From assembly GCF_024298905.1 (NCBI RefSeq), contig NZ_CP101154.1, forward strand, positions 1,116,001 through 1,180,000: 64,000 nucleotides of DNA, in the 5' to 3' direction. Source of the DNA: Natronomonas marina (GTDB lineage: Archaea; Halobacteriota; Halobacteria; Halobacteriales; Haloarculaceae). This document shows, in pieces, positions 1-64,000 of this stretch. How positions within the stretch are numbered: the stretch's first letter is position 1; each line of letters begins with the position of its first letter. The position numbers and the translations under genes are program-made. The notes beneath the pieces are model-generated. The model made no database searches and was not told the DNA's origin. It was given only the letters and a program-made list of their open reading frames with translations.

Positions 1-81
1 GCCCTCGGCGGCGAACTGTCGCTGCTCGGCGCGCTCGCCTCCGACAACCTCGCTAGCGCCCACGAGGAACTGGGCCGGTAG
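1..81 (+). CDS. hmgA: HMG-CoA reductase, C-terminal end only (partial)
   Basis: The window opens inside a gene read in frame 1 that ends at the TAG at 79-81. The 26 visible residues contain GGELSLLGALAS followed by a helical, charged tail ending in LGR. This glycine/leucine-rich C-terminal segment is characteristic of 3-hydroxy-3-methylglutaryl-CoA reductase, which makes mevalonate for archaeal isoprenoid lipids. The catalytic and substrate-binding parts lie outside the window, so the call rests on this short tail only. Confidence 0.7.
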   Translation, partial: ALGGELSLLGALASDNLASAHEELGR

Positions 82-123
82 GGAGCGGTCGCTCGCCCGG
101 CGAGTGCGGTCCGGCAGGCCCCG

Positions 124-444
124 TCAGGTCGCGGCGTCGATGCGCTGGCTCACCTGCAGCGCGAGGCCGGCCACGAGCAGCGAGCCGATCCCGAGGAGAG
201 CGACCGGACCGGAGCCGACGTCGACGACGCCGAAGAAGGCGAGCGCGAGCGCGAAGAACCCCCAGCCGGCGGCGGCACGATGCTCGTCGCCGACGAAGTG
301 GACGACCGCCGCCCCGAGGAGGACGGTGGCGCCGACGCCGACGAAGAGGGCGTTCGGGATGTCGAACGCGATGTCGCCGAAGAGGACGACGCCCAGGCCG
401 CCGAAGACGAGCGGACGGCTGTACGTCGTCGGTTCTCGTTCCAT
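124..444 (-). CDS. small integral membrane protein
   Basis: 106 residues with three to four hydrophobic segments (for example GVVLFGDIAFDI, VGVGATVLLGAAVV, GWGFFALALAFFGVV) joined by short loops, and a short charged tail. No catalytic motif is visible and I do not recognise the family. The ATG at 442-444 is the first start after a stop and is kept. It sits downstream of two other minus-strand genes, with an 87-base gap from the nearer one, so co-transcription is possible but not shown. Confidence 0.65.
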   Translation of the reverse strand: MEREPTTYSRPLVFGGLGVVLFGDIAFDIPNALFVGVGATVLLGAAVVHFVGDEHRAAAGWGFFALALAFFGVVDVGSGPVALLGIGSLLVAGLALQVSQRIDAAT

Positions 445-531
445 ACGCGCACATGGGCCGACCGCTACAAATCCTCGTCGGAGTCGGTCGCCCGTCGAGC
501 GCCGTCCGGCGCGACCGCGCCCGGAGGGAGT

Positions 532-951
532 TCACAGTTTCCGGGTCTCGGCGACCAGAAACAGCGCCCCGCCGAGGACGACCGCCAGTCCGAGCGCCAC
601 CAGCCCCGGACTGCCGACCCCCGCCGCGAGGAACAGCGCGCCGAAGCCGACGGCACCGATAGCGTGCGCCAGGCCGCGGAGCCGAAAGCCCCGCAGGAGG
701 TAGACCGGCGCGCCGACGGCGAACCCGAACGACAGCACGCCCGCCGAGAGCACGAACGTCGGCATCCGGGTCCCGAGAACCGAGACCGTCCGGACGGTCG
801 GCGCGATGACGAGCAGAAAGCCCGCGAGACCGACGAGCGTGCCGACGACCGCGGAGGCAGGGTCGACCGCCGAGAGCGACGGCCGACCGCCCGACCCCGA
901 CGCCCCCGGGTCGTCCCACGCCTCGTCGGGTTCCCACTCGTCGTCGCTCAC
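532..951 (-). CDS. small integral membrane protein
   Basis: About 139 residues. An acidic N-terminal region of roughly 30 residues (EWEPDEAWDDPG) precedes four hydrophobic segments such as VVGTLVGLAGFLLVIAP and LVALGLAVVLGGALFLVAE. I chose the GTG at 949-951 because it overlaps the stop of the upstream zinc-ribbon gene as GTGA, a typical translational-coupling arrangement; another GTG at 966 would start deeper inside that gene. Function unknown; probably co-transcribed with the zinc-ribbon gene. Confidence 0.7.
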   Translation of the reverse strand: MSDDEWEPDEAWDDPGASGSGGRPSLSAVDPASAVVGTLVGLAGFLLVIAPTVRTVSVLGTRMPTFVLSAGVLSFGFAVGAPVYLLRGFRLRGLAHAIGAVGFGALFLAAGVGSPGLVALGLAVVLGGALFLVAETRKL

Positions 952-1445
952 AGCAGTCGGTAGCACCCGCCGGTCTCGGTGACCTCGCCCCGGCGGCGGA
1001 GTTTCTCGAGGGCCCGCTCGACGTACTCGCGGTCGACGCCGTGCTCGGCGGCGCGGGCGGCCACCTCCTCGGCGGTCGGCTCCTCGAGTTCACGGAGCGC
1101 CGCCCGGACCGCCTCCTGCCGGGAGGGCGAGGCAGCCGTCGCCCGCTCGCCGGCGTCGCTCACCGTCTCGGCGTCCAGCCCCGAGGCCGCGAGGAACTCC
1201 CCGTCGCTCATGCCGACCGAATCGGGGTCGATCTCGTCGGGGTCGACGAACTCGCCGTCGTCGGCCCGGTCGGCGAGCATCGAACTCCGGACGCGGGCGG
1301 CCGCCTCGGAGCTGTCGGTCTCGGCGAATGCCTTCAGCTTCTCGAAGCGGTGCCGCGTCCGACACCGGGAACACTGCGTCGTCTCCGGGCGCCCCTCGAC
1401 GACCCACAGGTTCCGACACTCCGAACAGCCGACCACGGAGTACAT
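948..1445 (-). CDS. zinc-ribbon plus winged-helix protein (DUF5817-like)
   Basis: 165 residues. The N-terminus is a zinc ribbon with two Cys pairs (CSEC at 8-11 and CSRC at about 25-28). A charged linker follows, then a winged-helix-like C-terminal region (about 105-165) with the run PTAEEVAARAAEHGVDREYV. The layout matches haloarchaeal DUF5817 proteins, probably DNA- or RNA-binding, but no target is known. It is divergent from the cupin gene at 1525 and translationally coupled to the downstream membrane gene. Confidence 0.7.
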   Translation of the reverse strand: MYSVVGCSECRNLWVVEGRPETTQCSRCRTRHRFEKLKAFAETDSSEAAARVRSSMLADRADDGEFVDPDEIDPDSVGMSDGEFLAASGLDAETVSDAGERATAASPSRQEAVRAALRELEEPTAEEVAARAAEHGVDREYVERALEKLRRRGEVTETGGCYRLL

Positions 1446-1524
1446 GGCTGCAACTGGGGCGCCACCGCCTTTGAATCTGCTGACCGGGGAACACCGTCAA
1501 GGTGCTCGGACGCCACGGACGAGT

Positions 1525-1863
1525 ATGGAACGCGTCGGACTCTCCGAGCGGGAGACCGTCGAGGCGGTCGAACAGGTCCACCTCACACAGCTGGCGGCGG
1601 GTGAACGGACGAGCGTCCAGGGCTTCGAGATAGAGCCGGGCGCGACCGTCCCCGAGCACAGCCACCACCACGAACAGACCGGCTTCGTCTACGAGGGCGC
1701 GCTGACCTTTCTGGTCGACGGCGACGCGATCACGGTGAGCGCCGGCGACTCGTTCACCATCCCGGGCAAGGAGCCACACGCCGCCGAGAACCGGGGCGAG
1801 GTCGCCGTCCGCGGCGTCGACATCTTCGCGCCGCCGCGACCGAACCCCGACTGGGCGGAGTGA
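1525..1863 (+). CDS. cupin-domain protein
   Basis: 112 residues forming one small beta-barrel. Cupin motif 1 is visible as PGATVPEHSHHHEQTGFVYEG (His and Glu metal ligands, followed by a conserved Gly), and motif 2 as PGKEPHAAENRGE. Such single-domain cupins bind a divalent metal; the substrate cannot be told. The ATG at 1525 starts the conserved region; the frame is open further upstream, but that part overlaps the opposite-strand gene. The stop overlaps the start of the next lipoprotein gene, suggesting an operon. Confidence 0.85.
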   Translation: MERVGLSERETVEAVEQVHLTQLAAGERTSVQGFEIEPGATVPEHSHHHEQTGFVYEGALTFLVDGDAITVSAGDSFTIPGKEPHAAENRGEVAVRGVDIFAPPRPNPDWAE

Positions 1864-2753
1864 GGATGCGCCGACGGCGGTACCTCGCCGGCCTCGCGGG
1901 GACCGCGAGCCTGCTGGCGGGCTGTTCGACCGGGGACGACGCCGAGGAGGCCGATGAGACGGTGACGCCGGCGCCGGTCCCCGGGGAGGCACCGGCGACT
2001 CTGACGGATTCGTCCGGCGTCGTCCCCGAGACGGTCGGCGACGCCCACGTCGGGGAGCTGTCGGGGGGTTCGGCCACGGTCGGCGTCGAGTACGCGGCCC
2101 TGGCCGACGGGGAGCCGTTCGAGTCGACTCGCGTCCTGAGCACTGTCGACGGCGCGGCCTTCACCTACCGACGGTTCGACGTCCGGCGGACCGCCCCCGA
2201 CGGCGTCTCCCGGACCTTCCGGGGGATCTGGTACGAGGACGGCGAGGCCGTGTTCCGGTTCGTCAAAGCGCAGCGCAAGTCCGTCTACCGCGAACCGGAC
2301 GACTTCGACCCGCCGTCGCCCGGCGAACGGTTCGACCGCGATCGGATCGTGAGCACGCTCGCGGCCTTCGACCCCACGACCACCGCCGCGACCGACGGCT
2401 ACCGGCTGGCTGCCGGGGAGGTCACTCACCCGGACCGGCTCCCGACGGGCGACCGGATCGACGGCGACACCGTCGGGTCCCTGTCGGCCCGCCTCGAGTC
2501 GGCGGGCACGGTGCCGGAGCTCCGGGCGTGGTTTTCGGGAGCGGCCGACGGCGATCCCGTGGTCGTCACCTACCGGCTGGCGGTGACCGACCGGGGCGAG
2601 ACGACGGTCGAGCGGCCGGATTCGTCGGACACGTTCGACTGGTTCCTCGAACTGAAGGACGGCTCCCCGATCGAACGGGTGACGTCGACGCCGGTCGGAG
2701 CGGGCGACCCCCTCGGGCGGCGGCGCGCCTCGAACGGAACACGGAGAAAGTGA
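1860..2753 (+). CDS. Tat-exported lipoprotein, function unknown
   Basis: 297 residues from the GTG at 1860, which overlaps the cupin stop; an ATG at 1866 is an equally good start. The N-terminus carries a twin-arginine motif (RRRRYLAG) and a lipobox LAGC near residue 22, so the mature protein is predicted to be lipid-anchored on the outer face of the membrane. The rest is acidic beta-rich sequence with no recognised catalytic motif. Confidence 0.75.
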   Translation: MRMRRRRYLAGLAGTASLLAGCSTGDDAEEADETVTPAPVPGEAPATLTDSSGVVPETVGDAHVGELSGGSATVGVEYAALADGEPFESTRVLSTVDGAAFTYRRFDVRRTAPDGVSRTFRGIWYEDGEAVFRFVKAQRKSVYREPDDFDPPSPGERFDRDRIVSTLAAFDPTTTAATDGYRLAAGEVTHPDRLPTGDRIDGDTVGSLSARLESAGTVPELRAWFSGAADGDPVVVTYRLAVTDRGETTVERPDSSDTFDWFLELKDGSPIERVTSTPVGAGDPLGRRRASNGTRRK

Positions 2754-2759
2754 CGTATC

Positions 2760-4016
<1,257 letters not shown>

Positions 4017-4161
4017 GGCGATTGCTTCTACCGGCCCCCTGAAAGGCGTACCGCTCTTTCCGCGAATTTCCCATTAACGACCGGTAAGGACTCGGTTTCC
4101 GTGGCTGTCAGGTTCTGTACCGAAGCGCAAACCGTAATCCGTCGCCGCCCGCAGCGAGCGT

Positions 4162-5049
4162 ATGCGCGTCATCGCTCACGGCGGCGCCGGAACGCCGCCC
4201 GAGGAGTCGCAGGACAGACAGGCCGCGCTCGAGGCGGCCGTCGACGCGGGCACCGGCGCCGACGGCCCGACCGACGCCGTCGTCGAGACGGTTCGAGTCC
4301 TGGAGTCGGACCCGCGGTTCAACGCCGGCGTCGGCGGCGCCGTCCAGTCGGACGGCCACGTCCGAACCGACGCTGGCCTGATGACCGACGACCGCGAGGC
4401 CGGCGCCGCCTGCGGCATGCCGGGCGTCGAACACGCGATCGACGTCGCCCGCGCAGTCAAGGAGGAGACGCCGCACGTCCTCGTGGCCGGCGTTCACGCC
4501 GTCGACCTCGCGGCGGCCGTCGGCGTCGAGACCGGCGTCGACCTCCTGACCGACCGGACCCGAAAGCGGTGGGACGACCTCGACGAGTACCCGGAGGGCG
4601 ACCAGCTGGCCCACGCCGAGTGGGTCACCGAGCGGTTCGGCGGCGACCCCGACTCGGGACTGGACGCCGGCGACCACGACACCGTCGGCGCCGTGGCGAC
4701 CGACGGCGACCGGGTCGCTGCGGCCACCTCGACCGGCGGCCGGTGGCTGGCGCTCGCGGGCCGGGTCGGCGACGTGCCGCAGGTCGGATCGGGCTTCTAC
4801 TGTGCGCCGGCCGGCGGCGCCTCCGCGACCGGCGCCGGCGAGGACATCGCCCGGACGACCCTCTCGCGGCGCGCGGTCGACCGCCTCGCCGACGGCGTGG
4901 ACGCCGACGCGGCCGCCGAGACCGCAATCGAGGAGTTCGGCGACCTCGTGGCGGGGTCCGCCGGCGTGATCCTCCTGACCCCGGACGGCGACGCCGGCGC
5001 GGCGTTCAACAGCGACGCCATGCAGACCGTCGTCGCCGGCGACGTGTAG
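4162..5049 (+). CDS. plant-type L-asparaginase / isoaspartyl peptidase (Ntn hydrolase)
   Basis: 295 residues, the usual family length. Such enzymes are made as a precursor that cleaves itself before a threonine, which becomes the catalytic N-terminal nucleophile. Here that threonine is Thr174 in GDHDTVGAVATD. The N-terminal IAHGGAGTPP and the oxyanion/substrate region FNAGVGGAVQSDG also fit. It hydrolyses isoaspartyl dipeptides or asparagine; the preference cannot be told. Start ATG at 4162 is preceded by an independent promoter region shared divergently with icd. Confidence 0.92.
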   Translation: MRVIAHGGAGTPPEESQDRQAALEAAVDAGTGADGPTDAVVETVRVLESDPRFNAGVGGAVQSDGHVRTDAGLMTDDREAGAACGMPGVEHAIDVARAVKEETPHVLVAGVHAVDLAAAVGVETGVDLLTDRTRKRWDDLDEYPEGDQLAHAEWVTERFGGDPDSGLDAGDHDTVGAVATDGDRVAAATSTGGRWLALAGRVGDVPQVGSGFYCAPAGGASATGAGEDIARTTLSRRAVDRLADGVDADAAAETAIEEFGDLVAGSAGVILLTPDGDAGAAFNSDAMQTVVAGDV

Positions 5050-5098
5050 TTGGCCCGGACCGCCGAAACGATTTGTCCGGCCGGCCCCTCTGCCGACC

Positions 5099-5542
5099 AT
5101 GTCGACGGTCAGCGACACCTACATCGAGAACCGCCAGCGGGTCCAGCCGACCGACACCAACAACTACGCCTCGGCGCACGGCGGCAACGTCGTCAAGTGG
5201 ATGGACGAGGTCGGCGCGATGTCGGCGATGCGACACGCGGGCGAGACCTGCGTGACCGCCCGCATCGAGGGGCTGGACTTCGAGCGGCCGGTCCCGCAGG
5301 GCGACATCTGCGTCGTCGAGTCCTACGTCTACGAGGCGGGCCGGACGAGCGTCCGGGTTCGGCTCCGGGCCTACCGGGAGTCGCCCCGGTCGGGCGAACG
5401 AGAGCGGACGACCGACTCGTACTTCGTCTTCGTCGCCGTCGACGAGTCCAACACTCCCGTCGAGGTGCCGGAGTTGCAGGTCGGCACCGAGCGGTGCCGG
5501 CGGCTCCGCGAGGAGGCACTCGAGGGCGCGCCCGACGGGTAG
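5099..5542 (+). CDS. acyl-CoA thioesterase, hotdog fold
   Basis: 147 residues. The hotdog-fold signature is present: NYASAHGGNVVKWMDEVG, forming the central helix, then GLDFERPVPQGD and VVESYVYEAGRTSVRVRL on the sheet. The family hydrolyses acyl-CoA to free acid and CoA and usually acts as a hexamer. Starts 49 bases after the asparaginase gene on the same strand; possibly co-transcribed, though the functions are unrelated. Confidence 0.88.
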   Translation: MSTVSDTYIENRQRVQPTDTNNYASAHGGNVVKWMDEVGAMSAMRHAGETCVTARIEGLDFERPVPQGDICVVESYVYEAGRTSVRVRLRAYRESPRSGERERTTDSYFVFVAVDESNTPVEVPELQVGTERCRRLREEALEGAPDG

Positions 5543-5573
5543 CGGAGCGGGTCCGGGCGGGGGCCGGGCGTTC

Positions 5574-6299
5574 TTACAGCGCCGCGACCGCGTCCAGCGT
5601 GATGCGGATTGCCCGGCCGACGTTGTCCTTCGCCTTCTCGGGCAGTTCCTCGGCGTCGGTCTCGCCCTTCTGGGTGCCCTCGACGAGGTTGCCGTCGACG
5701 GTGCAGATGGCGCCGGCGTCCAGCCCCTTCCGACGGGCCAGCGCGAAGATGGCGGCGGCCTCCATCTCGACGCACAGCAGGCCAGCCTCGTTCCAGGCGG
5801 CGACGTGGTCGTCGGTCTCGGCGTAGAAGGCGTCGTCCGTCGCCACGGGGCCGACGTGAACCGGCGCCTCGCGGGTCTCCGCGGCCTCGACCAGCGCCGA
5901 CAGCGTCCCGTAGTCCGGCACGGCGGGCACCGTGGCCGCCTCGTAGCGCTTGGTCGTGCCCTCGTCCTTGGCGGCGCCGGTGGCGACGACCATGTCGCCG
6001 ATGTCGATGTCGGCCTGGAGCGCGCCGGTGGTGCCGACGCGGACGAACGTCTCGACGCCCACCGCGGCGAGTTCCTCGACGGCGATGGCCGCCGACGGCG
6101 AGCCGATGCCCGTCGAGCAGATCGTCAGCTCGCGGCCCTCGTAGACCGCGTTGACGACCTTGTACTCGCGGTTCTCGGCGACCGTCTCGCTGTCCTCGCA
6201 GTGGTCGGCGATGCGGTCGACGCGGCCGGGGTCGCCCGGCAGCAGCGCGACGTCGTGGAGGTCGCCCTCCTCGACCAGGAGGTGCGGCTGTTTGCCCAT
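5574..6299 (-). CDS. udp: nucleoside phosphorylase (uridine phosphorylase family)
   Basis: 241 residues of the PNP/UDP phosphorylase family. Conserved parts are the phosphate loop LLPGDPGRVDRIA, STGIGSPSAAIAVEELA, RVGTTGALQADIDIGD, and the ribose/base site LLCVEMEAAAIFALA. It splits nucleosides with phosphate to free base and (deoxy)ribose-1-phosphate. deoC at 16443 and the eIF2B-like R15P isomerase at 39686 could take the sugar phosphates further. Base specificity is not certain from sequence. Convergent with the thioesterase gene. Confidence 0.9.
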   Translation of the reverse strand: MGKQPHLLVEEGDLHDVALLPGDPGRVDRIADHCEDSETVAENREYKVVNAVYEGRELTICSTGIGSPSAAIAVEELAAVGVETFVRVGTTGALQADIDIGDMVVATGAAKDEGTTKRYEAATVPAVPDYGTLSALVEAAETREAPVHVGPVATDDAFYAETDDHVAAWNEAGLLCVEMEAAAIFALARRKGLDAGAICTVDGNLVEGTQKGETDAEELPEKAKDNVGRAIRITLDAVAAL

Positions 6300-6328
6300 G
6301 GTCGGGCGTCGGGGGCGTCCCCCAAAAG

Positions 6329-6985
6329 TCAGTCGACGTTCGGCCGGTGCCGGTGAAACAGAGGGACGGAGGGGAGCTCCGAGGGGCGGGCGACGCGGTA
6401 GTCGGCGAGGTCGGCGGCCGACTCCTCGCCGACGAAGACCGTCCGGTAGCCCCGTTCGGCGGCCGGCCGGATGTCGTAGTCGACGTTGTCGCCGACCATG
6501 ACGTACTCCTCGGCGCCGACGGCGTCGGTGACGGCGTCGAACGGCTCGTCGGCCGGCTTGAACGCCTCGACGTCGTCGGCACAGACCACGCTGTCGACGC
6601 GGTCGTCGAGACCGAACGCCGACAGTTTCCGCCGCTGGACGGGTCCGTAGCCGTTCGTCACGACGCCGACGTTCTCCAGCGACGAAAGCAGTTCGCCCAC
6701 GCCCTCGGGGACGTGGGTGGCCTCCAGTTCCGCCTCGACGTACATCGAGGCGAACCGCTCGGGGTCGACGTCGAGACCGGCCTCGCGGGCGGCGCGGGCC
6801 GCGCCGACGTAGGGGCTCTCCTCGAACTCGACGAACGTCTCGACGTAGCCGGGACCGATGGCCTCCGTGGCCGCCTCGGTCGGTTCGACGCCCGCCTTCC
6901 GGCAGGCGTTCCGGAAGATGCCCGGCACCTCCGGCTCGTAGGTGACGAGCGTCTCGTCGAGGTCGAAGAGGTACCCGGTGGTCAC
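6329..6985 (-). CDS. HAD-superfamily hydrolase
   Basis: 218 residues. All four HAD motifs are visible: FDLDETLV (nucleophile Asp8 and acid Asp10), VVTNGYG (motif II), the Lys in EAFKPADEPF (motif III) and MVGDNVDYD (motif IV). The helical cap between motifs I and II indicates subfamily I, typical of phosphatases acting on small phosphorylated metabolites. Substrate unknown. Own promoter upstream (TATA at 7007-7016), so it is not simply in an operon with the genes to its right. Confidence 0.9.
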   Translation of the reverse strand: MTTGYLFDLDETLVTYEPEVPGIFRNACRKAGVEPTEAATEAIGPGYVETFVEFEESPYVGAARAAREAGLDVDPERFASMYVEAELEATHVPEGVGELLSSLENVGVVTNGYGPVQRRKLSAFGLDDRVDSVVCADDVEAFKPADEPFDAVTDAVGAEEYVMVGDNVDYDIRPAAERGYRTVFVGEESAADLADYRVARPSELPSVPLFHRHRPNVD

Positions 6986-7006
6986 GGCTACCGGTAGGGA
7001 GCGCGC

Positions 7007-7016
7007 GAAATAAACC
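7007..7016 (-). promoter_or_regulatory. TATA box of the HAD hydrolase gene
   Basis: On the minus strand this reads GGTTTATTTC, centred about 26 bases before the ATG at 6985, the spacing of a leaderless haloarchaeal promoter. Confidence 0.6.
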
Positions 7017-7076
7017 CTTTCGCCGGTCTATGCCGGTCGTTCCGGATGTTCGTCGGCCGGCGGGGACCGAATCGGG

Positions 7077-7601
7077 CTACAGCGACACCACCTGGTAGAT
7101 GGCGACCACGGCGACCAGCAGGCCGACCCCGTAGACGGTCGCCGAGACGGCCCACTGGCGGCGGACCGTCCCCGGGCGCGTCTCGTAGGCGTTGCCCCCG
7201 AACCGGGGGAAGACGACCCACGAGAAGAAGCCGTACAGGAAGCAGACGACGAGGGCGGCCGCGAGAATCTCGGAGACGCTCGTCACGCCGGCCACCCGGA
7301 GTTCGACGCCGATGCCGAGCGGCGCCCGTGCCGCCTCGTAGGCGAGGTTCAGCGCCTCGAAGAGGACGCCGGCGAGCATGCCGGCCGCCAGATGGGCCGC
7401 GTCGGCCGCCGAGCGGGGCACCTCGTTGGGCGGCTCGCCCCACAGCGCCGAACCCGCGACGTACGGCGGCACGTAGCCGTAGGACTGCCGCCACATCACC
7501 ACGGTCATGAGGAGCGTCGCCGCCAGTCCCGCGACCGCGGCGACCGCGAGTCGGACGCCCGGCCCGACGGTCGCCCCGCCGGCGGCGTGGAGCGGAATCA
7601 C
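7077..7601 (-). CDS. multi-pass membrane protein, function unknown
   Basis: 174 residues. The GTG at 7599-7601 overlaps the kinase stop as GTGA and is the chosen start. Four hydrophobic segments are seen (about 10-30, 70-90, 110-130 and 150-172), with a soluble loop near residue 45 (GYVPPYVAGSALWGEPP). No catalytic motif is recognisable. Translational coupling to the upstream PfkB kinase suggests a shared role, perhaps in uptake or handling of the kinase substrate; that is inference. Confidence 0.75.
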   Translation of the reverse strand: MIPLHAAGGATVGPGVRLAVAAVAGLAATLLMTVVMWRQSYGYVPPYVAGSALWGEPPNEVPRSAADAAHLAAGMLAGVLFEALNLAYEAARAPLGIGVELRVAGVTSVSEILAAALVVCFLYGFFSWVVFPRFGGNAYETRPGTVRRQWAVSATVYGVGLLVAVVAIYQVVSL

Positions 7602-8440
7602 GACAGCACACCCTCCACTCGCTCCCAGGAGAGGTCGGGCCGGGGCCCCCGCTCGCTGGCCGCCACGGCACCGCAGGCGTTGGCGACGGCCAGCGCCCGC
7701 TCGGGCCCCTCGTCGTCGAGCCACGCGGCCAGGAAGCCGGCCGCGAAGGCGTCGCCGGCACCCGTCGAGTCCACCGACGGCAGGCCGTAGCCGCCGTGGT
7801 CGAACCGGCCCTCGGGACACGCCAGGGTCGCGCCGCGCTCGCCGTGTTTGGTCACCTTCCAGGGCACGGAAGCGTGGACCTCGGCGGCCTCCCGGTCGGT
7901 GACGAACAGCAGGTCGACCCGCTCTACGACCTCGCCGTACTCCCGGTCGGCGAGACGGCGTCCGGGGTCGAAACTGACCGGCAGGCCGTGGTCGGCCGCC
8001 GCTGCCGCCAGGCGAGCGGCCGTCCCCGGCGACTGCCCGGTCAGGTGGAGCGCGTCTGCGTCGGCGAGTGCCGACGCGGGCACGTCGGCCCCCGAGATCG
8101 CCTCGTTCGCGCCCTCCGTGCCGAGAACCGCCACCTCGCCATCGTCGTCGACGAGGAGGTACTTCCGCGTCGTCTCGGCGCCCTCGACGGTCTTCAGCCG
8201 GGTCTCGACGCCGATCTCCCGGAGGGTCGCTTCGACCGTGCTGCCGGGGTCGTCGGCGCCGACGCTGCCGAACAGGCGGGCCTCCCGCGACAGCATGGCG
8301 AGGGCGGCGGCGACGTTGGCCGCGCTGCCGCCGCCGGCCTCCCGCCGCTCGTGGACCCGGGCCTCGTCGTCCGGTCCCGGCAGTCGGTCCACACGGAGGG
8401 TGACGTCCCAGTTGACGTGCCCGACGCAGACGACGCGCAT
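7598..8440 (-). CDS. PfkB-family carbohydrate kinase
   Basis: 280 residues of the ribokinase/PfkB family, ATP-dependent kinases of sugars and nucleosides. The first signature is seen as GGGSAANVAAALAML (about 38-52) and the second, with the catalytic Asp and anion hole, as DSTGAGDAFAAGFL. The substrate is not determinable. Ribose-1-phosphate or a nucleoside is a reasonable guess, given the nearby nucleoside phosphorylase and the R15P isomerase at 39686. First gene of a two-gene unit with the membrane protein. Confidence 0.88.
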   Translation of the reverse strand: MRVVCVGHVNWDVTLRVDRLPGPDDEARVHERREAGGGSAANVAAALAMLSREARLFGSVGADDPGSTVEATLREIGVETRLKTVEGAETTRKYLLVDDDGEVAVLGTEGANEAISGADVPASALADADALHLTGQSPGTAARLAAAAADHGLPVSFDPGRRLADREYGEVVERVDLLFVTDREAAEVHASVPWKVTKHGERGATLACPEGRFDHGGYGLPSVDSTGAGDAFAAGFLAAWLDDEGPERALAVANACGAVAASERGPRPDLSWERVEGVLS

Positions 8441-8461
8441 ACCACCGTCTCCGCGCCGGGC

Positions 8462-8470
8462 GATTATAAG
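8462..8470 (-). promoter_or_regulatory. TATA box of the PfkB kinase gene
   Basis: Reads CTTATAATC on the minus strand, centred about 26 bases upstream of the ATG at 8440, consistent with a leaderless transcript. Confidence 0.6.
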
Positions 8471-8544
8471 CGCGGTGCAAGCGCCAGGCAGTGCCCGAAC
8501 CTACACGCAGATAGGATTATCTCCTCTCCGAGCATACTGGTACC

Positions 8545-9846
8545 ATGGATGTATCGATAGTTATACTTGTCATCATCTCCGCATTCGTCGGAACGCAGGC
8601 CCTCTATCTCGGTGGCGGGCTCCTCCTCGACTGGCTGTTGATATTCGGAGCGCGCCACGACGTGCGGACGCCGGCGACCGACCCGGACGAACCGGTCAGC
8701 GTCCTCGTCGCGCTGTACCGGGAGCCGCGGTCGGTGCTCGAGGAGACGCTTTCGAGTCTGGCCGGACAGGACTACCCCCTCGACCGCATCGAAGTCGTCC
8801 TGGTTCACGAGGCCGACGACCCGATTGTGACGGACTACGTCGACGACCTCGTCGCCTCGGACGACCGGGAGTGGGAGCTTTCGGCCTTCGCGGCCGATTC
8901 GACCGACGAGGAACTCCACGCACGACTCGTCGACGACTGGCCGTTGCTCACCGGCAAGCCGCTGACCCGGACCAAGGGGCTGGCGCTGACCAGCGCGCTG
9001 CACTCCCTGCCGTTCGACGACGACCGCATCGTCACGGTGTTCGACGCCGACACCGTGGTCGATCCGGGCCTCTTCGCGCTGGCGGTGGCGGGTCTCGAGG
9101 AGTACGACGTCGTCCAGGCGAAACAGACCGTCCGGAACATCGAGGACGGCATCCTCCCGAAACTGGAGTCGATGGGGATGGCCGCCTGGTCGCACGTCGT
9201 CTACCCCCGAACCGCACGGGGACCGTACCAGTTGCTCGGCAAGGGGTACTTCATGCGGGCCGGGACGTTGCGCTCGCTCCGCGGGTGGGAGCCCAACGAG
9301 ATCACGGAGGACATGTCCCTCGGCGTCGCCGCCTACCAGGCCGGCCTGCGGCTCGGCGTCCTCGATTCGTACGTGCAGGACCTCTGTCCGAGCGACATCG
9401 ACGACTGGGTGACCCAGAAACGGCGGTGGCTCGGCGGCCCGTACCGCATCCTCGCCAGACAGCCCCTGAGCCCGGCCGACAAACTCCGGCTGATGGGCGT
9501 GACGATGCTCAACCAGGCCATGACCGTCAACACGGTGCTTGGACTGCCGGCCGGCGTCGCCGTGTTCGCGCTCGTCGTCTTCGGGTACGACCTCCCGCTG
9601 TGGGTGGACGTCCTCGCCACCGTCAACCTCGTCAACTGGGCCGTTTACTCGGCACTGGGCTACCGCGCCACCCGCGACGCGGTTCGCTTCGAGAGCGCGA
9701 GACAGAAGGTCGGCTACTACCTGCTGTCGAACCCGCTCACGCAGTCGGTGTACGCGCTCGTCTGGACCGTCCCGCTCGCGCTGGCGGTCTACGACGAACT
9801 CCGCGGTGCCCCGCCGGTGTTCGAGGTGACGCCGAAGGCGGAGTGA
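8545..9846 (+). CDS. membrane-bound family 2 glycosyltransferase
   Basis: 433 residues. A first transmembrane helix (about 3-30) is followed by a cytosolic GT-A domain. That domain has the nucleotide-binding VSVLVALYREPRSVLE, a DxD-type metal site in VFDADTVVDPG, the base Asp in ITEDMSLGVAAY, and a QxxRW-like motif TQKRRWLGGPY. Two or more C-terminal helices (about 320-420) complete the architecture of processive polysaccharide or lipid glycosyltransferases. The product is unknown. Divergent from the kinase gene, with its own promoter. Confidence 0.9.
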   Translation: MDVSIVILVIISAFVGTQALYLGGGLLLDWLLIFGARHDVRTPATDPDEPVSVLVALYREPRSVLEETLSSLAGQDYPLDRIEVVLVHEADDPIVTDYVDDLVASDDREWELSAFAADSTDEELHARLVDDWPLLTGKPLTRTKGLALTSALHSLPFDDDRIVTVFDADTVVDPGLFALAVAGLEEYDVVQAKQTVRNIEDGILPKLESMGMAAWSHVVYPRTARGPYQLLGKGYFMRAGTLRSLRGWEPNEITEDMSLGVAAYQAGLRLGVLDSYVQDLCPSDIDDWVTQKRRWLGGPYRILARQPLSPADKLRLMGVTMLNQAMTVNTVLGLPAGVAVFALVVFGYDLPLWVDVLATVNLVNWAVYSALGYRATRDAVRFESARQKVGYYLLSNPLTQSVYALVWTVPLALAVYDELRGAPPVFEVTPKAE

Positions 9847-9871
9847 CGGACCGCCACACCGGGACCTTCGG

Positions 9872-10693
9872 CTACACGATGGCGAACAGGACGACGTTGT
9901 GGGCGCCGGGACCCAGACCGACCGCCGCGACGAGGCCGAGCAGGGGATACCCCTCCCGCGGGTCCTCGCGGACGTAGTCGTCGAAGGCCGCGACCACGAC
10001 CGCGGCGACGAGCAGTTTCACGACGACGAACAGCCAGGCATCGCCCAGGATTTCGGGCGCCGGCAGCCCCGCCCCGAACTCGATGATGATACGCGACAGC
10101 GGGGTCTGCTCGCCGAACCCGAGGAGGTCGTAGCCGACGGCCGTCGAGACGCCGTCCAGCGCGTGGCCGAAGACGGCCACCAGGCCGACCGCGCCGGTCG
10201 CCCGGCCGGCGTCGAGGCGGCGGAGCACGCCCCACACTGCCGCCGTCGCCACCGCCGCGCCGAGGAGGATGGCCACGGAGTACCCGACTGCGGTGACACC
10301 GAGGGTCGGCGCCGTCGCCGCGGCCGCCGCCAGCGCGGCGAGAAGCAGCGCCGCCCCGGTCGCCGCCAGCGCGCCCGGAGCCGTCGAGAGGCTCCACCCC
10401 TCCCCCGGCCGTCCGGCGACGGCCGCCAGCGCGAACCCGGCGGCAACGCCGACGGTGACGTAGACGGCGGGCGACCCGAACAGTGGCGCCACAGCGGACG
10501 GGACCCCCCCGGCCTGGAACAGCGCGTACAGCGCGCCGCCGGCGGCCATCCAGGGCGCCAGGGCGGCCACGACCGGGCCGGTGACCGGCGGGCGCCGCCG
10601 GTACAGCAGCGCGACGGCGACGCCGGCGGCGACCAGCAGGCCGACCAGGTACGGGAGGGCGGGCAGCGCGAACCCGGAGGGGAGTACCTGCAC
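9872..10693 (-). CDS. DUF63-family membrane protein
   Basis: 273 residues from the GTG at 10691-10693, just before the hydrophobic region; the longer open frame upstream is low-complexity and overlaps the region before map. Seven or more hydrophobic segments are visible, with conserved-looking polar loops GHALDGVSTAVGYD and GEQTPLSRIIIEFG. The size, the N-terminal LPALPYLVGLL and the HALDG motif fit the archaeal DUF63 family, of unknown function. Convergent with the glycosyltransferase gene. Confidence 0.8.
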   Translation of the reverse strand: MQVLPSGFALPALPYLVGLLVAAGVAVALLYRRRPPVTGPVVAALAPWMAAGGALYALFQAGGVPSAVAPLFGSPAVYVTVGVAAGFALAAVAGRPGEGWSLSTAPGALAATGAALLLAALAAAAATAPTLGVTAVGYSVAILLGAAVATAAVWGVLRRLDAGRATGAVGLVAVFGHALDGVSTAVGYDLLGFGEQTPLSRIIIEFGAGLPAPEILGDAWLFVVVKLLVAAVVVAAFDDYVREDPREGYPLLGLVAAVGLGPGAHNVVLFAIV

Positions 10694-10820
10694 GCCTCGT
10701 CTACCGACTGGGCCGGTCGAAAGCGTTGCGGTCCCGCCTCGTGGCCCGGTCGGACGCGTCGCGGTCCCGCTCCGGGCGGCGAACGCAACCCATTTCATCC
10801 GACCGACCGAACGCGGAGCC

Positions 10821-11714
10821 ATGAGTCCCGACCTCACCGCCGAGAAGTACGAGAAGCACCGCGAGGCCGGCGAAATCCTCGCGCAGGTCCGCGAGGAGGC
10901 CGCCGACCGCGTCGAGGTCGGCGCGAGTCACCTCGAGGTCGCGGAGTTCGCCGAGGACCGCATCCGCGACCTCGGCGGCGAACCCGCCTTCCCCGTCAAC
11001 ATCAGCATCGACGAGGAGGCCGCCCACGCCACGCCGACGCCCGGCGACGAGACCACCTTCGGCGAGGAGATGGTCAACCTCGACATCGGCGTCCACGTCG
11101 ACGGCTGGCTGGCCGACACCGCGATCACCGTCGACCTCTCGGGCCACCGGGAACTCGCGGAAGCCTCCGAGGAAGCTCTGGAGGCCGCCCTGGAGGTCGT
11201 CGAGGCCGGCGTCGAGACGGGTGACATCGGGGCCGAAATCGAGAGCGTCATCGACGGCTACGGCTACAACCCGGTCGTCAACCTCACCGGCCACGGCCTC
11301 GGCCACTGGGAACAGCACACCGAACCCAACATCCCCAACCGGGCCGTCGAGCAGGGCGTCGAACTCGAGGTCGGCGACGTCGTCGCCATCGAACCGTTCG
11401 CCACCGACGGCGGCGGGAAGGTAAACGAGGGCGCCCACGAGGAGATCTACTCCTTGGAGCGGGAGGCCAGCGTCCGCAACCGGCAGGCACGCGAGGCGCT
11501 CGAACAGATCGTCGAACAGTTCAAGACGCTGCCCTTCGCCCGCCGGTGGCTCGACACCTCGCGGGCGGAGATGGCGCTGCGACGCCTCAAGCAGAACGAC
11601 GTCGTCCACGGCTACCCGGTGCTGAAAGAGCAGGACGGATACCTCGTGAGCCAGAAGGAACACACCGTCATCGTCACCGAGGACGGCTGTGAAGTGACGA
11701 CGCGGGCGCGGTAG
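10821..11714 (+). CDS. map: methionine aminopeptidase, type II
   Basis: 297 residues. Removes the initiator methionine from new proteins. The five metal ligands of the pita-bread fold are visible in NLDIGVHVDGWLADTA (two Asp), NLTGHGLGHWEQH (His), IEPFATDGGG (Glu) and the C-terminal EHTVIVTEDG (Glu). An insertion of about 60 residues between the last two motifs marks the archaeal/eukaryotic type II form. ATG at 10821 gives the normal family length. Confidence 0.96.
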   Translation: MSPDLTAEKYEKHREAGEILAQVREEAADRVEVGASHLEVAEFAEDRIRDLGGEPAFPVNISIDEEAAHATPTPGDETTFGEEMVNLDIGVHVDGWLADTAITVDLSGHRELAEASEEALEAALEVVEAGVETGDIGAEIESVIDGYGYNPVVNLTGHGLGHWEQHTEPNIPNRAVEQGVELEVGDVVAIEPFATDGGGKVNEGAHEEIYSLEREASVRNRQAREALEQIVEQFKTLPFARRWLDTSRAEMALRRLKQNDVVHGYPVLKEQDGYLVSQKEHTVIVTEDGCEVTTRAR

Positions 11715-11775
11715 GCGGCGCTTCCGCCGGCCGGCGCCGACTGGCCGTGTGACCGTTTCCGTCGACCCGTCCCGC

Positions 11776-11973
11776 TCAGGCGTTGTTCATCCGCGTCGAG
11801 GTCTCCGCTCCGCAGACTCTACACGTCGTCACGCGGTACGGCTCCCGGGAGAACTCCGCGTTCTCCTCCTTGCGGCTCTCCGTGCGGAGCTTGATGCTAA
11901 CCTCGTGGGGCGTCTCGCGGCTACACGTCTCGCACTCCTCGGCCATCCGATCGTCGTCCATTCGGGTCGCCAT
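11776..11973 (-). CDS. small zinc beta-ribbon protein
   Basis: 65 residues with two Cys pairs, CETC at about 14-17 and CRVC at about 52-55, forming a predicted treble-clef or ribbon zinc site. Basic and acidic residues lie between them. It resembles small haloarchaeal zinc-ribbon families (such as DUF7835), whose role is unknown. ATG at 11971-11973 is preferred over an upstream start at 12027, because the latter runs into the presumed promoter region. Confidence 0.75.
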   Translation of the reverse strand: MATRMDDDRMAEECETCSRETPHEVSIKLRTESRKEENAEFSREPYRVTTCRVCGAETSTRMNNA

Positions 11974-12150
11974 TGTCACCCGTCGATAGCTACGAGATTC
12001 GCATAAAGACCGACTTCGGTTGAGCACTGTTTTGACCGTTCAAGCCCGCTCCGCGTCGAAAACGTTCAAACGCCGTCCACGGCCGATAGCGGAGCCGAGG
12101 TGCCGGTAGCTGCCGTCGTGAGAGGATCGTTTACGGCTGAACGGCCAAAA

Positions 12151-12159
12151 GATATAAAT
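12151..12159 (+). promoter_or_regulatory. TATA box of the HIT protein gene
   Basis: AT-rich GATATAAAT in GC-rich surroundings. The ATG lies at 12210, so a transcript would carry a leader of about 25 to 30 bases. Confidence 0.55.
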
Positions 12160-12209
12160 GCTAGAACGGAGGCAAACAGCGTTAACAGCCCCCGGTTCGA
12201 CCGGGCCAC

Positions 12210-12746
12210 ATGGACCAGTTGTTCGCGCCGTGGCGCATCGAGTGGGTCGAACGGGACGGCAACGAGGACATCGACGGCTGCCCGTTCTGTGTCCTCCCCG
12301 AGCGCGAGGACGCCCGCGAGGCGAACGTCGTCGCCGAGTCCGACCGCGCCTACGTCCTCCTGAACAACTTCCCGTACAACCCCGGCCACGCGATGGTCAT
12401 CCCGCGGACCCACACCGGCGAGTTCACCGCCCTCGACGACGAGACGCTGCTGGAACACGCCCGCCTCAAGCAGCGCACCATCGAGGCCTTCGAGGCCGGT
12501 CTCGGTCCCGACGGCGTCAACGCCGGGCTCAACCTCGGGGACGCCGCCGGTGGCTCAATCGACGACCACCTCCACACCCACCTCGTCCCCCGGTGGACCG
12601 GCGACACCAACTTCATGCCCGTCTGTGCGGACACGAAGGTCATCGTCGAGGCCGTCGAGGACACCTACGAGGCGCTCCACGACGCCTTCGCCACACAGGC
12701 GGGCGCGACCGTGGCCGAGAACGGCGCGGTCCGAATCGAGTTCTAG
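12210..12746 (+). CDS. HIT-family nucleotide hydrolase/transferase
   Basis: 178 residues. The histidine triad is plain in DDHLHTHLVPRW (near residue 113). The N-terminal CPFCVLPE and the NNFPYNPGHAMVIPRTHTGE sequence match the archaeal/bacterial branch related to Hint and Fhit/AP4A-phosphorylase-like proteins. These act on nucleotide phosphoramidates or dinucleoside polyphosphates; the exact substrate is unknown. Followed 71 bases later by the CDF transporter gene. Confidence 0.9.
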   Translation: MDQLFAPWRIEWVERDGNEDIDGCPFCVLPEREDAREANVVAESDRAYVLLNNFPYNPGHAMVIPRTHTGEFTALDDETLLEHARLKQRTIEAFEAGLGPDGVNAGLNLGDAAGGSIDDHLHTHLVPRWTGDTNFMPVCADTKVIVEAVEDTYEALHDAFATQAGATVAENGAVRIEF

Positions 12747-12817
12747 CTCCCGCCGAACGGGGCCGTTCGGTCGCTCTAATCCTATCACTTATCCGGGCGG
12801 TTCCGCTATGACGGACG

Positions 12818-13747
12818 ATGAGCGACGCCGCGGTCGCGGAGACCGGCATCGAGACCGACACCGCGAGACGGGACTTCACCCGCGCCAGCGCCGTCAACGT
12901 CGTCGGCAACGTCGTGAAAATCCTCGTCGAGGCGGCCGCGGGCCTGGCGTTCGGGTCCGTCGCGCTGCTGGCCGACGCCGCCCACTCCGTCGGCGACCTC
13001 GTCGCCAGTGCCGTCGTCCTCGCGTGGGGGCGCAGCGTCTACGCCGACCCCGACGACACCCACCCGCACGGCCACCAGCGCGTCGAACCGCTCGCGGCGC
13101 TGTTCGTCGGCACCGTCGTCGTCCTGCTGGGCCTGGAGTTGCTGTTCGAGTCCGCGCGCGGCCTCTTCGAGGGCCCGACCGTCACCTTCAGCCCGCTTCT
13201 GGTCGGCGCGCTCCTCTTTTCGATGGCCGACATGTACCTGCTGTACTGGTACACCACCCGCGTCAACGCGCGCCTGGAATCCTCGGCGCTCGCGGCGCTG
13301 GCCGTCGACTGCCGCAACGACATCTACACCTCCGTGGCGGCGCTGGTCGGCGTCCTCGGCGTCTTCTTCAGCTATCCCGTCCTCGACGCCGCCGCAGGCG
13401 CCATCGTCAGCCTGCTCGTCGTCTACCAGGGCGTCGAAATCGGCCGCGAGAACGTCTCGTACCTGATCGGCGCCGCTCCCTCCGAGGCCGAGCGCGAGCG
13501 CGTCGTCGACGCCATCCTCGAGCACCCGGCCGTCGAGGGCGTCCACGACATCGCCGTCTTCTACGACGGCACCGACCTCGAGGTCGAGGCCCACGTCGAG
13601 GTCGACGGCGCCCTGACGCTCGTGGAGGCCCACGACATCGAGTCCGAACTGGTCGAACGGCTCGAATCCATGGAGTCGGTCGGCGACGTCCACCTTCACC
13701 TCGACCCCGCCGGCATCGGCGAGTGGAAGGACGCCGATGGAACGTGA
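12818..13747 (+). CDS. cation diffusion facilitator (CDF) metal exporter
   Basis: 309 residues with about six transmembrane helices and a C-terminal cytosolic metal-sensing domain (about 215-300). Helix 2 has the metal site LLADAAHSVGDLVASA (HxxxD type) and helix 5 the matching site AVDCRNDIYTS. CDF proteins export Zn, Fe, Mn or Co in exchange for protons. The substrate metal cannot be assigned. The C-terminal domain has several His residues (DVHLHLDPAG). Confidence 0.92.
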   Translation: MSDAAVAETGIETDTARRDFTRASAVNVVGNVVKILVEAAAGLAFGSVALLADAAHSVGDLVASAVVLAWGRSVYADPDDTHPHGHQRVEPLAALFVGTVVVLLGLELLFESARGLFEGPTVTFSPLLVGALLFSMADMYLLYWYTTRVNARLESSALAALAVDCRNDIYTSVAALVGVLGVFFSYPVLDAAAGAIVSLLVVYQGVEIGRENVSYLIGAAPSEAERERVVDAILEHPAVEGVHDIAVFYDGTDLEVEAHVEVDGALTLVEAHDIESELVERLESMESVGDVHLHLDPAGIGEWKDADGT

Positions 13748-13809
13748 GGACACCCACCGGACCTGATGGGCCGGGGATCGCCGAGACGGGTGGCGTCGGC
13801 TGGCCGGTG

Positions 13810-14307
13810 TCACCCGTCGTTCTCGACCGCGTCGATTGCGCGGTCGTAGAGGTCCTCGCCTATCCAGAAACCAACCTGCCGGAGCGAGTCCAGTTCGGAC
13901 TCGATATCGATCCGTCCTTGGTCGGCGGCTCGAAGGAGAACCCCGATGATCCCGGTGACCGGTAGCTCGTGACGGCGAGCCACCTGCCGTCCATCGCGTT
14001 CGTCGATCAGCACGAGGGAGGCGTCGCGTTCGATGGCGAGCGCGATCGCAGTTGATTCGCCGGCATCGAGACGGGAACGGAACTCCCGGACGAGGTCGTC
14101 GCGCGTCGGTTGTTCCACGCCCACGATGTCACTGTCGATGAACGTCTCCAGTGGTTCTCGTGCGTCCTCACCAGCCAGTAGCTCCTCCCGAACCGTTTCG
14201 GTGATGATGATCGAGTCGAACTGCGAACGGAAGAGGTCGAGCCGACCGATCAACGCGAGGTTGAGAAGCGGTGAGGTGTCGGCAACGACACCGTCATTCC
14301 CGGGCAT
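13810..14307 (-). CDS. PIN-domain toxin-like protein (DUF3368 type)
   Basis: 165 residues. PIN ribonuclease motifs are present: VVADTSPLLNLALIG (first Asp), the acidic SRLDAGESTAIALAIE, and LVLIDERDGRQVAR (Asp/Glu). The C-terminal half fits the DUF3368 branch. Such proteins are toxin-type RNases. The gene overlaps the antitoxin-like UPF0175 gene by 14 bases, the classic two-gene arrangement, and lies between the CDF transporter and a tRNA-modification gene. Confidence 0.85.
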   Translation of the reverse strand: MPGNDGVVADTSPLLNLALIGRLDLFRSQFDSIIITETVREELLAGEDAREPLETFIDSDIVGVEQPTRDDLVREFRSRLDAGESTAIALAIERDASLVLIDERDGRQVARRHELPVTGIIGVLLRAADQGRIDIESELDSLRQVGFWIGEDLYDRAIDAVENDG

Positions 14308-14542
14308 ACGCGATGTCGTCGTCCAACTCCTCGTCCGTGTAGTGGCGTTCTATCCCGCGCCGGCCGAGGAGTCGCTGAAACTCCCGCGAGGACATATCCG
14401 CGAGTTCTCGGGCCTTCCCGAAGGAGAGAATATCCTGCCGATAACAGGCCACGGCCAGTTCCCGACGGAGAACCAGTTCCCTTTCGTCTTCGGGGAGACG
14501 GAGAGCCTCGTAAACCTCGTCGGTTATCTCGATGTCCGCCAT
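14294..14542 (-). CDS. UPF0175 antitoxin-like protein
   Basis: 82 residues. The UPF0175 pattern is visible: a short N-terminal strand, then a helix-turn-helix-like segment CYRQDILSFGKARELADMS and FQRLLGRRGI. It is first in the pair, as antitoxins usually are, and would bind DNA and neutralise the PIN partner. The partner's start lies within its coding end. Confidence 0.85.
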   Translation of the reverse strand: MADIEITDEVYEALRLPEDERELVLRRELAVACYRQDILSFGKARELADMSSREFQRLLGRRGIERHYTDEELDDDIAYARE

Positions 14543-14590
14543 ACGCGCAGTAGGGCGGAATGACAGTTAAGCGTTCGTCTCCCAGGGGGC

Positions 14591-15835
14591 TTAGGTCGGC
14601 TCGCCGAAGCAGTAGACGTTCTCGTTGGCGGTTATCTCGACCTCGAGGAAGTCGCCGACCTCGATGTCCTTCGACTCCGCGTCGGTGACGATGACCTGCC
14701 GGTAGGCGGGGTCGCGACACTTCACCGAGTCGCCGGTTCCCTCCTCGACGACCAGCACCTCGCGGGTGTCGCCGACCATCGCGGCGTGGGCCTCCCGACA
14801 GACGTCCATCTTCAGGTCCGTCATCGCCTTCGAGCGCTCCTTCTTGACCGTCCCGCCGAGGCCCTTCATCTCGGCGGCGTCGGTTCCGGGCCGCTTCGAG
14901 AAGCGCGTGATGTTGATTCGCTCGGGACGGACCTCCTCGAGCAACGCCATCGATTGCTCGTGGTCGGCCTCGTCCTCGGTCGGGAAGCCGACGATGAAGT
15001 CCGTCGACAGCGTCCAGTGGTCCAGCCGCTCGTCGAAGGCGTCGACGACCTCGCGGAACTTCTCGACGCGGTGCTGGCGGCGCATGTCCTCAAGGACGGC
15101 GTCGCTGCCGGACTGCACCGGCGCGTGGACGAAGTCGTACAGCTTCTCGTTTTCGGCGAACACCTCGGCCAACTCCTCGTGGATGCCGTGGACGCCGCCG
15201 GGATTCGCCATCCCGAGCCGGACCCGGAACTCGCCCTCGATGTCGCAGATGCGGTCCAGCAGTTCGGGGAGCTTCCGCTCGCCGGTGTCCCAGCCGTAGA
15301 CACCGGTGTCCTGGCCGGTGATACGTATCTCCTTCGCGCCCGCGTGGACCAGCGCCCGCGCCTTCTCGACGTTCTCCTCGATTGGCGGGGAGTCGACCCG
15401 GCCGGTGGCGAACTTCGTGATGCAGTACGAGCAGTTGCTCATACAGCCGCGGGCGATGGGGAGGATGCCGACGACGCCGTCCAGAATCGGTTCGGCGTCC
15501 GGCGTCGTCGTCGGACACTCCCCGTTCGTGACGGCCTCGGGGACGTCCTCCCAGTGGAGTACCCGGACATCGAGGTCGGCGAACTGCTCGCCCTGCGCCA
15601 GCGCCATACAGCCGGTGACGATGAGGTCGGCCGTCTCGTCGGCCAACTCCTCGGCGCGGCGCAGCATGTTGCGCTCGGTCTTCTCGACGACGGTGCAGGT
15701 GTTGAGGATGGCCACGTCCGCCTCGTCGGGGCCGTCGACCCGGTAGTGGCCGGCGTCGCGGAGCTTTCGCTCGATCTGCCGGCTCTCACCCCGGTTGGAC
15801 GTACAGCCGTACGTCTCGATGTGGTACGTGGCCAT
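14591..15835 (-). CDS. tRNA t6A37 methylthiotransferase (radical SAM, MtaB/CDKAL1 type)
   Basis: 414 residues. Adds a methylthio group to t6A at position 37 of tRNAs. Domains: N-terminal UPF0004 domain with its three Cys (ETYGCTSNRGE, LNTCTVVEKTE, VTGCMALAQG), a radical-SAM core with the CxxxCxxC cluster motif in ARGCMSNCSYCITK (about 143), and a C-terminal TRAM domain (about 350-412). The archaeal/eukaryotic subgroup is inferred from overall similarity. The stop lies 48 bases from the antitoxin gene start on the same strand. Confidence 0.93.
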   Translation of the reverse strand: MATYHIETYGCTSNRGESRQIERKLRDAGHYRVDGPDEADVAILNTCTVVEKTERNMLRRAEELADETADLIVTGCMALAQGEQFADLDVRVLHWEDVPEAVTNGECPTTTPDAEPILDGVVGILPIARGCMSNCSYCITKFATGRVDSPPIEENVEKARALVHAGAKEIRITGQDTGVYGWDTGERKLPELLDRICDIEGEFRVRLGMANPGGVHGIHEELAEVFAENEKLYDFVHAPVQSGSDAVLEDMRRQHRVEKFREVVDAFDERLDHWTLSTDFIVGFPTEDEADHEQSMALLEEVRPERINITRFSKRPGTDAAEMKGLGGTVKKERSKAMTDLKMDVCREAHAAMVGDTREVLVVEEGTGDSVKCRDPAYRQVIVTDAESKDIEVGDFLEVEITANENVYCFGEPT

Positions 15836-15922
15836 CGGCGTGCCGGAACCAGTCGCTACGGCGTCAAAAGGCCAGCGGAACGTAGGGAACGGTACGCGTG
15901 AGCACTCACCCGAGCACCAAAT

Positions 15923-15931
15923 CTTATATTA
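15923..15931 (+). promoter_or_regulatory. TATA box of the AT-rich membrane-protein gene
   Basis: CTTATATTA, 35-43 bases before the ATG at 15966; transcription would begin near 15955 and give a leader of about 10 bases. A second AT-rich run (TTTATATA, 15950-15957) lies too near the start codon to be the main TATA box. Confidence 0.55.
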
Positions 15932-15965
15932 CTGTACTGACAACGTCTATTTATATAGAGAGCAC

Positions 15966-16400
15966 ATGATACGAACGTTCCGGGAGTTCGTGACGGCTCA
16001 CAACTGGGCATACGCGGTACCAGCGGGACTCGTCTCCGCGGCGTACGTTTTTTATAACAGTCCGGGAGGAGGGACGTTCTATTTTGGAATCGTTTTCTGG
16101 GCCGGGCTACTCGGTGGACTGCTGACGCTTGCGGAGTCGAGCGGAACGTGGCGTATCGGGTTTCGAACCGGATCGATCGGAGCACTGCCGGCGCTGCAGC
16201 CCGTCGTTTCCGTAGCCGGTACTCTTCCGGGGTTCGATCTACCCGCGATTACGACGACTTTACACGGTGTGTTACTGATCGTATTCGGAGCTATCAGCGT
16301 TCTGTTGGTCGGTGCACTCGGGGCCATCGGTGCCAAAGCCGGAGGATGGCTCTCCCGCAAGATCGAACCCGGAACGAACCCGATAGACCCCTCGGTCTGA
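15966..16400 (+). CDS. orphan membrane protein in an AT-rich patch
   Basis: 144 residues with four hydrophobic segments (about 14-30, 38-55, 65-85 and 100-125). A Gly/Ala-rich last helix ends in a short basic tail. The pattern recalls haloarchaeal DUF5518-like four-helix proteins, but I cannot confirm it. Codon use and the upstream region are clearly richer in A and T than the neighbours (runs such as CGTTTTTTATAACAG), suggesting recent acquisition. It stands alone between convergent genes. Confidence 0.7.
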   Translation: MIRTFREFVTAHNWAYAVPAGLVSAAYVFYNSPGGGTFYFGIVFWAGLLGGLLTLAESSGTWRIGFRTGSIGALPALQPVVSVAGTLPGFDLPAITTTLHGVLLIVFGAISVLLVGALGAIGAKAGGWLSRKIEPGTNPIDPSV

Positions 16401-16442
16401 ACCGACACGCCGGACTCGCGCCGACGGGACGGAGTCGAGCGC

Positions 16443-17087
16443 CTACAGCCGCCCGGCCTCGTACCCCTCGACGATGTCCACGCCGGAGGAGGCGCCGATG
16501 CGCTCGGCGCCGGCCTCGAGCATCTCGACGGATTCGGCGAAACTGCCGATGCCGCCGCTGGCCTTCACCGGCAGGTACTCGCTCATCACCTCGACGTCCT
16601 CGACGGTCGCACCGCCCTCCGAGAAGCCGGTGGCGGTCTTGACGAACTCCGCGTCGGCCTCGGCGGCGAGTTCGCAGGCCGTCCGCAGTTCCGTTCCGGA
16701 GAGCAGCGGTGCCTCGACGATGAGCTTCACGGGAACGGGGACCGCGGCCACGACCCGTTCGAGTTCCTCGCGGACGGCGTGGTGGTCGCCCGAGCGGAGT
16801 CGGCCGACGTTGAGCACGACGTCTATCTCGTCGGCGTCGTCCATCCAGGCGTTCTCGGCCTCGCTCTCCTTGGTCGCCGGCGATTCCTGGCCGTGGGGGA
16901 AGCCACAGACCGTCACGAGGGTCACGTCGGGCGCGTGGTCGGCCGCCTCCGCGACGTAGCACGGCGGGATACAGGCGTTCATGCCGTGGGCGTCGGCCGC
17001 CTCCAGCACCGCCGCGACGTCGCGCCAGGTCGTCTCCGGCCCCAGGACGGTGTGGTCGATGCGTGCCGCGAACTCGGCGCGGTCCAT
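16443..17087 (-). CDS. deoC: deoxyribose-phosphate aldolase
   Basis: 214 residues. Cleaves 2-deoxyribose-5-phosphate to acetaldehyde and glyceraldehyde-3-phosphate in deoxynucleoside breakdown. Conserved parts: [11 protein letters not shown] at the N-terminus, [25 protein letters not shown], the Schiff-base Lys in [15 protein letters not shown], and the second Lys in [15 protein letters not shown] at 17087 gives the normal length and sits about 26 bases after a TATA box. The nucleoside phosphorylase at 5574 could supply the pentose phosphate. Confidence 0.95.
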
Positions 17088-17109
17088 ACCTCCCGCTCGC
17101 GGCGGGGCG

Positions 17110-17118
17110 ACATAAATC
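17110..17118 (-). promoter_or_regulatory. TATA box of deoC
   Basis: GATTTATGT on the minus strand, centred about 27 bases before the deoC ATG at 17087. Confidence 0.55.
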
Positions 17119-17175
17119 GCTTCCGTCGCGGGACGAACCGACGGACAGTTACCGCCCGCGCGAGGAGAGGGTGGC

Positions 17176-18927
17176 ATGACCGAGTACTTCGAGGTGCACG
17201 CCCGCGACGCGGCGGCGCGGCGCGGCGAGGTGCGCCTCGCCGAACCCCTCGGGACGCCGGCGCTCGTCGACGACGTCCTCGAGGACGCCGGCAGTCGCTG
17301 GCACGCGGCCCGCGAGATGCCGGACGGCGAGGAGGGGGCCCTGACGGTGCTGCCCCACCGCGCGCTCCCGCCGGGCACCGAGCAACCGGTCGCCGAGGCG
17401 TTCTCCCCCGAGTACCCCGACGTCGACGTTCCGAGTGCGGCCGTCGTCTCACCGGCGACGGCCGACGACCACGGCACCGACGCCTACGTCCTGGCCGGCG
17501 CGCCCGGCTACGTCGGCCACGCCGAGGCGTTCGTCGAGGCCGTCGTCGGAGTCCGCGAGGCCATCCCCGACGACACGGCGCTGTATCTCTCCGGCGTCGC
17601 CACGCCGGCCAACGCCGCGACGCTGGTCTACGCCGGCGTCGACCTGCTGGACGAGAAGCGGGCCCGCGCCCGCGGGCTGGAGGGCTTCTACCTCACCACC
17701 GACGGCGAGGCGTTCCTCGAGGACCTCGAGGAGTTGCCCTGCGCCTGCGAGGCCTGCCGCGGGCCGGTCGCCGAGTTCTCGCGGGCGGACTGTGCCGACC
17801 ACAACGCCAACCTCCTGCGGGCGGAACTGACCCGGGTGCGCAAGCGGGTCGCCGACGGCCGCCTCCGCGACTACGTCGAGGGGCAGGCCCGCCAGGAGGC
17901 GTGGCTGACCGCGACGCTCCGGCGACTCGACCAGCAGTACGGCTACCTGGAGGCCAGGACGCCCGTCTTCCGGCGGGAGGAACTGCTCGCCTCGACTGAC
18001 GACGCGCTCCGCCGGGTCGAGATCCAGCGCTTCGCAGACCGGGTGACGACGCGCTACCGCCGCCGACTCGACGCGCCGCTGGTCCTGTTGCCGTGTTCGG
18101 CGCGCAAGCCCTACAGCGACTCGCAGAGTCACGAGCAGTTCAACCGGGCCGTCCAGTGGCGCGGCCACGTCGTCTCGATGACCTCCCCCATCGGCGTCGT
18201 GCCGAACGAACTGGAGACGACCTACCCGGCCCAGCACTACGACAGCGTCGTCACGGGGCGGTGGACCGAGACGGAAATCGAGTTCGTCGCGAGCGTCCTC
18301 GAGCGGTACCTCCAGCGGGCCGACTACGACCGCCACGTCGCCCACGTCCCCCCGGAGGGCTACCGCGACATCTGCGAGCGGGTCGAGGACTCCATCGGCG
18401 TCGAGTTCGAGTACACCGTCGAGGACCACCCGACGACCGAGGCGTCGCTTTCCAACCTCGATGCGGCCCTTGACGGTCTCGACAGCTACTACAAGAGCGA
18501 ACGCGAGGCCGCGACGGTTCGGGCCATCGCGGACTTCCAGTTCGGGCCGGGCGCCGGCGACGAGGTGTTCGGCCCCGACGCACGGACGGAGGGCCGGTAC
18601 CCGAAGCTACGGGTCACCGAGGACGGCGAGCAACTGGCGACGATGGTCCCGCAGTACGGCACGCTGTCGCTGACGCCGGCCGGCGGCCGCGCCTGGCGGG
18701 ACAGCGACGCCCCGACGAAGACGGTCGAAATCGACGACTTCGTCCCGAGCGGCAGCGTCCTGGCGCCCGGCGTCCTCGACGCCGACGCCTCGATTCGGCC
18801 GGGCGACGAGGTGGTCGTCGAGGGACCGGAGGCCTTCGCCGTCGGGCGGGCGACCTGCCACGGCGAGGCGATGGTCGAGAGCTCCCGCGGTATCGTCGTC
18901 GACGTGCGGCACTGCGAGGAGCGGTAG
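17176..18927 (+). CDS. arcS: archaeosine synthase subunit alpha
   Basis: 583 residues. With RaSEA (27435) it converts preQ0 at position 15 of tRNA into archaeosine. The N-terminal part is a degenerate TGT-like barrel containing the Cys-rich zinc motif CACEAC (about 193-198). The middle carries the ArcS-specific [14 protein letters not shown] with its catalytic Cys region (about 306-319), and the last 75 residues form a PUA RNA-binding domain. The final 26 bases before the stop are repeated almost exactly 830 bases downstream, beyond a toxin-antitoxin pair. Confidence 0.95.
18901..18926 (+). repeat. direct repeat, left copy (3' end of arcS)
   Basis: 26 bp running from GACGTGCGG to GAGCGGTA, covering the last codons of arcS. 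It matches 19731-19756 at 25 of 26 positions (position 6 is G here and C there). The two copies bracket the DUF433/DUF5615 gene pair. Confidence 0.9.
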
Positions 18928-18983
18928 GGGCTCGGAGCCGTCCGTCGGGGAGGGGAACGTCTCGAAGAGGTAGAGCGGCCGGA

Positions 18984-18992
18984 AAGATATAA
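18984..18992 (+). promoter_or_regulatory. TATA box of the DUF433/DUF5615 pair
   Basis: AAGATATAA, centred 30 bases before the ATG at 19018, so a near-leaderless transcript. It lies inside the inserted segment, so the pair brought its own promoter. Confidence 0.65.
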
Positions 18993-19017
18993 CCGACGAG
19001 GGAGCCTACCTTCCCGC

Positions 19018-19293
19018 ATGAGTATCACCCGTGACGAGGAAGTGCTCGGTGGCGAACCCCGAATCGACGGAACGCGCATCGGCGTTCGTCACGTTTCTGC
19101 ACGGGTAATCGACGGCGGACGGACCCCGGCCCACGTCGCAGACCAACTCGGCGTGCCGCTGGCCGACGTGTACCAGGCCCTCTCCTACTACTACGCACAC
19201 GTCGACGAGATGCGCGAACTCGAGGCGGCGAACGAAACGGCCTTCGAGCGCGTTCGAGAGTCCTCGCTACAGCCCAGAGAAACCGTGCAGTGA
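19018..19293 (+). CDS. DUF433 antitoxin-like protein
   Basis: 91 residues. The DUF433 pattern is clear: VLGGEPRIDGTRIGVRHVS, then a winged-helix region (PAHVADQLGVPLADVYQALSYYY). These DNA-binding proteins are usually found next to DUF5615 PIN-like proteins as antitoxins. The 3' end overlaps the GTG of the next gene. The pair lies between two copies of the arcS 3' end, evidence that it was inserted as a unit. Confidence 0.85.
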   Translation: MSITRDEEVLGGEPRIDGTRIGVRHVSARVIDGGRTPAHVADQLGVPLADVYQALSYYYAHVDEMRELEAANETAFERVRESSLQPRETVQ

Positions 19294-19658
19294 CCGGACC
19301 ACGGATTCTGCTCGACGAACACGTCGGGCGAGTCTTCGAACGAGTCCTCGGCGAGCGCAGACACGACGTCGAGCAGGCGAAAGACCGGTTCGGGGAACAC
19401 ACGAGCGACGCCGAACTGATGGAGTGGTGTGCGGAGCACGGCGCCGTCCTCCTGACGAACAACGCGAAGGACTTCGAGCCGCTGCACGACCAGTACAATC
19501 ACGCCGGACTTTTCCTCTACTACGACCAGACGCTACCGGACACCGACCCGGAAGGACTCGCTCGAACCGTCGACGAGGTTTTCAACCAGTACGGAGTCGA
19601 CGGGGTCGAGAACCAACTCGTCGACCTCGGCCAGTGGTACGAGTGGCTCCACGGGTGA
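19290..19658 (+). CDS. DUF5615 PIN-like toxin
   Basis: 122 residues from the GTG at 19290, overlapping the DUF433 stop as GTGA. PIN-like acidic residues are in ILLDEHVGRVFE (Asp/Glu), TSDAELMEWCAEH and LLTNNAKDFEPL (the expected Asp at that turn is partly replaced by Asn-Asn). The fold is that of Mut7-C/DUF5615 nucleases paired with DUF433. The replacement could alter activity; I cannot tell. Confidence 0.82.
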   Translation: MTGPRILLDEHVGRVFERVLGERRHDVEQAKDRFGEHTSDAELMEWCAEHGAVLLTNNAKDFEPLHDQYNHAGLFLYYDQTLPDTDPEGLARTVDEVFNQYGVDGVENQLVDLGQWYEWLHG

Positions 19659-19730
19659 GCGAATCGTGCGCTCCGCGGTTCCGGGCCGTGGAAGGCGGGG
19701 AATCGCACCGGCTCGCGCCCGGTCCCTCGT

Positions 19731-19756
19731 GACGTCCGGCACTGCGAGGAGCGGTA
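19731..19756 (+). repeat. direct repeat, right copy of the arcS 3' end
   Basis: 26 bp matching 18901-18926 at 25 of 26 positions, lying 830 bases further on and ending at the same point (GAGCGGTA). The next bases continue as AGGTTTTGTT, leading into the promoter of the 19788 gene. This would have been the original sequence after arcS. Confidence 0.9.
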
Positions 19757-19787
19757 AGGTTTTGTTCCCCCCGGTCGCCGCCCCGAT

Positions 19788-20204
19788 ATGGACCGCCCGC
19801 TCGTCCTCGCCCTCCCGGTAGCGGCGCTCGCGGCCGTCGTCGTCCCGCTACGCAGTATCGTCGTCTTCGAGGCGGTACGCGAACTGTTCGACCCCTTCAC
19901 GCTCGCGCTGTTCACGCGGATGCTGTGGTCGCTCGTCGCCGTCGTCGGATTCCCGGCAGTGGGATACGCCTACGGCGAACTGACCGGCGACGGCCCGGCG
20001 GTGCCGGTACTCGGCGTCGCAGGGGGTGCTGGCTTCCTCGGCTCTCTCGCCGGGACGCTCGTCCTTCGGTTCGGTGCCGGCGCCTCCGGCGCGGGCTCGC
20101 TACCGGTCGAACTCGCGGCAGTGGGCGTCTTTGCGACGCTGGACGCCGCCACCTTCGGCCTGCTCGTCCTCGGCGGGTACGCGCTGTCGGTCCTTGGGGA
20201 CTGA
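19788..20204 (+). CDS. small multi-pass membrane protein
   Basis: 138 residues with four predicted helices (about 4-22, 40-62, 72-92 and 105-135) and short loops (GELTGDGPAVPV). No catalytic motif and no recognised family. It was probably the immediate neighbour of arcS before the toxin-antitoxin insertion. The TTTTTG run at 20231-20236 could end its transcript. Confidence 0.7.
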   Translation: MDRPLVLALPVAALAAVVVPLRSIVVFEAVRELFDPFTLALFTRMLWSLVAVVGFPAVGYAYGELTGDGPAVPVLGVAGGAGFLGSLAGTLVLRFGAGASGAGSLPVELAAVGVFATLDAATFGLLVLGGYALSVLGD

Positions 20205-20259
20205 CCGGCGGTGCCCTCGCCCCGGCCAGCTTTTTGTTCGCGCGGTACGACCGTGAGGC

Positions 20260-20646
20260 ATGGACGAGATAACGCTGGGCGTCCCGGAGCCGCTTCTCGA
20301 CTCCCTCCCGGAGGAGGGCGGTTCGGCCGCTCAGGACATGCAACGGGCCGTCGAGGGCTACAACGAGCGGATAGCCCGACTCCTCGAGGACGCCGACGAC
20401 GAGGCTGAGGCCGCTTCAGCCGTGCTGGACGTCGTCGAACACTTCGAGACCCGCGGCGAACGATTCGACGAGTTCGTCCCCGAACTCCGGGCGTGGGGGC
20501 AGTCGCCCATCTACGCCATCGCCTGGCGCAACCTCTATGCGGATCTCATCGCACAGCTGTACGACCACGAGTGGCTCGCGGCCCGGCTGGACCGCGAGCG
20601 GAACTTCCGGCTCGTCGAGGACGGCGTCCGGCTCTCGGACCTATGA
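20260..20646 (+). CDS. conserved helical protein, first gene of a SAMP3-like operon
   Basis: 128 residues, soluble and mostly helical and acidic, with aromatic patches in RAWGQSPIYAIAWRNLY. No known motif. The stop overlaps the start of the ubiquitin-like gene as ATGA, and four genes from 20260 to 21554 are packed with overlaps or 1-base gaps, so translational coupling is likely. Its function may concern the ubiquitin-like protein or sulfur transfer; that is inference from position only. Confidence 0.7.
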   Translation: MDEITLGVPEPLLDSLPEEGGSAAQDMQRAVEGYNERIARLLEDADDEAEAASAVLDVVEHFETRGERFDEFVPELRAWGQSPIYAIAWRNLYADLIAQLYDHEWLAARLDRERNFRLVEDGVRLSDL

Positions 20647-20936
20647 GCGGCTCGAAATCCCTGGAACTCCGGTTCTTCGCCACCTTCCGGGAGGCCGTCG
20701 GGCAGAAGGAGATCGAACGCGAGTTCGACCCCGACGCGACCATCGGGGACGTCCTGACGGCCATCGAGTCGGAGTTCCCGGAACTGGGGGGCGAACTGCT
20801 CGACGAGGCCGACGACATCAGGCCACAGTTGACCGTCCTGAAGAACGGCCGGGAGGTGGTCCACCTCGAGGGGACCGCGACGCCGCTCGAGGACGGCGAC
20901 CGGGTCAGCGTCTTCCCGCCGGTCGCGGGGGGATGA
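20643..20936 (+). CDS. samp3: ubiquitin-like/MoaD-ThiS family protein (SAMP3-like)
   Basis: 97 residues with the beta-grasp pattern: LRFFATFREAVGQKEIERE, DATIGDVLTAIE, LTVLKNGREVVHL, and the C-terminal diglycine FPPVAGG. In haloarchaea these act both as protein modifiers (SAMPs, joined by the E1 UbaA) and as sulfur carriers. The FATFRE start and VFPPVAGG end resemble SAMP3 rather than SAMP1 (see 43036). ATG at 20643 overlaps the stop of the preceding gene. Confidence 0.88.
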   Translation: MSGSKSLELRFFATFREAVGQKEIEREFDPDATIGDVLTAIESEFPELGGELLDEADDIRPQLTVLKNGREVVHLEGTATPLEDGDRVSVFPPVAGG

Positions 20937-21196
20937 TGCGGCGGACGAAGCAGTTCCGCGGCATCTCGAAGCGACTGGCCGCCAACTACCTCGAGAACCT
21001 CGGCGGCGAGCGGGCCGACCCCGAGGGCGACCGCATCGAGGGCGACGGCTGGAGGGCCGACCTCTCGGCGGAGACCGTCGAAGTCGCCGGCTCGATGAAG
21101 CTGACCGAGGTGACCGTCGTCTTCGAGGGCGAGGAGCCGGTCCTCGAGGAGCTAATAGAGGACTTCACGCGGAAGGCGATGCGCGCCGGAGGGTAG
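20933..21196 (+). CDS. small conserved protein in the SAMP3-like operon
   Basis: 87 residues from the ATG overlapping the samp3 stop; an in-frame ATG follows at 20936. It is basic at the N-terminus (RRTKQFRGISKRLAANYLENLGG) and then beta-rich with acidic stretches (LTEVTVVFEGEEPVLEEL). I do not recognise a family. The tight overlap with the ubiquitin-like gene suggests a functional link. Confidence 0.7.
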   Translation: MMRRTKQFRGISKRLAANYLENLGGERADPEGDRIEGDGWRADLSAETVEVAGSMKLTEVTVVFEGEEPVLEELIEDFTRKAMRAGG

Positions 21197-21197
21197 G

Positions 21198-21554
21198 ATG
21201 GCCGGGGGGCCGCTGGACGGCGACGCGCTCGTGCTCGCGGCGGCGAAGGCGTCGGTCTCCGGCGAGCGACTCCCGGACCTCGTCGACCGGGCCCAGGACC
21301 TGCTCGGCGGACGGCTGCCGGCGTACGGCCGCCGCTACGAGTGCGCCCACGAGGACGACTCGGCGGCCGTCTTCTTCGTCGAGGAGGGCCACTGGGCCGA
21401 CCTCGGCGAGGAGATGGGCCTCGACGAGCGAGAGTGGCAGGCGCTGCGGCGCGCCCACACCGAGCACCTCGAGCGTCTCGGCCGCGACGTCGGCCGGCGT
21501 CGGGAGTTCAAGACGGCCCTGGAACTCCGGGAGATCGTCGTCATCGGCAAGTAG
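21198..21554 (+). CDS. small conserved protein, last gene of the SAMP3-like operon
   Basis: 118 residues beginning one base after the preceding stop. Predicted mixed alpha/beta: an N-terminal helix region (LVLAAAKASVSGERLPDLV), a central YECAHEDDSAAVFFVEEGHW with one Cys and His residues, then a charged helical tail. No family recognised. Convergent with the methyltransferase gene, which ends 22 bases away. Confidence 0.7.
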   Translation: MAGGPLDGDALVLAAAKASVSGERLPDLVDRAQDLLGGRLPAYGRRYECAHEDDSAAVFFVEEGHWADLGEEMGLDEREWQALRRAHTEHLERLGRDVGRRREFKTALELREIVVIGK

Positions 21555-21576
21555 TCGAGCGTCACCGGCCGCGGCG

Positions 21577-22173
21577 TCAGCCCAGTTCGGCGAAGACGAA
21601 CTCGGTGCTGCTGCCCAGCGGGTCGTCCGCCGTCACCGTCTCCAGCGACTCGAACCCCGCCTCCCGCAACTGACGCAGCGTCCGCTCGCGGCCCGGCGCC
21701 GAGAAGAACATCGACCCGCCCATCCAGCCCCGCCGGACCGTCTCGAAGCGGCTTCCCGGCAGCGTCATCAGCAGGACGCCACCGTCGGCCAGCACGCGGG
21801 CGAACTGGGCGTAGACCTCGGGGTGGCGCGTCCGCTCGACGTGGAAGACCGCGTGGTAGGCGGTGACGGCGTCGGCGACGCCGTCGCGGATGGGGAGCCG
21901 GAGCATGTCGGCCTGCAGGAGACGGGCCGACGGGACCGTCTCGGCGGCCAGTTCCAGCCCCCGGCGTGCGAAGTCGACCCCGACGCTTCCAGCGGGCAGG
22001 TTCGCCAGCGTCCGGGCGCCGTCGCCACAGCCGACGTCGACGACGAGCGGGTCCGCGGGCAGCCGCTCGCGGAGGTCCTCGAGAAGCGCGGCGTCGCTGC
22101 CGTCGGGATTCCGGCGCTCGGCGTACGCCTCCGAGACCCGCTCCCACTGCCGGCGGACGTCCTGGCGGTCCAT
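21577..22173 (-). CDS. class I SAM-dependent methyltransferase
   Basis: 198 residues from the ATG at 22171-22173; a longer open frame lacks conserved sequence. The SAM-binding motif I is VVDVGCGDGARTLANL (about 38-52), followed by GVDFARRGLELA, LLQADMLRLPIRDGVAD, and motif IV/V HAVFHVERTRHPEVYAQF. The layout is that of methyltransferase-11 type enzymes acting on small molecules or modified nucleosides. It resembles the Trm9/ALKBH8 branch in the FHVERTRHPE region, but I cannot confirm the substrate. Confidence 0.88.
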   Translation of the reverse strand: MDRQDVRRQWERVSEAYAERRNPDGSDAALLEDLRERLPADPLVVDVGCGDGARTLANLPAGSVGVDFARRGLELAAETVPSARLLQADMLRLPIRDGVADAVTAYHAVFHVERTRHPEVYAQFARVLADGGVLLMTLPGSRFETVRRGWMGGSMFFSAPGRERTLRQLREAGFESLETVTADDPLGSSTEFVFAELG

Positions 22174-22261
22174 ACGGCTCCGAAGGGTTCGACCCGAAGA
22201 AAGCTCCCGGCTCCGGCAACCGAGGCGACCGACTGCGGGCCGCCCCGCCAGGGTCGACGGC

Positions 22262-23755
22262 TCAGCCAACCGACTCGCCGCTCCGCCAGTGGTCGATAAC
22301 GTCCCTGAGGAGAGCGGTGTCGGTCGTCCCCGTCCGCCAGTCGTCGACGGCCGTCCGCAGCCCCTCGGAGTCGACGACGCCGTCGCCGTCGGTGTAGTCG
22401 GCGACGGTTTCGCCGGCCGTCTCCCCCGGCGGGGTCGACAGCGGGTCGGCGCAGGTGACGTTGCCGACGCAGTCGTCGGCTTCGGGACCGCCCGCCTCTC
22501 CCCACCAGTTGCCCGTCGCGTTGCCTTCGATGCGGGCGTCGGTGGCGTTGATCGCCGGTCGCTCGGTGTCGGTCAGCGTGCTGTTGTCGACTCGCCAGGC
22601 GCCGGTCGTGGCGTTGGCGAAGACGCCGACACCCTCGGAGGGGAGTTCGCCGGTCGTCTGCGTCCGGATGTCCCGAATCGTCGCGTTCCGCACCGCCCAG
22701 TCGCCGCCGGCGCGTTCGGCGAAGACGCCGACGCCGGTCCGGTTCCGTATCGTCGTTCCGGTAATCGTCCAGTCGCCGGTCGAGGCGAACGCGGTCACGG
22801 CGAAGAACTGGCCGGGGCCGAACGTCGAGTTCGCCACCGTCCAGTTGCCGGTCGTCGACGTCGCCGAGACGGCGCCCTCGTCGTTGTCCTCGAAGGTGGC
22901 GTTCTCGATTCGCCAGTCGCCGCCCGACTCGAAGGCGAACACGCCGGCGTCGCCGCCGTCCCGGACCGTCGTGTCGAGGACGCGCCACGCGCCGGAGGTG
23001 TTCTCCGCGTGTATCCCGGGACCGAGGTTGCCCGTGATTCGGCTCCCCTGGACCGTCCAGTCGCCCCGGGAGTTCGACGCGCTCACGCCCGGCGCGTCCG
23101 TCTCAACGGTGACATCGCTGACCGTCCAGTTCCCCGCCGAATCCTCGGCGAAGACGCCGTTGGAGTTGGCCTCCCGGATCTCGCTGCCCCGAATCCGCCA
23201 GTCGCCGGTCGTCTCGTAGGCGTCGAAGCCGTGTTTGCCGCCGACGGTGGTGACGTTGCGGGCCCGCCAGTCGCCGGCCGCCCCCGACGCGAACACGCCC
23301 GCGTGCCCCAGGTCACTGATGTGGAGGTCCGCTATCACCCACGCCGCGTCCCCCTGGGCGCCGCCGATGCCGATGTTGTACCCGACGATGGTGAACCCGC
23401 GAATCGTCGGCGCGGCGTCGCTGCTGACGGAGAACTGGAAGGCCGCCTTGTACGGGTTCGCCGTCGCCCCGTCCATCGTCGCGCCGTCCGGGGCGACGAT
23501 GGTCACGTTCCTGTCGACGACGACCGTCCCGCCGTACGTCCCCGGCCGCACCTCGACGGTGTCGCCGTCGCTGGCGTCATCGACGGCGTCCTGAATCGAG
23601 GCGTACTCGGCGTCGCCGTCGTCGTCGACGACGAGGGTCTCGTTGCCGGTCTCCGCCGCTGCGCCGGACCCGACGCCGACCGCGAGGACGCCACAGACGA
23701 AAACCAGAACCACGATTCCGATACCCGCCGAACCCACCGCCCCCTGCCGAACCAT
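22262..23755 (-). CDS. secreted right-handed parallel beta-helix protein with dockerin-like tail
   Basis: 497 residues. A Sec-type signal peptide (hydrophobic 10-32, ending GSGAAAET) is followed by DDDGDAEYASIQDAVDDAS and VEVRPGTYGGTVVV. These typify NosD/pectate-lyase-like beta-helix proteins. A long series of repeats of about 25 residues follows, with recurring GDWRI/GNWTV strands (about 150-420). The last 40 residues (DGDGVVDSEGLRTAVDDW then LLRDVIDHWRSGE) resemble a calcium-binding dockerin half and are shared with the protein at 28565. Probably surface-located; function unknown. Confidence 0.85.
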   Translation of the reverse strand: MVRQGAVGSAGIGIVVLVFVCGVLAVGVGSGAAAETGNETLVVDDDGDAEYASIQDAVDDASDGDTVEVRPGTYGGTVVVDRNVTIVAPDGATMDGATANPYKAAFQFSVSSDAAPTIRGFTIVGYNIGIGGAQGDAAWVIADLHISDLGHAGVFASGAAGDWRARNVTTVGGKHGFDAYETTGDWRIRGSEIREANSNGVFAEDSAGNWTVSDVTVETDAPGVSASNSRGDWTVQGSRITGNLGPGIHAENTSGAWRVLDTTVRDGGDAGVFAFESGGDWRIENATFEDNDEGAVSATSTTGNWTVANSTFGPGQFFAVTAFASTGDWTITGTTIRNRTGVGVFAERAGGDWAVRNATIRDIRTQTTGELPSEGVGVFANATTGAWRVDNSTLTDTERPAINATDARIEGNATGNWWGEAGGPEADDCVGNVTCADPLSTPPGETAGETVADYTDGDGVVDSEGLRTAVDDWRTGTTDTALLRDVIDHWRSGESVG

Positions 23756-23844
23756 TCCCGGAAGCGTCGGACGCCCCCGACTAAACCGTACTGGTCGAAT
23801 CGAGCGCTGTAGGCGACCGGCCCACCGACCCCGGCCGTCCGCCG

Positions 23845-24744
23845 TCACCGCGACAGGAACGCCACGATGTCCTCGCAGCTCCGCTCGGGGAAGGACGCGT
23901 GGGGCCAGTGGGCCGCCCCGGGATACCGGCGGACGGTCACGTCGTCGCCGGCCCGCTGCAGGACCGCCGGAACCGTCGGTCCCAGCGCCGGATCGCGTTC
24001 GCCCCACAGCAGGAGCGTCTCGGTCTCCAGGCGGCCGTTCGGCCCCCGCAGGCGCCGCGGTGCCTCGCGGGCGAAGGCCCGGTAGTAGTTCACCATCGCC
24101 CCGATTGACCCCTCGCGTTCCCACCCCGACCGGTAGACCGCGACGTCCTCGTCGGTGAACGCCCCCTCGACGGCCGGGGCCTCGCGGAACCCCCGCTCCA
24201 GGAGCGCGAAGTCGTCCCGCGACAGCAGCCACTCGGGGACTCGCGGAGTCTGGGCGACGACGACGTACCACGACCGCAGCGCCTGCCGGAGGGAGAACTG
24301 CTCGGCGAGCGCCCGGGGATGCGGAGCGTTACAGACGACGAGACGGTCGACGACGCCGGGGTGTTCGAGTGCGGTCTCGATGGCGACGGTGCCGCCCCAG
24401 TCGTGGCCGAGGAGGGCGGCCGTGTCGTGACCCTCCAGTTCGAGGAGGCCGCGAACGTCGCCGACGAGGTGTTCGAGGGCGTAGGCGTCGACCCCCGACG
24501 GCTTCCCCGAGCGGTCGTAGCCCCGCAGGTCGGGCACGAGGAGGCGGAACCGCTCGGCCAGCGGGTCGAGGTGCCGGCGCCAGGCCCACCAGTTCTCCGG
24601 GAAGCCGTGCAGCGCGACGAGCGGCGGCGCCGAGGGGTCGCCGGCGACGACGTAGTGAATCTCGACGCCGTTCGGGGTAGCGAGGCGGTGGGTCAGGCCC
24701 CGCCCGTCGGTCCACTCCTCGTCGGGGCCGTTCGGCGCCGTCAT
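23845..24744 (-). CDS. alpha/beta hydrolase, epoxide-hydrolase-like
   Basis: 299 residues. The oxyanion HGFPENWW and the nucleophile elbow GHDWGGTVA (Asp near 115) mark the epoxide hydrolase/haloalkane dehalogenase branch. In that branch an Asp attacks the substrate. The acid is in LLLWGERDPALG and the base His in GAAHWPHASFPE. A helical lid lies between (about 145-210). True substrate unknown. Monocistronic, with gaps on both sides. Confidence 0.88.
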   Translation of the reverse strand: MTAPNGPDEEWTDGRGLTHRLATPNGVEIHYVVAGDPSAPPLVALHGFPENWWAWRRHLDPLAERFRLLVPDLRGYDRSGKPSGVDAYALEHLVGDVRGLLELEGHDTAALLGHDWGGTVAIETALEHPGVVDRLVVCNAPHPRALAEQFSLRQALRSWYVVVAQTPRVPEWLLSRDDFALLERGFREAPAVEGAFTDEDVAVYRSGWEREGSIGAMVNYYRAFAREAPRRLRGPNGRLETETLLLWGERDPALGPTVPAVLQRAGDDVTVRRYPGAAHWPHASFPERSCEDIVAFLSR

Positions 24745-24810
24745 GGTCGTCGCTGGGGACGCCAGCGGTTTGAGCGGTCGGGAGTCGCGGCGCTATCGGC
24801 GCGGGGCGCT

Positions 24811-24816
24811 AAAAAA
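24811..24816 (-). terminator. U-rich terminator after the aldehyde ferredoxin oxidoreductase gene
   Basis: A run of six A on the plus strand gives six U in the minus-strand transcript, about 12 bases after the stop at 24828, in otherwise GC-rich sequence. Archaeal termination commonly uses such U-tracts. Confidence 0.5.
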
Positions 24817-24827
24817 CGGGAGGTGCG

Positions 24828-26765
24828 TCAGTCGTCGGCCGGGGCCGCCGAGTCGCCGGCGGAGACGCCGGTACCGGGACCGACCTCGATGTCGAGTTCG
24901 TCGAGTTTCTCGTCCGGGACGACGCCGTCGACCCAGCCGCGTACCTCGTAGTACTCCGCTTTCATCTCGTCGAGTTCGACGAGACTGCCCTCGACGCCGC
25001 CCTGGCCGGGCATCGCGCCCTCGCCCTCGACGAACCGGTCCGGCAGGTCGTCGTCGCTGCCGTCGAAGCCGACGAGGTTGTTGTAGTAGCGCTCGAGGTT
25101 GTAGATGCGCTCGCCAGCCTTCATCATCTCCTCCTCGCCGAGGTCACGGCCGGTCATGCCGTTGTACTGGAGGACGTACTCCTCGACGCCCTCGGCGAAG
25201 GCGTTGAACTTGCAGATGTCGAAACTGTCCGAGACGGCGTGCATGTCCTGGAAGGTGACGGTGAGTTCGCCCTTGCCCTCCCACTCGACGGGGTCGACCT
25301 TCTCGGGGATGCCCAGGATTTCGGCTGCGGGCGTGTAGCCGCGCAGGTGGCAGGCCCCACGGTTCGAGGTGGCGTAGGCGATGCCCATCCCCTTCATGCA
25401 GCGGGGGTCGTAGGCCGCCATGGACTGGCCCTTCACCGCCAGGGAGTTGTCGTGGGCGTCGAACTCCTCGGCCATGTGGTCGTGGCCCTCCGCGAGGTGG
25501 TCGGCCAGTTCCGTCTCGCGGGTGGCGATTTTCGTGAGCATCTCGACCATTTCCTCGGTGTCGCCCCAGTCGATGCCCTCGCCGAGTCCGTCGAGTTTGC
25601 CCTCCTCGGTCATCTCCATGGCCATCGCCAGAACGTTGCCGCCGTCGATGGTGTCGATGCCGTGGTCGTTACACCGCTGCAGCATCAGCGCGATTTCGTC
25701 GCGCTCGGTGTGCCCGGAGTTCGGCCCGAGCGCCCACGCCGACTCGTACTCGTAGGACTCGGTGCGGACGTTCAGCTCCTCGCCCTTGTGCATCACGTCG
25801 ACCTCGACCTCCTTCTTGCAGGCGACCGGACAGGAGTGACAGGTCGGTTCGTCGACGAGGATGTTCTCCCGGACGTTCTCGCCGGAGACCTTCTCGGCGT
25901 CGAAGTTCTCGTCGCCCCAGCCGTCGTCGCGGGCGTCCTTCGTCGAGGTGTACTTGGCGTTGCGGACCGGCAGCCCGGACATCTCCTCGCTGGCGTTCAT
26001 CAGGACGTTCGTCCCGTACAGCGAGAGGCCACCCTCGTTGGGCGCGGTGACCTCCGACTCCTGGATGACCTCCATGGCCTGCTGGTGACCCTCCTTGAAC
26101 GTCTCGGGGTCGGCCGGTTTCTGCATCTTCGTCGAGGACTTGACGACGACCGCCTTGAGGTTCTTCGACCCCATCACACAGCCGGTGCCGCCGCGCCCGG
26201 AGGCGCGGTCGTCCTCGTTCATGATGCAGGCGTACTTGACGCCGTTCTCGCCGGCCTCGCCGATGCCCATCACCGAGAGGTTCTTGCCGTACTCGCCGTC
26301 GACCTCCTCCTCGAGGGCATCGCGGGTCTCGTGGAAGCCCTGTCCCCACAGGTGGGAGGCGTCCCGGAGTTCGACCTCGCCGTCCTCGACGACGGCGTAG
26401 ACGGGGTCCTCGGCCTTCCCCTCGAACAGCAGGCCGTCGAAGCCGGCCCACTTGAGACGGGCACCCGACCAGCCGCCGTGGTGGGAGTCGGTGACGGTCC
26501 CGGTCAGCGGCGATTTCGTACAGATGGCGATGCGTCCGCTCATCGTCACCTGCGTCCCCGTCAGCGGGCCGTTCATGAACGCCAGCAGGTTGTCGGGCCC
26601 CATCGGATCGACGTCGGGTCCCTGGTCGAAGACGTACTTGACGCCGAGACCGCGTGCACCGATATATTTCTCGGCGTCGGAGTGGTCGACCCCCTCGTAG
26701 TCGACGCGCCCCTCGGAGAGGTCGACGCGCGCGACGTGGTCGTGGAATCCGCCTAGGTCAGTCAT
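24828..26765 (-). CDS. tungsten-type aldehyde ferredoxin oxidoreductase
   Basis: 645 residues of the AOR family, which oxidise aldehydes to acids with a tungsto- or molybdopterin and one 4Fe-4S cluster, passing electrons to ferredoxin. The cluster ligands are CHSCPVACKK (near 305) plus a Cys further on (SFDICKFNAF). The pterin-binding N-terminal domain has RGLGVKYVFDQ and GPLTGTQVTMSGRI, and the ASGRGGTGCVMGSKNLKAVV (in two parts) region is typical. ATG at 26765 is taken over a GTG five codons upstream. The substrate aldehyde cannot be told. Confidence 0.95.
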   Translation of the reverse strand: MTDLGGFHDHVARVDLSEGRVDYEGVDHSDAEKYIGARGLGVKYVFDQGPDVDPMGPDNLLAFMNGPLTGTQVTMSGRIAICTKSPLTGTVTDSHHGGWSGARLKWAGFDGLLFEGKAEDPVYAVVEDGEVELRDASHLWGQGFHETRDALEEEVDGEYGKNLSVMGIGEAGENGVKYACIMNEDDRASGRGGTGCVMGSKNLKAVVVKSSTKMQKPADPETFKEGHQQAMEVIQESEVTAPNEGGLSLYGTNVLMNASEEMSGLPVRNAKYTSTKDARDDGWGDENFDAEKVSGENVRENILVDEPTCHSCPVACKKEVEVDVMHKGEELNVRTESYEYESAWALGPNSGHTERDEIALMLQRCNDHGIDTIDGGNVLAMAMEMTEEGKLDGLGEGIDWGDTEEMVEMLTKIATRETELADHLAEGHDHMAEEFDAHDNSLAVKGQSMAAYDPRCMKGMGIAYATSNRGACHLRGYTPAAEILGIPEKVDPVEWEGKGELTVTFQDMHAVSDSFDICKFNAFAEGVEEYVLQYNGMTGRDLGEEEMMKAGERIYNLERYYNNLVGFDGSDDDLPDRFVEGEGAMPGQGGVEGSLVELDEMKAEYYEVRGWVDGVVPDEKLDELDIEVGPGTGVSAGDSAAPADD

Positions 26766-26931
26766 GGTAATGGATAACACTAGCTAGTGGGCCGGAGACG
26801 GTGTAATCCTTGCCGGGAGGGAGTAACCGCGAACAGTTACATCGGCGGTCCGCGGCGCCCCCGGCAACGGCCGTTCGCGGCGGTCGGTCCCGGCCCGACG
26901 CGTTCAAGTCGGCCGAACCCGACCGACCGCC

Positions 26932-27351
26932 GTGAACTCGACGCGTCCGGTCGTACCGCGACGCCTGCGCTGGGCGGGTGCGGTGGCCTGTGCGGGCGCC
27001 GTCCTCGTCGCCTCCGTCGTTCGGCCGCCGGGAGCGGGCGGGTCGGCGACGCTACTTCTGGGCGTCGCGCTCGACAAGTGGCTCCACGCGGCGGCCTACG
27101 CCGCGCTCGCGGCGACACTGGCGTACGCGGCCCTCGCCGCGGGCCGGACGCTGCTCGTCGTTGCGGCCGTCGTCGCCGCCTACGGACTCGGGATCGAGGG
27201 CGTCCAGGCGACGCTGCCGTACCGGACGTTCTCGGTCGCAGACGCCGCGGCCAACGCCGTCGGCGCGCTCGTCGGCGTCGCGGCGTGGCGCCTCCTGGCC
27301 GTCTCGGGCGTTCGGACCCGGACCGCACGGGACGAAGACGGACGGGGGTGA
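26932..27351 (+). CDS. VanZ-like membrane protein
   Basis: 139 residues from a GTG. Four helices with the VanZ pattern: LDKWLHAAAYAALAATLAY with the conserved Lys-His, then YGLGIEGVQATLPYRTFSVADAAANAVGA, where the Glu and Asp/Asn are typical. The VanZ name comes from teicoplanin resistance, but in archaea the role is unknown. Same strand as and 83 bases upstream of RaSEA. Confidence 0.85.
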   Translation: MNSTRPVVPRRLRWAGAVACAGAVLVASVVRPPGAGGSATLLLGVALDKWLHAAAYAALAATLAYAALAAGRTLLVVAAVVAAYGLGIEGVQATLPYRTFSVADAAANAVGALVGVAAWRLLAVSGVRTRTARDEDGRG

Positions 27352-27434
27352 CGCCGGCTCTCGCCCGGTCCCGAGGGTCGTCCCGCTGAGTCGCAAGCGA
27401 CACGGCTATCCGAATCGGCGGCGTAGCCGCGCCA

Positions 27435-28514
27435 ATGAGTCAGCCGACGCCCGACGGCTACGAACAGGGGCGGGGAATGGACGCCCACAACGAGGTGATG
27501 CGCGAGGTCCGGAGTCGCAACGACCGGACCTACGACCCGACCGAACCGACCCGCGTGTGGCTCGACGAGGACAACACCCCCGACGGCGTCCACGACTCGC
27601 TGACTATCATCCTCAACACCGGCGGCTGCCGGTGGGCGCGGGCCGGCGGCTGTACGATGTGCGGCTACGTCGCCGAGAGCGTCGACGGCGGCACCGTCGC
27701 CCACGAGGACCTGATGACCCAGATCGAGGCCTGCCTCGAACACGAGCGGGAGAACCTCGATGACAAAACGGCGGGGCTGGTCAAGATTTACACCTCGGGG
27801 TCGTTCCTCGACGAGCGGGAGATTCCGGCCGAGACGCGGGCGGCCATCGCCGAGACCTTCGCCGACCGTGACCGGATGGTCGTCGAGTCGCTGCCGGACT
27901 TCGTCGACCGCGAGAAGATTCGAGACTTCACCGACCGGGGCATCGAGACCGACGTCGCCGTCGGTCTCGAGACGGCGACCGACCGGGTGCGGCACGACGC
28001 CGTCAACAAGTACTTCGATTTCGAGGAGTTCGAGGCGGCCTGTACCGAGGCGCGGGCGGCGGGAGCGGGCGTCAAGGCCTACCTCCTGATGAAGCCGCCG
28101 TTCCTGGCGGAACCGGACGCCGTCGCGGACATGAAGCGGTCGGTGCGGCGGTGTGCCGGCGTCGACGGCTGTCACACCGTCTCGATGAACCCCTGCAACG
28201 TCCAGCGACACACGATGGTCGAGGAACTGTACCACGACGGCGGCTACCGGCCGCCGTGGCTGTGGTCGGTCTGCGAGGTACTGGAGGCCACGGCGGACGT
28301 CGACGCCATCGTCGTCTCGGACCCGGTCGGTCACGGCTCCGACCGCGGCCCCCACAACTGCGGCGACTGCGACGACCGCGTCCAGACCGCCATCAAGGAC
28401 TTCGATCTCCGGCAGGACCCCTCCGTGTTTGGGGAAGTGTCCTGCGAGTGCGAGGCCACCTGGGAGTACGTCATGGCCGAGGAGACGGCGTACAACCAGC
28501 CGCTCGTGGAGTAG
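27435..28514 (+). CDS. raSEA: archaeosine synthase radical-SAM subunit RaSEA
   Basis: 359 residues. Works after ArcS (17176) has added lysine to preQ0 in tRNA, cleaving the adduct to leave archaeosine. The radical-SAM cluster motif has the long spacing CRWARAGGCTMC (about 69-80) typical of this family. Conserved downstream parts are IYTSGSFLDEREIP, VGLETATDRVRH, YLLMKPPFL and VSMNPCNVQRHT, plus a Cys-rich end (HNCGDCDDR ... CECEAT). The last 149 bases or so have a decayed copy at 32692-32840, past the protease gene. Confidence 0.95.
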   Translation: MSQPTPDGYEQGRGMDAHNEVMREVRSRNDRTYDPTEPTRVWLDEDNTPDGVHDSLTIILNTGGCRWARAGGCTMCGYVAESVDGGTVAHEDLMTQIEACLEHERENLDDKTAGLVKIYTSGSFLDEREIPAETRAAIAETFADRDRMVVESLPDFVDREKIRDFTDRGIETDVAVGLETATDRVRHDAVNKYFDFEEFEAACTEARAAGAGVKAYLLMKPPFLAEPDAVADMKRSVRRCAGVDGCHTVSMNPCNVQRHTMVEELYHDGGYRPPWLWSVCEVLEATADVDAIVVSDPVGHGSDRGPHNCGDCDDRVQTAIKDFDLRQDPSVFGEVSCECEATWEYVMAEETAYNQPLVE

Positions 28515-28564
28515 GACACACGGCGACTCGGCGGCCGGTATCCGGGGGCTCGCGTGGAGGCGCC

Positions 28565-31500
28565 TTACTCGACGGGCTCGCCGCTCCGCCAGTAGTCGAC
28601 CACGTCCCGGAGCAACGGCGTGTCGAGGGCACCGGCCCGCCAGTCGTCGACCGCATCGCGCAGGCCGTCGGTCCCGACGACGCCGGTTTCGTTCGCGTAG
28701 TCGGTCAACCCGGGTGCGTCGCCGGCCATCGGTCCGACGACCGCCGGCGGCTGGACGTTCGCTGCCACGTATCGGTCGGTCGTGTCGACCGTCGAGTTCG
28801 CTATCGGGTTCCACTCGTTTTGCTCATCGTCGAGGCGCCACAGCCGCAGGTCCGCTTCGTCCGCCGCGGGGACGGCCCCCTCCTGGTAGGACACTCGCAG
28901 ATCGATCCACGCGTCGGATTCGTCGCTCCAGACCGGGACGTCCACGGCGACGTAGGAGCCGGTTCTCACGACCTCGTCGTCCGGCGACACCGCCGGCGTG
29001 ACCGCGTTGAGCGTGAACTCCTCGCCGGTGAACGAAACGGTCCCCGTCTCGAGGCGGACGGATCGTCCCCGCACGCAGGTCGTGTTCTCGACGTGCACGT
29101 CGTCACCCGCGGTGGTCTCGATGGCGGTGCCTTCGAGCGTCACGTTCGTGGCATCGACGAGGCTCACGGCCGTCCCGTCGAGGTCTCGCAGGTGATTGTC
29201 GACGAACCTGAGGTCCGTCGCACCCCACCCACGGATACCGTCTCCCCCGTCTTCGATGACGTTCCGTTCGACGGTCACGCTGCGTCCCTCGATCTGGATG
29301 CCTGGGTCCGCGCCGGCGATCGTGTTGTTGCGGAGCGTCACGTTCTCGCCGAACCCGCTGACGCCCTGGGAGACGTTGGTCATCGTGTTCCCGGCGACGG
29401 TCTGGTTCGGCGCGATGATCTGGACGCCGAACGTCGAATCCCGGACGGTATTGCCCTCGACCCGCCCGTCCGTCGTGCCGTCGCCGCCGATGCTCACGGC
29501 CTGCTCGACGGCGACGAACTCGTTGTCGCGGACGAGGAAGCCGGCCGACTGGTGGTTGATCTCGACTGCGGTATCGTCGACGTCCTTCAGTACGTTCGCC
29601 GCGACGGTCAGGTTCGCACTGTCGCTGACCACGATGGCCGAAGCCGAGTTCGGCGGTGACGAGATCGCGTTCCCGGCGAGGCGGACGTCGTCGGCGTTGA
29701 CGGTAACGGACGTACCCTCGGTCAGCGTGTCGTTCTCGATGGCGACTCCGTCGCCCCTGACCCAGACGAACGTGTTGTGGATCGTCCCGTCGCGGATCGT
29801 GCCGTCGTAGACCTCGATCCAGCTGTCGACGACGGTCGTCGTCTCGACGACCGCCTCCGACCCGTCGACGTAAAGCCCCCACGAACTCGTGTTTCGAACC
29901 GTGCTGTTCTCGATGCGCGGCGAGGCGCGTGCGATGATGCCCGCAGAGCCGTTGGCGACGTAGACGTCGGTAACCGAGAGCGCCGTGACATCGCTTGCGG
30001 CCAGGCCGCGCTCGTTGTTCTCCAGCGTCGCGTTCCGGACGCGTACCTCGTCGGCGGCGTCGCCGATCACGCCGTACCGGAAGCCGGCGACGCCGACGTC
30101 GGCGACCGTGAGGTCGCTCGAGTCGCCGACGTCGATCCCCCGCCCGCTTCGCTCGCCGGTGGGGCCCTGCAGCGTGAGGTTCTCGACGGTCACGTTCGAG
30201 CCGGCGACGTCGAGACCGGCGTCGGTGGTGAAGACGTCCTCGCCCCACAGTTTGATCGTGTGCCCGTTGCCGTCCAGTACCACGTCGTCGCTCTCGATCG
30301 AGAGACACGTGGCCTCCGCCGACGCGAGGTCGGCCACCAGGTCGTAACTGCCGCCGTGGTCGACCGTCCCGCACGCCTCGACCGTCGCGGGGACGGGAGC
30401 GACGAGGGTTCGTGACTCCGCCTCGGCACCGAGGGTGTCTATCCGGTCGGTCGCGACGACCTCGCCCTCGTACGCGACGGACACGTCGTAGAACTCGTCG
30501 GCGTCGTAGGATCCGTCGTCGTGTTCGAGTTGCTCCTGGAGTTCGAACGTGACGTTCCCGTCGCCGTTCGTCGTCCCCTCCCGGACGACGTCGCCGCCCT
30601 GTGATCTGACGGTGACGTTCGCCCCCTCGAGGGGGACCTCGCCGTCCTCGTGGTACACCTGGTACTCGACCGGCGTCAGCGACGGCGCGGTCAGGGTCCG
30701 CGAGGCGTTCTCGCCGGGAGCGAGGTCGGCGAGGACGGTCCCGACGAACATGCCCTGGCTGTAGACCTCCACGACCGTGTGTCCGGTGTCGAGACGCCCG
30801 AACTCGTACGGCAGGTCGATCCCATCCTCTGCGGTGACCTCCTCGACGACCTCGCCGTCCTGGTAGGCGAGCAGCGCCCCGACGTCGCTGGCGTCGGTTC
30901 CGTCCTCGTGTTCGACGTCGACCTCCAGCGACGGTGCCTCGACGACGGTGAGCGTCTCGACGTCGCTTTCGTCGTTCCGCGGGTAGATGCTGAACTCGTC
31001 GACGCCGGTCGCGATACGGAGACAGGTGGCGTACTCCCCGGGCTCGGTACCCTCCGGGAGGGTCGTCGAGACGGAGACGTCGGTCGCCACGAACGGGTCC
31101 GGGGCGGACACCGTCTCGGTGTGGATCGGATCCTCGAGGGGGATCAGATTGCCACAGGAATCGGTGTAGGACGCCCCGGCGTCGCGGACGTACACCTCCA
31201 CCGAGATCTCGTCGGGGCCGGCCGCCGTGCCCACGTTCCGTATCGTGTGTTCGAACGTCACGTTGGTCAGTCCGCCGGTGACGTTCTCGGCCGGGGTGAC
31301 GTCGTACCACGCTCGCTCCTCGCCGGTGAACGTGACGTTCTCGAAGACGTATTCGGGCCTGTCCGCGGGCGGGTTCTCCGAACCGTTCTGGATCCACGAC
31401 TCGAGGTCGTCGTCCTTCCGCTCGGTTATCCGGGGGCCGGCCGGCTCGGGCGCGAGCCAGCCGTCTTTCTTGGGGCCGACCGTCCCCACGCCCACGAGTT

Positions 31501-32437
31501 CGTACGTCCCGGTCGACGCGTCGTAATTCAGGAACGGCCCGCCACTCTGGCCCTGTGAGAACTCGATGTTCGCCTGCATGGTCGCCTCGTCCCCGTCGTA
31601 GTGGCCCTGTCCGGGGCCCCTGTCGGTCCACAGCGTCGGGAACAGCGGTTCGCCGGGCGGGGTCGCCGGGTAGCCCTGGGCCGTGATGTTGTTTCCACTG
31701 CGGTAGACGGCAGCGTCGGACGGGTAGGACTGCCAGTCGACCGTCCCGGTGTGGTTCCCGATGGGGCGGTCGAGCGCCAGCAGCGCGAAGTCGTTTCGGA
31801 CCTCGTCCGTCGGTCCGTTGCTCGCGATGTACTCCTCGTACGTCCAGACCCACCGGGCCCGTGCTCGCGAGAAGGGTTCGACGACCGTTCCCGACCGGTT
31901 GTCGGCGGCCGGCCGAACCCGTACCTCTTCCGCCCACGCCTCGGTCGAATGGTTGTACACGCAATGGGCGGCGGTCAGCACATGCGTCTCGTCGACGAGC
32001 GTGCCCGAACACCACTCGGAACCGTCGGCGTAGACCGAATACACGTTGACCGTCGCCCGGTCGTCCAGGAGGCCGGCGTCCCAGGGTCGTTCGATCCGCT
32101 CGCGGTCGTCCGTTCCGGCGGCGTCGAGGTCCCGCGGCGGCATCGAGTTACCGAGCAGCTCGAACTCGTGTCGGACCGGCGTGATTCCGCTGTCGGTCGA
32201 CTCGGTCGTCGCCCCCGTCGCGTTGTCGCCGGTTTCGTCCGCCAGAGCGGGGGCAGAGGCGGGCGTAACGCCGACGGCCTGGCGAGCGTCCCCCGGCGCC
32301 GAGGCGGCGGCGACGGCGGGTGCCCCGCCGACCAACACGACCACGAGCGCGACGCCGACCGCGAGAGCGACGGCCGTACGGTGCGGTCGCGGCAACCCGT
32401 CCCGTCGCTCCGCCCGCGGCTGGTCGTCGCCGGTCAT
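28565..32437 (-). CDS. secreted trypsin-like serine protease fused to a beta-helix domain and dockerin-like tail
   Basis: About 1290 residues from the ATG at 32437. A GTG at 32491, closer to the TATA box, adds 18. A signal segment (about 21-45) and Thr-rich linker lead to a V8/trypsin-like protease with a complete triad: His158 in THVLTAAHC, Asp216 in RNDFALLALD and Ser298 in SQGQSGGPFL. A CARDB-like region (about 375-500) and Ig/CNA-like repeats follow, then a right-handed beta-helix (about 690-1120) of many Ile/Val/Asn-Thr repeats. A tail (DGLRDAVDDW, LLRDVVDYWRSGE) matches the 22262 protein. The gene lies between RaSEA and a remnant of the RaSEA tail, so it was probably inserted. Confidence 0.85.
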   Translation of the reverse strand: MTGDDQPRAERRDGLPRPHRTAVALAVGVALVVVLVGGAPAVAAASAPGDARQAVGVTPASAPALADETGDNATGATTESTDSGITPVRHEFELLGNSMPPRDLDAAGTDDRERIERPWDAGLLDDRATVNVYSVYADGSEWCSGTLVDETHVLTAAHCVYNHSTEAWAEEVRVRPAADNRSGTVVEPFSRARARWVWTYEEYIASNGPTDEVRNDFALLALDRPIGNHTGTVDWQSYPSDAAVYRSGNNITAQGYPATPPGEPLFPTLWTDRGPGQGHYDGDEATMQANIEFSQGQSGGPFLNYDASTGTYELVGVGTVGPKKDGWLAPEPAGPRITERKDDDLESWIQNGSENPPADRPEYVFENVTFTGEERAWYDVTPAENVTGGLTNVTFEHTIRNVGTAAGPDEISVEVYVRDAGASYTDSCGNLIPLEDPIHTETVSAPDPFVATDVSVSTTLPEGTEPGEYATCLRIATGVDEFSIYPRNDESDVETLTVVEAPSLEVDVEHEDGTDASDVGALLAYQDGEVVEEVTAEDGIDLPYEFGRLDTGHTVVEVYSQGMFVGTVLADLAPGENASRTLTAPSLTPVEYQVYHEDGEVPLEGANVTVRSQGGDVVREGTTNGDGNVTFELQEQLEHDDGSYDADEFYDVSVAYEGEVVATDRIDTLGAEAESRTLVAPVPATVEACGTVDHGGSYDLVADLASAEATCLSIESDDVVLDGNGHTIKLWGEDVFTTDAGLDVAGSNVTVENLTLQGPTGERSGRGIDVGDSSDLTVADVGVAGFRYGVIGDAADEVRVRNATLENNERGLAASDVTALSVTDVYVANGSAGIIARASPRIENSTVRNTSSWGLYVDGSEAVVETTTVVDSWIEVYDGTIRDGTIHNTFVWVRGDGVAIENDTLTEGTSVTVNADDVRLAGNAISSPPNSASAIVVSDSANLTVAANVLKDVDDTAVEINHQSAGFLVRDNEFVAVEQAVSIGGDGTTDGRVEGNTVRDSTFGVQIIAPNQTVAGNTMTNVSQGVSGFGENVTLRNNTIAGADPGIQIEGRSVTVERNVIEDGGDGIRGWGATDLRFVDNHLRDLDGTAVSLVDATNVTLEGTAIETTAGDDVHVENTTCVRGRSVRLETGTVSFTGEEFTLNAVTPAVSPDDEVVRTGSYVAVDVPVWSDESDAWIDLRVSYQEGAVPAADEADLRLWRLDDEQNEWNPIANSTVDTTDRYVAANVQPPAVVGPMAGDAPGLTDYANETGVVGTDGLRDAVDDWRAGALDTPLLRDVVDYWRSGEPVE

Positions 32438-32831
32438 AGGCGAGGAGAGCCCGTCCGCCCCACGTCTCGCCGCGAACGTAGTCCGCTCCACTCGGCTTCG
32501 GTCGGTACCACTACTGTCGGAGATATATCGTCTGAGAGACCCCTCACGTTCAGCGTTCCCTGCTGACTCGGGATACCGTACAGGGTCGTAACAAGCTTCT
32601 GGAAGATTTCGAAACGTATCCGTTGATAATTGGCGCGAAATGGAATGTCAGAGTACGTATATCTGAGTCCTCTCGGGTGAGCGTCCGTCGGACACGGCTC
32701 GACCGGGACCCTACGACTGCCGCGACCGCGACGACCGCGTCCGGACCGTCATCAAGGACTTCGACCTCCGGCAAGACCCCTCCGTCTTCGCGGAAGTGTC
32801 GTGTGGGTGGGAAACCTCCCGGGAATACGTC
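32438..32831. other. intergenic region holding the protease promoter and the RaSEA remnant
   Basis: 394 bases without an intact gene. It contains the protease promoter, an AT-richer stretch (about 32590-32690) unlike the flanks, and from 32692 the decayed RaSEA tail. Nothing else recognisable. Confidence 0.6.
32521..32529 (-). promoter_or_regulatory. TATA box of the protease/beta-helix gene
   Basis: GATATATCT on the minus strand, the only strong TATA-like run upstream of the gene. It is 34 bases before the GTG at 32491 and 88 bases before the ATG at 32437. Confidence 0.5.
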
Positions 32832-32840
32832 TTACTCCGC
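32692..32840 (+). pseudogene. decayed duplicate of the RaSEA 3' end
   Basis: From 32722 the bases run parallel to 28363-28478, with about four in five identical by eye. In one frame this reads DDRVRTVIKDFDLRQDPSVF, against DDRVQTAIKDFDLRQDPSVF at the RaSEA C-terminus; the match continues through EVSC and EYV. The weaker left part (from 32692) aligns to 28332 onward with single-base deletions that break the frame. The conserved Cys codons are lost. It lies exactly 4359 bases from the real copy and abuts the convergent gene ending at 32832. Confidence 0.85.
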
Positions 32841-33308
32841 CGCGTCCCCTCCCGCACCGCTCCGATACCACAGGAACGCCCCGTAGGCCGACCCGACGAC
32901 CGTCGAGGCGATGAGCGCGAGCAGGACGGCGAAGGCGGCGTAGCCGACGACCGGGTTCGCGTACGGGACGACGACGTCCTGCGGCGGTTCGACCGCCCAC
33001 GGGCTGACGTGGAAGTACGCGAGCATGCCGGCGCTGAACGCGAAGAACCCGGCCCAGTACCGCGCCTCGACCCGTCTGGTCACCGTCAGGTAGAGGCTGA
33101 CCGCCAGGAGGGGGTAGATGGCGAGGCTGTACGTGAAGGCGTTCACCTCGGGGGTGAGCGGCCACCCGACGTGGTTGCCGCGGACGACGTGGTCGACGTG
33201 GTGGGCCGCTCCCAGCACCGTCGGGACGAGGACGAACAGGTAGAACAGTCGCGTCAGACTGGAGTCCGTCGTGGGCAGTTCGACCGGGAGGCTGTCTCCG
33301 AGCGCCAT
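32832..33308 (-). CDS. multi-pass membrane protein, function unknown
   Basis: 158 residues from the ATG at 33306-33308; the upstream ATG at 33371 adds 21 polar residues over the promoter region. About four hydrophobic segments, with a His pair motif AAHHVDHVVRGNHVGWP near residue 40 that could bind metal. Its stop lies within the end of the RaSEA remnant, suggesting that it was once the direct convergent neighbour of RaSEA. Confidence 0.72.
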   Translation of the reverse strand: MALGDSLPVELPTTDSSLTRLFYLFVLVPTVLGAAHHVDHVVRGNHVGWPLTPEVNAFTYSLAIYPLLAVSLYLTVTRRVEARYWAGFFAFSAGMLAYFHVSPWAVEPPQDVVVPYANPVVGYAAFAVLLALIASTVVGSAYGAFLWYRSGAGGDAAE

Positions 33309-33435
33309 ATCGGTCGGTCGGTGACCAGCGGGATGGGAGTTGTCCCAACATGTTGGTTCGACCGTCGCCACCCGGAACGACCCGGCCGGGTCGCCGACAT
33401 CGGTTCACCCCCGAGCGGTGGTTATCTCACCGACA

Positions 33436-33444
33436 CTTTTAGTA
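33436..33444 (+). promoter_or_regulatory. TATA box of the DUF3592-like gene
   Basis: CTTTTAGTA, centred 27 bases before the ATG at 33467, consistent with a leaderless transcript. Confidence 0.5.
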
Positions 33445-33466
33445 GAGAAACCTCTCATGGACGGCT

Positions 33467-33952
33467 ATGAAGCGGGTACTGGGGGCACTCGCGTTGATCG
33501 TCGTATCGCTCGCCGCGGCCGTGGCGCTGTGGCAACTGGTCATCGCCGCACCGAGCGCCGCGGCCGAGAACGCCGACACCCAGGTCGAGGGAACGGTCGT
33601 CGACACCGAGCTCGCCCGGGGAACGGCCGACTGCGGGGAGGCCCGCTCGACCACGTACAGCCCCTCGGTGACGTATCGCTACACGTACGAGGGGACGACC
33701 TACCGGAGCGAGAACCTGTATCCCGGCCCGAGCGAGGGCACCGCGTACTGCGACCGCTCGGAGGCCCAGGCCGTCGTCGACCGGTACCCGGAGGGCTCGA
33801 CCGTCACGGTACACATCGACGGCGACCGGCCGGACCGGTCGTTCCTCGAAACCGAGCCCATCGAGTGGAACGACTACGTCCCCGTGGCGTTCCCGCTGTT
33901 GTTCGCCCTGATGGGGTTGATCGGGCTGGTGAAGGAGCTAACGGGCGAGTGA
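33467..33952 (+). CDS. DUF3592-like membrane protein
   Basis: 161 residues. An N-terminal helix (about 5-27) is followed by an outside domain with VEGTVVDTELARG, two Cys separated by about 38 residues, and SVTYRYTYEGTTYRSENLYPG. The pattern of DUF3592 proteins continues with SEAQAVVDRYPEGSTVTVHI. A second helix lies near the C-terminus (about 138-155). Function unknown. Convergent with purQ, 10 bases away. Confidence 0.8.
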   Translation: MKRVLGALALIVVSLAAAVALWQLVIAAPSAAAENADTQVEGTVVDTELARGTADCGEARSTTYSPSVTYRYTYEGTTYRSENLYPGPSEGTAYCDRSEAQAVVDRYPEGSTVTVHIDGDRPDRSFLETEPIEWNDYVPVAFPLLFALMGLIGLVKELTGE

Positions 33953-33962
33953 CCGCCGGGAC

Positions 33963-34637
33963 TCACTCGAAGGCCCGCAGGACGCCCTGGCCGTCCGTCG
34001 GCCCGATGTCGGGCAGCGTCGCGCGCTCGGGATGGGGCATCAGGACGGCGACGTGGTCCTCGGTGCCCAGGACGCCGGCGACGTTGTCCTTCGAGCCGTT
34101 GGGGTTGGCCGCCTCGGTAATCTCGCCGTCGGGCTCGCAGTACCGAAAGAGGATTCGGTCGGTCTCGACCAGTCCCTGGAGACGCTCGTCGGCAATCTCG
34201 AAGCGGCCCTCGCCGTGGGCGATGGGCACCTCGACGACGTCGCCCTCCTCGTAGGCGGCCGTCCAGGGGGTGTCGGCGTTCTCGACGCGCAGGTGGACCG
34301 GCTCGCACTGGAAGCGGGCGCTCTCGTTGGTGGTGAAGGCGCCGGGGGTCAGCCCGCCCTCGCAGCCGATCTGGGCGCCGTTGCAGACGCCGAGGACGGG
34401 CGTGCCCTCGGCGGCGGCGGCGCGGACCTCGTCCATGATAGGCGCCCGTGCCGCCATCGCGCCCGCCCGGAGGTAGTCGCCGTACGAGAAGCCGCCGGGG
34501 ACGACGATGCCGTCGGTGTCCTCGGGGAGTCCGTCCTCGTGCCAGACGATTTCGGCGTCGACGCCGAGGTGCTCCAGGGCCCGGCGGGCGTCGCGGTCGC
34601 AGTTCGAGCCGCCGAACCGGATGACTGCGACGGTCAC
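33963..34637 (-). CDS. purQ: phosphoribosylformylglycinamidine synthase glutaminase subunit
   Basis: 224 residues from the GTG at 34635-34637; a GTG three codons further upstream is possible. PurQ supplies ammonia from glutamine to PurL in purine synthesis, joined by PurS. Class I amidotransferase triad: Cys in VLGVCNGAQIG (about 84), His and Glu in VLMPHPERATLP near the C-terminus. The start RFGGSNCDRD is typical. Follows purS on the same strand with a 62-base gap. Confidence 0.96.
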   Translation of the reverse strand: MTVAVIRFGGSNCDRDARRALEHLGVDAEIVWHEDGLPEDTDGIVVPGGFSYGDYLRAGAMAARAPIMDEVRAAAAEGTPVLGVCNGAQIGCEGGLTPGAFTTNESARFQCEPVHLRVENADTPWTAAYEEGDVVEVPIAHGEGRFEIADERLQGLVETDRILFRYCEPDGEITEAANPNGSKDNVAGVLGTEDHVAVLMPHPERATLPDIGPTDGQGVLRAFE

Positions 34638-34699
34638 AGTGACCACCGCCGTCGCGGGTGGGAACCGGGCGTCGCCGTCGTGTGTATCGCGACCGTCAT

Positions 34700-34951
34700 C
34701 TACGCCTCGGCGACCTCGACGTCGTAGTCGTGGATGGTCGGGTTCGCCAGCAGGCGCTCGGCCATCTCGGTGGCTCGCTCCTCGGCGTCGGCGGCGTCGG
34801 CGGCGTCGAGGTCGACCTCGAAGCGGTCCGCCGAGCGGAGGTCGTCGAGTTCGAACCCGAGTCGCTGCAGCGCCTGCTGTGTCGTCTCGGCCTCGGGGTC
34901 GAGCACGCCCCGCTTGAGCCGAACCGTCACGGTCGCGGTGTAGGCGGTCAT
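34700..34951 (-). CDS. purS: phosphoribosylformylglycinamidine synthase subunit PurS
   Basis: 83 residues from the ATG at 34949-34951. The PurS pattern is clear: TATVTVRLKRGVLDPEAETT, LQRLGFELDDLRS, FEVDLDAADAADAEERATE, and LANPTIHDYDVEV at the end. PurS is the small bridging subunit between PurL and PurQ. An upstream start at 35029 would extend through IS debris and is not used. Confidence 0.95.
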   Translation of the reverse strand: MTAYTATVTVRLKRGVLDPEAETTQQALQRLGFELDDLRSADRFEVDLDAADAADAEERATEMAERLLANPTIHDYDVEVAEA

Positions 34952-35017
34952 ACCTGACGAGGCGTGTTCGTGCGTGAAAACGGTTGTGTCTTCGGGGAGG
35001 TATTCACGTTCGTGTAT

Positions 35018-35219
<202 letters not shown>

Positions 35220-35242
<23 letters not shown>

Positions 35243-35456
35243 ATCGGTCCGACACCTCCAGTTCCTCGACGTACGTTTCGAGCGCATCGGTATCAAGCTG
35301 TTCCCGAAAGACCGTATGGAGGTGCAGCGCGTCCTCGAAGTCCTTCTCGGTTCCGAGAAAGAGTTTGTACGCTATCTGCTGTTCGAGCGACCCCACGTTG
35401 ACCTCGTGTCCGTCGAAGCGGGCCACGAGCGGGTTCTCGAGGGCCCGTCGGTCGTC
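35220..35456 (-). pseudogene. C-terminal remnant of a nucleotidyltransferase (toxin-like)
   Basis: In frame after a stop at 35457-35459 the sequence reads LENPLVARFDGHEVNVGSL and EQQIAYKLFLGTEKDFEDAL, then LHLHTVFREQLDTDALETY. This resembles the C-terminal half of MNT/AbiEii/DUF6036-like nucleotidyltransferases. The N-terminal catalytic GS-type motif is missing; upstream is the purU promoter. Together with the 35072 gene it looks like a broken toxin-antitoxin-type pair between purS and purU. Confidence 0.65.
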
Positions 35457-35557
35457 CTAACATAAAAACCGCCGTACGCCCGGAACGTCGCCCTTTTGAC
35501 CGCCGCCCTCCCACGGGGGTGTATGACGAACCACATCCGAGCCCGGAGGCGACGACC

Positions 35558-36514
35558 GTGAGCCGCAACTACACCGAGATAACGGTCGTCGGCGACGACG
35601 ACACGGGACTCATCGCGCGGGTGACGACGCTCTTGTTCGAGCGGGACATCAACATCGAGGACCTCGACCAGGCGGTCCGGGACGGCGTCTTCCGGATGAC
35701 GATGCACGTCGACGCCACCGAGATGACCTGTACGGAGGCGGAACTCCGGGAGGCGCTGCACGAACTCGGCGAGGAACTGGGTCAGGACATCCGGGTACGG
35801 TTCCCGGCCGAGCGGGAGACCCAGACCATCGCCGTGCTGGTCACCAAGGAGTCGCACTGCCTGGAGGCGCTGCTCGAGGCGTGGGCCGACGGCGAGTTGG
35901 GCGCCGACATCGAGGTCGTCATCGGGAACCACGACGACCTCCAGCCGCTGGCCGAACACTACGGGATAGACTTCCACGACGTCGGCGACGAAAAGGGCAC
36001 GCCGGACGAACAGCACCTGCTGGAGTTGCTCGACGAGTACGAGACCGACCTCATCGTGTTGGCCCGCTACATGCGCATCCTCGGCCCGGAGGTCGTCTTC
36101 CGCTACGAGGACCGCATCATCAACGTCCACCCCTCGCTTCTGCCAGCGTTTCCCGGCGCGGAAGCCTACCGGCAGGCCCGCGAGGACGGCGTCCGCATCG
36201 CGGGCGTGACCGCCCACTACGTGACCACCGACCTCGACCAGGGACCCATCATCACCCAGCGGGCATTCAACGCGCCGCCGGGCGCCGACGTCGAGCAGCT
36301 GGAGCGGCGCGGCCAGCCGCTGGAGGCCGAGGCGCTTTTGGAGGCCGTCCGGCTCCACCTCGAAGACGCCGTCTCGGTGTACCGCGGCCGGACGGAGCTC
36401 CGCAGCGAGGTCGACCCCGACGACTACCGGCTCGGGCTGCCGAAGAGCGTCGACGAACGCCTGCCGGACCGACCAATCGACGGCCTCGGCGACGTGGTCA
36501 CCGGCGACGACTGA
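35558..36514 (+). CDS. purU: formyltetrahydrofolate deformylase
   Basis: 318 residues from the GTG at 35558; a GTG 13 codons upstream gives only weak sequence. Hydrolyses 10-formyl-THF to formate and THF. An N-terminal ACT domain (TEITVVGDDDTGLIARVTTLL) precedes the formyltransferase fold, with the catalytic Asn-His-Asp set in IINVHPSLLPAFPGAEAYRQ and TAHYVTTDLDQGPII. About 30 residues at the C-terminus are extra compared with bacterial PurU. Formate could feed an archaeal PurP/PurT-type purine step. Confidence 0.94.
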   Translation: MSRNYTEITVVGDDDTGLIARVTTLLFERDINIEDLDQAVRDGVFRMTMHVDATEMTCTEAELREALHELGEELGQDIRVRFPAERETQTIAVLVTKESHCLEALLEAWADGELGADIEVVIGNHDDLQPLAEHYGIDFHDVGDEKGTPDEQHLLELLDEYETDLIVLARYMRILGPEVVFRYEDRIINVHPSLLPAFPGAEAYRQAREDGVRIAGVTAHYVTTDLDQGPIITQRAFNAPPGADVEQLERRGQPLEAEALLEAVRLHLEDAVSVYRGRTELRSEVDPDDYRLGLPKSVDERLPDRPIDGLGDVVTGDD

Positions 36515-36527
36515 GCGGAGTCGACAC

Positions 36528-36540
36528 TTTTTTGTGTTTT
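36528..36540 (+). terminator. U-rich terminator after purU
   Basis: Two T-runs (T6 at 36528-36533 and T4 at 36537-36540) begin 13 bases after the purU stop. The second run abuts the palindrome at 36539. Confidence 0.55.
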
Positions 36541-36552
36541 AGGTACGCCTAA
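36539..36552. promoter_or_regulatory. iron-box-like palindrome (DtxR/Idr-type operator)
   Basis: TTAGGTACGCCTAA is a perfect 5+4+5 inverted repeat. It matches the TTAGG-N4-CCTAA half-sites bound by DtxR/SirR/Idr-type iron regulators in archaea. It lies 230 bases before the iron-type ABC permease. Confidence 0.6.
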
Positions 36553-36740
36553 ACCGATAGCGTGGGAGCGCGGCGATCCACCGGGCACGAGCACCCGCCG
36601 CCCCACGCGCGGACGACCCCGGACGCCGTGGGCATCACCCGGGGTGTGGTCCGACCCGCCGACTTCGCGTCTGTCCCCTGTCGTCCCCGGCTCCCTTGGT
36701 GGACCGGGGAACGAACCCAGACCGATAGCGTCCGCGCCGT

Positions 36741-36754
36741 TTGGGAAGACCTAA
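36741..36754. promoter_or_regulatory. second, imperfect iron-box-like site
   Basis: TTGGGAAGACCTAA has the same 5+4+5 layout with one mismatch (G for A in the left half). It lies 27-40 bases before the permease ATG, where a bound repressor would cover the promoter. Confidence 0.45.
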
Positions 36755-36781
36755 CCGACTCCGAACCCCTCGCTTCGAACG

Positions 36782-38383
36782 ATGACAGGCACCGCCGACT
36801 CCTCGACGGAACGACCGCTCGCGTTGACGCTGCTGAGCGGCGCGGTCGCGGCGGCGCTCGTCTTCCCGCTGACCTGGGTCGTCATGCGGGCGAGCACCGT
36901 CCCTCCCGATCGGGCGAGCGGCCTCCTGTTCAACGACAGGACCGTCGAGATATTCCTCAACAGTCTGCTGTTGATGGTGAGCGTGACGGTCCTTTCGGTC
37001 CTGCTCGCGGTGCCGCTGGCGGTGCTTACGGTCCGTACCGACCTGCCCGGTCGTCGGTTCTGGACTATCATCGTCTCGCTGCCGCTTGCCATTCCCAGCT
37101 ATCTGGGCGCCTTCGCGTTCGTCACGATGTTCCGGCCCCGGGGCATCGTCCAGGGGTGGCTCGAACCGCTCGGTGTACAGGAGTTGCCGGACGTCTACGG
37201 GCTGTCCTCGGCGGTCCTGATAATCACCCTCTACACGTATCCCTACGTCTTCATCACGACCCGGGCGGCGCTGAAGACCTTCGACAAGTCGCTCGTCGAC
37301 GCCGCCCGGACGCTGAACCACGGCTGGTTGTCGACGTTCCGGCGGGTGACGCTCCCGCAGATACGCCCCGCCATCGCCGCCGGCGCCCTGCTCGTGGCGC
37401 TGTACGCCGTCTCGGACTTCGGGACGCCGGCCTTCCTCCAGGCGGACGTGTTCACCCGCGAGATATTCCTCAAGCAGCAGTCCATCGGCGGCGACGACTT
37501 CGCCGCCTTCCTCTCGCTGCAGCTGGTCGCGCTGACCGTGTTCATCCTCGCGATCGAATCCCGCGTCCGCCGGACCGGCACCCTCTATACGGCCGGCGCC
37601 GGCGGGTCGACGACCGACATCGAACTCGGGCGCTGGAAGTGGCCCGCGGTCGGCTTCTGTGCCCTGCTCGGAACCGTCACGCTGGGGATGCCGATAGGCG
37701 TGTTCGTGTGGTTCCTCGTCACGAGCCAGACGAGCCCCTCCAGGGAGTTCGTCTTCCAGTGGGAGTGGCTGCTCAACTCCGCGACCGCCGGCGGGCTGGC
37801 CGCGCTGTTCGCGGCGCTGGCGGCGCTGCCCGTCGCGTACCTCTCGGCGCGGTACGACAGTCGTCTCGGGTCGCTGTTCGAGCGGACCACCTACGTCGGC
37901 TACGCCGTCCCCGGCATCGTCATCGGGCTCGCGCTCGTCTTCTTCGGCGCCAGATACGGCTCCATCGAGGTCGCGGGAATCGAGATCGGCGTCTACCAGA
38001 CGCTCCCCATCCTCGTGTTCGCCTACGTCGTCCGCTTCATGCCGCAGGCGGTCGGGTCGACCCGGACCTCCGTCCTGCAGGTGAACCCCCGGCTGAACGA
38101 GGCTGCCCGGACGCTCGGCGAGGGCCCGCTCTCGTCGTTCCGGCGGGTGACGCTGCCGCTCATCGCGCCCGGCATCGTCGCCGGCGCCGCGCTGGTCTTC
38201 CTCACGACGATGAAGGAACTGCCCGCGACGCTGCTTTTGCGGCCGATCGGCTTCGAGACGCTCGTGACCCGAATCTGGGCGGCCAGAGCGGCCGGCTACC
38301 AGAGCTACGTGGCGATCCCCGCGTTGCTGTTGCTCGTCATCTCCGGGCTGTCGATGGTCGTCATCCTGCGACAGGAAGAGTGA
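36782..38383 (+). CDS. iron(III)-type ABC transporter permease, two fused halves
   Basis: 533 residues with about 12 helices in two homologous halves. Each half carries an EAA loop for contact with the ATPase: DAARTLNHGWLSTFRRVTLP (about 178) and EAARTLGEGPLSSFRRVTLP (about 440). This duplicated form is typical of FbpB/SfuB-type ferric-iron permeases. Neither a substrate-binding protein nor an ATPase gene is adjacent, so partners must be encoded elsewhere. Two iron-box-like sites upstream suggest iron-dependent repression. Confidence 0.88.
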   Translation: MTGTADSSTERPLALTLLSGAVAAALVFPLTWVVMRASTVPPDRASGLLFNDRTVEIFLNSLLLMVSVTVLSVLLAVPLAVLTVRTDLPGRRFWTIIVSLPLAIPSYLGAFAFVTMFRPRGIVQGWLEPLGVQELPDVYGLSSAVLIITLYTYPYVFITTRAALKTFDKSLVDAARTLNHGWLSTFRRVTLPQIRPAIAAGALLVALYAVSDFGTPAFLQADVFTREIFLKQQSIGGDDFAAFLSLQLVALTVFILAIESRVRRTGTLYTAGAGGSTTDIELGRWKWPAVGFCALLGTVTLGMPIGVFVWFLVTSQTSPSREFVFQWEWLLNSATAGGLAALFAALAALPVAYLSARYDSRLGSLFERTTYVGYAVPGIVIGLALVFFGARYGSIEVAGIEIGVYQTLPILVFAYVVRFMPQAVGSTRTSVLQVNPRLNEAARTLGEGPLSSFRRVTLPLIAPGIVAGAALVFLTTMKELPATLLLRPIGFETLVTRIWAARAAGYQSYVAIPALLLLVISGLSMVVILRQEE

Positions 38384-38548
38384 TCAGACGCCGACGCGCC
38401 GACGGTCGTCCTCTTCGTCTTCGGTCTCCGGGGGTTCCCGTATCTTCCCGTAGGCCCACACGAAGGCCGCCGGCACGACTATGCTCAGGGCGATGACGAG
38501 GACTGCGACGGCCATCGCCGGGTCGGAGATGGTCTGCAGCGGGTACAT
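38384..38548 (-). CDS. 54-residue single-helix membrane protein
   Basis: Reads MYPLQTISDPAMAVAVLVI and onward: one hydrophobic helix (about 11-32) followed by a charged tail rich in Glu/Asp and ending RRRVGV. The stop lies one base after that of the ABC permease on the other strand. Codon use is normal and the helix/acidic-tail pattern recurs in small haloarchaeal membrane proteins. A role with the permease is possible but unproven. Confidence 0.6.
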   Translation of the reverse strand: MYPLQTISDPAMAVAVLVIALSIVVPAAFVWAYGKIREPPETEDEEDDRRRVGV

Positions 38549-38617
38549 ACACGACGGTTCGCCGTCTACGAGTAAAAACGTCCGGGATTCGCCCGCGACG
38601 CCGACGGGAGCACCGCG

Positions 38618-39637
38618 CTACAGTTCTCGGACGGTCTCGACAGCGGCCGACAGCGGCGGCGCGTCGAACAGTTCCCGGTCGAGGTAGGCGTTTGCGCCCG
38701 CCGAGTACATGTCACGGACCGCGTCGACGACGTGGTCGGCGAGCGGCTCCGGTTCGCGCTCGCAGAGCGTCCGCCAGTCGGCGACGTCGCGCTCCTTCGC
38801 GGCTGCCTTGGCCGCCTCGACCGCCTCGACCCACTCCGGCTGGGTCCGCTTGTGGTACTGCCGGACGACCTCCTTCGAGAGCTGCTGGCCCCCGTGGGAG
38901 AACCTGTTCTCGTCGAAGGTGCCGACGACGTCGGCGACCCGTATCTCGCCGTCGAAGTAGCAACACTCGATCTTGCCGTCCTCGTGTTTCAGGCCGGCCT
39001 CGGCGGCCGTCTCCGTGACGAGGTCGTTGACCCGGCGGGCGACCGCCTCCAGGTCCTCGACGTCGGCTCTACCGGCGATGTCGTCGGCCTCCGCCCGGGA
39101 GAGGTACCGGTCGGACTCCTCGAACTTCGTGGAGAACTCGACCACCGGCTCCGGGAGGTCGACCGGCTCGTCGGGCCAGGTGTCGTGTTCGAGGCCGAAC
39201 TCGTCGGGATCGGCCCGCCCCCGGAGCGACGACCCGACCGGCACCGTGTTCCGGAAGACGATCTCCAGCGGGATCAGGTAGTTCTCCGCGGCCGCCGCGT
39301 GGAACGCCTCGTAGTCGTACTCGCGGCCGTCGTGGGGCAGATCGGGGACCTGCGTCAGCTCGATGGCCATCTCGCGGGGGGGCGTGGCCACCGCCGAGAG
39401 CGGAACGACCTCCCCGCCCGAGACGACGCCCCGGTAGTGCGTCGGGACGCCCTCGGCCTCCAGCCGCTCGAAGTTGGCCGCCCCCATCGCGCACAGCGAC
39501 GCCCCCTTGTTCGGGATGGAGTCGGGCATCTTCCCCCAGTCGAACACCGAGTAGTCGTCGGTGAAGACGAACGCCCCGCGCCCGAGACCGTCGGCCGTCG
39601 CGGGCTCCTCGACGCGGAAGTCCTTGACGCTGGTCAT
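38618..39637 (-). CDS. purC: SAICAR synthetase
   Basis: 339 residues. Joins CAIR and aspartate with ATP in purine synthesis. Typical parts are [56 protein letters not shown] (in two stretches near 220) and TFDENRF. Longer than the bacterial enzyme but the usual haloarchaeal size. Part of the purine gene neighbourhood with purQ, purS and purU. Confidence 0.95.
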
Positions 39638-39685
39638 TACCGGAGGCGAGTCGGTGAGCCCGGAAAGGCGTTTCCATCATCTCCC

Positions 39686-40639
39686 TCACCCGTGCCACGG
39701 CTCGGCGACCTCCTCGCCGAACAGCTCCCGCATCAGCACGACGACGCTCTCGGGCGGGAACTGGCCGTGTTCGGTGACGATGGCGTCGACGTGACGCGGC
39801 GGCGTCACGTCGAAGGCCGGGTTCGCCACCTCGACGTCGAGTTCCTCGCGGGTCGCCGAATCGAGGACTTCCCCGGCGTCGCGGCGTTCGATTTCGACGG
39901 CCTCGCCCGTCAGCGTCCCCGGCGCGAGCTTGATCGACTGGGCGGCGACGGCGACGGGGACGCCGCGGTCCCGCGCCGAGACGGCGAGGCCGGCGGTCCC
40001 GATCTTGTTGACGACGCTGCCGTCGGCGGCGATGCTGTCGGCGCCGACCAGCAGGTGATCGACCTCGTCGAGGAAACGGTGGGCCGCGCTGTCGACGACG
40101 AGCGTCACGGGGACGCCCAGTTCCCGCAGCCGACGGGCGGTTACGTGGCCCTGGTTGCGCGGCCGGGTCTCCTTGACGACCGCCTCGAGGTCGGCGCCCC
40201 GCTCGACGGCAGCCTCGATACACGCCAGGACGTCCGTCGAGTGACAGTGCGTCATCACAGCGTCGCCGTCGCGGAGTCGGCCGGCGCCGATGCGGCCGAG
40301 TCGCTTCCGTGCGTCCTCGAGGTCGGCCCGGAACCGCTCGACCCGTCGCGCGACGGTCGCCCGCAGCGTCTCCACGTCCTCGCCGGACAGATCCGCGAGG
40401 ACGTACCGGAGGGCGTTGGGCAGGCTGACCGCCGTCGGCCGGGTGTCGTGCAGCGTCCGGGCGGCGGCCCGCATCTCGGCGCGGAACGCCGCCGCGGAGT
40501 CGGCGTCGCTGGTCTCGGCCTGGGCGCCCAGCGCCGCGGCGGCCGCGTCGGCGATGGCCGCGGCTCCGCGGGTCTCCATCGCCGCGATTCGGCCGGCCGT
40601 CTCGCGGACCTCGGGGTGCAGCGACGGCGCCTCGTCCAT
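39686..40639 (-). CDS. eIF2B-like protein, probable ribose-1,5-bisphosphate isomerase
   Basis: 317 residues from the ATG at 40637-40639. The eIF2B/MTNA fold is seen in MTHCHSTDVLACIEAA, VVKETRPRNQGHVTARRL, HLLVGADSIAADGSVVNKIGT and VAAQSIKLAP. In archaea such proteins are often the R15P isomerase of the AMP/nucleoside pathway, converting ribose-1,5-bisphosphate to ribulose-1,5-bisphosphate. Others are called eIF2B alpha-like. The paired Cys of Thermococcus R15P isomerase is not obvious, so the assignment stays open. purC follows on the same strand with a 48-base gap. Confidence 0.82.
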   Translation of the reverse strand: MDEAPSLHPEVRETAGRIAAMETRGAAAIADAAAAALGAQAETSDADSAAAFRAEMRAAARTLHDTRPTAVSLPNALRYVLADLSGEDVETLRATVARRVERFRADLEDARKRLGRIGAGRLRDGDAVMTHCHSTDVLACIEAAVERGADLEAVVKETRPRNQGHVTARRLRELGVPVTLVVDSAAHRFLDEVDHLLVGADSIAADGSVVNKIGTAGLAVSARDRGVPVAVAAQSIKLAPGTLTGEAVEIERRDAGEVLDSATREELDVEVANPAFDVTPPRHVDAIVTEHGQFPPESVVVLMRELFGEEVAEPWHG

Positions 40640-40685
40640 GCGGACGGTTGGCACGGGAGCGGCAAAAGCCCCGCGGCCGGCCCGG

Positions 40686-42185
40686 TCAGCCGTCGGCGTC
40701 GGAGGGGGGCTCGCTGTCGGGACCGAGTTCCAGCGTCCCGACGCCGTCCGGCAGCGCCGAAAGCGCCGCGTCGGGCCACTCCCAGTGGGCGACGGTGAAC
40801 GCGACGTTGGGGTTGGCCTCGATGAGTCGCCGGACGCCCGCGGCGGCCGCCTCGTAGGCGTCGCGGTCGAGTCGCTCCGGGGTCTCGGCGGTCAGCGGGT
40901 AGCTGTCCGACAGCGCCGCCGGGAACGGTCCGAACGGCGGCCGGAGTCGCCAGGTCTCGTCGAAGCGGTCGTTGTCGTCGCCCTCCGACAGGAGCACGTC
41001 GTCGCCCTCGACCGACAGCCGAGCGAGCCGTTCGTGGTGTCGCCGGACCTCCGGCCGGCGGGCCGAGGCCGACGAGAGGTGGAAGAAGGTCCCCTTCGAG
41101 ACGGGGTCGGCGGCCTCCAGTTGGTCGGCGCCGTCCAGCAGCGCCTCGTAGCCGTCGACCATCGCCGGGTGCCCGCGGGCGCGGCGCTCGACGAGTTCCA
41201 GCAGGTTCCCCTCCCGGAGCGCCTGCCGGACCGTCCGCAACTCGCGGTAGCTGACGTGGAGGTTGTGCTCGGCCAGTCGCTCCTCGCGGGGTCGCTCCTC
41301 GAGGGCGCGCAGTTCCGCGGCCGTGTGACTCGCACAGACCGGACACCCGCAGGGGAGGTAATCGAGGTCGTCGAGGTGGTCGGTGCCCGAGACGGTCAGG
41401 TAGCGGTCGTCGCGGGCGTACAGCGCGTAGGCCGCCGAGTCGAACAGGTCACAGCCCGCCGCCACCGCCAGCGCGAACATCATCGGGTGGCCGGCGCCGA
41501 ACAGGTGGACCGGCGCGTCGGCGCCCAGCCCCCGCTTCGCCGCCAGCACCACCTCGACCATCTCGGCGTACCGGTAGCCGTTCATCAGCGGGACGACCGC
41601 GCCGACCGGGAAGACGTCCAGGCTCGTCCCGTAGGCGTGTTCGGCGGCCGCCTCCCGGAGGTCCGGGTAGGTCGACCCCTGGACGGGCGCGTTGACGAGC
41701 ATCTCGCCGACGTCGACGTCCTCGGCGGCCGCCAGGCGCTCCTGCGTCGTCGCCAGTTCCGATTCGGCCCGCTCTCGGCCCGCATCCGGCGGCGTCGGGA
41801 TGTCGACCGGCGTCCCGATGTCGGAGCCCACCTCGTGCTGGAAGCGGAGTATCTCCTCGTTGGTCACCGATATCTCGCCGTACTCCGACAGCTGGAACGA
41901 TCCCGAGTCCGTCATGATGGCCCCCGAGAAGTCCAGCAGGTCGTGAAGCCCCTCCTCGAGGGCCCGCTCGCGGTACTCGTCGCTCTTGTAGAGGACGTAG
42001 CCGTTCGTGATGAGGACGTCGGCGCCGAACTCCGACTCGAGCGTCGCCGGTTCGATTGTCCGGATGTGGGGGTTGATGACCGGCAGGAGCGCCGGCGTCT
42101 CGACGGTGACGCCGGCCCGCGGGACCTCGAGTTCGCCGATGCGACCGAGACCGTCGAAGTCCCGCACCTCGAAGATGTCTCGCAT
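40686..42185 (-). CDS. tgtA: archaeosine tRNA-guanine(15) transglycosylase
   Basis: 499 residues. Swaps guanine-15 of tRNA for preQ0, the step before ArcS and RaSEA, both in this window. The TGT barrel has the catalytic Asp in [14 protein letters not shown] (about 90), the second Asp region [12 protein letters not shown], and the zinc site CGCPVCASH with a His downstream. The C-terminal part (about 330-490) is the archaeal extension. Separate from arcS and RaSEA by 12 to 22 kb. Confidence 0.96.
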
Positions 42186-42296
42186 TGCTCGCCGTTCCGC
42201 GCCGACGGCGGTAAGGGTTACGTCCCCCTCCCGACGTTAAAAGCGCCGCCGATCCGTGGCGAAAAGGTGTAACGCCTCGACGGGCAACGCCCGACC

Positions 42297-43010
42297 GTGA
42301 CCGAGCGGAACCGACGCGAACTGCTCCGGCGGGCGAGCGGCGCCGCCGTTCCGGTCGGCGCGAGCGGCGCCGACCGCCGGCCGGTCGTCCTCGTCCACGG
42401 CTTCGCCGACACCGGCGAGACAGCCTGGTGGCGCCGACTCAGGGACCACCTCCGGGGGGACGGCTACGAGGAGGCGGACCTCCACACCGTCAGCTTCGGC
42501 GACCGGGTCGGGGAGGCCAGCGACTCCCCCCGCACGTACGGCGCCGACGTCGCGGCCACGGTCGAGTCGGTCCACGACGAGCGGGGCTGTCCGGTCGACG
42601 TCGTCGCCCACTCGATGGGCGGCCTCGGGACGCGGTGGGCCCTCGAGGAACTCGGCGCGGCGCCGTACGTCCGCGAACTCGTGACGCTGGGGACGCCACA
42701 CCAGGGCACCAGAGCCGCCCACCTCGCGACCCGGACGCCCGGCGGCCGCGACATGGTGCCCGGCAGCGAGTTCCTCGGGACGCTCAACGACGGCGCCACG
42801 GCCGAGGGCGTCCGCTACACCGCGGTCTGGGGGAGCCTCGACCCGCTCGTGGTCGGCCCCCGGCGCGCGGAACTCCCCGACGACGTCCGGCGGGGCGCCG
42901 ACGAGAACCGGCCCGCCCGCCGGCGGACCCACCTCCAGCTCGTCTTCGACGAGGACGCCTACCGGACCTACCGGGACCGCCTGCTCGGGACCGCCGTGTC
43001 GACAGCCTGA
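42297..43010 (+). CDS. lipase-like alpha/beta hydrolase
   Basis: 237 residues from a GTG. Lipase signature: oxyanion VVLVHGFADTGETAWW, then nucleophile elbow VVAHSMGGLGTRWA (Ser near 104) and TLGTPHQGTRAAH. The His of the triad is probably in RRTHLQLVFDED near the C-terminus. The N-terminal RNRRELLRRASGAA is RR-rich and could be a weak Tat signal, but there is little hydrophobic core, so export is uncertain. The family cleaves esters of fatty acids. Confidence 0.85.
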   Translation: MTERNRRELLRRASGAAVPVGASGADRRPVVLVHGFADTGETAWWRRLRDHLRGDGYEEADLHTVSFGDRVGEASDSPRTYGADVAATVESVHDERGCPVDVVAHSMGGLGTRWALEELGAAPYVRELVTLGTPHQGTRAAHLATRTPGGRDMVPGSEFLGTLNDGATAEGVRYTAVWGSLDPLVVGPRRAELPDDVRRGADENRPARRRTHLQLVFDEDAYRTYRDRLLGTAVSTA

Positions 43011-43035
43011 AGAGCGACCCGACCCGACTTCCGCT

Positions 43036-43320
43036 ATGGACTGGCGACTGTTCGCCAACCTCGCGGAGGCGGCGGGCACGAAGCGCGTCACCGTCGAGGC
43101 GGGGCCGGGCGACACCTTCGGGGAGGCCTTCGAGCAACTGCTCGTGGCCCACCCCGAACTCGAGGCGGAGGTCCTCGACGAGGACGGCGAGATACGCGAC
43201 CACATCCGCGTCCTCCGGAACGACCACGACCCGTTCGTGAAGGACGCGGGCCACGACACCGTCCTGGAGGCGGGCGACGAACTGGCGCTGTTCCCGCCCG
43301 TCAGCGGCGGCGCCCGGTAG
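43036..43320 (+). CDS. samp1: ubiquitin-like SAMP1-type protein with extra residues after the diglycine
   Basis: 94 residues. Beta-grasp pattern of SAMP1/MoaD: MDWRLFANLAEAAGTKRV, GDTFGEAFEQLLVAHPELEAE, HIRVLRNDHDPFV and ELALFPPVSGGAR. The ELALFPPVSGG ending is SAMP1-like. Here two residues (Ala-Arg) follow the diglycine, so a protease would have to trim the protein before E1-type activation. Follows the lipase gene by 25 bases. Confidence 0.85.
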   Translation: MDWRLFANLAEAAGTKRVTVEAGPGDTFGEAFEQLLVAHPELEAEVLDEDGEIRDHIRVLRNDHDPFVKDAGHDTVLEAGDELALFPPVSGGAR

Positions 43321-43366
43321 CCCGCGGTCGGAAACCACTTGGGTCCGCCCGTCCTTCACCCGACGA

Positions 43367-44485
43367 ATGAACATCGGTAGACGAGACGCACTCCGGGCCG
43401 GCTGTCTCGGGGTCGGCGCGGCGCTCGCCGGCTGTCTCGGCGGCGACGGCGAGCGGGTCCCGACCGAGAGTCCCCCGCGGGCGGTGCTTTCGGTCACCGA
43501 CGCGGAGACGACCCCCTTCGCCGTCCGCGGCGCCGTCGGCTGGGACGACGCCACCGGCTACGTCGTCGTCGTCGACTCCGAGGCGCGACAGCGCTCCCTC
43601 CTGACGAAGTACGACCTCCCGGAGGAGCGCCGCGACCGGATACTCGAGTTCGTCGACGGCGTCGACTACGAGTCCGAACGGCTCGTCCTCGTCGAGTCCG
43701 TCGGCCCGGACGGCTGCCACGACGAACTCGAAATCGACGGCGTCCGCGTCGGCGACGAGGGCATCCGGGCCTCGGCGACCGTCCGTGACACCAGCACCGG
43801 AGGCGAGAGCTGTACGGAGGCGCTGGTCTACCCCTCGTCGCTGCTCCGGGTGGCGTTCAACGCCGACCCGCCGGACCGCGCCGTCGTCGATGTCACCGAC
43901 GGCCGCGGCGAGAGTTCGACCGTCGCCGCGAGCGTCGACGACTCGCTGTCGCCGGCCCCCGAGGACCTGCCGGGCAACGTCCGGCCCGACGCCGACGCCG
44001 ACCCCGTCGCCTCGCTGTCGTGTGAGTTGGCCGGCGTCGAGCGGCACGACCAGCGTTTCGACGAGGACGACCGCCAGTGGGGCGACTACGAGCGCGACGG
44101 TCGGACGACGCTCTCGCTCCGCGTCGACGACCTGGCCTACGACTACGGCGACACGCTCAACGTCGGCCTGACGAACGTCGCCGACGAACCCGTCGAGACC
44201 GGCAACAGCGCCAAGTACAACCTCCAGGTTCGCACCGAGGCGGGCTGGCAGGACGTGAGGGTCATCGACGAGACCGAGGCGTTCGTCTACACCGACGAGG
44301 CCGTCTCTCACGGCCCCGGCGAGGGGTTCGACTGGTCGATAGAACTGACCGAGGCGGGCATCGTCGAGGCGTCGGTCCAGGGAGAGGCGGAGGTCTGTCC
44401 CGACCTGCAGGCCGGGCGGTACCGGCTAGCCTACTTCGGGGTCGGCGAGGGCGCCGTCGCCGTCGCCTTCGATCTGGAGGTGTGA
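43367..44485 (+). CDS. Tat lipoprotein, function unknown
   Basis: 372 residues. A twin-Arg N-terminus (NIGRRDALRAG) and lipobox LAGC at about 20-23 predict export and lipid anchoring. The mature part is beta-rich with two regions: an N-terminal domain with a Cys pair (GPDGCHDELEID, GGESCTEALVYP), and a C-terminal Ig-like domain (TLNVGLTNVADEPVETGN) ending in the AGRYRLAYFGVGEG pattern common in envelope Ig-like modules. No enzymatic motif. Confidence 0.78.
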   Translation: MNIGRRDALRAGCLGVGAALAGCLGGDGERVPTESPPRAVLSVTDAETTPFAVRGAVGWDDATGYVVVVDSEARQRSLLTKYDLPEERRDRILEFVDGVDYESERLVLVESVGPDGCHDELEIDGVRVGDEGIRASATVRDTSTGGESCTEALVYPSSLLRVAFNADPPDRAVVDVTDGRGESSTVAASVDDSLSPAPEDLPGNVRPDADADPVASLSCELAGVERHDQRFDEDDRQWGDYERDGRTTLSLRVDDLAYDYGDTLNVGLTNVADEPVETGNSAKYNLQVRTEAGWQDVRVIDETEAFVYTDEAVSHGPGEGFDWSIELTEAGIVEASVQGEAEVCPDLQAGRYRLAYFGVGEGAVAVAFDLEV

Positions 44486-44599
44486 ACGGGAAGCCCTCGC
44501 CTCGCTATCGCTGTAACCGTGGGCCGCGACCCGCGAAGCGCGGGCGGCACACGGTCCGGCGACCGGAAGGGACTTACCGGAGGCGGGGAACCGGACCGT

Positions 44600-45001
44600 A
44601 TGCAGCCCTCCACGCGGTCGGTCGCGGTCAGCCTGCTCCTCTGTGGACTCGTCCTCACCGCAGGGTGTAGCGCCATACAGTCGAACGAGCAGTCGGCCAC
44701 CAGCCTGATCCTCGTCAATCAGGACGACGTCGCCCACGCGGTCGTCGTCGAGATCGGCGCCCTCGCCGACGACCCCGATCCCGTCTACGCCGCGGGCCGG
44801 ACCGTCGACGCGGAGTCCGATGTCGACATCGACCCCTTCGAAGAGACCGGCGAGTACGAGGTGAAGATCACGGTCGACGGCGAATCGACCGTCCGGACCC
44901 ACACCTTCGACGGCGAGGGGTCGGCCACCACCACCACCATCGGTATCGACGAGGACGGCGACGCCACCGTCGGTTCGGCCGGGAGCGACCGGAACCACTG
45001 A
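44600..45001 (+). CDS. small Sec-type lipoprotein
   Basis: 133 residues from the ATG at 44600. A hydrophobic signal (SVAVSLLLCGLVL) runs to the lipobox TAGC near residue 23. The mature part is a small beta domain (LILVNQDDVAHAVVVEIG, YEVKITVDGEST) resembling the surface domains of other haloarchaeal lipoproteins. No RR motif, so Sec rather than Tat export is likely. Convergent with the GNAT gene, 5 bases away. Confidence 0.7.
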   Translation: MQPSTRSVAVSLLLCGLVLTAGCSAIQSNEQSATSLILVNQDDVAHAVVVEIGALADDPDPVYAAGRTVDAESDVDIDPFEETGEYEVKITVDGESTVRTHTFDGEGSATTTTIGIDEDGDATVGSAGSDRNH

Positions 45002-45006
45002 CGCCG

Positions 45007-45921
45007 CTACGCGCCGCCGTACTCCGTCAGGTCCCGCTCCAGCACGAAGTCCGGGTCGTCGGCGAACGCGACGCGTGCGTACGCGGCGTCGGAGACGTGT
45101 CGCGGGGTCTCGGGGACCAGCATTCGGGCGTTCTCGGCACCGACTGCGGCGGCGTCGCGGGCCACGGCCGCCGCCAGCGCACCCAACGCCTCGTGGTCGT
45201 CCCAGGCGCCGACGCCGTACTCGGCCCACGTCTCCTCGACGCCGTCGTCGTTCTCCCGCTCGAAGGTCCGCGTCCGGTAGGTCGTGGCCCGTCTGCGGTC
45301 GTCGTCCCGGAGGGCGAAGGCCGCCTCCGCGTCCGCGAGACGCTCCCTCGTCACCTCGGCCAGCGCCCAGGACTCGGCGAGGTCCAGCCCCAGCCCCCGG
45401 AGGTGGCGGGCGGCCTCGCTGCCCTGGAAGGCGCTCCAGGCGACGGCGGGGTCGTCGCTGCGGTCGAGGTCGTGGTCGGCGTCGGCGTCCGGGTCGGGTT
45501 CGAGCCAGCGGAACTCCGTGACCGGGTCGAAGCCGACCGCCCGGGACTGTCCGAGACCGGCGGCGTTCCACGAGAAGACCATGTTCCGGCAGACGGTCGC
45601 GTCCCGCTCGGCCGCCCACTCGAAGACCGCGTGGCTCAGGTTCGGGCTGATCGCCGCACCCCGGTAGTCGGGGTCGACGCGCATCCCCTGGGCCCACGCC
45701 TCGTGGTCCGACAGCAGGACGCCCTGACAGATGCCGACCGGCCGGTCGTCGACGCAGGCGACGACGGTCCGCTGGTCCGGACCGTCGGCGTCGACCCACT
45801 CGTCGAAGACGCGGGGGATGTAGTCGCCGCCCAGTTCCGGCCAGGTGTCCTCGGTGAAGGCGACGACGGCCTCGCGGTCGGCGTGACGGGCCGGCCGCGT
45901 CTCGACGGTCGTCACGTCCAC
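45007..45921 (-). CDS. GNAT-family acetyltransferase
   Basis: 304 residues. The N-terminal GNAT domain (about 5-150) has ACVDDRPVGICQGVLLS and the acetyl-CoA loop MRVDPDYRGAAISPNLSHAV, typical of the Q/RxxGxG/A motif. The C-terminal half is longer than simple GNATs and may hold a second, degenerate GNAT-like domain. Substrate unknown. The start overlaps the last 10 bases of gatD, so the two form an operon. Confidence 0.85.
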   Translation of the reverse strand: MDVTTVETRPARHADREAVVAFTEDTWPELGGDYIPRVFDEWVDADGPDQRTVVACVDDRPVGICQGVLLSDHEAWAQGMRVDPDYRGAAISPNLSHAVFEWAAERDATVCRNMVFSWNAAGLGQSRAVGFDPVTEFRWLEPDPDADADHDLDRSDDPAVAWSAFQGSEAARHLRGLGLDLAESWALAEVTRERLADAEAAFALRDDDRRRATTYRTRTFERENDDGVEETWAEYGVGAWDDHEALGALAAAVARDAAAVGAENARMLVPETPRHVSDAAYARVAFADDPDFVLERDLTEYGGA

Positions 45922-47156
45922 GGAACCGACCGCGCCTGCAGTTCGCCGGCGACCGACCGCCGCATCGTCTCCTCGACGCTGTCAACGTTCGCCAGCGCCC
46001 ACATCAGTTTCACGTAGGCCGTCGCCGGCAGCGTGTCGCCGGCCTCGACCACGCCGGCCGAGAGCAGGTCCCGGCCCGTGTCGTAGACGCGGTCGCAGAC
46101 CCGGCCCTCGAGACACTGGCTCGTCATCACGACCGTGGTGCCGTCCGCGACGAGTTCCTCGATGCGGTCGATCCAGCCCGTGTTGACGTGGCCGAGACCG
46201 GTGCCCTCGAGGACGATTCCTTCGGCATCGGCGGCGGCGTCCAGCGCCGCCGGGCCAGTCCCGGGGACGAACTTCACGAGTTCGACGTCCCGCTCGAGGT
46301 CGGCCGCCAGGTCGAGGTCGGTGGCGCCGCGGTCGGCCACCTCGCGCCGGAAGGTCACCTCGCCGGATTCCCACTCGACCTCGCCGAGCGGTCTCGCGCC
46401 GACGGTCTCGAAGGCGTCCCGTCGGGACGTGTGGTTCTTCCGGACCCGGGTGCCGCGGTGCAGCGCACAGACGTCGTCGGACTCGTCTTCGTGCATGCAG
46501 ACCAGCACCTCCGAGTGGTCGGCCGTCGCCGCCTCGACCGCACAGACCGCGTTCATCACGTTGTCCGAGGAGGGACGGTCCGCCGACCGCTGGCTGCCGG
46601 TGAAGACGACCGGCACCGGCGTGTCGAGCACGAACGACAGCGCCGACGCCGTGTACTGCATCGTGTCGGTGCCGTGCATGACGACGACGCCGTCGGCGCC
46701 GGCCTCGATTTCCTCGCGGACGGCTTCGGCGAGGTCGACCCACACGTCGGGCGTCATGTTCTCCGAGAGGATGTTGGCGACGACCCGGCCGCGATAGTTG
46801 GCCCGGCCGGCCAGTTCCGGCACCGCCCGGAGGACGTCCTCGGCGTCGAACTGTGCGGTGACGGCGCCGGTGCGGTAGTCGACCGTCGAGGCGATGGTGC
46901 CGCCCGTCGAGATGAGCGCGACGGTCGGCAACTCCTCGTCGAAGGTGATTTCGGAGGTGCCGCCGGCGTCGCCCGGACTCTCGACGTCGTAGGTGTCCGT
47001 CTCCAGTACCTCGACTGCGGCGTCCGCGCGGTCGACGCCGACGTTGTAGCCGCCGTCGAGTTTGACGACGAGGTTGTCGGCCGTCGTCGACGGCATCAGC
47101 ACGCCCTCGTAGGTGGCGGTGCCGCGGTCGACGCGAACGCGGTCCCCTGGGTTCAT
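45912..47156 (-). CDS. gatD: Glu-tRNA(Gln) amidotransferase subunit D
   Basis: 414 residues from the ATG at 47154-47156. GatD with GatE makes Gln-tRNA(Gln) in archaea by amidating Glu-tRNA; GatD liberates ammonia like an asparaginase. A small N-terminal beta domain is followed by asparaginase motifs: ALISTGGTIASTVDYRTG (first Thr), VVVMHGTDTMQYTASAL (Thr-Asp) and VFTGSQRSADRPSSDNV. gatE is not in the window. The GNAT gene overlaps its end. Confidence 0.95.
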   Translation of the reverse strand: MNPGDRVRVDRGTATYEGVLMPSTTADNLVVKLDGGYNVGVDRADAAVEVLETDTYDVESPGDAGGTSEITFDEELPTVALISTGGTIASTVDYRTGAVTAQFDAEDVLRAVPELAGRANYRGRVVANILSENMTPDVWVDLAEAVREEIEAGADGVVVMHGTDTMQYTASALSFVLDTPVPVVFTGSQRSADRPSSDNVMNAVCAVEAATADHSEVLVCMHEDESDDVCALHRGTRVRKNHTSRRDAFETVGARPLGEVEWESGEVTFRREVADRGATDLDLAADLERDVELVKFVPGTGPAALDAAADAEGIVLEGTGLGHVNTGWIDRIEELVADGTTVVMTSQCLEGRVCDRVYDTGRDLLSAGVVEAGDTLPATAYVKLMWALANVDSVEETMRRSVAGELQARSVPWT

Positions 47157-47240
47157 ACCCGCCCGTACCGGCCCGGTCACCTTCAAAGACACCCTTCGGC
47201 CGGGAAAAGACCGATACCGCTGGCGGCCCTCCGCCGAGGT

Positions 47241-47738
47241 ATGAGCCGCGACCGGACCCGGACCCGCGACCGCTCGTCGGTCGAGGAGGTCGACGCCACC
47301 GAGTTCGACGTCGGTCTCGACGATTCCGACGGACGGACCGACGAATCGGCGTCCGAGCCGGGGGGCACGGAGCGGGTCGGCACTCGCGCCAAACGCGTCT
47401 TCTCGCCGCGGGCCTTCCTCGCGGCACTGTTGCTGTCGGTCGGGGGACTGGTGGCCGCGAACGCCGTCGTCCCGCTGCCGGGCGCGGGACTCGTCGGCGT
47501 CTTCGCCGCCACCTTCCTCTTCGGACTGGTGGCCGAGCGCCGCCGCTACCTGGAGACGGCGGTGGCCGGCGGCGTTAGCTTCGGCGCGAGCACGCTCGTC
47601 GGCTACGCCGTCGTCGCCGCCCTCGGCGGGTTCGGCGTGCCGCTGGCGGCGGTGGCTGGCGGCGTCGGCTGTGCCGTCGGCGCCCTCGGCCACTACTTCG
47701 GCCGTGACCTGCGGGACGGCCTGACGCGGGAGGTTTGA
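47241..47738 (+). CDS. membrane protein with soluble N-terminal region
   Basis: 165 residues from the ATG at 47241. About 55 charged, low-complexity residues are followed by three to four Gly/Ala-rich helices (about 57-75, 80-97, 105-127 and 130-150). No motif. Convergent with the ArsR-like regulator, 4 bases away, and divergent from gatD. Confidence 0.65.
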   Translation: MSRDRTRTRDRSSVEEVDATEFDVGLDDSDGRTDESASEPGGTERVGTRAKRVFSPRAFLAALLLSVGGLVAANAVVPLPGAGLVGVFAATFLFGLVAERRRYLETAVAGGVSFGASTLVGYAVVAALGGFGVPLAAVAGGVGCAVGALGHYFGRDLRDGLTREV

Positions 47739-47742
47739 CGGG

Positions 47743-48414
47743 TCAGTCGGTCAGCCGCCACTGCTCGCCGTCCTCTTCGACGACGCCGTGGGCGGCCAGT
47801 CCCTCGAGGGCGTCGGCGACGACGTCCGGCGGCGCCTCGACGCGGCGGCTCAACTCCGCCGGCGTCGCCGGGCCGGTCGCCAGCCCCCGGAGCAACTCGC
47901 CGTAGAATCGGCCGTCCACGCCCTCGAAGTGAGCGCTTATCTCGTCGAGCGTCTGGGTGAGTCGCCCCTGGACCCACCGCTGGGCCATCGACAGTTCGTT
48001 CTCCAGTCGCTCGAGGCGACCGAGTTCCTCGGCCAGCGCCGACAGGTCCGTCTCCGAGGACGCCTCCTCGGGGTCGTCGGCCCGCTCGATGTCCAGCGAG
48101 ACGTACCGCCAGGAGGTGATGTCCAGGTTCGGCGACGCGGAGTAGGCGCTCTTGGTCCCGAAATCGTACGGCGAGACGTTGACCTCGAGCCGGAGGTTCC
48201 GTGCGATAGAGAAGTACTTCCGGCGGCCGTCGTCGACGTGGGACTCGACGAGGCCGGCCTCGTCGAGCTTCCGCAGGTGGTCGATGACGGCCTTCGGACT
48301 GACGCCGAGGTACTCGCTTATCTCGGTGACGTAACAGGGCTTGCGGGCGAGAAGCCGGAGGATGCGCCGCCGGTTCTCGTTGCCGAGCAAGTCGAGGAAC
48401 GCCGCCGAGTCCAT
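47743..48414 (-). CDS. ArsR-like winged-helix transcription regulator
   Basis: 223 residues from the ATG at 48412-48414. An N-terminal winged helix has the ArsR pattern: FLDLLGNENRRRILRLLAR, then CYVTEISEYLGVSPKAVIDH (recognition helix) and LDEAGLVESHVDDGRRKYF. A charged coiled-coil-like middle (about 130-165) precedes a second wHTH at the C-terminus (about 165-220, TPAELSRRVEAPPDVVADAL). The family regulates unknown targets; the repeated KYFSIARNLRLEV region is typical of haloarchaeal members. Confidence 0.85.
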   Translation of the reverse strand: MDSAAFLDLLGNENRRRILRLLARKPCYVTEISEYLGVSPKAVIDHLRKLDEAGLVESHVDDGRRKYFSIARNLRLEVNVSPYDFGTKSAYSASPNLDITSWRYVSLDIERADDPEEASSETDLSALAEELGRLERLENELSMAQRWVQGRLTQTLDEISAHFEGVDGRFYGELLRGLATGPATPAELSRRVEAPPDVVADALEGLAAHGVVEEDGEQWRLTD

Positions 48415-48478
48415 CGTGTGACCCTTCACACCCCGCACGAAAAAGGGTGACGCGAACCGGAGGCCCTGCCGTCGCCCG

Positions 48479-49303
48479 TCAGGCGGGGTCGTCCGGCGGA
48501 CCGCCGTTCCCCGGATCGTCCTCGTCGGTTTCGTCTTCCTCGTCGCCGTCCCCGTTCCCAGGAGCGTCCTCCGGCGGCCCCTCATTTCCCTCCGTGCCGT
48601 TCCCGGGGGCATCCTCCGGCGGTCCCTCATTTCCCTCCGTGCCGTTCCCGGGGGCATCCTCCGGGGGCCCCCCGTCTCCATCCGACCCCTCACCCGCCCC
48701 AGGGCGGTCTTCACTCTCGGATTCGTTCGAGTCCGCCTCGTCGTCGCCCGCCGCTCCTGGGACGTCGACCGGTGGTCCGCCGCCGGGGTTCGAGGACACG
48801 CCGATGCCGCCCGCTATCTCGGCGACGGCGTTGCCGCGCATCTCGCTGGCGTTGGCCCGTATCGCTGCCAGCGCGCTGGTGTCGAGCCCCGCTGCCACGG
48901 CGGCGCGTTCGGTGCGGTTGACCGACTCCCGGAGTTCGGTTGCGCCGACCGCTACCTGCGTCGCAATGGCGGTCTGGGCGACCGGACCGCTCCCGTTCAG
49001 TTCCGCCTGGCGGTTCTGGAGGCGCTGCTGGCGCTCTTCGAGCGCCTCCTGGCGCTGCTCGATGAGTTTGCGGCGCTCGTCGGGGTTCTCGGTTCGGTTC
49101 AGCGCGGCGGCGAACATCTCGCTTTCGACCTCGCCTTCCGCTTCGGCGCTGCTGGCCTGCATGAACGAGGAGACGTCCGCACCGAAGGAGGCGTTCCCGT
49201 CGGCGTCGGCCTGCGCCGCCGTCGATCCCGCACCGCCGACGGCGACGGCCGCGAGCAGCGCGACGCCCACGGCGAATCCGGCCACGACAGCAGCTCGTTT
49301 CAT
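48479..49303 (-). CDS. secreted protein with coiled coil and GPPEDAPGNG repeats
   Basis: 274 residues from the ATG at 49301-49303. A Sec signal (VVAGFAVGVALLAAVAVGG) is followed by a mature part with a Gln/Arg/Glu-rich coiled coil (RRKLIEQRQEALEERQQRLQ). The C-terminal third is disordered, with two perfect 15-residue repeats (GPPEDAPGNGTEGNE) and partial ones, then an acidic end. No anchor seen. Likely a cell-surface or secreted structural protein; no known family. Confidence 0.75.
   Translation of the reverse strand: MKRAAVVAGFAVGVALLAAVAVGGAGSTAAQADADGNASFGADVSSFMQASSAEAEGEVESEMFAAALNRTENPDERRKLIEQRQEALEERQQRLQNRQAELNGSGPVAQTAIATQVAVGATELRESVNRTERAAVAAGLDTSALAAIRANASEMRGNAVAEIAGGIGVSSNPGGGPPVDVPGAAGDDEADSNESESEDRPGAGEGSDGDGGPPEDAPGNGTEGNEGPPEDAPGNGTEGNEGPPEDAPGNGDGDEEDETDEDDPGNGGPPDDPA
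48581..48670 (-). repeat. 45-bp tandem repeat in the secreted-protein gene
   Basis: Two adjacent 45-bp units starting at 48581 and 48626 (CTCATTTCCCTCCGTGCCGT at each start) are near-identical and encode the 15-residue GPPEDAPGNGTEGNE module. Partial units lie on both sides. Such exact repeats are prone to copy-number change. Confidence 0.85.
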
Positions 49304-49534
49304 TACCGGAGGTTCGAACCTCGACCTCGTAAAAACCCGACATCCGTTCTGATCGTTCAATCACGGGAACGAACGCCCGAGATTGCCGCAGAGAGTTCAT
49401 AGAGCGACGAGATGGTTTCGGACCGCCGATCCACCCCGGAATTCGTGTCGGCGGCCATCGACGCTGTTTGCACGACGGCAAAAGCCTCCCGGCCAAGCTT
49501 TATCCGTGGTAACGACCCACATACATGTGGCCGC
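49304..49534. other. intergenic region before the DUF5802 gene
   Basis: 231 bases with no convincing gene. A TATA-like CTTTATCCG near 49499 could serve the 49535 gene. A 33-codon minus-strand frame (49357-49458) is present but has no support. Confidence 0.45.
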
Positions 49535-49882
49535 ATGTTCGAACGATTCTCGAGCGGGTACTACCTGGGCCGGCTCTACGTCGAGCCCCACGAGGACGAG
49601 CGCGCCGTGATGCACCGCGAGCAGCACGAACAGGTCAGCGAGCAGCTCTACGACGGCGACGGGCCCGCGCCGCTGGTGATGAAGATCGGATCGACGCACG
49701 TCCCGGTTCACGCCGCCGACGGGGTGCCGGGTCGGACCGTCGCGCTCCCGCCGTCCGTCCTCCCCGCGACGGGCGTCGAGAACCCGCCCGCGCTCAGCGA
49801 GGTGCTGCTGGCGAAGGCCGACCGGGCCGCACAGCTGCTGGACCTCGGGTCCGTCGGCGGCGACGACCCCGCGGGGTTTTAG
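49535..49882 (+). CDS. DUF5802-like protein
   Basis: 115 residues from the ATG at 49535. The start MFERFSSGYYLGRLYVEPH and then MHREQHEQVSEQLYDGD match haloarchaeal DUF5802. The rest is beta-rich with APLVMKIGSTHVPVHAADGVP. Function unknown. It is 24 bases upstream of the Vms1-like gene and probably co-transcribed with it. Confidence 0.8.
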   Translation: MFERFSSGYYLGRLYVEPHEDERAVMHREQHEQVSEQLYDGDGPAPLVMKIGSTHVPVHAADGVPGRTVALPPSVLPATGVENPPALSEVLLAKADRAAQLLDLGSVGGDDPAGF

Positions 49883-49906
49883 GCCGCCCCCGCCCTCGGT
49901 CCGCCG

Positions 49907-50785
49907 ATGCTCGACGACCTCCTCGGGCGGACGGAGCTGAAGGAGCGCATCGCGGAACTCGAAGACGAACGCGAGAGCCTGCAGGCACAGCTGGACGCCG
50001 AGCGCGAGCGGCGGTCGGAGGCGGCACGCGCACGCCAGGAGGCCGAGGAGCGCGTCAACCGCCTCGAGGACCGCATCGCCGACCTCGAGGGCCAACTCGA
50101 GGAGACCGAGGAATCGGTCGACCTGACCTTCCGTCACCGGGAGTCGGTTCGCGGTCGCCGCCTCGAGACCGTCCTCTCGCGGCTGGAACGTCTGGAAAAC
50201 GGTCCCGAGAGCGTGCTGACCGCCTACGTCGACGAGGCGGTTCCCGACGCTGTCGCGGATCTGCTGGAGGGCCGTGCCGGACTCCTCTCGCGGGCGGCGC
50301 CCTGTCTGGTCTGTGCCGACGACGCCGGCCTGGTCGCGGCGGCGCTGCGGCCGCCCGTCGCCCCCGAGCCGTTCACCACCTGGAGCGACGGCCCGGAACT
50401 GGACCGCGCGTGGCTGCAGCCGACGGGCCGCTACGCGCTGGCGCTGGTGCGGTCGGACGTCTTCGCCGTCGGCGTCTACGAGGGCGACGAGCGCGTCGAC
50501 TTCGAGGGTTTCACGAGCGACGTCAAGAGCGACCACTCGAAGGGCGGCTTCTCACAATCCCGCTTCGAACGGCTCCGCGACGAGCAGATCGCCGAGCACG
50601 TCGAACGATGCGAGGCGGCGCTGTCCGGCGTCGACGCGGACCGACTGTACGTGACCGGCGACCGCCGGCTGGTCGGCGAGTTCGACGCCGACGCGACGGC
50701 TGCGGTCGACGCGACGGGCGAGCCCGAGGCGGCGTTAGGCGACGCCTACGACGACTTCTGGGCAGTCCCGCTGTACGGTCTCTGA
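49907..50785 (+). CDS. Vms1/Ankzf1-like peptidyl-tRNA hydrolase (VLRF1 domain)
   Basis: 292 residues. An N-terminal coiled coil (about 10-72) precedes a VLRF1 release-factor-like domain with RYALALVRSDVFAVGVYEGD and the active loop SDHSKGGFSQSRFERLRDEQ (about 207-226), where the Gln corresponds to the catalytic GSQ/GxxQ element. In yeast, Vms1 releases nascent chains from stalled 60S subunits. An archaeal role in ribosome-associated quality control is inferred. Immediately followed by an IS scar. Confidence 0.85.
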   Translation: MLDDLLGRTELKERIAELEDERESLQAQLDAERERRSEAARARQEAEERVNRLEDRIADLEGQLEETEESVDLTFRHRESVRGRRLETVLSRLERLENGPESVLTAYVDEAVPDAVADLLEGRAGLLSRAAPCLVCADDAGLVAAALRPPVAPEPFTTWSDGPELDRAWLQPTGRYALALVRSDVFAVGVYEGDERVDFEGFTSDVKSDHSKGGFSQSRFERLRDEQIAEHVERCEAALSGVDADRLYVTGDRRLVGEFDADATAAVDATGEPEAALGDAYDDFWAVPLYGL

Positions 50786-50914
50786 GGGGCGAAGTTCGCG
50801 GCCCCGAGGCGTTCGAACTGCCGACCGCCGTGCCGCCGTTTACAGAATTACGAGACGAAAGCCCACGGCTTCAGCCGTGGGAGGATGTCAACTCGTCCGA
50901 CCGCGACGTGTGAG
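50786..50914 (+). mobile_element. 3' end scar of a TnpB-type IS element
   Basis: One plus-strand frame reads ELPTAVPPFTELRDESPRLQ then PWEDVNSSDRDV and a stop, a typical degraded TnpB C-terminus. The end hairpin CCCACGGCT-TC-AGCCGTGGG (50862-50881) is followed by AGGATGTCAA, a common right-end sequence of haloarchaeal IS605/IS1341 elements. No transposase gene remains. Confidence 0.6.
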
Positions 50915-50931
50915 CCCGCTGGACTAACAGG

Positions 50932-50939
50932 CTTATTTT
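50932..50939 (+). promoter_or_regulatory. TATA box of the Bat-like regulator gene
   Basis: CTTATTTT, centred 27 bases before the ATG at 50963, consistent with a leaderless transcript. It supports this start over the longer open frame that reads through the IS scar. Confidence 0.6.
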
Positions 50940-50962
50940 CCTCCCGCACGGAGCAGGTAGCT

Positions 50963-53440
50963 ATGGGACACGGCGCCACCGCGCGGGACAGCCGCCGGCG
51001 AATCCTGCTTGCCGGTCGTGGGGAGTGGTTCGGCGACGCCCGCGCGTCCTTCGCCGATGGGACGGCGTTCGTCACGGCGACGACGGTCGAAACGGCCTGC
51101 GACGAACTGGAAGCCGCCGGCCCGGAAATCGACTGCATCGTCGTCGGTGCCGCGCTCGAGGGCGCCAGCGGTTCGGAAGCAGTCTCGGCAATTCGAGAGG
51201 CGAACGGCCGCGTTCCGGTCGTCGTCGCACCGCAGGAAGGGTCAGAACGACTAGCGAGCGACACCGTCGCTGCCGGGGCAGACGAGTACGTCCCGTCCGG
51301 CGACGTCCGGGACTGTCTCGCCGAACGGGTCGAGCACGCCCTCGAGACCGCAACGGAGCAGCGCCGGCTGGAGGCGGAGCTCAGGGAATCCGAACGGCTC
51401 CACCGCATCACGCTGAACAACATGACCGACACCGTCCTCGTTACCGACGAGGCGGGACGGTTCACGTACGTCTGTCCGAACGTCCACTTCATTTTCGGCT
51501 ACACGGCCGAGGAGATACACGAACTCGGGAGCATAGCGGAGCTACTGGGCGAGGACGTCTTCGCCGAAGAGAGGCTAGCCGAGGAGGGAGTTCTCACGAA
51601 CATCGAATGTACGGTGACCGACAGCGATGGCGAGGAACACACTCTGCTGGTGAACGTCAAGGAAGTCTCGATTCAGGGCGGGACGCGGCTCTACAGCTGC
51701 CGCGATATCACGAAACGGAAGGAGCGGGAGCGGGCGCTGACGACGCTGCACGACACGAGCCGTCAGCTTCTGGCCGCTGAATCCCGGACGGAGGCAGTCG
51801 AACTGCTGGTCGGCGACGTAACCGAGGGACTGCCCGTCGACGGCGCTGCCTGCTACCTCTTCGACGGGGACGACAACCTGCTGCAGCCAGCGGCAGTAAC
51901 CGAACCGTTCTCGGAGCTACACGGTCAGTTGCCGTCGCTGCCACCGGACACGAACACACTCGTCGGGACGGCGTTCGTCCGTAGCGAGGTCGCGTACTTC
52001 GACGACGTTCGGCGGGCCGACCGCCTCTCGAACCCGACGACCGATCTGCGGGCTGCGGCGTACCTGCCGGTTGGTGACAACGGCGTACTCGTGGTCGGCT
52101 GTGAGACCCCCAGCGGCGTCGACGACGTGACCATCGAGCTCGCGGACCTGTTTGCCGCCACGGCCGAGGCGGCGCTGGACCGCATCGATCGAGAGTCGGA
52201 ACTCCGCGAGCAGGAAGAGGCCCTGCAGCGGCGGAACGAGCGACTGGTCGAGATCAACCGGACCAACGACATCATCCGCGAGATCGATCGGGCGCTCGTC
52301 GGCGCGGAAACCCGCGAGGAGATCGAGACGGCCGTCTGCAACCGACTGACTGCGGCCGGACGGTTCGAGCTAGCCTGGGTCGGCGAACGGACCGCAACCG
52401 GCCTGGAGGTGCGCGCGTGGTCGGGTACCGGCCGGAGTTACCTCGATGCCTTGCCCGAAACGGTCGACGAGACGACCGAGCCCTCCGCCGAGACGATACG
52501 GCGCGGCGAGCCAACGACGGTATCGAACGTCGCTTCGGACCCTCGTGGCGACGACTGGCGCGTCGAGGCGCTTTCGCTTGGTCTTCAGTCGGTCATCAGC
52601 GTCCCGCTGAAGTACGAAGGTGCGACCTACGGCGCGTTGACTGTCTACGCCAGCGGAGCCAACGCCATCGACGACCCCATCGACAGCGTCCTCGTGGAGT
52701 TGGGCGAGACCATCGCCTCGGCGATAGGTTCGGCCAGACAGCGCGACGCCCTCCTGGGCGGCACGGTCACGGAACTGACCTACGGTGTCACCGACGAGGA
52801 GTGTCTCCTGTACGGGCTGGCGACGCGCACCGACACCGAACTGGCCGTCGACGGCGGAGCCGAACGCCTCGACGACCGGGTGTTGCTGTTCGTCACGGTA
52901 GAGCGGGGGACCGTCGAGGAAGTCGCACGGGCCGCCAGAGCGTTCGTCTCCGTCGACGAGGCACGGGTCATCGCAGACGAGAAAGACGGCGGCACGCTCC
53001 GACTGAAACTCTCGGAGCCGTTCATCGGGACGACCCTCGCCGACCACGGCGCAGTGCTGCGTCGGTTGAGAGCCGATGGTGACGGCGCGACGCTCGTCGT
53101 CACCGTTCCCGGGTCGACCGACGTGCGAAGAATCGACGAGGTGATAGAGGGCTGGTACGAGCGGCCCGAGCTCCGCGCCCGGCGCGAGCGTGACCGACGG
53201 CACGCCAGCGGTCCGAAGCTCCGGTCGCGCCTCGCCGACAGGCTAACCGACCGCCAACTCGAGGCCGCCCGGACGGCATACCACAGCGGTTATTTCGAGG
53301 CGCCGCGGGAGGCGACCGGCGAGGACATCGCCGAGGCGCTCGAGGTCTCCTCGAGCGCGTTCTACCAGCTCAACCGGAAGGCCCAGCGGAATCTGCTTTC
53401 GTTCCTGTTCGACGGAAATGGGTTTGATAACGAAGGGTGA
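50963..53440 (+). CDS. Bat-like multidomain sensor and HTH-10 transcription regulator
   Basis: 825 residues. A receiver-like domain (about 12-125), where the phospho-accepting Asp is absent (VVGA in place of VVxD), leads into a PAS domain (about 140-260, TLNNMTDTVLVTDEAGRF). Two GAF domains (about 265-405 and 420-570) and the Bat central region follow, then a C-terminal HTH-10 domain (LTDRQLEAARTAYHSGYFEA and AEALEVSSSAFYQLNRKAQR). Proteins of this build activate genes such as bop in response to oxygen, light or redox. Ligand and targets unknown. Confidence 0.92.
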   Translation: MGHGATARDSRRRILLAGRGEWFGDARASFADGTAFVTATTVETACDELEAAGPEIDCIVVGAALEGASGSEAVSAIREANGRVPVVVAPQEGSERLASDTVAAGADEYVPSGDVRDCLAERVEHALETATEQRRLEAELRESERLHRITLNNMTDTVLVTDEAGRFTYVCPNVHFIFGYTAEEIHELGSIAELLGEDVFAEERLAEEGVLTNIECTVTDSDGEEHTLLVNVKEVSIQGGTRLYSCRDITKRKERERALTTLHDTSRQLLAAESRTEAVELLVGDVTEGLPVDGAACYLFDGDDNLLQPAAVTEPFSELHGQLPSLPPDTNTLVGTAFVRSEVAYFDDVRRADRLSNPTTDLRAAAYLPVGDNGVLVVGCETPSGVDDVTIELADLFAATAEAALDRIDRESELREQEEALQRRNERLVEINRTNDIIREIDRALVGAETREEIETAVCNRLTAAGRFELAWVGERTATGLEVRAWSGTGRSYLDALPETVDETTEPSAETIRRGEPTTVSNVASDPRGDDWRVEALSLGLQSVISVPLKYEGATYGALTVYASGANAIDDPIDSVLVELGETIASAIGSARQRDALLGGTVTELTYGVTDEECLLYGLATRTDTELAVDGGAERLDDRVLLFVTVERGTVEEVARAARAFVSVDEARVIADEKDGGTLRLKLSEPFIGTTLADHGAVLRRLRADGDGATLVVTVPGSTDVRRIDEVIEGWYERPELRARRERDRRHASGPKLRSRLADRLTDRQLEAARTAYHSGYFEAPREATGEDIAEALEVSSSAFYQLNRKAQRNLLSFLFDGNGFDNEG

Positions 53441-53488
53441 CAGGTGCCGACACGTTCGATAAAACAGGGTTGGACATATCCCGGCGAG

Positions 53489-53501
53489 CGCAAAATTTGC
53501 G
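53489..53501. promoter_or_regulatory. palindromic operator candidate
   Basis: CGCAAAATTTGCG, a perfect 6+1+6 inverted repeat lying 3 bases before the ATG of the 53505 gene. A bound factor could block the transcript start of the rubrerythrin-like/gdhB pair. No known binding factor. Confidence 0.45.
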
Positions 53502-53504
53502 GTC

Positions 53505-53678
53505 ATGGGTACCGAAGACTCCGGTAGTGTCTGCACCGTCTGGGACGTCGCAGCCGGCGACGACCGGTTACTCTACGAATGCCTGACTTGTGGGTGGTCC
53601 GAGCGCGCCGCGACGAATCCAGGGACGTGCCCCGAGTGTGGCGACGACATCAGGAACTGTTCGATGCCGCTCGAATAG
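53505..53678 (+). CDS. 57-residue rubrerythrin-like zinc/iron-ribbon protein
   Basis: Reads MGTEDSGSVCTVWDVAAGDD onward, with two CxxC pairs: CLTC near 26-29 and CPEC near 43-46, plus two more Cys. The rubredoxin-like ribbon matches haloarchaeal short proteins called rubrerythrin-like. The stop TAG is directly followed by the gdhB ATG, so the two genes are coupled. Its role with glutamate dehydrogenase is unknown. Confidence 0.75.
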   Translation: MGTEDSGSVCTVWDVAAGDDRLLYECLTCGWSERAATNPGTCPECGDDIRNCSMPLE

Positions 53679-54971
53679 ATGGCTTCGGAATCCACCCGGT
53701 CGGGCGAGGGCGCAGGAACCGACCGCTCGGCGCCGGTGTCGGCGCTGGAGACGGCCCGACGCCAGCTCGAACACGCGGCTGCCGAACTGGACCTCGACCC
53801 GAACGTCGTCGAGCGGCTGAAACACCCGGCGCGGGTTCAGCGCGTCTCGATACCGCTGGAGCGGGACGACGGGACGGTCGAGGTTCTCGAGGGCTACCGG
53901 GCCCAGCACGACGACGTCCGCGGGCCGTTCAAGGGCGGTATCCGCTTTCATCCGGACGTCTCCGAGGCGGAGTGTATCGGCCTGGCGATGTGGATGACCT
54001 GGAAGACGGCGGTGATGGATCTGCCGCTCGGTGGTGCCAAGGGTGGTGTCGTCGTGAACCCGAAGGACCTCTCGGAGAACGAACGAGAACGACTGACGCG
54101 CCGCTTCGCCGAGGAGCTACGGGACATCGTCGGCCCGAACACCGACGTTCCCGCGCCGGACATGGGGACCGACCCACAGACGATGGCGTGGTTCATGGAT
54201 GCCTACAGCGTCCAGCAGGGCGAGACGACACCCGGGGTCGTCACCGGCAAGCCGCCCGAAATCGGCGGCAGTTACGGTCGAGAGGAGGCACCCGGTTACA
54301 GCGTCGCCATCGTGGTGCGGGAAGCCTGCAAGTACTACGACCGCCCCGTCGAGGGAGCGACCATTGCCGTCCAGGGGTTCGGCAGCGTCGGGGCCAACGC
54401 CGCCCGTCTGCTGGAGTCGTGGGGCGCCGACATCGTCGCCGTCAGCGACGTCAACGGTGCCGCCTACGACCCGGAGGGGCTGGCCGTTCAGGAAATCCCC
54501 GCCCACGACGAAACGCCCGAGGCGGTCACCGACAGCGACGGCGACGCCATCACCAACGAGGAACTCCTCGAGTTGGACGTCGATGTACTCACACCGTGTG
54601 CAGTCGGAAACGCCATCACCGGCGCCAACGCCAGCGATATCCAGGCCGACCTCGTCGTCGAGGGGGCCAACGGCCCCGTCACCTTCGCCGCCGAGTCGAT
54701 CCTTCAGCAGCGCCGCATTCCCGTCGTTCCCGATATCCTCGCCAATGCCGGCGGCGTGACGGTGTCGTACTTCGAGTGGCTCCAGGACATCAACCGCCGC
54801 AAGTGGTCCCGCGAACGCGTAAACGAGGAACTGGAAGCCGAGATGATGGCTGCCTGGGAATCGATCCGGGACGAATACGAGCGCCGCGACGTCTCCTGGC
54901 GGACCGCCGCCTACATCGTCGCTCTCTCCCGGGTTGCTCGGGCCCACGAACTCCGCGGGTTGTGGCCCTGA
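53679..54971 (+). CDS. gdhB: glutamate dehydrogenase
   Basis: 430 residues. Interconverts glutamate and 2-oxoglutarate with NAD(P). Substrate-site motifs: [14 protein letters not shown], the catalytic Lys in [16 protein letters not shown], and [16 protein letters not shown]. Nucleotide-binding region: [30 protein letters not shown] and [14 protein letters not shown] are also standard. No gap after the small ribbon protein. Followed by dgcN/dgcA, suggesting that glutamate from D-glutamate feeds this enzyme. Confidence 0.97.
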
Positions 54972-54998
54972 AGAACAGCCTCACTCGGTGAGTGGTGC

Positions 54999-55007
54999 GT
55001 TTATGTT
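54999..55007 (+). promoter_or_regulatory. TATA box of the dgcN/dgcA pair
   Basis: GTTTATGTT, centred 26 bases before the ATG at 55029, so the pair has its own leaderless promoter and need not depend on gdhB transcription. Confidence 0.6.
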
Positions 55008-55028
55008 TTCGGCCCGCCTGTCGGGCGT

Positions 55029-56039
55029 ATGCGCGTCGCCGTCCTCGCTCACGAGCAGTTCCCCGACCGCGCCAAGACCGCCGTCGGCGTCCTCCGGTAC
55101 GCCGACCACGACGTCGTCGCCGTTCTCGACCGAGAGACGGCGGGCACGACCGTCGGCGACCACCTCCCCGACCTCGACTCGGCGGTGCCGGTCGTCGAGA
55201 GCGTCGCCGAGGCGCCCGACTTCGACGCCCTCATAATCGGCATCGCGCCCATCGGCGGCGGCTTCGAGGACTCCTGGCGGCCGGACGTCCGGGCCGCAAT
55301 CGAGCGCGGCGCAGACGTAATCGCCGGCCTGCACTACTTCCTGAACGACGACGAGGAGTTCGTCGCCCTGGCCGACGAGTACGGCGTCGAGTTGCGCGAC
55401 GTCCGGAAGCCGCCCGACGACCTCACCGTCGCGGAGGGCGTCGCCCGCGAGTTGGATGTCGAGGTGGTCCTGACGGTCGGCACCGACTGCTCGACCGGCA
55501 AGATGACGACCACGCTCGAACTCGTCGAGGCCGCCCGCGAGGCCGGGTTCGACGCCGGATTCGTCCCGACCGGGCAGACGGGCATCGTGATAGCCGGGTG
55601 GGGCATCCCCGTCGACCGGACGATCAGCGACTTCACGAACGGCGCCGTCGAGCGGATGCTGAAAGAGCGGGCCGACGAGCACGACTACCTCTTCGTCGAG
55701 GGGCAGGGCGCCATCGTCCACCCGGCGTACTCGGCGGTCACCTGCGGCATCCTCCACGGCGCCATGCCCGAGCACCTGGTGCTGTGCCACGAGGCCGGAC
55801 GCGAGGCGATTCACGGCTACGAGTCGTTCCCGATACCCGACCCCGGACGGGTCGCGGAACTGTACTGCGACGTGGCCGACCCCGTCGCCCCGACCGACCT
55901 GCTCGGCGGCGCGCTGAACACCTCGGGCCTCGGGGAGTCGGCCGCCGAGGCGGCCCTGACGGACTACGGGGAAGCCATCGGCGCGCCGGCCGTCGACCCC
56001 GTCCGGGACGGCGCCGGGAGGCTCGTCGAGCAGCTATGA
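55029..56039 (+). CDS. dgcN: DUF1611 protein, probable D-glutamate N-acetyltransferase (DgcN-like)
   Basis: 336 residues. The N-terminal Rossmann-like domain (about 1-135) precedes a P-loop domain with LTVGTDCSTGKMTTTLELVE (about 156-175), VPTGQTGIVIAGWGIPVDR and LFVEGQGAIVHPAYSAVT. In bacteria, DgcN acetylates D-glutamate and DgcA then racemises the product. Here the pair adjoins gdhB and the stop overlaps the dgcA start. The acetyltransferase role is family knowledge, untested for haloarchaea. Confidence 0.85.
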   Translation: MRVAVLAHEQFPDRAKTAVGVLRYADHDVVAVLDRETAGTTVGDHLPDLDSAVPVVESVAEAPDFDALIIGIAPIGGGFEDSWRPDVRAAIERGADVIAGLHYFLNDDEEFVALADEYGVELRDVRKPPDDLTVAEGVARELDVEVVLTVGTDCSTGKMTTTLELVEAAREAGFDAGFVPTGQTGIVIAGWGIPVDRTISDFTNGAVERMLKERADEHDYLFVEGQGAIVHPAYSAVTCGILHGAMPEHLVLCHEAGREAIHGYESFPIPDPGRVAELYCDVADPVAPTDLLGGALNTSGLGESAAEAALTDYGEAIGAPAVDPVRDGAGRLVEQL

Positions 56040-57070
56040 ACTGGCGCGTCGAGACCGTCGAACTCCCGCTTTCGGTGCCGTTCACCATCGCCCGCGGGAC
56101 GACCACGACCGCGGAGAACGTCGTCGTCGAACTCGAGCACGGCGGCGAGACCGGCTACGGCGCCGCCGCATCCGCGGCTCACTACGGCGAGACGACGGGG
56201 ACCGTCGAGGCGCTGTTGCCCGACCTGCTCGCCGCGGCCGAGGCCGTCGCCGACCCCCACGCGCGTCGGGAGATAGCCGAACGGATGCGGGCCGTCGCCC
56301 GCGGGAACCCGGCCGCCCGCGCTGCAGTCGACGTGGCGCTGTGGGACCTCGCGGGGAAGTTGCTCGGCGAACCCGTCTACCGCCTGCTGGGGCTGTCGGC
56401 CGACCCCGAGCGCCGGCCCGCGACCTCCTTCACCGTCGGCATCGCCGAGACGGCCGTGATGCAGCGGCGTGCCCGCGAGGCCGTCGACGCCGGCTACCCC
56501 GTGTTGAAGCTGAAACTGGGGACCGACCGGGACCGCCGCATCGTCGAGGCCGTCCGCGCCGTCGCGCCCGACGTCCGGATTCGCGTGGACGCCAACGAGG
56601 CCTGGACGCCGAAGGCAGCCGTCGCCCACTGCGAGGCGCTGGCCGACCACGGCGTCGAGTTCGTCGAACAGCCGGTGCCCGCCGAGAACCCCGAGGGCCT
56701 CCGGTACGTCCACGAGCACTCGCCGCTGCCAATCGCGGCCGACGAGTCCTGCCGGACCGCCGCCGACGTGCCCGAAATCGCCGACCGGTGTGACATCGCC
56801 AACCTGAAGCTGATGAAGACCGGCGGCCTCACGCCCGCCGTCGAGTTGATCCACGCCGCCCGCGCACAGGGGCTGGAGGTGATGTGTGGCTGCATGCTCG
56901 AGACGAACGCCGCCATCGCGGGCGCGGCCCACCTCTTGCCGCTGCTCGACTACGCCGACCTCGACGGCTCGTTGCTTCTGGAGGCCGACCCCTACGGCGG
57001 CGTCCCCGTCTCCCGAGGGCGGTTCGAGTTGGGGGCAGTCGAAGCCGGGACGGGCGCCGAACCCCGATAG
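56036..57070 (+). CDS. dgcA: enolase-superfamily epimerase (dipeptide epimerase / DgcA-like)
   Basis: 344 residues from the ATG overlapping the dgcN stop (ATGA). The enolase-superfamily active site is complete: KxK in PVLKLKLGTDRD (about 155), metal ligands Asp in IRVDANEAWTP, Glu in VEFVEQPVPAENP and Asp in PIAADESCRT, and the opposite Lys in NLKLMKTGGL. The MLE subgroup includes L-Ala-D/L-Glu epimerases and N-acetyl-D-glutamate racemase; the dgcN neighbour favours the latter. The C-terminus adds a short extra tail. Confidence 0.9.
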   Translation: MNWRVETVELPLSVPFTIARGTTTTAENVVVELEHGGETGYGAAASAAHYGETTGTVEALLPDLLAAAEAVADPHARREIAERMRAVARGNPAARAAVDVALWDLAGKLLGEPVYRLLGLSADPERRPATSFTVGIAETAVMQRRAREAVDAGYPVLKLKLGTDRDRRIVEAVRAVAPDVRIRVDANEAWTPKAAVAHCEALADHGVEFVEQPVPAENPEGLRYVHEHSPLPIAADESCRTAADVPEIADRCDIANLKLMKTGGLTPAVELIHAARAQGLEVMCGCMLETNAAIAGAAHLLPLLDYADLDGSLLLEADPYGGVPVSRGRFELGAVEAGTGAEPR

Positions 57071-57423
57071 CGCCTTTTCGACTTCGTTCTCGGCGCGCGC
57101 GAGCAACGCGCGCGAGGGACGAGTCGCGCGGTCGAGCGCAGCGAGACCCGCGACGAGTCGGTTGGGGAGGTGTGTGGTGCGGGTCCTGGCGGACTCGAAG
57201 GGCGAGGGCGGGTGGCGGCCGCTGTGGGGGGCACTATCCGAGCGACCGACGGGAGCGAGGATATCCCCCACAGCGAGGTCCGCCAGCCGACCGAGGGCTT
57301 CGGGGAGGAAAAGAGCCGTCGTCACACGGACGGACCGAGGGCTTCGGAGTAGAGAAAGACAGTGTCGTCACACGGCCAAAACGAGAGCTGTAGAGCGGGG
57401 AATACGGAGAACCAACAGGAGCG
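57071..57423. other. intergenic region with structured repeats
   Basis: 353 bases with no gene. It holds GC-rich inverted repeats (CGCGCG-N7-CGCGCG at about 57093-57113, GAGCGCAGCGAG near 57134), and the long paired element at 57186-57286. A short repeat (ACCGAGGGCTTCGG, near 57290 and 57327) follows. Confidence 0.5.
57186..57286. ncRNA. candidate structured RNA or repeat element, strongly self-complementary
   Basis: Three nested stems pair exactly: CTGGCGGAC (57186-57194) with GTCCGCCAG (57278-57286), GCTGTGGGGG (57221-57230) with CCCCCACAGC (57265-57274), and TATCC (57235-57239) with GGATA (57259-57263). An asymmetric 26-base loop separates the outer two. Could be a small RNA, an attenuator or a dispersed palindromic repeat; the strand cannot be told. 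No promoter is obvious. Confidence 0.45.
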
Positions 57424-57600
57424 TCACTCGGGCGGCACGAGAAACAGCGACGTGGCGACGAAGACGCTGGCCAGCGCACTCCCGAGACCCACCCCGAGCG
57501 CCATCGGAATGGCCATGAGCCAGCCGGCGAGGACGCCCACGCCGACCGAGGCGGGCATCGCCGCCAGCAGACCGTCGTACCGGGTGGGCGTCTCCTCCAT
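57424..57600 (-). CDS. 58-residue membrane protein
   Basis: Reads MEETPTRYDGLLAAMPASVG onward, with two hydrophobic helices (about 10-34 and 37-53) and the end LFLVPPE. The ATG at 57598-57600 has a TATA box at the right distance (57622-57630). Small two-helix proteins starting MEETxxRYD are common in haloarchaea; function unknown. Too short for many gene finders. Confidence 0.7.
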   Translation of the reverse strand: MEETPTRYDGLLAAMPASVGVGVLAGWLMAIPMALGVGLGSALASVFVATSLFLVPPE

Positions 57601-57621
57601 ACCACCCCTGTGGAACTCCGG

Positions 57622-57630
57622 ATAATTAAA
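57622..57630 (-). promoter_or_regulatory. TATA box of the 58-residue membrane protein gene
   Basis: TTTAATTAT on the minus strand, centred 26 bases before the ATG at 57600, within the clearest AT-rich run of the region. Confidence 0.6.
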
Positions 57631-57700
57631 TCTAATTACCGGCGGCTACGAGGAGGTCCCTGATACCGCTCTTGCAGGCCTAAACCGGATTACAGCGCCG

Positions 57701-59509
57701 CTACTTCCCCCAGAACGGATCGCGGTTCCGGTGTTTGTCGAGGTACATCCCGAGCGCCTCGAGTTCGTCGGCGGGAATCTCGTCGGACAGTTCCTGCTCG
57801 AGGATCTTCGCGTGTTTCTCGGGCAACTCGGTCCAGAGTTCGTCGCCCTCCTCGATCTGTCGGCCGACGGTGGGACCGTCGATGGATGCGGCGACCTGTT
57901 CGCCGGTTCGGGCCTCGTCGATGTCCTCGCCGGCGTCCTGCAGGGACTTGAGTTCGCCGACGCGTTCGGGCTCGTTGCCCGCCCACTTCTCGACGCGGGA
58001 GTTGCGCTTCAGCGTGCCCGACAGCACCTCGACACCGACGACGGCGGGGTTGGACTGCCGGAAGACGTGGTCCTCCAGCACCCGGAACCGACAGGGTCGC
58101 TGTATCTTGTCGAGCACCTGCTCCTGCTGGGCGCGCTCGATGGTCTCGACGTGCTCCTCGTAGGACTCGACCAGCTGGTAGATGACGTCGTCGACGAACA
58201 GCCGCACGTCCTTCTCCTCGGCCTCGCGCTCGGCGTCGTCCAGCACGTCGACGTTGAAGCCGAGGACGGCCTCGTGTTTCGGCTCCTCGGCGGTGGAGGC
58301 GACCGCGATGTCCCGCGGTGCCACGTCGCCGACCTCCGCCCGGACGATGGGCACCTCCGCCTCCTCTAAGGCGGCGGCGATGGCCTCCAGCGAGCCGAGG
58401 GTGTCGGCCTTGACGACGACGCCGTCCTCCTCGGTCGTGACCTCGATGTCGGCCAGTTCCGCGCGGACCTCCTCGATGACGTCCTCCAGCGGCCGGTCGC
58501 GGACGACGCGGACGGGCGCGCCCGCCATCGCGTCGTCGAGGTCCGGGGCCGCTATCTTCAGGCCGGCGGCGGCCCGGACCTCCTCGACCTGCTCGAACTG
58601 CTTTTCGGTCCGTATCTCCGCCAGCGGCCGCGGCTGCAACAGTGCGCGCACCTCGGTGACGATGGGCTCGCCCGTTCCGCCGACGACGATGGTGTCGTCC
58701 GCCCGGACGGTGCCGTCGTACAGCACCAGGTCCAGCGTCGTCCCGAAGCCGCGCTCCTCGGTGACCTCGAGAACGGTGCCGACGCCGGGACCGCCGACGT
58801 CGATGGACATCTCCTCTTTGAGGTAGCGCTGGGAGAGACCCATCAGCACCGTCAGCAGGTCGGGGACGCCCTCGCCGGTCTCGGCGGAGACGGGGACGAC
58901 GCCGATGTTCGCCCGGAAGTCCTGGACCCGCCAGTACATGTCCGCCGAGAAGCCGTTGTCGGAGAGGTCGCCGATGAGTTCGTAGAGCTTCTCGTTGAGC
59001 CGTGACTCGGCCCGGTCGCTCTGCTTTTCGAGCGTCTCCTGAACGGGCGCGTCCGGGTTCGGGTTCCACCCCGGGATGGTGTCGATCTTGTTGGCGGCGA
59101 CGATGAACGGCGTCTCGGTCCGCTTGAGGATGTCGACGGCCTCCAGGGTCTGCGGCTGGAAGCCGTCGTTGACGTCGACGACGAGGATGGCGATGTCCGC
59201 GAGCGCCCCGCCGCGGGAGCGCAGCGTCGAAAACGAGTGGTGGCCGGGCGTGTCGATGAACAGCAGGCCGGGCAGATCGAAGTCCTCGGGGTCGACGAGC
59301 TTGCCGGCGATGTCGGAGATGGTCGACAGCGGGACGGCCGTCGCGCCGATGTGCTGGGTGATGGCACCGGACTCGCCGGCGGTCACGGCCGAGCCGCGCA
59401 CCTCGTCGAGCAGGCTCGTCTTGCCGTGGTCGACGTGCCCGAGTACGGCGACGATGGGCGTCCGTAGCGATGCGGCGTCCCCGGCGTCGGTAGCGTCGGC
59501 ATCAGACAT
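57701..59509 (-). CDS. infB: translation initiation factor IF-2 (aIF5B type)
   Basis: 602 residues from the ATG at 59507-59509; a longer frame upstream is not conserved. GTPase motifs: G1 VLGHVDHGKTSLLD, G3 IDTPGHHSF, G4 AANKIDTIPG. The order of domains (G domain to about 240, beta barrel, domain III, long helix, C-terminal barrel) is that of archaeal/eukaryotic IF5B, which promotes subunit joining. Divergent from nothing; the gene follows the PRC/halocyanin region. Confidence 0.96.
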   Translation of the reverse strand: MSDADATDAGDAASLRTPIVAVLGHVDHGKTSLLDEVRGSAVTAGESGAITQHIGATAVPLSTISDIAGKLVDPEDFDLPGLLFIDTPGHHSFSTLRSRGGALADIAILVVDVNDGFQPQTLEAVDILKRTETPFIVAANKIDTIPGWNPNPDAPVQETLEKQSDRAESRLNEKLYELIGDLSDNGFSADMYWRVQDFRANIGVVPVSAETGEGVPDLLTVLMGLSQRYLKEEMSIDVGGPGVGTVLEVTEERGFGTTLDLVLYDGTVRADDTIVVGGTGEPIVTEVRALLQPRPLAEIRTEKQFEQVEEVRAAAGLKIAAPDLDDAMAGAPVRVVRDRPLEDVIEEVRAELADIEVTTEEDGVVVKADTLGSLEAIAAALEEAEVPIVRAEVGDVAPRDIAVASTAEEPKHEAVLGFNVDVLDDAEREAEEKDVRLFVDDVIYQLVESYEEHVETIERAQQEQVLDKIQRPCRFRVLEDHVFRQSNPAVVGVEVLSGTLKRNSRVEKWAGNEPERVGELKSLQDAGEDIDEARTGEQVAASIDGPTVGRQIEEGDELWTELPEKHAKILEQELSDEIPADELEALGMYLDKHRNRDPFWGK

Positions 59510-59623
59510 AGACGGTCCCTCTTGTCGAACAGTGGCCGTCGCCGGCATATAACGGTTTCAATGTCGGTTCGTCGGTCATTTGCCGGTTGTCGGCCGGTCG
59601 ATTCGATTTCCCGGGGCGGCCGG

Positions 59624-60172
59624 TCACTCGCTGACCGTGAAGCTTCCCGTCATGCCGTTGCTCTGGTGCGGCTCACAGACGTAGTCGTACTCGCCGGCGA
59701 CCTCGAAGGTGTGGGCGTGGACGGTGCCCTCGCCGTAGCTGAACTCCTCGGCCTTGCCGGACCAGTCGGCGCCGTCGGGCTTGCTCTCGACGGCGATGTT
59801 GTGTCCCGAACCCACCCACTCCCACAACACCGTGTCGCCGACGGATATCTCGAAGCCCGCGGGCTCGAAGTTGAGGCCGTTGGCCCCGACGGCGACCCGC
59901 TGGTCGGGGTCGGACGGCGGCGTCGCCGTCTGCTCGGCCGTCTCGGTCGGCGTCTCCGTCTGCTCGGCCGTCTCGGTCGGCGTCTCCGTCTCGGTGGCCG
60001 TCGCCGTGTCCATCCCCTCGTCGGTATCCGTCGCCGTGTCCATCCCCTCGTCGGTATCCGTCGCCGTGTCCGTCGGCTCTCCGCCGCCGTTGCCGCCGTC
60101 GTCCGTACAACCTGCAATCGAGACGGCACCGCCGGCGGCCGCGACCAACTGGAGGTATCGTCGACGTTCCAT
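59624..60172 (-). CDS. halocyanin-like blue copper lipoprotein
   Basis: 182 residues from the ATG at 60170-60172. A Tat signal with MERRRYLQLV and lipobox IAGC near residue 22 anchors it outside. A Thr/Glu/Asp-rich linker with tandem repeats (about 30-90) leads to a plastocyanin domain whose four copper ligands are visible: His in GSGHNIAVES, then Cys, His and Met in YVCEPHQSNGMTG. It carries electrons to or from membrane oxidases. Same strand as and downstream of nothing obvious. Confidence 0.93.
   Translation of the reverse strand: MERRRYLQLVAAAGGAVSIAGCTDDGGNGGGEPTDTATDTDEGMDTATDTDEGMDTATATETETPTETAEQTETPTETAEQTATPPSDPDQRVAVGANGLNFEPAGFEISVGDTVLWEWVGSGHNIAVESKPDGADWSGKAEEFSYGEGTVHAHTFEVAGEYDYVCEPHQSNGMTGSFTVSE
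59927..60060 (-). repeat. two kinds of 30-bp tandem repeats in the halocyanin linker
   Basis: The units 60001-60030 and 60031-60060 are identical (encode TDTDEGMDTA-type modules), and a second pair near 59927-59986 encodes ETAEQTETPT-type modules. They lengthen a flexible spacer between the lipid anchor and the copper domain. Confidence 0.85.
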
Positions 60173-60276
60173 ACCAGGGAGGGGGTCGGCCCGGCCCTTC
60201 AACGTTGACCCAAATTCCTCCGAAATCGTCGCCGCGGACCCGAACGTTGATAGCGAGCGCCCTGCAAGCGGGACCC

Positions 60277-60516
60277 ATGCCCGAGATACTCGCGGAGAAC
60301 CTCTCCGACAAGGAGGTCATGGGTTCGGACGGTGCCAGCCTCGGAACGCTGTACAACATCACGATGGACCTGAAGACGGGGACGTTGCGGGACCTGGTGG
60401 TCGACCCTGCCAACGCCACCGTCGAACCCGACTTCCCGCGCGACGACCACGGCAACTACCTCATCCCCGTCAGCCGCGTGCAGGCGGTGAAGGACACCGT
60501 CGTCGTCGACCGCTGA
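60277..60516 (+). CDS. PRC-barrel domain protein
   Basis: 79 residues from the ATG at 60277. One PRC-barrel: LAENLSDKEVMGSDGASLGT, LYNITMDLKTGTLRDLVVDP, and YLIPVSRVQAVKDTVVVD. In archaea such short PRC proteins sit near RNA-processing genes and may bind RNA or ribosomal proteins. The nob1 gene starts 5 bases after its stop, supporting a link with ribosome maturation. Confidence 0.85.
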   Translation: MPEILAENLSDKEVMGSDGASLGTLYNITMDLKTGTLRDLVVDPANATVEPDFPRDDHGNYLIPVSRVQAVKDTVVVDR

Positions 60517-60521
60517 TCTCG

Positions 60522-60977
60522 ATGCAGGTTCTCGATTCGTCGGCGTTCATTCACGATCACACCACCGAGGAGTCCATCGCTACCATCCCGCTGGTGCGCG
60601 AGGAACTCGAAGACGAGGCCGGCTACCGCTTCGACGCGCTGGAGGGGTCGGGAATGCGCATCCACATCCCCGAACCCGAGACCGTCGAACGCGTCGAGCG
60701 GGCCGCCCGCGAGACGGGCGACGCCGAGACCCTCTCGCGGACCGACGTCCGTCTGCTGGCCGCGTCGTTCGAACTCGACGCGACGCTCGTCACCGACGAC
60801 TACGCGATGCAGAACGTCGCCGAGAAGCTCGACGTCGCCGTCGACGTCATCGCACAGGAGGGCATCGACGAGCGGCGCGACTGGCAGTTCCAGTGTCAGG
60901 GCTGCGGCCGGACCTTCGACGAGCACCGCGACCGCTGTAGCATCTGCGGCAGCGACCTCGAACGGAAGCGCCCCTAG
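60522..60977 (+). CDS. nob1: rRNA maturation endonuclease NOB1
   Basis: 151 residues from the ATG at 60522. Cuts the 3' end of 16S rRNA during small-subunit maturation. PIN-domain acidic residues: LDSSAFIHDH, the ELDATLVTDDYAMQNVA region, and TDVRLLAASFELD. The C-terminal zinc ribbon has CQGCGRTFDEHRDRCSICG (Cys4). Clear neighbour of the PRC-barrel gene. Confidence 0.93.
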   Translation: MQVLDSSAFIHDHTTEESIATIPLVREELEDEAGYRFDALEGSGMRIHIPEPETVERVERAARETGDAETLSRTDVRLLAASFELDATLVTDDYAMQNVAEKLDVAVDVIAQEGIDERRDWQFQCQGCGRTFDEHRDRCSICGSDLERKRP

Positions 60978-61105
60978 TCGAGTTCCTCGAGCCCGACCCC
61001 GACCAGTTGTTCGAGGACCTCCTGTTCGGTGAGGTCGTACTCCGCGGCGAGCCCCTCGACACGCCGCGCCGTGTCGTCGTCACAGACGAGCGTGTAGCGA
61101 CGCAT
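60974..61105 (-). CDS. CopG/RHH-like mini-protein
   Basis: 43 residues from the ATG at 61103-61105 (MRRYTLVCDDDTARRVEGLA ...); an ATG at 61132 would add nine. The pattern strand-helix-helix (LTEQEVLEQLVGVGLEEL) suggests a ribbon-helix-helix DNA-binding protein. The shorter start agrees with the TATA box at 61130-61138. The stop overlaps that of nob1 on the other strand. Confidence 0.65.
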   Translation of the reverse strand: MRRYTLVCDDDTARRVEGLAAEYDLTEQEVLEQLVGVGLEELD

Positions 61106-61129
61106 GCCGGTAGGTATGTCACCGTCTAG

Positions 61130-61138
61130 CATAAATAC
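61130..61138 (-). promoter_or_regulatory. TATA box of the CopG-like gene
   Basis: GTATTTATG on the minus strand, centred 29 bases before the ATG at 61105; it would overlap the alternative upstream start codon. Confidence 0.55.
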
Positions 61139-61203
61139 CCGTCAGACGGGCGACGGACGGCGGACTGACAAGATTAATCGGCCGTCGAACCCTACGGCCG
61201 GCA

Positions 61204-61947
61204 ATGAGCGTCTCCGCCGAGCGCGATCCCGTCTCGACCGTCGTCGCCGCCGCGGGCGTCGGCCTCGCTGGCTTCCTCGCCGGCCTCGTCTTCGTCACCT
61301 TCGCCGTGTCGCTGGTCGGTGCCCTCGTTCCGCTGGCTGAGGGGTCGCCCGAGCGGGCCACCGTGTTGATGCTCGCACAGTACAGCGGCATCCTCGCGGT
61401 CGCGGCCTTCTACCTGGACGCCTCCGACCGGTCGCTGTCGTACCTCCGCGTCGGGCGGCCGACCGCCCGCGACCTCGCCTGGATCGTCGCCGGCGTCCTC
61501 GCGCTGTTCGGGACGCTGGCGGCGGCGACCTTCGTCGCCGAACAGCTCGGCCTCTCCGTGACCGATCACTCCGTCTCCCAGTCGGCCGCGGACAACCCGG
61601 CGATGCTGTTGCCGCTGATACCGCTTTCCATCCTCATCACCGGACCCGTCGAGGAACTGCTCTACCGGGGCGTCGTCCAGACCCGGCTCAAGGAGGCGTT
61701 CAGCACCGCCCCCGCGGTCGGCATCGCCGCCGTCGTCTTCGCCGCCGTCCACGTCCCCGCCTACAGCCTCGGCGGCGGCTCCGTCGAGTCGCTGGCGACG
61801 ACGCTGGTCGTCCTGTTCGTCCTCGGCGGCCTGCTGGGGGCGCTCTACGAGCACACCGGCAACCTCCTGGTACCCGCCGTCGCCCACGGCGTGTACAACG
61901 CCGTCACGTTCGCCGTCAACTATCTTGAGTTGACCGGCGGGCTGTAG
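61204..61947 (+). CDS. CPBP-family intramembrane glutamic endopeptidase
   Basis: 247 residues with about seven helices. The family motifs are plain: GPVEELLYRGVVQTRL (Glu-Glu and Arg, near 155), FAAVHVPAY (His) and AVAHGVYNAV (His-Asn). Related to Rce1/CAAX proteases; archaeal substrates are unknown. It lies alone on its strand, with the pgi gene convergent. Confidence 0.92.
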   Translation: MSVSAERDPVSTVVAAAGVGLAGFLAGLVFVTFAVSLVGALVPLAEGSPERATVLMLAQYSGILAVAAFYLDASDRSLSYLRVGRPTARDLAWIVAGVLALFGTLAAATFVAEQLGLSVTDHSVSQSAADNPAMLLPLIPLSILITGPVEELLYRGVVQTRLKEAFSTAPAVGIAAVVFAAVHVPAYSLGGGSVESLATTLVVLFVLGGLLGALYEHTGNLLVPAVAHGVYNAVTFAVNYLELTGGL

Positions 61948-61974
61948 CCGAGCGACGGCGACCACCCCTGGCCG

Positions 61975-63261
61975 CTACTCGATGTCCAGCGTCGTCTTCT
62001 CGGCGACCGCCTCGCTCTCCTCGAACTCGCCGCCACCGAGCAGGCCCCTCGCAGCCCGCTTTCCCCACTCGACGGCCGGCTGGGTGAACGTCGACACCTC
62101 CAGCAGTTCCCCGCACAGCACGCAGGCGGCCTCCATGTCGTACAGCAGGCGGCCGACGCTCGCCGCGTCCAGGCGGTCGAACTCGATGCGGACGTTCGGG
62201 ACGCCCGCGGCCGCCAGCGACGCCTCCGTCGCCTCGAACTCCGCGTCCAGCAGTTCGCCGAGCGTCGACCCGCCGAGGTACGACAGGGCCTCGACGTCCG
62301 TCTCCGGGATGGGACGGTCGACCCGCTCTCGGGGCCGCAACAGCGTGACCAGCTTGTCCTTCCGGCCGGCGCGGTACAGCTGCAGCTGGGAGTGCTGGTC
62401 GGTCGCGCCCAGCGCGCGGGCGGGCGTCTGCCCGAGGCCGTCCTTGCCGAGGCTCTCGGCCCACAGCTGTGCGAACCACTCCGCGAACGGCTCCAGCGCC
62501 TCCGCGTACGGCACCACGGCGTTCGTCGTCGCGCCGCGACACTCCAGGGCGTAGGCGACCGCGCCGTAGGCGTAGGCCGGACAGTCGAACAGCGACGGGG
62601 CCAGCGCCGCCCGCCCCTCGGCGCCACCGGCGAGGACGCCCTCGATGTCGCCGCCCAGCGCCGCCGCCGGAACGAGTCCGACGGCCGACAGCGCCGAGAA
62701 CCGGCCCGGGACCCCCGCCGGGACCGAACAGGTCGGCAGGTCCTCCGTCGCCGCCAGTTCCGCCAGCGGGCCCGACTCGCCCGTCGTGACGACGGTCCGC
62801 TCGGTCCAGTCGACGCCCGCCTCCGCCATCGCCGCCCGGACGACCAGAAAGTTCGACAGCGTCTCGGCGGTCGTCCCCGACCGAGAGACGACGTTGACGA
62901 GCGTCTCCTCGAGCGGCAGTTCCTCCAGCAGGCGGGTCGTCTCGGCGGGGTCGACGTTGTCCAGGGTGTGGTGCCCCTCGAGACCCAGCGCGGCCGTGAT
63001 CGTCTCGGCGCCCAGCGCGGACCCGCCGATGCCGACCGTCAGGACCGCCTCGGGGTCGAACCCCTCGACGGCCGCCCGGATTTCCCCGGCGTCGGTGTCG
63101 GCCGGCAGCGCGAGGCTGGCGTAGCCGAACTCCCGGTCCTCGATGCCGTCCGCGACCCGCTCGTGGGCACGGGCGACCCGCTCGTCGAGTCGTTCCAGGG
63201 AGTCCGCTGCGACCCCCGGCGAGGCCTCGACCGCCAGAGCGTTGCCGATGTCGACGTTCAT
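61975..63261 (-). CDS. pgi: glucose-6-phosphate isomerase
   Basis: 428 residues. Interconverts glucose-6-P and fructose-6-P. The PGI superfamily motifs are visible: TVGIGGSALGAETI, SRSGTTAETLSNFLVVR, GRFSALSAVGLVPAAALGGDI (in two parts), the catalytic Glu region GLGQTPARALGATDQHSQLQ, and the C-terminal Lys/Gln of EVSTFTQPAVEWGKRAARG. Haloarchaeal form is shorter than the bacterial one. Confidence 0.95.
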   Translation of the reverse strand: MNVDIGNALAVEASPGVAADSLERLDERVARAHERVADGIEDREFGYASLALPADTDAGEIRAAVEGFDPEAVLTVGIGGSALGAETITAALGLEGHHTLDNVDPAETTRLLEELPLEETLVNVVSRSGTTAETLSNFLVVRAAMAEAGVDWTERTVVTTGESGPLAELAATEDLPTCSVPAGVPGRFSALSAVGLVPAAALGGDIEGVLAGGAEGRAALAPSLFDCPAYAYGAVAYALECRGATTNAVVPYAEALEPFAEWFAQLWAESLGKDGLGQTPARALGATDQHSQLQLYRAGRKDKLVTLLRPRERVDRPIPETDVEALSYLGGSTLGELLDAEFEATEASLAAAGVPNVRIEFDRLDAASVGRLLYDMEAACVLCGELLEVSTFTQPAVEWGKRAARGLLGGGEFEESEAVAEKTTLDIE

Positions 63262-63367
63262 GCCACCGGGCGCGTGCCGCTGGAGTAAGGCCTTGGCGGT
63301 GTCGGCCGGGGCGGTGTCCGGATAAGCGTGCCAACATACCGCTGTCGTTCCTGTCGGATATCGTCAA

Positions 63368-63649
63368 TCAATCGTCGTCCGCGGTGTATGCGCCTGACCG
63401 GTGTTCGATGCTGTAGACGCGGAGTAGCTGCTCATCCTGGCGGGCCGAACATGCCAACCGAAACGATCCGATTCTGAGTTTCGAATACGGCGACCCGGTG
63501 AGCGGTTCCAGATACTCGTCGGGCGTCCGCCACTCGTCGTCGACAATCTCGTCCAATTTCGAGACGAGGCGGTCTTGCTGGTGGTCGTCCAGCCCTTCGA
63601 ACGTGTCCTCGGCGGACGCCCGGAGCTCCCAGTCCCAGTCGTCAGTCAT
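63368..63649 (-). CDS. RelE/ParE-like toxin
   Basis: 93 residues. The RelE/ParE fold is indicated by the order helix-strand: TFEGLDDHQQDRLVSKLDEI, YLEPLTGSPYSKLRIGSFR, and EQLLRVYSIEHRSGAY. ParE/RelE toxins inhibit gyrase or cut mRNA. It overlaps the antitoxin gene by 8 bases and is second in the pair. Confidence 0.85.
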   Translation of the reverse strand: MTDDWDWELRASAEDTFEGLDDHQQDRLVSKLDEIVDDEWRTPDEYLEPLTGSPYSKLRIGSFRLACSARQDEQLLRVYSIEHRSGAYTADDD

Positions 63650-63926
63650 CCTGCTCCAACTGGGCCTTCACCTCCTCGCTGCTGACGCCCTCGCCCTCCC
63701 CGGTCCGCAGTTTGTGTTCCTCGGAAGCGATCTCCTTCCAGGTCGCCCGCGTGAACGCGGGGTGTTTCACCGCGTCCCGGAGCACGTACCGGATGAACTC
63801 GCTTCGGGAGTTGAACCCCTCTTGCTCCCACGTCGTGTCGATGTCCTCCAGAAACGACTCGGTGATCCGGATGTTGATATTCGTCTTGTCCGGATCCGGT
63901 GTATCATTTGTATCTGCGTCCGACAT
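63642..63926 (-). CDS. ribbon-helix-helix antitoxin
   Basis: 94 residues. The RHH fold is seen in NINIRITESFLEDIDTTW and FNSRSEFIRYVLRDAV, with a disordered N-terminus and a C-terminal toxin-binding tail (EEVKAQLEQDD). First gene of the pair, with its own TATA box, so likely autoregulated. Confidence 0.87.
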   Translation of the reverse strand: MSDADTNDTPDPDKTNINIRITESFLEDIDTTWEQEGFNSRSEFIRYVLRDAVKHPAFTRATWKEIASEEHKLRTGEGEGVSSEEVKAQLEQDD

Positions 63927-63947
63927 ACATCCCTCTTTTGACGCCCA

Positions 63948-63956
63948 TCAAATAAG
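63948..63956 (-). promoter_or_regulatory. TATA box of the RHH/RelE pair
   Basis: CTTATTTGA on the minus strand, centred 26 bases before the ATG at 63926. Confidence 0.6.
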
Positions 63957-64000
63957 CCTGCGGGTAGATTCACCAACGACTCCGGCAGCCCCCGCTTCGA

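Follow-up and report, generated by a model that had tools for sequence, protein, structure and literature searches.

Why should the end of a housekeeping gene recur, in broken form, beyond the next gene downstream? The question is raised by a locus of Natronomonas marina within the 64,000-nucleotide stretch of DNA that we analysed (the window), where the tRNA-modification gene for RaSEA, an archaeosine biosynthesis radical SAM protein, stands intact at 27435..28514 on the forward strand and encodes a product of 359 aa with 91% identity to that of the nearest relative, G133 (residues 41-357 match TIGR01210 with 453 bits, the cut-off being 212). A whole-genome DNA search paired bases 28326-28472 (+), the repeated portion of the intact 3' end, with 32687-32831 at 84% identity and with one 2-nt gap (E 6.7e-37), a second search returned the same pair with E 1e-38, and the segments 28347-28472 and 32706-32831 align ungapped across 126 nt at 83% identity, in register and with a spacing of 4359. 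As a control for repeat strength, the whole window was cut into 147-nt pieces and each was compared against the window: the RaSEA-tail pieces scored 114 and 111 bits, against 75 for the next unrelated pair and 33 for the median best match, and the RaSEA-tail pair is the top non-self DNA match within the window. The recurrence of about 149 bases of the RaSEA end 4359 bases away, proposed in the initial annotation, is thus confirmed as a repeat, but the second copy occupies 32687-32831 and not 32692-32840. Internal DNA repeats of about 78-83% identity also occur at 37297-37395 and 38074-38196, inside the ORF at 36782-38383.

The second copy (32687..32831, + strand) is a fragment of 145 bases, 4.2 kb past intact RaSEA, that corresponds to codons ~298-346 and comprises neither the upstream part of RaSEA nor its last 13 codons and stop. 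Both of its edges are abrupt and lie inside RaSEA, and the right one, 32831, falls directly before the stop codon of the gene at 32832. It had been described as decayed and frameshifted, which holds, as it carries a 2-nt deletion and many non-synonymous changes. Change between the copies was polarised by alignment with twenty relatives at 139 sites, 25 of which differ: 21 changed in the remnant, 2 in the intact copy, and 2 are ambiguous. At 28406 and 28430, where the intact copy alone changed, the remnant holds the ancestral state. The remnant's private changes are spread 8/4/9 over codon positions 1/2/3, in contrast to intact genes, where most differences lie at position 3; such a spread is expected without selection, indicating that the remnant decayed free of constraint. 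By its homology, its lost frame and its lost codon-position bias, the remnant is a dead pseudogene fragment of RaSEA.

The surroundings of RaSEA were compared in 17 genus and close-kin genomes in which both RaSEA and purQ (33963..34646, - strand, in N. marina) were located. The two genes are convergent in all 17, separated by 10-96 bp in eight genomes, by 296-585 bp in two and by 1.2-4.9 kb in seven, the wide gaps being filled with unrelated genes such as those for a MatE-type transporter, ABC sugar transport and an AI-2E-type protein (named from translations). The MatE-type transporter in this gap is common to several Natronomonas. Across the wider haloarchaea, 58 of 80 named loci keep the convergent RaSEA-purQ order; the gap spans 10-5740 bp and exceeds 1 kb in 26 of them. 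In N. marina, 5.4 kb separate the two genes, and this interval is occupied by the protease/beta-helix gene, the remnant, the gene at 32832 (179 aa) and a gene for a DUF3592 protein; the three genes are absent at the RaSEA-purQ site in the 17 kin genomes, and the same arrangement was found in no other genome of the family. Nor was a second RaSEA tail found in 99 other RaSEA loci, in which the longest stray matches were 59 nt. The RaSEA gene of one relative (G124, L051 7252-8421) is lengthened by an apparent internal duplication of ~80 bases, with 32-nt repeats 81 nt apart.

The RaSEA-purQ interval is thus a site where genes turn over often, with conserved flanks and variable content. Since the three inserted genes are absent in kin and the kinship of purQ is unbroken, the 32832 gene is not a native neighbour of RaSEA, and the remnant is part of a larger turnover patch. 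A replacement extending into purQ was rejected, as the identity of purQ to kin runs without a break, up to and including its 3' end. These comparisons bear on several claims of the initial annotation. The protease/beta-helix gene is indeed the sole gene between the two copies, but the non-conserved block extends beyond the remnant, through 32832-33371 and 33467-33952, as far as purQ. The relatives show neither a tandem RaSEA nor a better match for the remnant, either of which would have counted against the annotation, whereas the idea that the native RaSEA end once met the 32832 gene fails, because RaSEA in kin faces purQ and the sole relative of the 32832 protein in the genus is encoded ~250 kb from RaSEA.

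The largest of the inserted genes (28565..32491, - strand) encodes a secreted-type protein of 1308 aa with a trypsin-like protease domain (Pfam Trypsin, 1.3e-15), beta-helix repeats (Beta_helix, 3.2e-25) and a C-terminal module, and at E 1e-40 it is absent in all other genus members. From its start to the remnant runs a stretch of low GC (32492..32686; ~53% against 69.6% for the window) that probably holds the promoter. The 179-aa protein of the second gene (32832..33371, - strand), whose stop codon abuts the remnant, matched no Pfam or NCBIfam family; profile and relatives searches mark the gene as accessory, with relatives in a further 18 genomes of the family, including the one within the genus (43% identity), which shares a contig with RaSEA. 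None of the loci fetched has RaSEA adjoining a relative of this gene, and a conserved RaSEA-32832 pair elsewhere was accordingly rejected. The third, likewise accessory, gene (33467..33952, + strand) encodes a DUF3592 protein (Pfam, 3.1e-14) that has no match at the corresponding site in kin and whose best relatives in the family are ~36-40% identical. The second and third genes were rejected as a travelling pair, since no DUF3592 relative lies beside the other 32832 relatives. A foreign composition of the inserted genes was rejected as well, their GC and GC3 being host-like. Transposase or integrase families were not matched in any of the three, and DNA self-comparison found no strong inverted repeats at the edges, on which grounds an insertion sequence or integrase-borne element was discarded.

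The C-terminal module of the protease/beta-helix protein is about 50 aa long and lies at 28568-28732 (-), at 22268-22405 (-) and at 11 more places in the genome. It reads approximately YADxSGVVDTDGLRxAVDDWRxGDIDTxLLRDVVDYWRTGEPV and ends 13 ORFs, mostly long and several clearly of secreted type. It was not found in 19 other Natronomonas genomes and matched no Pfam family, but it is present in the genus group g14 (Halovenus-like; one member matches Halovenus carboxidivorans) and in a few others. Structure prediction gives, with confidence, two main helices (mean pLDDT 88) with a dockerin-like outline, and the best match in a fold search was a dockerin, at a non-significant E of 2.4. Assignment to the Pfam dockerins was rejected, as there was no match and no cohesin or dockerin family in the genome. 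The nearest family relatives of the protease part (38-42%) also belong to g14, and the presence of both in this group suggests that tagged secreted genes have been exchanged. The module is a more interesting lead than the RaSEA remnant itself.

Where did the two RaSEA ends come from? Compared with G133 by segment, intact RaSEA is 86-94% identical upstream and 94-97% identical in the repeated part and the last codons, private changes are no denser in the tail than in the rest of the gene, and in AU tests the tail and the 5' part share an accepted region when placed on the tree of the others. By these three measures a foreign origin of the intact tail is rejected. On a tree of 134-139 usable sites, which does not separate an own-lineage from a slightly older origin, the remnant attaches at the node from which the present species, the group of G133 and all others diverge. 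Its closest sequences are those of the present genome (107/134 sites), G133 (107/134) and G125 (106), other genera reaching at most 101, so that an origin outside Natronomonas was rejected and the remnant, judged from these matches, is of Natronomonas type. The same can be said, from sequence comparison, of both RaSEA ends. Private change in the remnant amounts to ~15%, and four-fold sites differ by 23% (uncorrected) between the present species and G133; the former is close to the four-fold-site change of the lineage since the G133 split, so the remnant would, as a rough estimate, be about as old as the split of the species from its nearest sampled kin.

On balance, the remnant is probably a pseudogene scrap left when homology-assisted recombination at the RaSEA-purQ turnover site displaced a gene end. 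Incoming DNA that bore a RaSEA end and stemmed from this Natronomonas or one closely related to it would have paired with resident RaSEA on the homologous side, the other side being joined illegitimately near codon 298. RaSEA would thereby have stayed whole, the accessory protease gene would have come to lie directly downstream of it, and a second RaSEA end would have been stranded 4.2 kb away, where it decayed free of selection. The loss of the remnant's last 13 codons and stop, at the point where the 32832 gene now ends, would need a second event, either a deletion or the entry of the 32832 gene. The second copy, its decay, its Natronomonas-type origin, the lack of any sign of foreign descent in the intact tail and in purQ, and the absence of the insert in kin are observed, and we infer this mechanism, the order of its events and their direction; the crossover point on the homologous side is invisible because both copies come from one lineage, and the genomes searched yielded neither a donor nor an intermediate allele. 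Homology-assisted addition is the most economical account, the duplication, passenger and single-crossover readings weighed below being less economical or lacking support.

The initial annotation had read the locus as an insertion in which a foreign RaSEA end, borne by the incoming segment, replaced the resident end and left it as debris. What survives is that a rearrangement brought new genes to the 3' end of RaSEA and stranded a broken end; the assignment of foreign and native is not supported. Replacement by a foreign end would yield the observed order of parts, and the ancestral states at 28406 and 28430 are such as a native copy may have. However, the tail is no less similar to the nearest kin than the rest of the gene, its private changes are no denser, the AU test puts it at one point with the 5' part, and the remnant sits at that same node; the proposed phylogenetic check of the last ~150 bases thus found no differing descent. 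Only a donor of the same lineage would still fit, and with the remnant attached at the base of the lineage the tree allows either end to be the native one. We therefore regard this replacement as unlikely. It is also quite unlikely that the remnant came as a passenger of the 32832/DUF3592 block, cut out beside the RaSEA gene of another Natronomonas, with intact RaSEA never altered. The remnant immediately adjoins the 32832 gene and the tree permits a donor near the base of the lineage, yet a genome with RaSEA beside a relative of that gene was not found.

The remaining readings fare less well. The RaSEA end might have been duplicated in tandem within the genome, and the pair then parted when the protease gene inserted or cut down by a deletion. 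The single lineage of both copies would agree with this, but the 99 other loci hold no tandem or partial duplicate, and the fragment has neither the upstream part nor the stop of RaSEA, making such a history decidedly unlikely. If a circle of ~4.36 kb, with the protease gene and 147 bases of RaSEA on it, had integrated by single crossover, a direct repeat flanking exactly one gene would result, as is seen here; the right-hand copy should then retain the complete resident end and native downstream DNA, whereas it is short of the last 13 codons and stop, and the flanked gene matched no replication or integrase family, so that we hold this to be highly improbable. Retention of the second copy for a function, as an attachment site or a regulatory or antisense element, could draw on its position upstream of the protease gene, ~200 bases from the start of that gene, but since the copy has changes even over codon positions, carries a deletion, gives no hint of conservation and occurs in a single genome, this is extremely improbable.

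The homology-assisted addition favoured here resembles processes known from bacteria. Homology-facilitated illegitimate recombination, described in competent bacteria and in E. coli conjugation (PMC3240628), likewise anchors one side in a homologous gene, joins the other without homology and adds genes at the anchor; there it is bacterial, whereas here it would be inferred from an archaeal scar with no donor seen, and our literature search found no report of it in haloarchaea. In Vibrio, stranded and displaced 3' ends have been attributed to this process (PMC5361080), and the effector arrays and Rhs loci resemble our locus in that a conserved gene receives a new module at its 3' end, whereby its former end is left stranded downstream; those are polymorphic effector ends in a recurring process, while our locus is a single case, anchored in a housekeeping gene whose product is unchanged. 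Hotspots of horizontal gene transfer between conserved bacterial core genes (PMC5635113) similarly have two conserved neighbours with intervening genes that differ by species; the present locus differs in being archaeal and in that no mobile-element family was matched in the insert.

The remnant is thus a genuine recombination scar, if an ordinary one, in a variable interval, and its practical value is modest. One might speculate, as a doubtful extension, that haloarchaea repeatedly use the 3' end of RaSEA as a homologous anchor to gain or swap accessory genes, stranded ends being usually lost unseen and one having been caught here. The scar itself is one of archaeal gene gain that can be dated by its decay, and it illustrates that a housekeeping gene can acquire accessory neighbours and stay unbroken, while the displaced end can persist as debris.
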